A stretch of 41,812 nt of DNA from Luteolibacter sp. (GTDB taxonomy: Bacteria > Verrucomicrobiota > Verrucomicrobiia > Verrucomicrobiales > Akkermansiaceae), in the NCBI GenBank assembly GCA_021298895.1, contig JAJTHK010000040.1, forward strand, positions 1 through 41,812, in the 5' to 3' direction. Below the pieces are notes generated by a model, which worked only from the letters and a program-made list of their open reading frames with translations, had not been told where the DNA came from and made no database searches. Below are positions 1 to 41,812 of this stretch, piece by piece (the first letter of the stretch is position 1; every line of letters begins with the position of its first letter). Position numbers and translations under genes: made by a program.

Positions 1-31
1 GTTGGGGGTTCGAGTCCCTCCTGGCGTGCCA
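1..31 (+). tRNA. trnW: tRNA-Trp, 3' part only (T-arm, acceptor 3' strand, CCA)
   Basis: GTTGGGGGTTCGAGTCCCTCCTGGCGTGCCA: T-stem GGGGG/CCCTC around TTCGAGT, discriminator G and encoded CCA; sits directly upstream of secE, the usual position of tRNA-Trp. The anticodon is outside the window. Confidence 0.8.
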
Positions 32-55
32 CTTTCCGTTATCCTCTCACAGCGA

Positions 56-379
56 ATGAAATTTCTCGAATACATCAAGATCAATGACAGTTGGGTCGCC
101 ACTGGAATCGTTTATGCGGTCCTCTTGGTTCTGCTTATCTTATTGATCAAAAATCTTGCTAAAGTTTCCAGCTTCATCGGTGAGGTCAAAGGAGAACTTC
201 GTAAAGCTAGTTGGCCTTGGGATTCCGATCCTAAAGCACACGGCCTCAAAAAATACAAAGAACTCGTCGACTCCACGATCGTGGTTCTCATTGCTGTGAT
301 CCTGCTCGCAGGTTTCGTGCAAATCTGGGACTTCCTCCAAGTCTACGTGGTCGGCTTCCTGACCAAGCTTTTCGTCTAA
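56..379 (+). CDS. secE: Preprotein translocase subunit SecE
   Basis: MKFLEYIKINDSW...GELRKASWPWDSDPKAHGLKKYKELVDSTIVVLIAVILLAGFVQIWDFL; SecE-type C-terminal TM; start moved to internal ATG at 56 because the ORF upstream overlaps the tRNA; next to nusG. Confidence 0.9.
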   Translation: MKFLEYIKINDSWVATGIVYAVLLVLLILLIKNLAKVSSFIGEVKGELRKASWPWDSDPKAHGLKKYKELVDSTIVVLIAVILLAGFVQIWDFLQVYVVGFLTKLFV

Positions 380-412
380 CTCACTCTCTTTCAGCTAAAC
401 TCTTTTTCTCCA

Positions 413-982
413 ATGCCAAATTCCAAAGAATATAAAGACCAATGGTATGTTGTCCAAGTGCTCTCGGGCATGGAAGGCAAGGTGCGTGATCGCATCGCCC
501 GTCAGGTTGAAGCTGAGGAAATGCAGGACTACATCCGCGAGGTGCTTGTCCCAACCGAGATCGTTTCTGAAATCAAACGCGGCAAGAAAACCGAGACGAA
601 GAAAAAGTTTTTCCCAGGTTACATCATCGTAAATATGTATCTGGCTACAGCTGATAACCAACTCGTTGAAAAGACATGGTTCTTCATCAAGGAGATCGAA
701 GGCGTCATCGGCTTTGCCGGCACCAAAGACCGCCCAGCTCCCATGCGCCCACGCGAAGTTGAGGCCATGCTTTCCCAAATCCAAGAGCGCGAAGAAACCG
801 TTCGCCCTGCGATTTCCTTCGAAGTCGGAGATACGGTCAAAGTCGCCGATGGTCCTTTCCAATCCCAAAACGGTGTGGTCGAGGAAATCGACCCAGAGCG
901 TGGAAAACTCCGCGTAGCCGTCGATATCTTCGGACGCACCACTCCAGTCGAACTCGAATACTGGCAGGTTGAGCGCGAATGA
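413..982 (+). CDS. nusG: Transcription termination/antitermination protein NusG
   Basis: WYVVQVLSGMEGKVRDRI...FFPGYIIVNM...FEVGDTVKVADGPFQSQNGVVEEIDPERGKLRVAVDIFGRTTPVELEYWQVE (NGN plus KOW). Confidence 0.97.
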   Translation: MPNSKEYKDQWYVVQVLSGMEGKVRDRIARQVEAEEMQDYIREVLVPTEIVSEIKRGKKTETKKKFFPGYIIVNMYLATADNQLVEKTWFFIKEIEGVIGFAGTKDRPAPMRPREVEAMLSQIQEREETVRPAISFEVGDTVKVADGPFQSQNGVVEEIDPERGKLRVAVDIFGRTTPVELEYWQVERE

Positions 983-1045
983 TACCTCTGAATTTCAAAT
1001 CACCTCTTAAGACAATCTGTTACCCAATTTTTAAATACTAATACC

Positions 1046-1474
1046 ATGGCCAAGGAAGTTATCAAAATCATCAAACTCCAGATCCCTGCTGGAGCAGCCA
1101 ACCCATCTCCACCAGTCGGACCAGCTCTCGGTCAAGCAGGCGTGAACATCATGGGATTCTGCAAAGAGTTCAATGCTGCAACCCAATCCCAGTCTGGCGA
1201 CATCCTTCCTGTCGTGATTTCTGTCTATAAAGACAAATCTTTCACCTTCATCACCAAGCGTCCACCTGCAGGTAACTTGCTCAAAAAAGCAGCTGGTCTC
1301 GCATCCGGTTCTGGTGAGCCTAACAAGAAAAAGGTCGGCAAAATTTCCAAAGCCAAGCTCATGGAAGTCGTAAACATCAAAATGCCTGACCTTAACACGA
1401 AAGATCCAGAAGCAGCAGCTCGCATCCTCGCAGGCACCGCTCGCCAGATGGGACTCGAAGTCGAAGGAATGTAA
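1046..1474 (+). CDS. rplK: 50S ribosomal protein L11 (uL11)
   Basis: [38 protein letters not shown]; canonical L11. Confidence 0.98.
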
Positions 1475-1572
1475 AATACTCTCAGTCCGTTGATCGATTC
1501 AAACCGGTCGCGGACACCGCAAGAGGGTGAGTCACCCGACTCATCCGTTATCACTGCAAACCAACAAAACAC

Positions 1573-2283
1573 ATGTCAAAACAACGCAGCAAACGCTACA
1601 GAAAAGCCGCCGAACAGGTTGGCTCCGATAAATCCTACTCTCTCAAGGATGCGATCAGCACCATGAAGAGCCTACCAGCACCGAAGTTCACACCTACCGT
1701 GACTCTTTCGTTCAAGCTTGGTGTCGACCCACGGAAGAGCGACCAAATGGTCCGCGGCTCCGTATCCCTTCCACACGGATCGGGTAAAAACGTCCGCGTC
1801 GTCGTATTCGCACAAGGTGCCGCCGCTGAGGCCGCCGTTGCTGCTGGTGCGGAACACGTCGGATACGAAGATCTCATCAAGAAAATTCAAGAAGGTTTCG
1901 TCGACTTCGATTCCGCCATCGCCACTCCAGATGCCATGGCCGAAGTTCGTAAAATCGCTCGTGTCCTCGGACCTCGCGGTTTGATGCCTAACCCAAAAAC
2001 CGGAACAGTTACCGATGACGTTGCGAAAGCCGTCAAAGAAGTCAAAGCCGGTCGTATCGATTACAAACTCGACAAAAACGGCAACATTTCGGGAGCCATC
2101 GGCAAAGCCAGCTTTGACGAAGTTCAACTCGAAGAAAACGCCCGTGCGTTCCTCGACAGCGTTGTTCGCTCCAAGCCAGCTTCCGCAAAAGGAAACTTTG
2201 TTCAAGCCGTGACTCTCGCTGCTTCCATGCTTCCAGGTCTGCCACTTGAGGCAGCCTCCTACACCACCAAAGCAACCGCATAA
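1573..2283 (+). CDS. rplA: 50S ribosomal protein L1 (uL1)
   Basis: [11 protein letters not shown]...[19 protein letters not shown]...[49 protein letters not shown]. Confidence 0.98.
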
Positions 2284-2301
2284 CCCCAGCACCCAACGAC
2301 C

Positions 2302-2829
2302 ATGAATCCAGACAAACAAATCATCATCAATGGACTGCTGTCACGCGTCAACGAGTCTCCTTATGTGATCGTCATCGATTACACCGGCCTCACCGTTCCT
2401 CAGTTCAGCGAACTTCGCAATCGCTTGGGTGACAACGGAGCCAAGTGCACCGTTGCCAAGAACAGCTACATGCGCAAAGCCCTTTCCGAAGCGGGTCTTC
2501 CAGATGTCGGTGCAGACCTTGTTGGTCAAACCGCTTTCATCACCGGAAACTCCGAAGTGTTCTCAACTGCAAAAGTTCTCAAGAATTTCGAAAAGGAATT
2601 CAAGAAACCTGAAATGAAGGTCGGTATCCTCGGTTCCGATATCCTCGATTCCGCCAAGCTCAAGATGCTTGCCGATATCCCTTCTCGCGAAGCAGTTCTT
2701 TCACAACTTCTCGGCCTCATCAACGAGCCGGCAACTCGCATCGCACGCGTCCTACTCGAAAAATTCGATCCAGAGCGCGAGCATTTCAAATCAGCAGAAT
2801 CAACCCCTGAAGAAGCAGCTGCCGAATAA
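2302..2829 (+). CDS. rplJ: 50S ribosomal protein L10 (uL10)
   Basis: YVIVIDYTGLTVPQFSELRNRLGDNGAKCTVAKNSYMRKAL; L10 position between rplA and rplL. Confidence 0.96.
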   Translation: MNPDKQIIINGLLSRVNESPYVIVIDYTGLTVPQFSELRNRLGDNGAKCTVAKNSYMRKALSEAGLPDVGADLVGQTAFITGNSEVFSTAKVLKNFEKEFKKPEMKVGILGSDILDSAKLKMLADIPSREAVLSQLLGLINEPATRIARVLLEKFDPEREHFKSAESTPEEAAAE

Positions 2830-2891
2830 TAAACAATCTGAATGGATGGTCTGTCGCGTCTCCACGCAATGACCTGATTAACAATGGTTCC

Positions 2892-2945
2892 TCGTCGATT
2901 TCCTAGCTGGGAAATTGAAATCTCCGGAAGCTCCGGGGGCGACGA
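2892..2945 (+). promoter_or_regulatory. Candidate three-way-junction RNA structure in the rplJ-rplL spacer
   Basis: Outer helix TCGTCG (2892-2897)/CGACGA (2940-2945) enclosing hairpins ATTTCC-TAGCTG-GGAAAT (2898-2915) and CCGGA-AGC-TCCGG (2924-2936). Read from sequence; not tested by covariation. Confidence 0.4.
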
Positions 2946-2966
2946 TACCGCAACGGAGAAAATAAC

Positions 2967-3344
2967 ATGTCAAATATTGCAAACCTCGTAGAAGAACTCG
3001 GCAAGCTTACCGTTCTGGAAGCTGTCGACCTCGTTAAACAACTCGAAGAAACCTGGGGCGTCTCCGCCGCAGCTGCTGTCGCCGCCGGTCCTGCCGCCGC
3101 CGCTGGTCCTGCTGAAGCCGTCGAAGAGAAAACTGAGTTCAATGTCGTCATCACTGATGCCGGTGCTAACAAGATCGCTGTCATTAAGGCAGTTCGTGAA
3201 GTTGCTCCTGGTCTCGGCCTTGCTGATGCCAAGAAACTCGTCGAAAGCGCACCTGCTAACATCCTTGAAGGTGTTGCGAAGGACGCTGCCGAAGCTGCCA
3301 AGAAAAAGCTTGAAGAAGCTGGCGCTAAAATCGAGCTCAAGTAA
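2967..3344 (+). CDS. rplL: 50S ribosomal protein L7/L12 (bL12)
   Basis: Ala-rich hinge and [72 protein letters not shown]. Confidence 0.98.
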
Positions 3345-3360
3345 TTCGTTACGGATTTTA

Positions 3361-3392
3361 CCCGGAGCGGTTCTGCCGCTCCGGGCATTTTC
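3361..3392 (+). terminator. Hairpin terminator/attenuator between rplL and rpoB
   Basis: CCCGGAGCGG-TTCTG-CCGCTCCGGG perfect 10-bp stem followed by a weak CATTTT tract; location matches the known rplL-rpoB attenuator position of other bacteria. Confidence 0.7.
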
Positions 3393-3571
3393 CAGAAAAT
3401 CAATCATTCATAATTTGCAAAATCGGAACCGACGCGTGACACCACTCAAAACCGCGGCATTACGCGTCGCTCCCGACTATTTGTATTCTTCTCATATCTC
3501 CTGATCCTAACTCTGCTCGAACCTTTACCGGCTCGGGCTCAAACTCGTAACACCCACCACTACCCCACATC

Positions 3572-6500
3572 ATGGCTGAACGTCTCTATTTTGGTAAATT
3601 TGAAGAGGTCATTGACCCACCTAACCTCATTGAAGTCCAGAGCAGGTCTTACGACGATTTCTTACAAAAAGATGTCGCTCCTGGTGATCGCTCCGATGCT
3701 GGCTTGCAAGCCGTCTTCCGTGAAGTTTTCCCGATCAAGTCATATGACGAAGCTATTGAATTGGATTTCGTTTCCTACGATATCGAAGATCCAAAAATCA
3801 CTTCGCTTGAATCTCTCCGCAACAGCGAATCATTCTCCGCTGCTCTCTATGTGACCTTCAAACTGAAGGATGAGACTGGCACCAAAAAAGAGCGAGTCTA
3901 CATGGGTGAGCTCCCAATGATGACCCGTCGTGGTACTTTCATCATCAACGGTGCCGAGCGCGTGATCGTATCACAGCTCCACCGTTCACCCGGTATCTGC
4001 TTTGAAACTTCTCAGCATCTTAACGGAAAAATGCTGCATAGCTTCCGCATCATTCCTGACCGTGGTTCATGGTTGGAAGTGCAATTCGATACCAACGATC
4101 TGCTTTACGTTTACCTCGATCGCCGTCGCCGTCGTCGTAAATTCCTAGCTACCACTTTCCTTCGCGTTCTCGGTTACCCAACCGATCGCGATATCGTCAG
4201 CCACTTCTACTCGATCGAAAACCTCGCTCTTGGCACCAAGATCGACGAAGCAGAACTCGGTCACAAAGTTCCTTTCGAAGACATCCTCGACGGAGAACTC
4301 GTCATTGCCAAAGCCTACGAGCCGCTTACCGCAGGCATCGTGAAACAATTGGTAAGCCTCGGTCATAAAAAACTTGAGGTCATCGACGGCCGCGAAGACG
4401 AGATCCTTCTCAAGTCCCTCCGCAAAGATCCTGCGAAAGACGAAGAATCAGCTCTCAAAGACATCTATCGCAAACTTCGCCCAGGTGATCCACCGACCGC
4501 ATCCAACGCTCGCGCCCTTCTCAAGCGTCTGTTCTTCGATGCGAAGAAATATGACCTTACCCGCGTCGGCCGTTACAAAATCAACCAGAAGCTCGGCATC
4601 AGCGTTGATTCCGATCAACGCATCATGGTTCCTGAGGATTTCCTCGCTGCCGTTCGTTACATTCTCAAACTGAAAAAAGGTGAGGGTGTTATCGACGATA
4701 TCGATCACCTTGGCTCACGCCGCGTGCGTGCTGTCGGTGAGCTTCTTGCTAACCAGTGCCGCGTCGGTCTTGCCCGCACAGAGCGTTTGGTTAAAGAACG
4801 CATGACTTTGTTCGATGTGAACATCGAGGGCATGACTCCACAGAAACTCATCAACCCGAAAGCGCTTTCCGCTGTCGTGCGTGATTTCTTCGGTCGTTCA
4901 CAGCTTTCCCAGTTCATGGACCAGACCAACCCTCTGGCGGAGCTGACTCACAAACGTCGCCTTTCCGCACTCGGACCAGGTGGTCTGAACCGCGATCGTG
5001 CAGGCTTCGAAGTCCGCGACGTTCATCCTTCCCATTATGGCCGTATCTGCCCGATTGAAACTCCTGAGGGTCCAAACATCGGTCTGATCAACTCGATGTG
5101 CACATACGCACGTATCAACGAGTTCGGATTCATCGAGACTCCTTACCGCAAGGTGAAAAACGGTAAAGTTACTAATGAGATCGAATACCTAACAGCTGAC
5201 CAAGAGGAAAACTACCTCATCGCTCAGGCATCCAACGTGATCGATAAAGCAGGTCGTTTCGAAAACGAGCGCATCGATGCTCGTGAGCGTGGTGAATTCA
5301 TCGAGTCCACACCTGCGGAAGTTCATTATATGGACGTCTCGCCGAAACAACTCGTTTCAGTTGCTGCCGGTTTGATTCCTTTCCTTGAACACGATGACGC
5401 GAACCGCGCACTCATGGGTTCTAACATGCAACGCCAGGGCGTGCCGCTTCTCGTTTCCGAATCTCCACTCGTTGGAACCGGTCTCGAAGGTAAAGCTGCT
5501 CGCGACTCCCGCGCTGTTGTGGTTTCGGAAGCCGACGGCATCATTGCCGCGGCAACCGCAGAAATCATCATCACCACTGCCGATGGTAAACTTCCTGTTT
5601 CTGACGAAAAATTCCTCAGTGAACCTGAGTCGGTTAAAACCAACGTTGCCAAAGGTATCTTCGCTTACCCGCTGCGTAAGTTCATGCGTTCCAACGCAGG
5701 AACCTGCATCAACCAGAAGCCTATCGTCAAACTCGGCCAGAAAATCAAAAAAGGCCAAGTCCTTGCTGACGGACCGAATACGGAAAACGGCGAACTCGCC
5801 ATCGGCCGAAACGTCCTCGTCGCATTCATGCCATGGAACGGCTACAACTTCGAGGATGCGATCGTCATCTCAGAGCGCGTAGTGAAAGACGATGTCTACA
5901 CTTCGATCCATATTTCTGAATTCGATGTTGCTGCTCGCGATACCAAACTCGGCCCAGAGGAAATCACTCGTGATATCCCGAACGTCGGTGAAGAGGCGCT
6001 CCGTAACCTCGACCACGACGGTATCATCCGCATCGGTGCAGAAGTGAAACCTGGCGATATTCTCGTCGGTAAAATCACTCCGAAATCCGAAACCGAGCTT
6101 GCTCCAGAAGAGCGCCTTCTTCGTGCGATCTTCGGTGAAAAAGCCGCTGACGTTAAAGATACCTCACTCCGCGTTCCTTCAGGTTGTAACGGTATCGTTC
6201 AAGATGTTCGTGTTTCCTCACACGGTCTCGCTAAGAAACGTGCTGAAAAAGTCGATCCTGTTGAACTCAAGAAACAACTCAAAAAGATCAACGACGAGCA
6301 CAAGAAAAAGGCTGACAAACTTACCGACGACCTCACTGAGAAACTCTCTGACATTCTGTTAGGTGAGAAAATTCCTCTCGACGTTGTCAACGCTCAGACT
6401 GGTGAAATCATCATCCCTGCGAACCGTAAGATCACCAAGACCTTGCTCCGCAAACTTGCTTCGGTTCATGATCATATCGAAATCGATCCTTCTCCGATCC

Positions 6501-7522
6501 GTAACAAGATCGTCGAAATTATCAATTCCTTCGAAAGCCGCTTCCAAGAACTCGATACCGATCGCGAACGCAAACTCGATTCCCTCGAGTCTGGCGACGA
6601 CGTCGATCCAGGCGTGATCAAAGAAGTCAAAGTGTTTATCGCTGCCAAGCGCAAGCTCTCGGTCGGTGACAAAATGGCCGGACGCCACGGTAACAAAGGT
6701 GTGGTTGCAACCATCGTTCCTGAAGAAGATATGCCTTATCTTCACGACGGAACTCCAGTTGATATCTGCCTCAACCCACTCGGCGTGCCTTCACGGATGA
6801 ACGTCGGTCAGGTTCTTGAAACTCACCTCGGTGTTGCTGCAAAAGCACTCGGCTTCAAAGTTGCGACCCCAATTTTCGACGGCATCAAAGAAAACATCAT
6901 CTGGGACTTCATGTCCGAGGCGAAAAAAGTCGACGGTGTGAAAATGGTCGGCGGTGGAGAGAAAGCCCGCGAGCGTAAACCAAATGAGCCAGAAGGTCGG
7001 GGTTACACCTGGATCGGTGACGGCAAAGATGGCAGCACCGCTGGTAAGTCCACTCTTTATGACGGCCGCACTGGTGAGGCTTTCCACAACCCAGTTGTGG
7101 TCGGAATGATCTACATGCTCAAACTCGGTCACCTTGTCGCTGATAAGATTCACGCACGTGCCGTTGGTCCATACTCGCTCGTCACCCAGCAGCCGCTTGG
7201 TGGTAAAGCGCAATACGGTGGTCAGCGCTTCGGTGAGATGGAGGTCTGGGCACTCGAAGCTTACGGTGCCGCTTACACGCTCCAAGAAATTCTAACTGTT
7301 AAGTCTGACGACGTTCAAGGACGCACGCGCATCTATGAAGCCATCGTCAAAGGCGATAATAACCTCGAAGCCGGGACTCCGGAATCGTTCAACGTTCTCA
7401 TCAAAGAGATGCAATCGCTCGGCCTCGATGTCCGCCCTGGACGCCAAGGTCAATCGAATCACGGTTCACCACTCTCTTCCGGTGGAATGGATGACTTCTC
7501 CCTTGATGATCTCACCCTCTAA
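3572..7522 (+). CDS. rpoB: DNA-directed RNA polymerase subunit beta
   Basis: 1316 aa; [52 protein letters not shown]-terminal [19 protein letters not shown]. Confidence 0.99.
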
Positions 7523-7566
7523 TCAGAAACGCGAAACCAACCCCACATCCCTAACAATTACCTATT

Positions 7567-11718
<4,152 letters not shown>

Positions 11719-11737
11719 TTCTAACAAAACCCAAAAC

Positions 11738-11772
11738 AACCCCGGTTCATCGAAAAGTGACCGGGGTTTTTT
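11738..11772 (+). terminator. Rho-independent terminator after rpoC
   Basis: AACCCCGGT...ACCGGGGTT stem followed by TTTTTT. Confidence 0.85.
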
Positions 11773-11822
11773 GTATTTAATGGTTTCCATTTTCAGACTG
11801 TAGTTTAGAAATATGCATCATT

Positions 11823-12932
11823 ATGAAAACCACTATCTCGGCCTTGATTCTCATTTTTACCCTAAGCTCTGGGTTATTTGCTCGCACTTGGACCGATAAA
11901 GATGGTCGCTCGATAGATGCGGATATCGTGAAAGCCGATGAGACAGAGGTTACGATTAATAAAGCAGGCAAAGAATTCAAATTGCCGCTCGAAAAGCTTA
12001 GCGATGCCGATAAGGGGTTTGTAAAGGAGTGGCTTGCTGAACAAAAGGTAAAGAAGGAAGAGGTGAAAAAAGAAGAAGTCCCAGTAGCTGTGCCTCCTGT
12101 AGAGGTTACGATTAATAAAGCAGGCAAGCTCGAAGAGCTTGGCAATGCCGATAAGGGGGATGTAAGGGAGTGGCTTGCTGAACAAAAAAGAAAGAAAGCT
12201 GTGCCTCCTGGGCAAGCATCTTTCGACGGTAAGCCGCTAGCGCTCGGAGGTAAGACAAATCTATTTGAATATGAGTATTCGGCGGAACAGTTAGCGATGG
12301 TCAAAAAGGAAAAGGGAACAGATACAGGGTTTAAAATAGCGTTCGCATTGCCAGCAAATTTCGATCCCACAAAACCTCACAAGGTTTTTATCGTTGGTAC
12401 TGCTGAAAACAACGCTAAGCAGGCCGCAGATGGAAATGTAGGAATGATGAGTTTCTTCGGTAAGCAATGTGCGGCTAGCGGTTGGATTTGTATGGCTTAC
12501 GATTCAAATTTAGGACGGGTACGGCATGATGTGGATTTGCAAGCAGCATTAGCAAAGATCAATAAGGAGTGGCCAGGTTTCAAAGGTTGGGAATTTGCCG
12601 CTGGTGGATTTTCAGGCGGAGCCAAAGCATGCATGTTCCCAATGGCTTACTTGATCAAAAACGAATACAAAGTGATTGGTGGATTCCTAGCCGGCTGCAA
12701 CGAGGATCTTTCTGGAACTGTGCAGAAACTCTATAGAGTGCCAAAATCCGAATTCAAGGATGTGAAGATTTTTTTAGGCAATCCAGCTTCTAAGGCAGAC
12801 TACGCCGAGCCAGTGAAAACGAGTATGAAACGGAACGGAATAGCCAATGTTCGAGCAGAGGTGCACAACGGTAATAGTTCTCTCGAATACACACAGTTCG
12901 CCGAGGGATTGAAATGGATTGCTGGGCAGTAG
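11823..12932 (+). CDS. Secreted protein with SHD1-like repeats and a C-terminal alpha/beta-hydrolase-like domain
   Basis: Signal peptide MKTTISALILIFTLSSGLFA; RTWTDKDGRSIDADIVKADETEVTINKAGKEFKLPLEKLSDADKGFVKEWL resembles SHD1; C-terminal part with GGFSGGAKA nucleophile-elbow-like motif. Confidence 0.7.
   Translation: MKTTISALILIFTLSSGLFARTWTDKDGRSIDADIVKADETEVTINKAGKEFKLPLEKLSDADKGFVKEWLAEQKVKKEEVKKEEVPVAVPPVEVTINKAGKLEELGNADKGDVREWLAEQKRKKAVPPGQASFDGKPLALGGKTNLFEYEYSAEQLAMVKKEKGTDTGFKIAFALPANFDPTKPHKVFIVGTAENNAKQAADGNVGMMSFFGKQCAASGWICMAYDSNLGRVRHDVDLQAALAKINKEWPGFKGWEFAAGGFSGGAKACMFPMAYLIKNEYKVIGGFLAGCNEDLSGTVQKLYRVPKSEFKDVKIFLGNPASKADYAEPVKTSMKRNGIANVRAEVHNGNSSLEYTQFAEGLKWIAGQ
11945..12211 (+). 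repeat. Intragenic tandem duplication (unit 1 about 11945-12100, contracted unit 2 about 12101-12211)
   Basis: Both units start AGAGGTTACGATTAATAAAGCAGGCAA, contain GATGCCGATAAGGGG...GAGTGGCTTGCTGAACAAAA and end AGCTGTGCCTCCTG; unit 2 lacks in-frame segments. Confidence 0.85.
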
Positions 12933-12962
12933 TCCGAATCAGCTGAGCTACATAATTCTTCA

Positions 12963-12997
12963 CTTAAGATAAGATTCGATCTCGTCTTAGGATTTTT
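12963..12997 (+). terminator. Candidate Rho-independent terminator
   Basis: CTTAAGATAAGA-TTCGA-TCTCGTCTTAGG (11 of 12 pairs including G-U) followed by ATTTTT. Confidence 0.5.
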
Positions 12998-13015
12998 CGC
13001 GAGTGTGGGTGATGA

Positions 13016-13243
13016 CTAGCTGTCTTCAACGAGATCATCTTTTTCATGATCATTGCAGACATCTGTCATAGTACAGAAATAATCGAGCGAGACGCAGATG
13101 TGTGCGATGCTAAGAGTGGAGAGTTTATCGTAGCGATAAAATAATGCGTCGCGCACATGATCACGAAACAAGTAGCTATCCGATAGCAGTGAGGTTTCTG
13201 CTTCGCCAATTCGCTCAATAAAATCGGCTTTGATTGTTACCAC
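13016..13243 (-). CDS. Small hypothetical protein (75 aa), uncertain
   Basis: ORF in otherwise empty intergenic space; no recognisable family. Confidence 0.25.
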   Translation of the reverse strand: MVTIKADFIERIGEAETSLLSDSYLFRDHVRDALFYRYDKLSTLSIAHICVSLDYFCTMTDVCNDHEKDDLVEDS

Positions 13244-13383
13244 CGCGCCAAATTCCCATGGTTTAGTTTGCGCACTGAAGTGCTCCTATAAAACACCACA
13301 ATTTCTACTCTATGAGTTACGTTGTGAAGACTTTGGCGATTCCGTCAAGAATGCATGTGATCTTAGGTGATTGGTGGTCAGAA

Positions 13384-14508
13384 TTATTTATTCAAAATCC
13401 CCCGAATAAACTCCGTAAAGAAAGCTTCACCTTCTGAGAGTTTCTCAATCTCAATGAACTCATCTTTGGTATGCGCTTGATGAATCGAGCCAGGGCCGAT
13501 GCAGATAGAGGGTAAACCTGAAGCAGAAAGATGGGCGGCATCAGAAAACCAAGGGGCACCATCTAGCTGGGTGCCTAGCGCGGTCGCGAGAAGTTTCTGG
13601 ATGTAGGGATTTTCCGCATCCGTCTCCATCGGTGGGTTTTCGTGGGCGTAAATGACATCGATGGGAAGGCGAAGCTCCGCGATCGTCTCACGAAGCAACT
13701 GGAGCGCACCTCCTGCATAGTAGAGCGATGGAGTTTGCCGAATGTCGATTTGAGCGGTAGCCAGGTTCGGGACGACGTTTGCCGCCAAGCCTCCGGAAAT
13801 GACGCCGATGTTCATGGTCGAGTGACCAAGAATATCGTGATCAAAAGAAGCAAGCTTTGGGGCAAGAGTTTCCTGTAGAGCGATGAGAGCTCGTGAGAGT
13901 TTGAGAATCGCATTATCTCCCTTTTCAGGTTGAGAGGAATGAACGGAAACACCGCTCGCAGTCAGGGTCGCCCAAACGGAGCCCTTCGTGATATTGACAA
14001 TCTTCATCGAGGTTGGTTCGCCAACAATCGCAAATGCATATTCCGCCGCGTGGTGTTCGGCGAAATGTTTGGAGCCATGTTGCGAGGCTTCTTCACCCAT
14101 GAACGCCACGAAATCGACCGCCACTGGAAGATCGCGGAGGATGGATTGGTTGTTTTTCAAACCCATCAGCATCGCCGCCATCGGGCCTTTGGTATCGGAT
14201 GCGCCACGACCCCAGATCTTTCCATCGCGGATTTCACCTGAGAAAGGATCGATAGTCATGTTATCAATTCCGACCGTATCCATGTGAGGCCCCAAAAGAA
14301 TCCGAGGCCGACCATCGAGCGGTGTAAAGCGGGCGATCAGGTTGGGTCTGCCTGGCTCGATTTCTTCAAGCGTGACCTCCGCTCCAATTCCCTCGAGCCA
14401 GATTTTTAGAAAATCCGCCATCCGCTGTTCACCTGCAACATCCGCCTGATCGGGCGAGGCATGGCTCGGGTTCACCGAGGGAATTTTGATGAGTTCTTGG
14501 AGAAGCAT
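13384..14508 (-). CDS. M20 family metallopeptidase (ArgE/DapE/acetylornithine deacetylase-like)
   Basis: LLGPHMDTVGIDNMTIDPFSGEIRDGKIWGRGASDTKGPMAAML; FMGEEASQHGS; C-terminal H in GPGSIHQAHTKDEFIEIEKL. Confidence 0.88.
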   Translation of the reverse strand: MLLQELIKIPSVNPSHASPDQADVAGEQRMADFLKIWLEGIGAEVTLEEIEPGRPNLIARFTPLDGRPRILLGPHMDTVGIDNMTIDPFSGEIRDGKIWGRGASDTKGPMAAMLMGLKNNQSILRDLPVAVDFVAFMGEEASQHGSKHFAEHHAAEYAFAIVGEPTSMKIVNITKGSVWATLTASGVSVHSSQPEKGDNAILKLSRALIALQETLAPKLASFDHDILGHSTMNIGVISGGLAANVVPNLATAQIDIRQTPSLYYAGGALQLLRETIAELRLPIDVIYAHENPPMETDAENPYIQKLLATALGTQLDGAPWFSDAAHLSASGLPSICIGPGSIHQAHTKDEFIEIEKLSEGEAFFTEFIRGILNK

Positions 14509-14513
14509 GGAGG

Positions 14514-14555
14514 AAACTCTAAATTTTAAATTCTAAACTTCAAATCACAAGTTGA
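14514..14555. repeat. 7-bp periodic array (six AAAYNNN-type units)
   Basis: AAACTCT|AAATTTT|AAATTCT|AAACTTC|AAATCAC|AAGTTGA in exact 7-bp register. Confidence 0.65.
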
Positions 14556-14665
14556 GGAATACTTGAGACAAGAGATTGGGGATTCTGCTTATTCGATCGC
14601 AACGGGATCAAAGACATTAGCCTGGCGGTCAGAGACCCCGGGAACATGGATTCAATTTTTTTGGC

Positions 14666-14706
14666 TGGGCGGTTGCAAACCGCCGCCACGGTTGGCAGAT
14701 TGCCCA
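14666..14706. repeat. Palindromic REP-like element just upstream of the trhO-rluA fusion
   Basis: GGCGGTT-GCA-AACCGCC (7-bp stem, 3-nt loop), GCCA-CGGT-TGGC, closed by TGGGC/GCCCA. Confidence 0.5.
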
Positions 14707-14713
14707 CCTGAAC

Positions 14714-16504
14714 ATGATTGGAGAAAAGGTAACGAATTTGGCGGCTTATCGGTTTGTCGAGTTGTCTGGGCTGAAAGAGCTCCGGGAGGAGTTGCTGGCA
14801 TTATGTAAGGACGCGGGCTTAAAGGGGACGATTTTGTTGAGTGTGGAAGGGATCAATCTTTTCGTCGCGGGAGCGGAGCAGGGGGTGGATCAATTGATGG
14901 CTAGGTTGCGGCAGATTCGGGGTTTGGAAGATTTTGCGGGGAAAGTCAGCGTAAGCGATGATCAGCCATTCCGGCGGATGTTGGTTCGCATTAAGAAAGA
15001 GATTATTTCTTTCGGGATTGAAGGGGTAGTTCCAGGTAAACGGACTTCACCGAAGCTTTCCGCAAAGGAGTTGAAGCGGTGGTTGGATGAGGGTCGGAAA
15101 ATTACGTTGTTAGATACGCGCAACGATTATGAGGTGAAGTTGGGGACGTTTGAAGGAGCTATTGTTCCGGATATTCATACGTTCCGTGAATTTCCCAAGG
15201 CTGTTAGAGAACTTCCCGAGGAGATGAAGGATGAAACCATCGTGATGTTTTGCACAGGTGGAATTCGCTGTGAGAAAGCAGGTCCATTTATGGAGATGGA
15301 AGGTTTCAAGCATATCTATCAACTCGATGGCGGGATTTTGAAATATTTTGAGGAATGCGGAGGGGATCATTATCAAGGTGAGTGTTTTGTGTTTGATCAA
15401 CGCGTGGGCGTGGATCCGGCGTTGCAGGAAACAGATTCTGCGATGTGCTTTGTCTGCCAAGCTCCGCTAAAGGCTGAGGATCAAGAAGATCATCGATATA
15501 CGGAGAGCGTAAGTTGTCCGCATTGTTTTAAATCCGAACCTGAAAAAATGTCTCAGCGCATTGCCCAAGCGCAGGCGAGCTTGGATGAAGTGTGCCGGGT
15601 TTTACCGGGTTCAGTTCCTCAGGAAAACCGTAGGCCTGTGAATGTTGCGGCGAAGTATGACAAATGGACTTTATTAGATTTATTGGTGGAGCAGTTTCCG
15701 CAGATCAGTCGCGAGGAATGGGCACAGCGCTGCGCGGAGGGTCGGTTTGTGAGCTATGGTGGAAAAGTTCGATATGCGGAACATGTGGTTCGTGCGGGTG
15801 AACGGATTTTGCAGGTTTTCCCTCCTGCGGTGGAACCAGAGGTGGCGCGTGGGATTCGGATCCTGTGGGAGGATGAAGCTTTGGTGATGGTAGAAAAACC
15901 GGCGCCTTTACCGATGCATGCGAGCGGCCGTTATCATCGCAACACCTTGCAGTATTTGCTCAATCAAGTTTACGAGCCGAAGTTTTTGCGACCTGTGCAT
16001 CGTTTGGATGCGAACACTCGCGGCCTGGTTTTGTTTGCTCGCACCAGACATTTTTGCCGATTGCTGCAACAACAGTTTCTTAATGATAAGCTGGAGAAGA
16101 TTTACCGCGTCAAAGTTCAGGGAAGTCCTGAGTGGAATGAGAAAGTTTGTGAGTTTGCAATTTCAAAAGAGGTCGAAGGACCCGGGGGGCGTAGTGTGGA
16201 TGAAAAAGATGGATTATCGGCTCGCACGGAGTTCTCTGTGAAAGAACGTTGTGCTGATGCGACGACATGGCTTGAAGCGAAGCTGGGGAGCGGTCGGACC
16301 AATCAGATCCGTGTGCATCTTTGGGAACTGGGTTTTCCTGTGGTCGGCGATCCTTGTTATCTTCCCAACAAGCAGATGAGCGATAAGCAAACTTTGGAAG
16401 TGGGCGATCCTGCTATGGAGCTTGAGGCATGGAAACTGAGTTTCACGCATCCGATTTCAGGTAAGCGCATGATTTTCGAAAATGGCAAAGCCCTACAAGA
16501 ATGA
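14714..16504 (+). CDS. Fusion: TrhO-type rhodanese tRNA uridine hydroxylase (N-term) + RluA-family pseudouridine synthase with S4-like region (C-term)
   Basis: N-term GEKVTNLAAYRFVEL...LSVEGINLFVAG...LDTRNDYEVKLGTFEGA...VMFCTGGIRCEKAGPFM...CFVCQAPL; C-term VEKPAPLPMHASG...RPVHRLDANTRGLVLFART...LGSGRTNQIRVHLWELGFPVVGDP. One uninterrupted 596-aa frame. Confidence 0.88.
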   Translation: MIGEKVTNLAAYRFVELSGLKELREELLALCKDAGLKGTILLSVEGINLFVAGAEQGVDQLMARLRQIRGLEDFAGKVSVSDDQPFRRMLVRIKKEIISFGIEGVVPGKRTSPKLSAKELKRWLDEGRKITLLDTRNDYEVKLGTFEGAIVPDIHTFREFPKAVRELPEEMKDETIVMFCTGGIRCEKAGPFMEMEGFKHIYQLDGGILKYFEECGGDHYQGECFVFDQRVGVDPALQETDSAMCFVCQAPLKAEDQEDHRYTESVSCPHCFKSEPEKMSQRIAQAQASLDEVCRVLPGSVPQENRRPVNVAAKYDKWTLLDLLVEQFPQISREEWAQRCAEGRFVSYGGKVRYAEHVVRAGERILQVFPPAVEPEVARGIRILWEDEALVMVEKPAPLPMHASGRYHRNTLQYLLNQVYEPKFLRPVHRLDANTRGLVLFARTRHFCRLLQQQFLNDKLEKIYRVKVQGSPEWNEKVCEFAISKEVEGPGGRSVDEKDGLSARTEFSVKERCADATTWLEAKLGSGRTNQIRVHLWELGFPVVGDPCYLPNKQMSDKQTLEVGDPAMELEAWKLSFTHPISGKRMIFENGKALQE

Positions 16505-17445
16505 ACCTTCCGTGGATTTATCAGGCGTCTAAGCAGAAGAAACTCATGGTAGGAGTTTCCGGTGGATTGGATTCCATGGCATTGCTTCATTTGTTGCATG
16601 ATGCGAGATTTAAAAATGTGGTGGTATGCCATCTCGATCATGGATTGAGAGGAAAGGAATCTGCAGGCGACGCGCAGTTTGTGAAACGTGTTGGCAAGCA
16701 ACTGGGTTATGAAGTCATCGCTGCGAAAATGAATCTGCGTGAGAAGATGAAACAGTCTGGAATCTCGTTAGAAACAGCGGGCAGAGAAGCTAGGCATGAG
16801 TTTTTTTCCGCATGCGGTAAGCAACATCGCTGCAAGGTTTTGTTGCTCGCTCATCATGCGGATGATCAGGCGGAGACGATTTTATGGAATTTACTCAGAG
16901 GTTCGTTGGGTTGTCGTGGGATGAGTGAGGTGACAGAGATGAAAATGGGTGGGAGAGAGATTTTCGTGGTTCGTCCATTGTTAGAAATCCGAAAATCTGA
17001 TCTCAAATCATGGATGCTGGAGCGGAAATTAAGCTGGCGAGAAGATGCAACCAATGCGGTGAACGATGTGGTGCGGAATCGTTTGAGAAACGAAGCGATC
17101 CCGTTGCTGGATGAAATCGCCAAGCGTGACATCACACCGAACTTGCTGCGCGCAGCGGAAATCGATAGCGAATGGCGGGAACTGTTGGATTGGAGTATTT
17201 GCGCAGCTGCTGCGATCGATCCGCAAGGTCGCTTGCACACAGGTGCTTTGAAAGAATTGCCTGCGGTTTTATCCCGTGCGGTGATTGCGGATTATTTAAA
17301 GAGGAAGCAGATCGAGAATTTGGATTGGCGCTTGTTGGAGCGATGCTTGGAACTGCTTGATGTGGAAAAGGCCGCCAGCGTAAATCTCCCAGGTGGACGT
17401 CGTTTGAGGAGGAAAGCGGGTAGGATTTTTGTTGAAGAAAGCTAG
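16501..17445 (+). CDS. tilS: tRNA(Ile)-lysidine synthase
   Basis: PP-loop VGVSGGLDSMALLHLLHDA; HLDHGLRGKESAGDAQFV; LLLAHHADDQAETILWNLLRGS; starts inside the ATGA overlap with the preceding CDS. Confidence 0.93.
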   Translation: MNLPWIYQASKQKKLMVGVSGGLDSMALLHLLHDARFKNVVVCHLDHGLRGKESAGDAQFVKRVGKQLGYEVIAAKMNLREKMKQSGISLETAGREARHEFFSACGKQHRCKVLLLAHHADDQAETILWNLLRGSLGCRGMSEVTEMKMGGREIFVVRPLLEIRKSDLKSWMLERKLSWREDATNAVNDVVRNRLRNEAIPLLDEIAKRDITPNLLRAAEIDSEWRELLDWSICAAAAIDPQGRLHTGALKELPAVLSRAVIADYLKRKQIENLDWRLLERCLELLDVEKAASVNLPGGRRLRRKAGRIFVEES

Positions 17446-17455
17446 ATGTCTAAAT

Positions 17456-17604
17456 CGCCGGAGGCTTTGGACTGCAGCAATCATTTGCAGCTCTAAGAGT
17501 TCGTGCGTTTATACAAAGCTGCAGGTAGTTGCCTCGCATGCCGTGGATAACGCATCCCCTTAAATGCTGGGAATAAGAATCCCAGCAGTCCAAAGCCTGC
17601 GGCG
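17456..17604. repeat. About 149-bp element with 22-bp imperfect terminal inverted repeats
   Basis: CGCCGGAGGCTTTGGACTGCAG (17456-17477) versus reverse complement CGCCGCAGGCTTTGGACTGCTG of 17583-17604 (20/22); internal hairpin TGCTGGGA-N7-TCCCAGCA. Confidence 0.6.
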
Positions 17605-17618
17605 CCAAAACCCTGAGC

Positions 17619-17858
17619 TTGCAATGTCACCAGAATTTGATCCAAATTCTTACCGTGTCAGAAACTGAGTCATCGAATGAAAAAGCGCGGCGCTGGGGGG
17701 CATTTGTCTGCCCTGATTGTCGATTCTTGTTTCGTATCCCAGGCGATCACGATGGACTCGGAATCGTATGTCCCTCATGCCGACGCATGTTGCGGATCCC
17801 AAAAGACGGGGATGCTGTCTCGCCGCTGATCAAGCCAATCAAGAGGATCCGAGGGTGA
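17619..17858 (+). CDS. Small zinc-ribbon protein (CxxC...CxxC)
   Basis: FVCPDCRFLFRIPGDHDGLGIVCPSCRRMLRIPKDGD; two CPxC knuckles; exact start uncertain. Confidence 0.6.
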   Translation: MQCHQNLIQILTVSETESSNEKARRWGAFVCPDCRFLFRIPGDHDGLGIVCPSCRRMLRIPKDGDAVSPLIKPIKRIRG

Positions 17859-17871
17859 ATTGAAATTCTAA

Positions 17872-17975
17872 CAAATCAACAATCAAAAATCGTCAATCAT
17901 CAATCGGAAATCAATTCGTGAAAGGCACGATTTGGCATTCCGATTTGATTGGCGATTGACGATTGATAATTTTTG
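17872..17975. repeat. Heptad-periodic long hairpin between convergent genes
   Basis: AATC at 17874, 17881, 17888, 17895, 17902, 17909 (exact 7-bp spacing); arms 17884-17918 and 17941-17975 complementary at 29/35 without gaps. Confidence 0.7.
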
Positions 17976-18009
17976 AATGAAGAGAAAGGGACAGGATTGT
18001 CCCTTCTCC

Positions 18010-18957
18010 TTATTTCTTAACGTCCCAACGGAGGATACGGCCCCATTTGTTCCACTCGGTGGTGACGACGTTGCCGTCTTTGTCGAAAGTGACGCCGTGA
18101 GGTGATGTGGTGATACCTTCGCGCCATGCTTCAGGATTGACGTTGTTGGTGTTGAATTCTTTCGGGTTGTCGTTAGGGCCTAATACTTTGAGGACTTTGC
18201 CTTCTTTATCGAGGATGGTGACGCCGCTGGCGAGTTGGGCGACGGCGACGAGATCGCCATGGAAATCAACGGTGCAAGGTTTCGGAACTTTTTCAGCATA
18301 TACGCCGATGAATGTGCCATCGAGATTGAGGTGAATGAGGCGGTCGTTGGTGCGATCGCAAACGAGAACGCGGACAGGGTCGAAGCGATAGTCGAAGGCG
18401 AATTTATGAGCAGTTTTCAAATTGTATGGCTCGGCTTTGCCTGCGGTGGTGGATTTGAATTTTCCTTCTTTGTCGAAGATGAGGATGCGATCGGATGCGT
18501 AGCCATCGATTAGCCAGATGTCGCCGTTCGGTGCGCGGTCGGCGTGAGTGAGGGCAAATTTTTTGCCTACTTCTTCGGGAATTGCGGTCATCGGGATTTC
18601 CATAAGAATTTCACCTTCTGTGGAAAGTTTGAGGAAAGCGGATTTTTCATCTTTTAAGCAAGCGGCGTAGATGATGTCTTTGCCGTCTTCTTGGACCATG
18701 GTAAAACCGTGGTGGTTGTTGCGGGCGTTTGGGAGGTTGCGGAGGTATTTGCCTTCGTGTGAGTAAACTTGAATGCCGCTTTTTTCTCCACCGACGATGG
18801 ATACGTAAAAATTGCCTTTTGAATCAACATCGATTTCACCGTGTGAATCGCCGACGTGGGCGAGTCCTTCTGGAGCTTTCAGCCAGTCTTTGTGGTGTTC
18901 GAATTCGTGGGCGGTGGCAGCGGTTATCAGTGCGGCGAGCAGTAGGATTGGTTTCAT
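18010..18957 (-). CDS. Secreted NHL-repeat/beta-propeller protein
   Basis: Signal peptide MKPILLLAALITAATA; repeated DxxGNFYV, DKEGK..., HGVTFDKDGNVVTTEWNKWGRILRW blades. Confidence 0.75.
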   Translation of the reverse strand: MKPILLLAALITAATAHEFEHHKDWLKAPEGLAHVGDSHGEIDVDSKGNFYVSIVGGEKSGIQVYSHEGKYLRNLPNARNNHHGFTMVQEDGKDIIYAACLKDEKSAFLKLSTEGEILMEIPMTAIPEEVGKKFALTHADRAPNGDIWLIDGYASDRILIFDKEGKFKSTTAGKAEPYNLKTAHKFAFDYRFDPVRVLVCDRTNDRLIHLNLDGTFIGVYAEKVPKPCTVDFHGDLVAVAQLASGVTILDKEGKVLKVLGPNDNPKEFNTNNVNPEAWREGITTSPHGVTFDKDGNVVTTEWNKWGRILRWDVKK

Positions 18958-18969
18958 GTTTTTAAAAAA

Positions 18970-19126
18970 GTTCTTGGTTCTTAGTTTTTGGTTCGTGGTT
19001 CGTGGTTCGTTGTTCGTTGTTCTTAGTTCTTAGTTCTTAGTTCTTAGTTCTTAGTTCTTAGTTCTTAGTTCTTAGTTCAAATTTGAAATTTGAAATTTGA
19101 AATTTGAAATTTGAAATTTGAAATTT
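18970..19126. repeat. Phase-locked heptanucleotide array, GTTCKTN units switching to TTTGAAA units
   Basis: About 16 GTTC-type units from 18970 (GTTCTTG, GTTCTTA, GTTCGTG, GTTCGTT, then GTTCTTA run) followed in the same 7-bp phase by six TTTGAAA units from 19082. Confidence 0.95.
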
Positions 19127-19550
19127 AAGCGCAGCGTGGGCAGGTGCCGAAGAATTCGAGTTCATGATACAGGCCTTGGTAGCCAGTTTTTTCGCGAATT
19201 TCATTTTCGAGATTATGAACTGGGCAAGGGGCTTGAATTGCTTCGATTTTGCCGCAGCCCGTGCAGATCAGGTAATCGCTGTGTTTTCCGGGTTGGAGTA
19301 GGGTAAAATAGGCGGCGCGTTCGTGGAGGCCGAGTCGACGGATAATGGCGTGTTCGGTGAGGCGCTGGAGCAAACGATAAACTGTGGCTTTATCGCAAAG
19401 GCCAGTAAGGCGCTTTGATGTGGAGAGTTCGGCGAGGGTCATGGGGCGGGGATTCTCCATGAGGGTTAAAATCAATTCCTCCAATGCCTTTGTTCGGCGC
19501 AGGCCGAGGTCTCGGCAGCGCGCGATGACTTGTTTGAGAGGGGTTTCCAT
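19125..19550 (-). CDS. Fur family transcriptional regulator
   Basis: LRRTKALEELILTLMENPRPMTLAELS...DKATVYRLLQRLTEHAIIRRLGLHERAAYFTL...HSDYLICTGCGKIEAI...GTCPRCA. Confidence 0.9.
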   Translation of the reverse strand: METPLKQVIARCRDLGLRRTKALEELILTLMENPRPMTLAELSTSKRLTGLCDKATVYRLLQRLTEHAIIRRLGLHERAAYFTLLQPGKHSDYLICTGCGKIEAIQAPCPVHNLENEIREKTGYQGLYHELEFFGTCPRCA

Positions 19551-19590
19551 GGATGAAGGTAAAATTTTGGATGCGGGAAAGAATATGGAT

Positions 19591-19607
19591 GCGGGCAGGA
19601 TGCCCGC
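19591..19607. repeat. REP-like hairpin between ruvB and fur
   Basis: GCGGGCA-GGA-TGCCCGC, 7-bp perfect stem with 3-nt loop, followed by GCTCCCC. Confidence 0.5.
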
Positions 19608-19615
19608 GCTCCCCT

Positions 19616-20647
19616 TTAAAAGAGTTTTGTCTGTGGATCTTCAGGTTTCAAGGATGGAACGGGGGCGCCGATTTTTTCATAGGCGGCGGGCATGGCGGTG
19701 CGGCCGCGCGGGGTGCGCTGGATGAAGCCTTGCATGATAAGGAAAGGCTCATGGACTTCTTCTAGGGTGGCGGCGTCTTCCCCTACAGCGACTGCCAAGG
19801 AGTTCAAACCAACTGGGCCGCCGCCAAATTTATAGATCATGGCTTCGAGCAGGCGTTTGTCCATTTCATCGAGTCCATCAGAATCGATCTCAATCATGGC
19901 GAGCGCGGCAGCTGCGTTGGCTTGATCGATGATGCCTTTGCCACGGACTTGAGCGAAGTCGCGGACCCAACGCAGTAGAGCATTGGCAACGCGGGGCGTG
20001 CCTCGGGAACGGGAAGCGATTTCGAGAGCACCTGCGCGATGGATTTCAGTTTCTAACAATCCGGCAGAGCGTTCGATGATGTCGGCAAGTTCTTCGCGGT
20101 TGTAGTAATCGAGTCGGTTGATCAAACCGAAGCGCGAGCGCAGCGGAGCGGTGAGCATGCCGGAGCGTGTGGTGGCGCCGACGAGGGTGAAGCGCGGGAG
20201 GTTGATCTGGATGGAGCGAGCGGATGGGCCGGAGTCGATGATGATATCGAGACGGTAATCCTCCATCGCGGGGTAGAGGTATTCTTCGATCGCGGGGTGG
20301 AGGCGATGGATTTCATCGATGAACAAGACGTCGCCTTTCTGGATGTTGGTGAGGATGCCTGCGAGATCTCCGGCTTTTTCGATTTGTGGGCCAGAGGTGG
20401 TGTGCATCTGGGTGCCAGCGGCCTTGGCGATGAGGTTGGCGAGGGTGGTTTTTCCAAGACCCGGAGGACCGGAGAGGAGGACATGGTCGAGGACATCACC
20501 GCGTTGTTTCGCAGCTTCCAACATGAGGAGGATGCGATCCTTGACTTTTTCCTGCCCGATGAATTCCGAAAACGCAGGGGGGCGCAGTGAGACGTCAAAA
20601 GGCGTCGGCGGCGCTGCCGTGGTTTGTTGGTAGAAGTTCTCGGACAT
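19616..20647 (-). CDS. ruvB: Holliday junction branch migration DNA helicase RuvB
   Basis: [107 protein letters not shown]. Confidence 0.98.
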
Positions 20648-20766
20648 GGGGTCGGACTGGATGTTAAAATGCTTAAAATATCAAATGCTGAAAGAACAAT
20701 GTGTTGGATTGGTGGATTTTTGGCTCGCCTGTGGGGGTGGTATCGACCTCATCATCATGTGTTGAA

Positions 20767-21261
20767 ATGAAGCTGCTGTTAATAAATTGCCTGTTTTGCA
20801 TGTCATTGCCTGTGCTGGCAGGGGATTTTGATGGTTGGTATTTCAAGTTTCTCTCTGTGGAGCGCAAAATCGCGGGCGAAACGCGATCTGAGCATGGGAA
20901 GGTGGTGGGTGCATTCACAGGCACGGCATCTGGGGAGATCTCGGCCGATGGCAGATCGTTTACTGAGAAATTTGAGTATCTCTACATGCCGGAGGAGCAT
21001 CATGTGAAAGAGAAGCTGCTTTGGATAAAAGGCGAAGATGGGGTTTTTAGGGCAACGGCTGAATTACCAGACGGGAATAAATTTTTCTGCGAGTTAACCG
21101 TGAAGGATGAAAATCATTACCAATTGAAAACGACTTTTGAAGATGGCAGGACTTGTGAGACCAATGCGGAGCTAAAAGAAGACGGTGTTCTGCATGCGGT
21201 CGATACGGCGAAAGACGAAGAGGGAAATATTATTTTCACCCTGAAATACACGAAAACATAG
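20767..21261 (+). CDS. Secreted hypothetical protein
   Basis: Signal peptide MKLLLINCLFCMSLPVLA; 3 bp before the next CDS; start set at internal ATG. Confidence 0.55.
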   Translation: MKLLLINCLFCMSLPVLAGDFDGWYFKFLSVERKIAGETRSEHGKVVGAFTGTASGEISADGRSFTEKFEYLYMPEEHHVKEKLLWIKGEDGVFRATAELPDGNKFFCELTVKDENHYQLKTTFEDGRTCETNAELKEDGVLHAVDTAKDEEGNIIFTLKYTKT

Positions 21262-21264
21262 TAA

Positions 21265-22824
21265 ATGAAACAACTGCGTATTTTAATTCCTGTCGTCTGC
21301 CTGATTGGTTTGGCGGTTTTATTTTTTAACCGACCACCGACTGAAGAAAAGAAGGCGACACTAAAAAAGAATGGGCCAGTTCAGGAGGTTCAAGAAGTTG
21401 AGGTAACTCCGCCGATTGATGAGAAAATGCACATCTATCTCGTGATTGGTGAGGGTAAAGTAGGTGAGGTTTCAACGGATTCCAAAGAGGCTAAGTTCAT
21501 AGATCGCTGTGTGCAATTGAATCATAAGAACGAATGGGTGCCCATGGTGGATGGGAATGATTCTGAGCATTCTTTTGTTAGAAAGCTTCTAGGTAAAAAT
21601 AAGTCGCTCAAAATTGGATTGGTTTTAAGTAAGCGAGAGAATACTAAGATAGATGCATGGATGGACAGGAATTTGCCTGAGACCCGTGAAATGCGACAAC
21701 TGGCGAAACACGCGATTCAGGGTGGGGATTTCAAAGGTGTGTTGTGGTTGCATGGAAATGAAGTGATTGAGGGAGATCTTGATAAAATGAAATCTTTCAT
21801 TGGTGAGCTTCGCAGTCATATCGGTGATCCCAATCTTCCATTCATCATCGGCATGGTTCAAGGGTCGGAATCGGCTCAAATGCAGTTCGCAAAAATTCCG
21901 GAGAGTATTCACGTGACTGCGTTTGCCAGTGCAGGAAGCACGGAATTATTAGGTGAGAGCTATGTAGAGAAGATGAAAGAACTGCGAGTGGTTTACGATA
22001 AAGTCACACCCAAACCACCGACCGATCTGAAATTTATCGATCCACATGTGCATGCAATGTCGGTGACCCCGCTTGGATTGCGTGCGGTGGCAAACTGGAT
22101 GGATGAGCGGAATGTGGAGCGCTGCATCGTGAGTCCGCTGATGCACAAAGGCTCGCATCCCCAGAATGAGGAGGAATATCAGATTATGTTAGAAAATTTT
22201 CGTCCATACAAAGGAAAGATCGATCGCATGTGCATCATCAATGCCGGAGATGTCAAAACGGCCGAAGAAGCGGTTGCGATTTTGAAACGTGAGGTCGCCG
22301 ATGGTGCGATTGCTTTTGGAGAACATTACGGAGTGGGACTGATGTTCGACGATCCAAAGAATCTGATGCTGTATGAAGCATGCGAGACAGTTGGTATTCC
22401 GGTCATGTTTCACATCGATCAAAACAAAAACATGGTTGAGCCAGGAATGGAGAGGGTGGACAAGGTTTTGAAAAAATATCCCAAGTGCACGCTGGTGGCA
22501 CATGCGTATTGGTGGCGGCAGCTGGGGAGTGGAGCGTGCGACCGTCAGCTAAAGGAACATCCGAATTTGTACGCCGATATGTCAGGGAAAGTTGTGATTG
22601 ATGTACTCAATCGCGATCGGGCGTATGCGCGCGAGTTTCTGATACGGAATCAGGATAAAATTCTTTGGGCAACGGATGAGGGTTGGTGGTCGTTTGGCGG
22701 CAAAGACAAACAAATGAATCAGCACTACACGTTTCTGGAGGGATTGGATTTGCCGGATGAAGTTCGGAGGAAAATTTATCGAGAGAACTCGGAGAAGGTA
22801 TATGGGTTGAATGCTAAGAAGTAA
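21265..22824 (+). CDS. Membrane-anchored/secreted protein: degenerate SGNH/CE6-like domain + amidohydrolase_2-like TIM-barrel domain
   Basis: N-terminal TM; IYLVIGEGKVGE...GVLWLHGNEV...LRSHIGDPNLPFIIGMV resembles sialate-O-acetylesterase-type fold; C-term FIDPHVHAMSVTPLGL...VMFHIDQNK...LVAHAYWWR...ILWATDEGWW amidohydrolase. Confidence 0.7.
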   Translation: MKQLRILIPVVCLIGLAVLFFNRPPTEEKKATLKKNGPVQEVQEVEVTPPIDEKMHIYLVIGEGKVGEVSTDSKEAKFIDRCVQLNHKNEWVPMVDGNDSEHSFVRKLLGKNKSLKIGLVLSKRENTKIDAWMDRNLPETREMRQLAKHAIQGGDFKGVLWLHGNEVIEGDLDKMKSFIGELRSHIGDPNLPFIIGMVQGSESAQMQFAKIPESIHVTAFASAGSTELLGESYVEKMKELRVVYDKVTPKPPTDLKFIDPHVHAMSVTPLGLRAVANWMDERNVERCIVSPLMHKGSHPQNEEEYQIMLENFRPYKGKIDRMCIINAGDVKTAEEAVAILKREVADGAIAFGEHYGVGLMFDDPKNLMLYEACETVGIPVMFHIDQNKNMVEPGMERVDKVLKKYPKCTLVAHAYWWRQLGSGACDRQLKEHPNLYADMSGKVVIDVLNRDRAYAREFLIRNQDKILWATDEGWWSFGGKDKQMNQHYTFLEGLDLPDEVRRKIYRENSEKVYGLNAKK

Positions 22825-22896
22825 GAATTTTTTACCACAGAGGCACGGAGGAAGAAGGAGGACGCGGAGAAGATGTTAGATTTGCTGGGGTTATGG

Positions 22897-22923
22897 AAAA
22901 GCCGGCTGAAAGCTCGGCTCTCC
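22897..22923 (+). repeat. REP-like palindrome copy 1 (AGCCGGCTGAAAGCTCGGCTCTCC)
   Basis: Same core and CGGCTCTCC tail as copies 2 and 3; lies between the amidohydrolase gene and the 3' end of the hemoglobin gene. Confidence 0.7.
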
Positions 22924-22927
22924 GATA

Positions 22928-23314
22928 TTACTCTGGTTGGTTGCGCATGAAGTCGGCGACTTGGGCGAAGAAGGGATCGAGGAAGGCGCGGGCGAAGGGT
23001 GGGACTTGGGTTTCGTCCATGGCTTCGCCCATGAGTTTGAGCCAGCGATCGCGCTCCGGGATACCTATACGGAAAGGAACGTGGCGCATGCGCAAACGTG
23101 GGTGGCCACGTTTTTCCATGTAGGTGTTAGAATGTCCGAGGCGGAACAACATGAACTCGGCGAGGCGTTCTTCGGAGCCTGCCCAGTCGTCATCGGGATA
23201 CATCGGACCGATCAGATCGTCGGTGCGGACGCGTTGGTAGAAAGCGGCAACCATGGCACGGATGCCCGATTCGCCGCAGGCTTTCATGACGTCTTGTTCG
23301 GTGGGGGTGAGCAT
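22928..23314 (-). CDS. Truncated hemoglobin (group II-like)
   Basis: IRAMVAAFYQRVRTDDLIGPMYPDDDWAGSEERLAEFMLFRLGHSNTYMEKRGHPRLRMRHVPFRIGIPERDRWLKLMGEAMDE. Confidence 0.88.
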   Translation of the reverse strand: MLTPTEQDVMKACGESGIRAMVAAFYQRVRTDDLIGPMYPDDDWAGSEERLAEFMLFRLGHSNTYMEKRGHPRLRMRHVPFRIGIPERDRWLKLMGEAMDETQVPPFARAFLDPFFAQVADFMRNQPE

Positions 23315-23317
23315 GTT

Positions 23318-23344
23318 GGAGAGCCGTGCTTTCAGCCAGCTGGG
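23318..23344 (-). repeat. REP-like palindrome copy 2
   Basis: Minus strand AGCTGGCTGAAAGCACGGCTCTCC, ending 3 bp before the hemoglobin start codon. Confidence 0.7.
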
Positions 23345-23383
23345 GTTTGATTAGGAAATTTTGTAGTGACTTTAATTTGAATT

Positions 23384-23407
23384 AAGCCGGTCAAAGACCG
23401 GCTCTCC
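23384..23407 (+). repeat. REP-like palindrome copy 3
   Basis: AGCCGGTC-AAA-GACCGGCT perfect 8-bp stem, followed by CTCC; 2 bp beyond the prfA stop codon. Confidence 0.75.
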
Positions 23408-23409
23408 AG

Positions 23410-24483
23410 TTACATCCCTGCTTCTGCGAGGCGTTCGGTCATTTCGGATTTCATGAGCTCGGCGGTGACTTCATGGAAGGCACCCGCCATGATGGCATCG
23501 AGGTTGTGCGAGGTGAAACCGATGCGGTGGTCGGTGCAGCGGGATTGTGGAAAATTGTAGGTGCGGATTTTTTCCGAGCGATCTCCAGAACCGATGAGAG
23601 AACGGCGGTTTTCAGAATACGCAGCTTGTTGCTCGTGGAGTTTTTTCTCGTAGAGGCGAGTGCGCATGATTTCCAAAGCCATCTCGCGGTTTTTGATTTG
23701 GGACCGACCGTGTTCGCAGCGGACGTAGAGGCCGGTGGGTATGTGGAAAATTTGCACTGCAGAATCGGTGGTGTTGACGTGTTGTCCGCCCGCACCACCG
23801 GAGCGGCAGACTTCGATGCGTAGGTCTTCCTGTTTCATTTCGACATCGACCTCTTCCGCCTCTGGCAGAACAGCAACTGTGATGGTGGAGGTGTGGATGC
23901 GACCTTGAGTCTCAGTGGCGGGGACGCGTTGGACGCGATGGACGCCGGATTCGTATTTCATGAAACGAAACACTTCGTCGCCGGTGATTTTGAGAATGAC
24001 TTCTTTGAAGCCGCCAACTTCGGAAGGTGAGGATTCCAGATGCTCGGTTTTCCAACCTTTGGAATCGGCGTAGCGCTGATAGGCACGCATGATTTCACCG
24101 GCGAAGAGCGAGGCTTCGTCGCCACCGGCACCAGCGCGGATTTCGACGAGGGCGTCGCGGTCTTCGTTGGGATCTGCTGGGAGCAAGGCGTATTGCATGT
24201 CCTCGCGGAGTTTCACGAGTGATTTTTCTAATTCAGGAATTTCCTCTGCGGCCATGGCGGAAAGCTCTTTGTCATCAGAGCGAGCGAGTTCTTGGTTGTC
24301 GGCGAGTTGCGTTTCCGTGTTTTGCAAATCATCCCAAAGCTTCAGGGTTTGCTGAAGCTTGCGATGTTCACGGAGGATTTCGGTCGCACGTTTTGGATCG
24401 TCAAAAAGATTCGGATCGCCGATCGCTTCTTCGAGTTCACGGAAGCGATCTTTGCGTTTGGCGATGAGTTGGGTGTAGTCCAT
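23410..24483 (-). CDS. prfA: Peptide chain release factor 1
   Basis: VQRVPATETQGRIHTS (PAT motif) and CRSGGAGGQHVNTTDSAVQIFHIPTGLYVRCEHGRSQIKN (GGQ). Confidence 0.97.
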   Translation of the reverse strand: MDYTQLIAKRKDRFRELEEAIGDPNLFDDPKRATEILREHRKLQQTLKLWDDLQNTETQLADNQELARSDDKELSAMAAEEIPELEKSLVKLREDMQYALLPADPNEDRDALVEIRAGAGGDEASLFAGEIMRAYQRYADSKGWKTEHLESSPSEVGGFKEVILKITGDEVFRFMKYESGVHRVQRVPATETQGRIHTSTITVAVLPEAEEVDVEMKQEDLRIEVCRSGGAGGQHVNTTDSAVQIFHIPTGLYVRCEHGRSQIKNREMALEIMRTRLYEKKLHEQQAAYSENRRSLIGSGDRSEKIRTYNFPQSRCTDHRIGFTSHNLDAIMAGAFHEVTAELMKSEMTERLAEAGM

Positions 24484-24607
24484 TTTAGGGTAAAACTGAA
24501 AAGCTGAAAGCAGGATGAGCGTTAGCGAATTGTTACAGAATGCAAAGCCAAATGGCTTGGACGGAGTGAAACGCAGTCAAATAGAGAAGGAGAGCTTTAA
24601 TTAGAGA

Positions 24608-25009
24608 TTATGCTGCTGTCCAATCTTCACAGTGAAGATCTGGAACGCGTGCGAACTCACGAACATTTGCGGTGACTAACGTTGCTCCAGCAGCGCGGGC
24701 AGTGGCGGCGATGATGAGGTCGTTCGGACTGATGGGCGTGCCTTTTTTTTCTAACAGGAAACGTATTTCTGCATAATGGACGGCAGTTTCAGAATCGAAA
24801 GGGAGATAAGTGAATGGACCGAGTAATTCATCGATTTTTATGGTTAATTCCTTAGCTCGGTTGCTTCGTTTCGCACCAAAAAGAAGCTCTGCGCGAATCA
24901 GTTCGGTAAGGCAGATTTCGGATGAGGCATGGATTTTTAAATTATGTATGAGCGCTGCGTTAGGTTGGCGTAGCAGGTATGACCAAATGTTGGTGTCGAG
25001 GCAATACAC
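24608..25009 (-). CDS. PIN-domain toxin (VapC-like), GTG start
   Basis: VYCLDTNIWSYLLRQPN...SEICLTELIRAELLFGAKRS...TPISPNDLIIAATARAAGATLVTANVREFARVPDLHCEDW; catalytic Asp pattern DTN...E...ND...TAN. Confidence 0.88.
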   Translation of the reverse strand: MYCLDTNIWSYLLRQPNAALIHNLKIHASSEICLTELIRAELLFGAKRSNRAKELTIKIDELLGPFTYLPFDSETAVHYAEIRFLLEKKGTPISPNDLIIAATARAAGATLVTANVREFARVPDLHCEDWTAA

Positions 25010-25020
25010 GGTGCAGAAAT

Positions 25021-25251
25021 TTAGAGTTCGGAAATGGAGCGATGCGTCGTTTCGCGCGTGGGTGGCTCGAAATCGTTTTGTGCGGCACCTGCGAAAAGTG
25101 AGATATGATCCCATGCCGTCGATTCGGAAACATCGGCAGCTTTTGCTAAATGCTTGCGCGCCCAACTTGAGAGAGAAATTGACTCACGTTTCGCAGCTAG
25201 CGTGAGCTTCCGTTGGGTCTCAGAATCCAGATATATGGTCAGTTGGGACAT
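25021..25251 (-). CDS. Antitoxin (VapB-like), partner of the adjacent PIN toxin
   Basis: MSQLTIYLDSETQRKLTLAAKRESISLSSWARKHLAKAAD: ribbon-helix-helix-like N-terminus; 11 bp upstream of the toxin. Confidence 0.78.
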   Translation of the reverse strand: MSQLTIYLDSETQRKLTLAAKRESISLSSWARKHLAKAADVSESTAWDHISLFAGAAQNDFEPPTRETTHRSISEL

Positions 25252-25264
25252 ATAAGGATCATAT

Positions 25265-25299
25265 ATTAACAATTATACTTGGCAAGTATAATTGTTAAT
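25265..25299. promoter_or_regulatory. 35-nt perfect palindrome (17-bp arms), candidate VapBC operator/promoter
   Basis: ATTAACAATTATACTTG-G-CAAGTATAATTGTTAAT; contains TATAAT on both strands; just upstream of the antitoxin start. Confidence 0.75.
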
Positions 25300-26462
25300 T
25301 ACCTCGTCGCGATGACTTGTGAGGTAAAGCCTTTCAAGTAGGAGGTTTCTGGAAGGGAAATCAATACAGGATGGTCGGCACGTTGGGTGTGCTCGGCGAC
25401 GAGGCGGAGGGATTTTTTTGCATCGACTGAAGCATCGGCGAGGTTTTCCAGAAACAGTTCGCGTGAGGCGTGGTGGGAGCAGCAGAAGGTGGAGAGGAGT
25501 CCGCCTTTATCTAATAGTTTCAGCGCGCGGAGGTGGATTTCTTTGTAGCCCCGCATCGCATCCATCAGGGTCTTTTTGTTTTTCGTGAAACTCGGCGGAT
25601 CGAGAATGATGAGATCGTATTCGGGTTGGGCGGATTTCAGGAAATCGAAAACGTTGGCTTCGATGACATCGATGGAAAGGTGGTTGAGTTCGGCGTTTTT
25701 GCGCGCGGCGGCGCAGGCGGAGGCGGAGATATCCACTGCGGTGACTTTGGCGGCACCTGCTTTGGCACAAGCGAGAGCGAAGCCACCTTGGTTGGTAAAA
25801 CAATCGAGGACGCGAAGACCTTTTGAAAATTTGGAGACTTCGTTGTGGGCTTGAAGTTGATCCAGATAGAGGCCGGTTTTCTGTCCATCGACCAGATCGA
25901 TTTCAAAATCCAATCCGTTGGCGTGAACCATGAATGGGCCGGGGTTTTCGCCATACATAAGTTCGATGCACGGCTCCATGCCTTCGGCTTTGCGTGAGGA
26001 TGAATCGTTGCGGAGGGTGATGGATTTTGGTGCGAGGACTTCAATCAATGCATCGCGGATCAAATCTTTGCGAAGATCCATGGCGAGGGTGAGGGTTTGG
26101 ACAGCGAGGTGATCGCCATATCGATCGACGATAAGGCCGGGGATGCCATCAGACTCCGACCACACAACGCGGCAAAGAGTTTCATCGAGATTTGGAGTTT
26201 CGATGCGGAGATTGAGCGCTTGGCGGATGCGGCGAATGAAGAAATCGGCATCGAGGTCTTGGCGACGACGCGAGAAACGGCGCGCGACGATCTGGGAGGC
26301 AGGATTGTAGATGGCACTTCCGAGAGGGCGGTCGCGGAAATCTTTCAACGTGATCACGTCTCCGGGTTGGGGATTACCAAAAGATTTTTTGATTTCAGAA
26401 GCGTAGATCCACTCGTGACCGTGAAAAATTCTGGCGCGAGGAGCTATGATGAGGCCGGGCAT
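25299..26462 (-). CDS. rlmI: Class I SAM-dependent rRNA methyltransferase (RlmI-like, PUA + Rossmann)
   Basis: IIAPRARIFHGHEWIYASEI...GDVITLKDFRDRPLGSAIYNPASQIVARRFSR...LDCFTNQGGFALACAKAGAAKVTAVDISASA...LDPPSFTK. Confidence 0.88.
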   Translation of the reverse strand: MPGLIIAPRARIFHGHEWIYASEIKKSFGNPQPGDVITLKDFRDRPLGSAIYNPASQIVARRFSRRRQDLDADFFIRRIRQALNLRIETPNLDETLCRVVWSESDGIPGLIVDRYGDHLAVQTLTLAMDLRKDLIRDALIEVLAPKSITLRNDSSSRKAEGMEPCIELMYGENPGPFMVHANGLDFEIDLVDGQKTGLYLDQLQAHNEVSKFSKGLRVLDCFTNQGGFALACAKAGAAKVTAVDISASACAAARKNAELNHLSIDVIEANVFDFLKSAQPEYDLIILDPPSFTKNKKTLMDAMRGYKEIHLRALKLLDKGGLLSTFCCSHHASRELFLENLADASVDAKKSLRLVAEHTQRADHPVLISLPETSYLKGFTSQVIATR

Positions 26463-26479
26463 GGCCGGAGACTAAGTAT

Positions 26480-26507
26480 CAAATCACAAATCACAAATCT
26501 CAAATTT
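26480..26507. repeat. Short heptad array (CAAATYN units)
   Basis: AAAT at 26481, 26488, 26495, 26502 (exact 7-bp spacing): CAAATCA CAAATCA CAAATCT CAAATTT. Confidence 0.7.
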
Positions 26508-26569
26508 AAGATCGATGAAGTAGCGTTGGAGGGTTGACATGTGATGATTGGAACGATTGTTTCAATGGC

Positions 26570-27418
26570 ATGCGCGTTACGAAAGTTCCTGAGTCTGGCC
26601 CGAAGAGAAGTTTATTGGATGCAACTGAGCGATTGGTGGTGGAGAAAGGGTTTGATCTGGTATCGGTGCGCGATATCACTGGAGCGATTAAAGCGAACGT
26701 TGCAGCGGTGAATTATCACTTTGGAAGCCGTGAAGCGCTTATGGATGTGGTGATGTCACATGTCATGGATGTCGTCGATGCCGCAAGAATCGAGGCTTTG
26801 GAGGATATAGCGCGACTGGAGTCACGCGGTCCAGTGGAGAAGATCGTCAGAGCGTATGTGAACTCGGTTTTAATTGCTGCGGGTAGGGCTCAGATGGATT
26901 TGGCGTTTTTCTTGAAATTGGCGGGTCGAGTGATGGTTTTTCCGAGTGGGCTTATCTCACCAGCATTGGCAGATGGGCGAAAAGAAGTGGGGAGGCTCTA
27001 TCTCAAAGCTCTCGCTAGTGCGGTTCCTGATATGGGGGCTGGTGATCTTGAGGCGGCATGGGCCTTTTTCGAGGTGGGCTTGGGTCAGTCATTGATCAAT
27101 CTTCGCTCCGATCTCGAGCCGGTAGTTCAGGCTGAGCAGTGGATTCAGTTTGGGGTGCGAGGTCTGGCTGGGGGTGGAGTTTCTCAAAAGACAGATCGGA
27201 CAGATCAGTCAAATCCGACGGATCTGCCAGGCAAAACCGTAGCGCCTGAAATAGCCGTGGCTAAAGCCGATGTTCCTAAAGCAACCCCAGCTCCTGAGGT
27301 AGTTCCAACCTCTGAAGTAGCCGTGGCTCCTGAAGTCGTAGAAACTCCCAAGCCAGCAAAAGCGTCCAAGGCTAAGCCTAAAAAACAGGACGATCAGACC
27401 ATGTTGTTTGAGCTTTGA
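26570..27418 (+). CDS. TetR/AcrR family regulator with long P/A/V/K-rich C-terminal tail ending QTMLFEL
   Basis: KRSLLDATERLVVEKGFDLVSVRDITGAIKANVAAVNYHFGSREALMDVVM HTH; tail VAPEIAVAKADVPKATPAPEVVPTSEVAVAPEVVETPKPAKASKAKPKKQDDQTMLFEL. Confidence 0.85.
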   Translation: MRVTKVPESGPKRSLLDATERLVVEKGFDLVSVRDITGAIKANVAAVNYHFGSREALMDVVMSHVMDVVDAARIEALEDIARLESRGPVEKIVRAYVNSVLIAAGRAQMDLAFFLKLAGRVMVFPSGLISPALADGRKEVGRLYLKALASAVPDMGAGDLEAAWAFFEVGLGQSLINLRSDLEPVVQAEQWIQFGVRGLAGGGVSQKTDRTDQSNPTDLPGKTVAPEIAVAKADVPKATPAPEVVPTSEVAVAPEVVETPKPAKASKAKPKKQDDQTMLFEL

Positions 27419-27544
27419 TGGAAGCAGTAGGGGCAGATTTTCACTTTTACAGAGAATCCAGCTGCTAAAATCTTGACACCGTCTGGTTTTTCGGCAGTTT
27501 TCCCGCCCTGCGCGTTGGTACGTGTGGACAACCACAATCTTCTT

Positions 27545-27814
27545 ATGAAAAAGGATCTTCATCCAAAATACAATCCAGTCGTCTTCGTTGATATGACCAC
27601 TGGCGCACGCTTCATCACCGGTTCAACCAAGACTTCCGACAAAAAAGAAGTCATCGACGGCGTCGAGCACTCCGTGATCTCCGTTGGTATCACTTCCGAT
27701 TCCCATCCGTTCTTCACTGGACAGAAACAATTCGTGGACACGGAAGGTCGCATCGACAAATTCCAGATGCGTTTCGGAGCGGTCCGCCGCGTCGGCAAGC
27801 CAAAGGTTGGCTAA
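27545..27814 (+). CDS. rpmE2: 50S ribosomal protein L31 type B (bL31B)
   Basis: MKKDLHPKYNPVVFVDMTTGARFITGSTKTSDKKEV...SHPFFTGQKQFVDTEGRIDKFQMRFG. Confidence 0.95.
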   Translation: MKKDLHPKYNPVVFVDMTTGARFITGSTKTSDKKEVIDGVEHSVISVGITSDSHPFFTGQKQFVDTEGRIDKFQMRFGAVRRVGKPKVG

Positions 27815-27844
27815 GCCACAGAACGAAATTCTTTCGTTCCTCAC

Positions 27845-27878
27845 AAAAAAACGATGTCCTAAACGACGTCGTTTTTTT
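27845..27878 (+). terminator. Rho-independent terminator after rpmE2
   Basis: AAAAAAACGATGTC-CTAAAC-GACGTCGTTTTTTT. Confidence 0.85.
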
Positions 27879-27904
27879 ATTTAAACTCTGTTCACCTATT
27901 TCTT

Positions 27905-28681
27905 TTGTTAGCCAAACGCATCATTCCTTGTCTCGACGTCACCAATGGCCGTGTGGTCAAGGGGGTAAATTTCGTCGATCTGATCGATGCTGGCGATCCA
28001 GTGGAATGCGCGATTGCTTACAATGAACAGGAGGCGGACGAGTTGGTTTTCTTGGATATCACCGCATCATCCGATGCGCGGGAAACTATGGTCGATGTTG
28101 TTAGGCGTACGGCGGAGAAATGTTTTATTCCGTTGACCGTGGGTGGTGGAATTCGCTCGGTGGAAAACATGCATACGATGTTGCAGGCTGGAGCGGATAA
28201 AGTGGGGATCAATACCTCAGCGGTGACGAATCCGAGTCTCGTCGATCAGGGAGCGAAAGCATTTGGCAACCAATGCATCGTCGTAGCGATTGATGCGAAG
28301 CGCGAGGGTCCGGGAAAATGGGGGGTTTACACTCACGGTGGAAGAACGCCAGTGGGACTGGATGCGGTGGAGTGGGCGAAAGAAGTTTGGCGACGTGGGG
28401 CGGGGGAGATTTTACTGACGTCGATGGATGCGGATGGCACCCAAGCAGGTTACGACTGTGAGCTGACAGCAGCAATTTCATCGGCGATCGGGATTCCGGT
28501 CATTGCTTCAGGCGGTGCGGGAAACTTAGATCACATGGTTGAAGTGCTCGAAAAAGGTAAGGCGGATGCTGTGCTCGCTGCATCAATTTTCCATTTTGGG
28601 ATGCACACGGTGGGAGAGGCAAAGAGGCATTTTGCGAAGCACGGGGTTCCGGTTCGCCCGAGTTTCAGGAATCCATCGTAA
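27905..28681 (+). CDS. hisF: Imidazole glycerol phosphate synthase subunit HisF (TTG start)
   Basis: [33 protein letters not shown]...[31 protein letters not shown]...[15 protein letters not shown]...[13 protein letters not shown]. Confidence 0.97.
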
Positions 28682-28734
28682 AATGGTTATCTTCCCTTCT
28701 TGCAGTATGCGGGCATAACGCTAGTTTTTCATGG

Positions 28735-30210
28735 ATGAGCAGGCGTGCGAAAAGAAAGAAAGGAGCGGGCAAGAACCCGTGGCTTGGGAAGGTTTTGATT
28801 GTTTTTGGAGCGTTGATTTTGATTGCGGTAGGTGGGGGATATCTTGGTTTGCGTTCGTATCTCCACAGTGATGGATTTCGTAAATTTCTTTCGGCTCAGA
28901 TTAGTAAAGCAGCTAAAGTGGATGGAAGTTTCTCGCGGTTCTCATGGGATGGTATGGCGGTTAAGACGGAACGCTTCGAGGCGACTGGCAAAGGTTTGGT
29001 GAGCGATGTAGTGGCGGAGCGCATAGCCACAGAAGTAGGTTTCGGCGGTGTTGGAAGAGGGGTCTGGGAAGTGAAGTCGACCCGAATCAATCGGATTCAG
29101 TTGAGTCTGAACATGGTTCCACTGGAGAAGACGGTAGCGGTGGTTCCATCTCTCCCTCTTGTCCCGGAGAAAAAGGTCACTAAAAAAGACCCGGGTTGGG
29201 TCCCGAAAGAGGTGGAGTTGGAATCGTTGGAAATTGGTGACTTCGGTTTGCAACTCATAACCAAACAAGGTTTGGCATCTGCTAAGGGAATGAGTGTATT
29301 GGTCACTCCGGAAAAAGGTAAGAATGCTTACAAAGCTGACATTGTTGGCGGTAAAATTTCAGTGCCGATAACGTTAGCTCCTGAGCTGCGCATACAAAGT
29401 GCCGAGGCGGCCTATCGTGATGGTAGTGCGTTTCTTAAAAAAGCTGAATTATCTGCATGGAAAGAGGGTAGAATCTATGCTTTTGGCGAATCAAATTTTG
29501 CACTCAAAACCCATGCCTATGACGGAAATATTGAGGGTGTGCGTTGCAACGAAGTGCTTAATGAAAACTGGGCTCAAAAACTTTCCGGTGATTTAATTTC
29601 GACGTTTAAATATAACAAAACGACCGACTCACAAGTTGTCTCTGGAGAATTGAAAATCACCAATGGCACATTGACTGGACTTCCTGTGTTAGATGCATTG
29701 GCAGCATATGCGGATACCCGTCGGTTTCGTACGTTACAACTCAGTGATGCTCACACCAAGTGGCGATATACAAAGGATGAAATTTTGCTTAGCGACCTAG
29801 TATTAGGCAGCGAGGGATTGATTCGTTTGGAAGGGCGGATATCGATCAAGGGAGAAAATATCGATGGGAGTTTTCAACTTGGTTTGGTTCCAGGTACGCT
29901 ATCTAAGATCCCAGGTGCGGAGACGCATGTGTTTAAGCCTGGTAGATTTGGATTGCTTTGGGCACCCATCCGCGTGACCGGAACGCTCTCCGATCCGAAA
30001 GAAGATCTTACCGATCGCTTAACCGAAGCCGCTGGCGCACGTATGTTTGAGTTGCTTCCAGAAACGGGTGAGAAAGTATTTAAATTCACCAAAAATGTTT
30101 TGGGTGAAAGCCCGACTAAAATTATCGAAAAGGGAAGTGAAGTGATTGATAAAGGAGAAGAACTTATTAAGGGTGCAGGAGATTTATTGAAAGGGATATT
30201 GGATAAGTGA
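28735..30210 (+). CDS. AsmA-like membrane-anchored protein
   Basis: Basic N-terminus plus single TM (LGKVLIVFGALILIAVGGGYLGL), then a long beta-rich periplasmic region with AsmA-like LEGRISIKGENIDGSFQLGLVPGTLSKIPG...PIRVTGTLSDPK. Confidence 0.6.
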   Translation: MSRRAKRKKGAGKNPWLGKVLIVFGALILIAVGGGYLGLRSYLHSDGFRKFLSAQISKAAKVDGSFSRFSWDGMAVKTERFEATGKGLVSDVVAERIATEVGFGGVGRGVWEVKSTRINRIQLSLNMVPLEKTVAVVPSLPLVPEKKVTKKDPGWVPKEVELESLEIGDFGLQLITKQGLASAKGMSVLVTPEKGKNAYKADIVGGKISVPITLAPELRIQSAEAAYRDGSAFLKKAELSAWKEGRIYAFGESNFALKTHAYDGNIEGVRCNEVLNENWAQKLSGDLISTFKYNKTTDSQVVSGELKITNGTLTGLPVLDALAAYADTRRFRTLQLSDAHTKWRYTKDEILLSDLVLGSEGLIRLEGRISIKGENIDGSFQLGLVPGTLSKIPGAETHVFKPGRFGLLWAPIRVTGTLSDPKEDLTDRLTEAAGARMFELLPETGEKVFKFTKNVLGESPTKIIEKGSEVIDKGEELIKGAGDLLKGILDK

Positions 30211-30495
30211 TGACTGAATACTTAAGTGATTGAAAGGGATGCCTAAAAGAGAACGTCCAAGCATTCAGTATTAAGCAGATTATAGAATTCGATCTTGATA
30301 AAGAATAAACAAAAAAAGCCGATAACAGTGGGCTACTGCTTGCAAAGCCAAACATTTGGCTGTTGTCTGCTTTTAAATGGAAATACATCTCGATGGAGAA
30401 GTATAGCAAGTTCATCAAATGACCCAATTAACTAAAATATATCCGAGGTTGCTCCCGTTTAAAAAAATCAGTAAACCATTCTCATACCAAATCCT

Positions 30496-31311
30496 ATGAA
30501 AACCAAAATGAATATTGTCGCGTTGGCCTTGGCTGGCTTCGCATTCGTCCAGAGCGTTTCCGCCGAAACCAAGCCGCTGAAAGTCATGCTGATCACCGGA
30601 GGCTGCTGTCATGACTACAAGACCCAGACCGAACTACTCAAGAAGGGCATTGAGGAACGCATCCAGGCCGAGGTAGTGCAAATCCACGTAGACGACAAAA
30701 CCACCAAACCAGCTCTTCCAATTTTCGGTAATCCTGATTATGCCGCTGGCTTCGACGTGGTGATCCACGACGAATGCGCCGCTGGTATTACCGACCCAGT
30801 TGTCATTGCCGGTGTGCTCAAGCCTCACGTCGACGGTACTCCTGCTGTAAACCTCCACTGCGCGATGCATAGTTATCGTTTTGGCGATTTCAAACAGAAG
30901 GTCGAACCCACAGCAGACAACGGCAAGTGGTTTGAGTTTCTCGGTCTACAGAGTACAGGACATGGTCCGCAAAAGCCCATCGATATCGCTTTCGTTGATA
31001 AGGAACACCCTATTACCAAGACGCTCGCCGATTGGACTACCATCAATGAGGAACTTTACAACAACATCGCTATACACGAGGGAGCGCACGTTCTCGCTAA
31101 AGGCAAACAGGGCAATCAAGAAACGGTTGTCGCATGGACAAATCTCTATGGAGCGAAAAAGACCCGCGTTTTCGGTACCACGATAGGTCACAACAATGAT
31201 ACGGTCGGTGATGCTCGTTATCTGGATCTCGTGACTCGCGGTCTTCTCTGGGCATGCGGCAAGATCGATGAGAAAGGTAATATCGCCGCAGGTTACGCAA
31301 AAAAAATCTGA
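30496..31311 (+). CDS. Secreted ThuA-domain protein
   Basis: Signal peptide; LKVMLITGGCCHDYKTQTELLKKGIEER...YAAGFDVVIHDECAAGI...AVNLHCAMHSYR...RVFGTTIGHNNDTVGDARYLDLVTRGLLWACGK. Confidence 0.85.
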   Translation: MKTKMNIVALALAGFAFVQSVSAETKPLKVMLITGGCCHDYKTQTELLKKGIEERIQAEVVQIHVDDKTTKPALPIFGNPDYAAGFDVVIHDECAAGITDPVVIAGVLKPHVDGTPAVNLHCAMHSYRFGDFKQKVEPTADNGKWFEFLGLQSTGHGPQKPIDIAFVDKEHPITKTLADWTTINEELYNNIAIHEGAHVLAKGKQGNQETVVAWTNLYGAKKTRVFGTTIGHNNDTVGDARYLDLVTRGLLWACGKIDEKGNIAAGYAKKI

Positions 31312-31338
31312 GGCGAAGTAAGTATATCTGAATTTTTC

Positions 31339-31373
31339 AAAGCGCAATCGTATCAAACGATTGCGCTTTTTTT
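31339..31373 (+). terminator. Rho-independent terminator after the ThuA-like gene
   Basis: AAAGCGCAATCG-TATCAAA-CGATTGCGCTTT followed by a T tract. Confidence 0.9.
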
Positions 31374-31605
31374 ATGGTGTGAAATGACATGATGGAAAAT
31401 TCTGCTGCTGAGTAAACAGTCTAGAATTTAATCTTTATTCATATTTTTTGTTCGGAGCTATATTCTGATATTTCGCCTACAAGGTTTAGATGTATGACCA
31501 GAAAATAAAATCTGCTCACGATCTGGTGAAGCATCTCTTACCGATACAGTGCCGGTCGTGTTTGATGTCATCGTTCTGGAAGGAAGAAGCGGTCTTCGCA
31601 TTCGT

Positions 31606-32424
31606 TCAGCAAAGGCGGATCATGTCTTTGATAAATTGGTACCAGAGATAGATCAGGCCGCGCTTGGAGTATTGGAAGTTTCCGTCTCCGGTGAGCTGGA
31701 TGATGCCGGCTTTGAGGTTGTGATCGATTTGCTGCCGCATCTCTTTCTCGATGCTTTCCTCTAATAATTCCGGATCCGGAATGAGAAGATGATCCGTCTT
31801 GAGCTTCATTTTACCGAGGAAATTTCGATGATCTTTGAGGATTTGGTGAAAGCAGGATTTTTCGCAAGGAACGTGATTCCATTTCAATTTCTCGCAACAA
31901 CGAAGGGTGGGAGCGAAGGGGAAATTGGTGGTTCTCCAAGTCTTGCCGTTTATATCTACGGAGCTGATGGAGATAAATGCGAAAGCGGCTTCCTCTTGTT
32001 CGCACAAGCAAACGGTTGCGATCGCTCGTTCTTCAGGATTCCAAAACAAGCGGAAGTGTTGATGCATGCCGGACCAATTCCAGCCACAATCGGAGACGTG
32101 CTCGAAGCCGGCTTCTTCCATGCCGGCAGCGGCTTCGACCGCATTTGGGAAAAATGATGGGTTGGGGAGTTGCTTGTGATGCAGACGGTTATCCAATGGC
32201 ATGCGCAAGCTGCGCACATGGGTGAGAAGTTCGATCCATGGCAAGAAGAACCATAAGCATGCACCGGCGATTCCAGCTAAGACATTTCCGCTGATAAAAT
32301 AGAAAAAGCAGAAGCTCGCGAACAGAAACGTTAACGCCCCAAGTTTGCGCGATAGGTTGTTGCGTGAAGTACGTAATGCCATCGCTAACACGAAAATGCC
32401 GATGACGATAAGGGTTGAACGCAT
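31606..32424 (-). CDS. Hypothetical membrane protein with N-terminal TM segments
   Basis: MRSTLIVIGIFVLAMALRT...LGALTFLFASFCFFYFISGNVLAGIAGACLWFFLPWI; start set at the ATG ending at 32424. Confidence 0.6.
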   Translation of the reverse strand: MRSTLIVIGIFVLAMALRTSRNNLSRKLGALTFLFASFCFFYFISGNVLAGIAGACLWFFLPWIELLTHVRSLRMPLDNRLHHKQLPNPSFFPNAVEAAAGMEEAGFEHVSDCGWNWSGMHQHFRLFWNPEERAIATVCLCEQEEAAFAFISISSVDINGKTWRTTNFPFAPTLRCCEKLKWNHVPCEKSCFHQILKDHRNFLGKMKLKTDHLLIPDPELLEESIEKEMRQQIDHNLKAGIIQLTGDGNFQYSKRGLIYLWYQFIKDMIRLC

Positions 32425-32433
32425 ATGAGAGGT

Positions 32434-32526
32434 AAATATCAAGTTTCAAATCTCAAATTTCAATGAAGAGTATGAAGATGAAGTATTTGGAAGATGCTTA
32501 TGATTGAATTGAAATTTGAAATTTTA
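32434..32526. repeat. Inverted pair of heptad arrays
   Basis: AAATATC AAGTTTC AAATCTC AAATTTC (32434-32461) and GAAATTT GAAATTT (32511-32524); arms 32447-32464/32508-32525 complementary at 16/18. Confidence 0.7.
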
Positions 32527-33753
32527 GTGCGTCAGGGCGTCCATTAGGTATTTGGCAGGACGGAAGTTTTCGATGAGGACTTCTTGGTTACCACCACGAT
32601 TCATGCGTACTTGGCTGACGTTAAAGTTTGGCGTTTTATGTGGGGCGAACAGGATGTCGTCGTGGGTGGCGTTCTCATGTTTTTTGAACATGTTAGGTAG
32701 GATATCGCCGCCGAGATGGTCATCGCGTCCAGTGGCAAGGTGACAGGTGCCGAGCACTTTTTCATCCTGGATGTCTGCGTAGGAAACGGGAAGAACTTGG
32801 GTGCCGAAACCGAGTTCGCCAAGCGTACCAGTCATCGGATCTTCTGCTAAGCGTTTATTATGGGCTTCGATGGTTGCTTGGTTGCCCTCGATCAAGGTGG
32901 AACGATAAATGTTTCGATCTTTCACATCTAACACCCCGAGCGTACCGTCTTCGTATTTCATTGGGAACTGACCATTCGCATTGGTTGGAACGAAATAGAC
33001 TTCGCCAGCAGGGAGGTTAGCGATATCGGGTTTTTCTCCAAGGCAGAGACCGTGGGATTTTTGCGCTTCCTGTTGTCCAAGCTCCAGTGTGGCAGTGAGA
33101 ACGCGACCGTCTTCGAGGGTGAAATCAATCTCGATTGAATCTGCCTTGGTTAGTGCTAAGCGCATTTTTTCTGCGTCGCGGGAGACTTCACGATAATCGA
33201 CGGCGAGGCCGGAATTCAGAATTACGTCGTTGAGACCGTGTAGGGTTGCACCACGGAAACCGTATTCTTTGGCTTTTGCGGTTAGAGGGGCGGTTGCGGA
33301 AAAGGTCGATATACAGAGGATGAGATCGTAGTTGGGATAGATGTCCTTATCGAGTGAGAGGAGTTTACCATCGGTGTTCCAGACTTCATCGGCAAGATCT
33401 AGGTTGGATCCTTTGGTGCAGCGGTATGCGAACATTTCGCCTCCCGACATACCGAGCTTGTCCAAAGCATAATCTTGAAGGGCAGTGTAGAAATGTTTGT
33501 GGGCGTTTTTTTGAACCTGAAAACCTGGCTCTGAGAGAAAATGGAAATTTTTGATGTGATTTTCTGGTTGATCGAAGTCGATCAGGATACAGACCTTGCA
33601 GTTTTGAGTGGGCTCGAAAACGGTGTGAAGTAGGCGAACGACATCAAACTTCGGAAACTGGCGTTTCTCTGGATTAAGAAGAATCTCGGGTGAAAGGTAG
33701 TCGGGTGGTGAGGCTACGGTGCTTACTGCCATGATCTTGGAATCTAAAACCAT
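32524..33753 (-). CDS. Aminopeptidase M29-like (leucyl aminopeptidase-like metallopeptidase)
   Basis: TFSATAPLTAKAKEYGFRGATLHGLNDV...FTLEDGRVLTATLELGQ...NLPAGEVYFVPTNANGQFP...TCHLATGRDDHLGGDI...HKTPNFNV. Confidence 0.6.
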   Translation of the reverse strand: MVLDSKIMAVSTVASPPDYLSPEILLNPEKRQFPKFDVVRLLHTVFEPTQNCKVCILIDFDQPENHIKNFHFLSEPGFQVQKNAHKHFYTALQDYALDKLGMSGGEMFAYRCTKGSNLDLADEVWNTDGKLLSLDKDIYPNYDLILCISTFSATAPLTAKAKEYGFRGATLHGLNDVILNSGLAVDYREVSRDAEKMRLALTKADSIEIDFTLEDGRVLTATLELGQQEAQKSHGLCLGEKPDIANLPAGEVYFVPTNANGQFPMKYEDGTLGVLDVKDRNIYRSTLIEGNQATIEAHNKRLAEDPMTGTLGELGFGTQVLPVSYADIQDEKVLGTCHLATGRDDHLGGDILPNMFKKHENATHDDILFAPHKTPNFNVSQVRMNRGGNQEVLIENFRPAKYLMDALTH

Positions 33754-33820
33754 ATATCAGCATCGCAAGCGGGGAATTTTGAAAAATGATTTATTTGAGA
33801 GAAAAATTGCCGATGTGTAT

Positions 33821-33853
33821 AAAAAAAGAGGCTCCCCTTGTGGAGAGCCTCTT
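33821..33853 (-). terminator. Terminator downstream of the RRM gene
   Basis: Minus strand AAGAGGCTCTCCACAAGGGGAGCCTCTTTTTTT. Confidence 0.85.
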
Positions 33854-33869
33854 GAGTTGATGGTTTGAA

Positions 33870-34802
33870 TTAAGCTTTTATTTCTTCAGTTACCTCTGCC
33901 GTTTCAACTTCAGTAGCGATTGCTTCGGAATGGAATTCCTCGGTAGGAACCTCTGTGTTCGTAACTTCAGCACTGGCCTGGGCGGTGGGTTCGTCGATTA
34001 AGTTGAGCACTTCTTCTTTCTGTGGATTGATAGGAGCAAGTGTTGGAATGGTCGTTACGGTAGCTGGGCTGCCGCCTTCTTCTTTCTCAGCATCATCGTA
34101 ATCTTTCGATTTCGCGCCGGAGACGGTGATTTTACGTCCCATGAAGAATTGATCATGAAGGACTTCCACTGTGCGTTTGGCTTCATCGATATCGAGCATT
34201 TCGATGAAACCATAGCCTTTGGAGCGATGGGTGCTGCGATTGTAAACGATTTCCACGCGGCGGACAGCCCCGACACCCTTGAAGAGCTCTTCTAGATCGC
34301 TCTCTGTGGTATCGTAAGAGAGATTTCCAACATAAACGCGGCGGTTCTCGACGGTTGATGGGTCACCTCCACGGGAGCGATTGGAATTTTTGTTCGCACG
34401 CTCACGGGGCTCTCTTTTGTTTTCGGAGTTATCTCGGGATTCGTTATTATTTCCCTGCTCGGTCCGTGCGTCGCGGGTTTTACTGCGGCGTGGTTCTTGC
34501 TTTTGTTTGGTATCGGTAACGCTTGGACGACGTTCCGGACGGGGTGGCCTAACTGGCTCTTTGAATAGGCCAATGGCTTTGAGGATTTTCTGCCAGAAAC
34601 TTAAGGTCTTCTTGGGAGTTGGCATTGCGCGGCGCTGTTGGGATTGGCCCGAGCCTTTGTGGCTGGAGCGGTTTCCACCGCTGGACTGGCGTCCATCGTT
34701 GTTGCCACGGTTTGAGTTATTGTTACTACGGTTTTGCCCTCCGCGTGAGCGGCGGCGACGGCTTGATCCCTGTTTTGGGGAGTTGTTTGTATCAGTTGAC
34801 AT
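33870..34802 (-). CDS. RNA-binding protein: Arg/Asn/Gly-rich N-terminus, central RRM, acidic C-terminus
   Basis: RRVYVGNLSYDTTESDLEELFKGVGAVRRVEIVYNRSTHRSKGYGFIEMLDIDEAKRTVEVLHDQFFMGRKITVSGA (RNP2 VYVGNL, RNP1 KGYGFIEM). Confidence 0.9.
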   Translation of the reverse strand: MSTDTNNSPKQGSSRRRRSRGGQNRSNNNSNRGNNDGRQSSGGNRSSHKGSGQSQQRRAMPTPKKTLSFWQKILKAIGLFKEPVRPPRPERRPSVTDTKQKQEPRRSKTRDARTEQGNNNESRDNSENKREPRERANKNSNRSRGGDPSTVENRRVYVGNLSYDTTESDLEELFKGVGAVRRVEIVYNRSTHRSKGYGFIEMLDIDEAKRTVEVLHDQFFMGRKITVSGAKSKDYDDAEKEEGGSPATVTTIPTLAPINPQKEEVLNLIDEPTAQASAEVTNTEVPTEEFHSEAIATEVETAEVTEEIKA

Positions 34803-35174
34803 GTTTTCGCATGGGTCAGTGTTTTACGGACGGCCCGGCGCGTCGGGTGGTTTATATCCCCGGCATTGCAGGAACGGACCTGCGCGCAATTGCTGTAGCG
34901 GTCGATCGCCAGCTTTTTGGTGCTGGGACAAGCCTCCGCAACCATTGCGGAAGAGGACTTGATAGGATCGATCGCGGGCAATCTGCGCCGCCATCCGTAA
35001 GCAAGGAGGTCCCGGATTTCCTGGCAAGCCCTCAAAATTCGAGTTTCACTAGGAAAAACGAATGATTGGAGAAATAGGGTGCCGGATGTAGACATCGGAG
35101 ATAAGGGGACTCCTGCTCGGGCGGCAAAGTAGGTATGATTCAGCGTTTGGCAAGATGTTCTTTGCCTGTCGATT

Positions 35175-35206
35175 CTTAAATCCGCAATTAAGGCTGCGGA
35201 TTTAAG
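35175..35206. other. Perfect 12-bp stem hairpin in divergent intergenic region
   Basis: CTTAAATCCGCA-ATTAAGGC-TGCGGATTTAAG. Confidence 0.7.
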
Positions 35207-35249
35207 GTTCAAGGGTTGTAGTGATCCGTTTTTTGTAGAGGATAGGGGA

Positions 35250-36020
35250 GTGAAGCGAGGTTTTAAATGGATGCTGGGAGTGATTTTGCTCCTTGTTCTA
35301 GGAATAGGGGGTTGGTGGCTATGGCGCGAGGCGGAGCATCGGGTTTTTTTCAGTGCATTGACCGCGGTGAAGGAGAAGCCTGTGCCGGATTTGAAGCGTT
35401 ATGAGGTTTTGGAGGCTGAGCTGAGTGACTGGCGGGCAAATCTGGTAAAAGAATATAAGAAGGCACTAAGCCCGGAGCAGAAAGCGAAAGTTGAGAATGA
35501 CGCGCGGCTGATTCTGGAAATGATCCTTCCGGAGATGATGCGTTGTTGGCGAGGGACGGGATATGATTTCAATGGTGTGGCGGAACGCCCTGGGGAAGGA
35601 AAAATTGCCTGCGGATATTATGTTTCCACCCTAATCCGCGATGCGGGTTTCAAAGTGAATCGATACAAGCTCGCCCAGCAGCCTTCGGCGAATATTTTAC
35701 GAACTTTTACCGATGCGGAAAACTGCCAGTTAAAGGTCGGGGAAAACTACGCTACCTACGCCGATTGGTTGGAGGCGAAGGAACCTGCGATTTATTTGAT
35801 GGGTTTAGATACTCATGTCGGGTTTGTGGTAGTAGAAAAAAATGGTGATATGAAATTTCTGCATTCTTCTGGAATTGATAAAGCCGGGGTGGTTGAGGAG
35901 ACGCGGGATCAGGCATTCGCGATCAAATGGTCCAATTGGAGGATGCTGGGTCATTTCACGGCAGATCCTCACGTGATTCGTAAGTGGCTGGCAGGGGAGA
36001 ATGTTAGGGTGGTGGAGTGA
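35250..36020 (+). CDS. Membrane-anchored hypothetical protein, possible cysteine-peptidase-like fold
   Basis: GTG start, N-terminal TM; KIACGYYVSTLIRDAGFKVNRYKLAQQ and IYLMGLDTHVGFVVVEKNGDMKFLHSSG give a Cys...His arrangement. Confidence 0.5.
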   Translation: MKRGFKWMLGVILLLVLGIGGWWLWREAEHRVFFSALTAVKEKPVPDLKRYEVLEAELSDWRANLVKEYKKALSPEQKAKVENDARLILEMILPEMMRCWRGTGYDFNGVAERPGEGKIACGYYVSTLIRDAGFKVNRYKLAQQPSANILRTFTDAENCQLKVGENYATYADWLEAKEPAIYLMGLDTHVGFVVVEKNGDMKFLHSSGIDKAGVVEETRDQAFAIKWSNWRMLGHFTADPHVIRKWLAGENVRVVE

Positions 36021-36118
36021 GGGGATGCCTGATGAAAATTTTGTTCAGGATTCAGATATTGGACTAGCCAGCCGAAAGTCTAGCGACATAGCATCGCCGC
36101 CTCTTAAATTTTTACCTT

Positions 36119-37108
36119 ATGAAAGCACCTATCACCGTATCTATCACAGGAGCCGCAGGACAAATTGGTTATGCTATTCTTTTCCGTATCGCATCTGGAT
36201 TTGTCTTCGGTGAAGATCAGCCAGTAAATCTCCGTTTGATCGAGATCGAGCCAGGTTTGCCCGCGCTAAAAGGTGTGGTGATGGAGTTAGATGATTGTGC
36301 TTTCCCTTTGTTGAAAGAAGTTGTTGCGACCACCGATTTGGACGAAGGTTTCAAGGGTGCAAACTGGGCGTTGTTGATTGGTTCAGTGCCGCGTAAAGCA
36401 GGTATGGAGCGTGCGGATTTGCTTGGCATCAACGGCAAGATTTTCACCGGACAAGGTCAAGCGATCGCCCGTTCGGCAGCGAAAGATGTTCGCGTGCTAG
36501 TCGTGGGTAATCCATGCAACACCAATGCCCTGATCGCGATGAACAACGCCGCTGGTATCCCGAATGATCGCTTTTTTGCGATGACACGTTTGGATGAAAA
36601 CCGTGCCAAGAGTCAGCTTGCGATGAAAGCCGGTGTGCATTGCTCGGATGTGACCAATCTCTGCATCTGGGGAAATCACTCCGCCACCCAATACCCCGAT
36701 TTCACCAACGCAAAAATCCAAGGTAAACCCGTCACAGAAGTCATCACAGATCGTGCATGGTTAGAAGGTGAGTTCATCAAAACTGTTCAACAACGCGGCG
36801 CAGCAATCATCGCAGCACGTGGTGCATCTTCCGCTGCATCCGCTGCAAATGCTGCGATGGATACCGTGAGAAGTTTGATCACTCCAACTCCAGCCGGCGA
36901 CTGGCATTCCGTCGCAATCTGCTCCGATGGTTCTTACGGCATCGAAAAAGGCCTGATGGCTTCCATGCCAATCCGCACCAAAGCCGATGGATCATGGGAA
37001 GTGGTACAAGGCGTTCCTGTCAGCGAGTTTTCCCAAGGCAAAATCGACGCAACCATCAACGAGTTGAAAGAAGAGAAAGACGCGGTTAAAGATTTGATCG
37101 GGGGTTGA
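36119..37108 (+). CDS. mdh: Malate dehydrogenase
   Basis: [63 protein letters not shown]. Confidence 0.97.
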
Positions 37109-37280
37109 TAGGTGAAGAAGTTTCAGGTTAACTGAGATGAGAAGTTGTAAAGGCTTCGACCATTCAATCCAATGATAAATCTAGAGGATGAAACCCAAGG
37201 TTCCGTATGGGGTTTTTCTCCTCTCTTTATTACTGTCGTGATTTACGCTGCGATTATTAGATTTATGGAATCCCTACAAC

Positions 37281-39476
37281 GTGAATCTCACGCTCTTTCA
37301 GCATTCGCACCTTTTCGACAGATCCTTGCCGCCTGCGTTTCGGTTTCGAATCGGGAGTCATTATTCTGACACATCTTGGTCATTCGTTCCCGGTAATAAT
37401 GACAATTATAACACTTCACGCCCGGGTGAGATATGGACCAAGCTTAACTACAATACCGTCTGGGTCAGAGGGCCTAATGGCATAACGTTGACACCCGGAG
37501 AAACCAAGTTAGGCAATATCAATAATCTAGGTTATGACCCTGCGTCGTTATCCACATATACCAGATACAGCAATATAACGATCAATGGCGTCAGTGATTT
37601 CGATGCTTCGGATCAAATCAGCCTGACCACTCGGTTCGATTCGTTTGGGGGAGGAGCCAATAAAGTAGGAGCATTCTTTGAGATGAGAGATGATAGGCCT
37701 CCTACGCAATCCCTCGCAAATATTCTTCGTTATGGCATAGGACATACATTCTACTCGGAGGCTACGGCCAATCAGTTCTGGCCACGCATGAATGAGATTG
37801 ATCTGCCCAGTCATCCGGTGAGTGCAATGAGTGGTAATGGCGTACCATTCCTTTCCCTCATGTTCGGACCGCGCTTGTCGTCGGGCAGTGTCTTACCAAC
37901 GAGGGGCGTTCAACAGAATAATCCATTGGGAACGGTCAATTTCTGCGGACAAGGCTTTGAAATGGGTACAGATAGTGTTCAGGATCTTCGCGGACAGATA
38001 ATGACTCAGGGAGCTCGGGGTGCCGCTAATCCTGTGAACGCGGCCATGGACTTCAATTTCATCACCCACAGCAGTTGGCTTATGGATAACCTGCCCAACT
38101 GCTCACAGGACGGCAGAAACAACGGTTATTTGATCAGTGGCACCCAATCCGGTGACGGGCTGAAGCGGGTTGTGGTGGCCGAGCTGCCGCTGAGACCACT
38201 CGGTTCGCTGGCTGAACTGCAACACTGGGATTTGCGCAAAGACAATCCAGCGCCACCCCGCCAGTTCAATATCATCGCCAATAGCGATGCTCAGCCTTTG
38301 TTTTCTCCGAATGCTGTGATCCGCAATGGGACGGGTATTCCTGACGCAGCTCCAAACCCTAGTATCGACCTCCAGCACGACGATTCCTACTGCGCCAACC
38401 ACCTGTTGTTCGATGACTGGTTTTTCTCCACGATCGCCCCGCAGCCCACGACCTTCGGTTCGACAGGTAAAACTTTGCAGGAGACTTTTACTGCTTGGGT
38501 GAGCGAAGGGAAACCGCTTGATAACCGTGCTTACCGTCCCATTTTGGCTGATAGCGGCATCAGTTCCTCGCAAGCGACGGAACTTTTTAATGCGAAGGTC
38601 AATACTGCGGATGCTTATCGCACGATTGCCTCACGCTTGGAAGTGGATGGCATGTTCAATGTGAATTCCACTTCGGTGAAAGCATGGCGCGCGCTGTTAG
38701 GTCATGCTCGCAATCAACGCATGCCATACTATGACAATAATGGAAACGTGGTTTTGTCTGATCCGACTGACTACGCCGTATCGCGGACCACGGTGGCGAG
38801 TGATGTTGCCGCAGGGAAGAATGGCAGTTCCGGTTCCTTTCCTGGAGCCTCGGAATATTCTGGCTACCGGGTGTTTACCGATGAGATGCTCGATCAATTT
38901 GCGGAGGAGATGGTAAACCAAGTTCGCAAGCGCGGTCCATTCCTCTCACTCTCCGAGTTTGTGAACCGGCAGTTGTCTAACAATTCTTCAAATAATCAGC
39001 TGGCTCTAGCCGGTGCGGTGCAGAGTGCCCTCAACGTGCTGGCAGCGAAGTCGGATGACGACCTTAACCCATACTCCTTCTTGCAGGATGACTCACAGAA
39101 TGCCGGGCGATCGGTGTTGATCGCCAAAGGCCAGGATACGCGCAGTGGCTACGATAAATTTCCAGAGGCCTCCGAGGGCAAAAGTGCCTACGGCTTGCCC
39201 GGTTGGCCACGCCAAGCAGACATCTTGCGACCGCTCGCTCCCATTCTTTCTGCGCGAGATGACACCTTCACAATTCGTGCGTATGGAGATGCCCGCGGTG
39301 CGAATGGGAAGATCATCGCGCGCGCTACTTGCGAGGCAATCGTGCGCCGTGGGCGTGAATTTGTTTCCAGCGAAAACGAATCGGATACCTTCATTGGTCT
39401 ATCCGATACGAACGAACGCTTCGGTCGCCGCTACCACATCATTTCCTTCCGTTGGCTAAACGCTGATGAAATCTGA
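37281..39476 (+). CDS. Verru_Chthon cassette protein A-like, probably 5'-truncated
   Basis: C-term LPGWPRQADILRPLAPILSARDDTFTIRAYGDARGANGKIIARATCEAIVRRGREFV...FGRRYHIISFRWLNADEI and middle NHLLFDDWFFSTIAPQ...PLDNRAYRPI match my recollection of this family; no N-terminal prepilin-like segment. Confidence 0.65.
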   Translation: MNLTLFQHSHLFDRSLPPAFRFRIGSHYSDTSWSFVPGNNDNYNTSRPGEIWTKLNYNTVWVRGPNGITLTPGETKLGNINNLGYDPASLSTYTRYSNITINGVSDFDASDQISLTTRFDSFGGGANKVGAFFEMRDDRPPTQSLANILRYGIGHTFYSEATANQFWPRMNEIDLPSHPVSAMSGNGVPFLSLMFGPRLSSGSVLPTRGVQQNNPLGTVNFCGQGFEMGTDSVQDLRGQIMTQGARGAANPVNAAMDFNFITHSSWLMDNLPNCSQDGRNNGYLISGTQSGDGLKRVVVAELPLRPLGSLAELQHWDLRKDNPAPPRQFNIIANSDAQPLFSPNAVIRNGTGIPDAAPNPSIDLQHDDSYCANHLLFDDWFFSTIAPQPTTFGSTGKTLQETFTAWVSEGKPLDNRAYRPILADSGISSSQATELFNAKVNTADAYRTIASRLEVDGMFNVNSTSVKAWRALLGHARNQRMPYYDNNGNVVLSDPTDYAVSRTTVASDVAAGKNGSSGSFPGASEYSGYRVFTDEMLDQFAEEMVNQVRKRGPFLSLSEFVNRQLSNNSSNNQLALAGAVQSALNVLAAKSDDDLNPYSFLQDDSQNAGRSVLIAKGQDTRSGYDKFPEASEGKSAYGLPGWPRQADILRPLAPILSARDDTFTIRAYGDARGANGKIIARATCEAIVRRGREFVSSENESDTFIGLSDTNERFGRRYHIISFRWLNADEI

Positions 39477-39596
39477 GTCACGTGCCAATCAGGAAAATAA
39501 CCTAATTTAGGTTTTTTCTAAGGAAATTAATTCTGTTGTGTCAAAACATGTGTAGGCCAGATTGATCGCCTAATTAAACCACAAACCTAGACATCT

Positions 39597-40124
39597 ATGA
39601 AATCACTACTGCTGTTCTCCGTATGCGTCCTTATCGTTAGCTCCTTAGCCTCCGCCCGCGATCTCGATGTCGCTGGTGACAAGGCCACAAAGAAAGAAAT
39701 ACGCTACAATCAGATCGGACCTCGCGATACGATTATCTTCTACACGTTCGAAAATGATGCTGCTGTGCTTAAACTGAATATCACGGAGCAGGGTGGCAAG
39801 TTCGTCCTGAGAGGCAGCATGAATCTGTTTGCCGAGGGAACCAATGCCGAGCAAATGGGCAAGTGGATCAACAACCAGCATTCCTGTGGCTTGTTCCCCG
39901 AAGTCCCTGAACCGAAGGCGTGTGTGGTTTTGCCCGCCGACTCCTGCATCGTTCTGGAGAGCAAGATCAAAGATGGCAAAAAGATCGGCAACGAACCGAT
40001 TGGCGACACATTCGATGACTACGCACTCAAGATCAAGCTTGCTGATATAGAAGGCAAAGGCTTCAAGTTGAAGGGCTTTATAGCCGATACCAGCGCTTTC
40101 GTCAAAGCGGGGCCAGCAGCGTAG
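39597..40124 (+). CDS. Secreted hypothetical protein
   Basis: Signal peptide MKSLLLFSVCVLIVSSLASA; no recognised domain. Confidence 0.6.
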   Translation: MKSLLLFSVCVLIVSSLASARDLDVAGDKATKKEIRYNQIGPRDTIIFYTFENDAAVLKLNITEQGGKFVLRGSMNLFAEGTNAEQMGKWINNQHSCGLFPEVPEPKACVVLPADSCIVLESKIKDGKKIGNEPIGDTFDDYALKIKLADIEGKGFKLKGFIADTSAFVKAGPAA

Positions 40125-40503
40125 CGCGCCGGTTCTAATGCGTTTCTCGAGGCTGCGGTGTATGGAAATCCGTCCTACCAAGCGGCTTGTTGGAACTTGT
40201 GAAAGAAGCCTGCTTAAAACATGGTTTGCAATAAGTTTGCTCTAGGTAAACCCATGCAAAGCTGTCGCCTAAAAAGACGGCTAGCTTTTAAAAATATTCT
40301 AGGGGCTTGCGGGGACTATGTTTATAAGAGCACCATCGTTGATGAATTACCTCCCAGTTCCGTCAGAAATCATTTTTTAACCACAATGGAAGCGCAGCGT
40401 ACATGGACGAACTGACTATTAGAAAATATTTCGTCAAAAAGACACGGATAAAGAGGGATTTTGATTCATTCTTATCTGCGGTTCAATTCCTCTTCCTCAT
40501 CCC

Positions 40504-41220
40504 ATGTCCCGCTTCTCAAAATTGTTGATCTTGCTAATGGCATCGCTAGTCGTTCTGCCGGCAGATGCTCAGGAGTCGGCAAATAAATTTCGAACCGTTC
40601 GAATTCTCTTCATTAACGCGCCGCAGACTGCGCCTAAAACAGCTCACCTCCATGATGGTAAATCTTCTCAAGTGGTCGAGTTGCCGCGCATGAATCTCTC
40701 AGCTATCTACAAGGTTCCTGCTGGTCCGTTAAACCTGCGCCTGCTGGACAAGGTCATCGAAGATACTAAGCAAATCCCAGCCAACGCGCCAATGGCTCTG
40801 ATTCCTGAGACCATGGGCGATGCCTACTTGATCTGTTTCTCCGATCCAGAAAATACAGCGATGCCGATTCGTATGGATGCGATAGATGCAGGAAATGAAA
40901 AATTCCGCGACGGCATGATGCTGTGGTTTAACCTCTCTCCTCATGTGATCGGAGGTATGCTCGGTAAGCAAAAAATTCAGATCAAGCCGCATGAACGTTT
41001 GTTGGTGGAGGCCCCAGTCGATGAGACGGATAGTTACCCAGTCATTTTATTGCACTTAATCAATGGCAAAGATGAGGTTTTTCCCATTTGTGAAACGCGC
41101 TGGATGCACGATCCCAAGACACGTCAGTTGGTCTTTGTATTCACGGAAACCGGCCGCCGTCTTCCTCGTATCATAGGTATATCCGATTTCCGTCCGCCGC
41201 CGCCTACCGAGGGTAGATAA
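40504..41220 (+). CDS. Secreted hypothetical protein
   Basis: Signal peptide MSRFSKLLILLMASLVVLPADAQ; beta-rich; no recognised domain. Confidence 0.65.
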   Translation: MSRFSKLLILLMASLVVLPADAQESANKFRTVRILFINAPQTAPKTAHLHDGKSSQVVELPRMNLSAIYKVPAGPLNLRLLDKVIEDTKQIPANAPMALIPETMGDAYLICFSDPENTAMPIRMDAIDAGNEKFRDGMMLWFNLSPHVIGGMLGKQKIQIKPHERLLVEAPVDETDSYPVILLHLINGKDEVFPICETRWMHDPKTRQLVFVFTETGRRLPRIIGISDFRPPPPTEGR

Positions 41221-41607
41221 GGTTGTCGCGGAAGTTATCTTCATTCCTCTGTCTGCTATTTATCTGCCTTGAATTCATACTCTTGCTCCAGAGGTCATCG
41301 CTTTTAGTGGATCGCTCTAGTGCATGCAGAAGCGCTTTTCAGGTGATCCCAAACTTTGGATATTCAGGCCTTCGGTATGGCTCATCCTGTTTTCTCTTCC
41401 ACTGAAGACCCATCAGTGTATTATCTGCGCAAGATGAAAATTTCCTAACATTTTCTCATCTCAATCTGAACATCGCAGCATAACTACAATGGATAACATC
41501 AGAGCTGAATACCAGAGACTTGTTGATCTCGCTAGTATGCCCTCCGGATGGAAGGCGGCGCAACTTTTTATCTGTAAAAGTTTTCAAGCTGGATTTGGAG
41601 GGTGATT

Positions 41608-41812
41608 TCAAGCTGCTGATTTTTGGTGGTTTGTTGTGTTTGTAATTTGATTTTGTGCTGTGAGAGTGAGATAGGCTTTGCCGGTTTCCCATTCCTCTGA
41701 AGTTTCCATTAGGATGGCTGTGACAAGGCGAAGAACTGATTTTTCGTTCGGAAATAGACCAGCGACACGTGTGCGTCGTTTGATCTGGCGATTGAGATTC
41801 TCACACATGTTA
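41608..41812 (-). mobile_element. IS256-family transposase, C-terminal end (element continues beyond the window)
   Basis: ENLNRQIKRRTRVAGLFPNEKSVLRLVTAILMETSEEWETGKAYLTL matches the conserved C-terminus of IS256/Mutator transposases. Confidence 0.88.

Follow-up and report, generated by a model that had tools for sequence, protein, structure and literature searches.

Introduction

How can a tandem repeat change its motif partway along while its period stays at 7 bp? The question is raised by an intergenic array in the window, as we call the whole 41,812-nucleotide stretch of DNA analysed here, in which one heptanucleotide gives way to another between a Fur-family regulator gene and a gene for an NHL-repeat protein. 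It touches on a broader one, as the reason for the preference for 7 bp has been a standing question since genome surveys noticed it; the contact length of the polymerase has been proposed to explain why long simple repeats in bacteria favour 7-bp units (cited in PMC4692102 and PMC4679880). The clade of the window's genome offers a natural test, in that sister species share intergenic sites that range from single degenerate heptads to 22-unit arrays and include a small insert that apparently entered arrays after their formation. Here, we consider it likely that the array is one locus in a family of period-7 intergenic repeats of a small Akkermansiaceae clade and that it arose by local expansion in 7-bp steps.

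A two-motif array between fur and the NHL-repeat protein gene

The array fills the 167-bp gap between the two genes, which are co-directional on the minus strand, with the fur stop codon in contact with the array and RuvB beyond the gene pair (Table 1). Direct reading from 18970 gives 22 units, namely 15 of the type GTTCNTN, one hybrid GTTCAAA and six TTTGAAA. On the plus strand, their order is GTTCTTG, GTTCTTA, GTTTTTG, GTTCGTG x2, GTTCGTT x2 and GTTCTTA x8, followed by the hybrid (19075), TTTGAAA x6 from 19082 and a final TTT. The 157-bp heptanucleotide array that had been described from the letters alone is thus real and composed of the units as read: its lag-7 identity is 0.92, compared with only 0.17-0.40 at lags that are not multiples of 7, and the top lag-7 score in the gap is 112, whereas 500 dinucleotide-preserving shuffles reach at most 15. 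TRF calls it as 15.7 copies (18969-19078) and 6.9 copies (19079-19126). The units lie head to tail at exactly 7 bp, as in heptanucleotide simple sequence repeats; their exact copy number rests on the assembly of the window's genome (G000), a 2.76-Mb freshwater MAG in 190 contigs, whose nearest named relatives, judged by Fur, are Akkermansiaceae MAGs.

Table 1. Positions of heptad repeats, the dispersed core and the adjoining genes in the window
Feature	Position	Strand	Evidence
Inverted pair of degenerate heptads (CAAATCAACAATCAAAAATCGTCAATCATC ... GATTGGCGATTGACGATTGATAATTTTTGA), in the gap beyond the NHL gene	17872..17976	.	
Gene for the NHL-repeat protein (315 aa, PF01436), located downstream of the array	18010..18957	-	
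Block B, GTTCNTN x15 (reverse strand CTAAGAA / CCAAGAA / CCACGAA type)	18970..19074	-	direct reading, TRF, lag-7 identity
GTTCAAA hybrid unit where the motif changes, forming the palindrome TTCAAATTTGAA with the next unit	19075..19081	-	
Block A, six TTTGAAA + TTT (reverse strand AAATTTC), against the fur stop codon	19082..19126	-	direct reading, TRF
Gene for the Fur-family regulator (PF01475), located upstream of the array	19125..19550	-	
Dispersed ~72-bp core, one copy, between AA dinucleotides and away from the array	24509..24578	+	nhmmer E 1.3e-11
Short CAAATCA/T heptamer array	26480..26505	.	
AAATTTC-type heptad inverted pair	32448..32524	.	

Period 7 across the genome and the clade

The array is not an isolated case. 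In 50 kb of intergenic DNA sampled without selection from the same MAG there are 13 period-7 arrays, compared with about none in shuffles, and the corresponding counts at other lags are 0 at 5, 6 and 10-12, 4 at 8 and 3 at 9. In about 574 kb of G000, a tally that takes in the window and two array-bearing contigs, there are 24 lag-7 arrays, 20 of them mainly intergenic, and non-harmonic lags from 5 to 16 give 0-4. Autocorrelation at lag 7 over intergenic DNA, the check proposed with the first description of the array, likewise returned a clear excess over other lags: at lags 7, 14 and 21, the pooled excess in the unselected sample amounts to +1.4%, +1.6% and +0.9% (z 7.1, 7.7 and 4.2). After masking of the strict arrays, the excess at lags 7 and 14 is smaller yet still there. 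Unit length 7 is therefore over-represented relative to other lengths, mainly in intergenic DNA, as is characteristic of heptanucleotide simple sequence repeats.

The sister genomes G056 (Fur 92%) and G016 (Fur 94%) have the same period-7 habit. Strong heptad expansion is confined to this narrow clade: (GTTCTTR)3 has 83 matches in G000, 25 in G056, 4 in G016 and 2 in one other genome, and none in the remaining 57 genus genomes searched. Scattered arrays of the same motif families also occur in more distant relatives, and 78 loci of the wider family show no excess at lags 7, 14 or 21.

Degenerate heptads in the orthologous gaps

The orthologous gaps of the relatives indicate what the site may have looked like before it expanded. 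In G056, the gap between fur and the NHL gene reads AAATTTC CAATTAA CAATCAA GAACTAA GAACCAC GAACCAA TAAC, with one copy of each heptad, and these single heptads bridge the two gene-strand motifs of the window, AAATTTC and the CTAAGAA/CCAAGAA type. This gap has 28 lag-7 matches compared with a shuffle mean of 13.7 (0 of 5000 shuffles as high), and the G016 gap holds a weaker heptad tract (P 0.003). At 82-84% Fur identity, the loci L009-L013 carry heptads of the AAATTTC (A) type at the same spot after the fur stop and an inverted A-type tract ahead of the NHL start. A heptad tract was looked for in the fur–NHL gap of L014, L015, L017 and L300 and is absent there. Read together, these sequences suggest that degenerate heptads held the site first and that the lineage of the window then multiplied two of them.

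Expansion in whole units

Change by whole units is documented for a related array. The loci L171 (G016:C41) and L180 (G000:C26), near-identical loci of uncertain host and distinct from the window's own array, match at 99.3% over 757 bp of flank and have a 134-bp block without any difference, yet their left arrays measure 97 bp and 20 bp, a gap of 77 = 11 x 7. Contig C26 may be mis-binned or recently transferred, because elsewhere the two species are much less alike (Fur protein 94%); in either case the comparison is one at strain level, and it reveals for this related array the whole-unit difference between close relatives that is typical of heptanucleotide simple sequence repeats. Other arrays of the family contain sub-runs that are one substitution apart, such as GTTCCTG x9 followed by GTTCTTG x5 (L105), or GTTCTTA x6 followed by GTTCTTG x3 (L091), and these fit the prediction of slippage plus mutation. 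TAACTGA-bearing IMG/VR contigs from elsewhere likewise contain runs of related heptamers; one of them (L284, 3300035698_022356) has 14 arrays of several related heptamer motifs in 13.7 kb. A further two-motif array, AAATCTC x7 then AAGAACT x5, lies at another gene (L172 6557-6641, G016:C48), and its motif order matches that of the window's reverse strand.

Formation of the array could thus be modelled as follows. An old degenerate heptad tract between fur and the NHL gene, as seen in the orthologs, would predate the split of the sister species. In the lineage of the window, an AAATTTC-like heptad by the fur stop codon and a GAACTAA/GAACCAA-like heptad ahead of the NHL gene would each have multiplied in 7-bp steps, probably by slipped-strand mispairing during replication or repair, and point mutations copied along with the units would have produced the sub-runs GTTCGTG x2 and GTTCGTT x2. 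The motif would change and the period would stay at 7 because both expansions begin within a heptad tract that is already there and proceed by whole units, and no protein that reads the spacing would be required. The heptad tracts are probably tolerated rather than essential, although the persistence of degenerate heptads over the long divergence of L009-L013 might mean constraint, and a putative effect of the array on mRNA folding or on the spacing of fur and the NHL gene is possible. Slippage alone leaves the preference for 7 over 5, 6 or 8 unexplained. In addition, some of the family spread or was inherited as sequence and was not remade at each site, because the same motif families (AAATTTC, AACCAAG, AATCATC) turn up again at many loci, also in relatives that are more distant.

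Inverted pairs and a possible mobile origin

Spread as sequence is central to the strongest alternative, which we regard as a tentative one. It holds that the arrays are arms of small, dispersed, MITE-like inverted-repeat elements that have the heptads built into them and spread by transposition or recombination, with array expansion being secondary and the window array representing an expanded arm whose partner was lost. The arms of long intergenic inverted repeats in this genome are indeed heptameric, with a lag-7 identity of 0.489 compared with 0.20-0.33 at lags 3-6 and 8-12, and about 18 of these 49 repeats are clearly so (some overlapping). Like MITEs, the inverted heptad pairs have inverted-repeat ends in many dispersed similar copies; a C-type arm, TTCAAAAATCAACAATCATCAATCGTCAA, occurs at many loci and is near-identical in L048, a relative with 73% Fur identity, and the A-type tracts after fur and before the NHL gene in L009-L013 form such a pair at the very site of the array. 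However, no whole pair was seen with a clean empty site or a target duplication, many arrays including that of the window have no partner, and unit number varies freely. The MITE-like origin is compatible with slippage, and both may hold. A role of the inverted heptad pairs as terminators was considered and rejected, as tandem, convergent and divergent gaps contain them at similar frequency (small numbers).

A small core within the heptad tracts

Many (AACCAAG)n tracts are adjoined by a conserved sequence of about 72 bp with the consensus AGCnGnGTGAGCGTTAGCGAACTTnnAnAnTAAGACGAAGTCCTnACCGCTTGGACGGAGCGAAGCGnAGTC, of which the examined parts of G000 contain 34 distinct copies (e.g., L180 5059-5144, L214 1493-1581). 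Only two genomes of the genus, G000 (28) and G056 (25), contain the core pattern at high frequency. The flanks of the core are heptad tracts whose family differs by locus (AACCAAG; AATCATC/ATCGTCA; GTGAATA) and is the same on the left and on the right, with a similarity of 10.3 compared with 8.5 +/- 0.24 for permuted partners (0/2000 as high). All 38 copies tested have AA to the left of the core and 37 of the 38 have AA to the right. If the core is excised and the AA is counted once, lag-7 identity across the join peaks at 0.477, compared with 0.24-0.38 when the join offset is neither 2 nor its harmonic, 9, and with 0.387 +/- 0.024 for shuffled flank partners, and the lag-14 maximum falls on the same offset. 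Sister loci include heptad tracts that lack the core (G000 L214 vs G056 L164; G016 L335 vs G000 L091). The simplest reading of these alignments is that a small element would have inserted precisely into pre-existing heptad tracts; alternatively, the core was possibly lost in the other lineage.

The identity of the core was pursued along several lines. A search of seven core-bearing loci against Rfam gave no family at the gathering threshold, and classification as a REP element was rejected, as the consensus fold has only 8 pairs and the position of a G[TGCA]AG tag is variable, whereas a REP is a 20-40 bp palindrome tagged by GTAG or CGTC. The single 2.8-Mb genome G000 has 12 matches to Y1_Tnp (IS200/RAYT-type), and the 8 of these genes that were inspected have no core closer than roughly 1.5 kb. 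The core also occurs head to tail with a period of about 75-80 bp (L217 2253-2489, G000:C79; L168 14479-14634, G056:C30), and in L121 5561-5651 (G000:C155) it sits within an octamer array (GGATTGAG), the period of which again appears undisturbed. It is tempting to unite tracts, pairs and core in one heptad-based system, in which a 7-bp reader or copier would keep the paired intergenic tracts of several motifs and direct precise insertion of the 72-bp element at AA within them, arrays and element being one selfish or architectural unit, but we deem this improbable.

Register at the motif change

The constant period could also be imposed from outside, by a protein or DNA structure that reads every 7 bp, with selection holding the spacing while the letters vary. 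The earlier note had taken two motifs in one phase as a sign of such a spacing rule, as opposed to descent from one ancestral unit, and this does not hold up. The register at the junction, considered as a sign of a rule, proved uninformative because a common register can always be chosen for two period-7 arrays that abut; that the array keeps its phase is true arithmetically and nearly empty. At the observed rotation, GTTCTTA mismatches TTTGAAA at 4 positions, a value shared by 4 of the 7 rotations. The single heptads of G056 supply intermediates between the two motifs, and the register of block A relative to block B is shifted by 1 bp between G000 and G056 (counted from the fur stop codon, AAT is in phase 6 and AAC in phase 5 in G000, and both are in phase 6 in G056). 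The lengths of the two fur–NHL tracts are 111 bp apart, which is 6 modulo 7. A shared 7-position frame, NAAYYNN, appeared striking by eye among 12 distinct motifs and was discarded, as it is no better than in internally shuffled motifs (P = 0.52). Because the A/B register is not conserved and the motifs have no common frame, a strict 7-bp spacing rule is not supported; a weaker constraint may exist.

Just downstream of fur in L009 and L011, TCAA is constant every 7 bp through four successive heptads and the other three positions differ between the species, which possibly reflects a constraint every 7 bp or else chance in a small sample. Together with the period 7 kept by degenerate tracts in four orthologous gaps, the lag-7 and lag-14 excess that survives masking, and the predicted binding of IHF/HU to repeat sites in Geobacter metallireducens (PMC2700814), this speaks for a 7-bp reader. 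Set against the missing frame, the shifted register, the uninformative junction and the complete absence of the tract from several relatives, such a reader appears unlikely. Hence, of the two mechanisms that had been offered for the array, slippage fits the data and the protein reading every 7 bp does not find support.

Two further explanations fare less well. As the array lies between two co-directional genes and such arrays change by whole units, unit number could tune expression of the NHL gene or fur at a putative contingency (phase-variation) locus; similar arrays, however, occur in convergent, divergent and tandem gaps with no clear preference (small numbers), and we judge a contingency locus quite improbable. 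That short-read assembly created the array is highly implausible, even in a 190-contig assembly in which contigs C26, C69, C82, C93 and C153 end inside arrays, since separately binned sister MAGs contain the same class of array, the window array is spanned on both sides and has several distinct sub-runs, and none of 66 unselected contig ends lies in an array, which also led us to reject assembly breakage as a source of arrays; doubt is limited to the copy number of the window array.

Comparison with known systems

Repeats like the array are known from other bacteria, and the earlier statement that no equivalent had been described was too strong, as heptanucleotide arrays are published for Xanthomonas, Nostoc, Beggiatoaceae, Microcystis, Bacteroidetes and Geobacter metallireducens. 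The STRR repeats are those of heterocystous cyanobacteria, whereas the host of the window belongs by its Fur relatives to the Akkermansiaceae. BLAST comparison of the array, and of a repeat of cyanobacterial type, with plasmids gave no match, an outcome that carries no information since BLAST filters out low-complexity sequence. Intergenic arrays of GGGAATC in Xanthomonas and GGGGA(T/C)T in Nostoc comprise up to 26 units and vary in length among related genomes, for which slippage was proposed (PMC4692102). They resemble the window's family in their period of 7 and intergenic location, but are G-rich and quadruplex-forming with one main motif, while the arrays described here are AT-richer, belong to several motif families and frequently form inverted pairs. 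Direct repeats of TAACTGA are found in Beggiatoaceae, Cyanobacteria and Bacteroidetes and are in Microcystis 'often mixed with others'; differences between matching sets in two Cyanothece strains are mostly 7-nt indels (PMC4679880). These repeats are likewise intergenic heptamer arrays, with mixed heptamers in Microcystis, and differ from the window's family in having one dominant motif and in occurring in different taxa.

In Geobacter metallireducens, the accessible part of the published account describes tandem hepta- and octanucleotide sites of classes 1-3, mostly as opposite-strand pairs with variable spacing, and insertion sequences that keep a constant distance to certain class 1 sites (PMC2700814). 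As far as this description goes, dispersed tandem 7-bp units and opposite-strand pairing are shared with the window's family. The comparison is one of descriptions and not of sequences; the Geobacter motifs (MTYCTGA, GTTGCTYN) are from another phylum, and the arrays here are longer than the sites described there, with motifs that succeed each other within a tract and a 72-bp core inside the tract.

Among small mobile elements, the BrickBuilt MITE of Porphyromonas gingivalis (PMC4596501) also combines a tandem array with a small inverted-repeat element in intergenic DNA, but its 23-bp unit is inside the element, whereas the insert described here lies among 7-bp units. REP/RAYT elements (PMC3733652), known in Verrucomicrobia from Opitutus terrae, are comparable as short dispersed intergenic repeats, and Y1 transposase genes are present here; the core, however, is weakly folded and without a fixed GTAG/CGTC tag, and none is near the inspected Y1 genes. 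The array thus belongs to a known kind of repeat, of which its family is a new form through the combination of pairing, the succession of motifs and the core that sits in register within the tracts.
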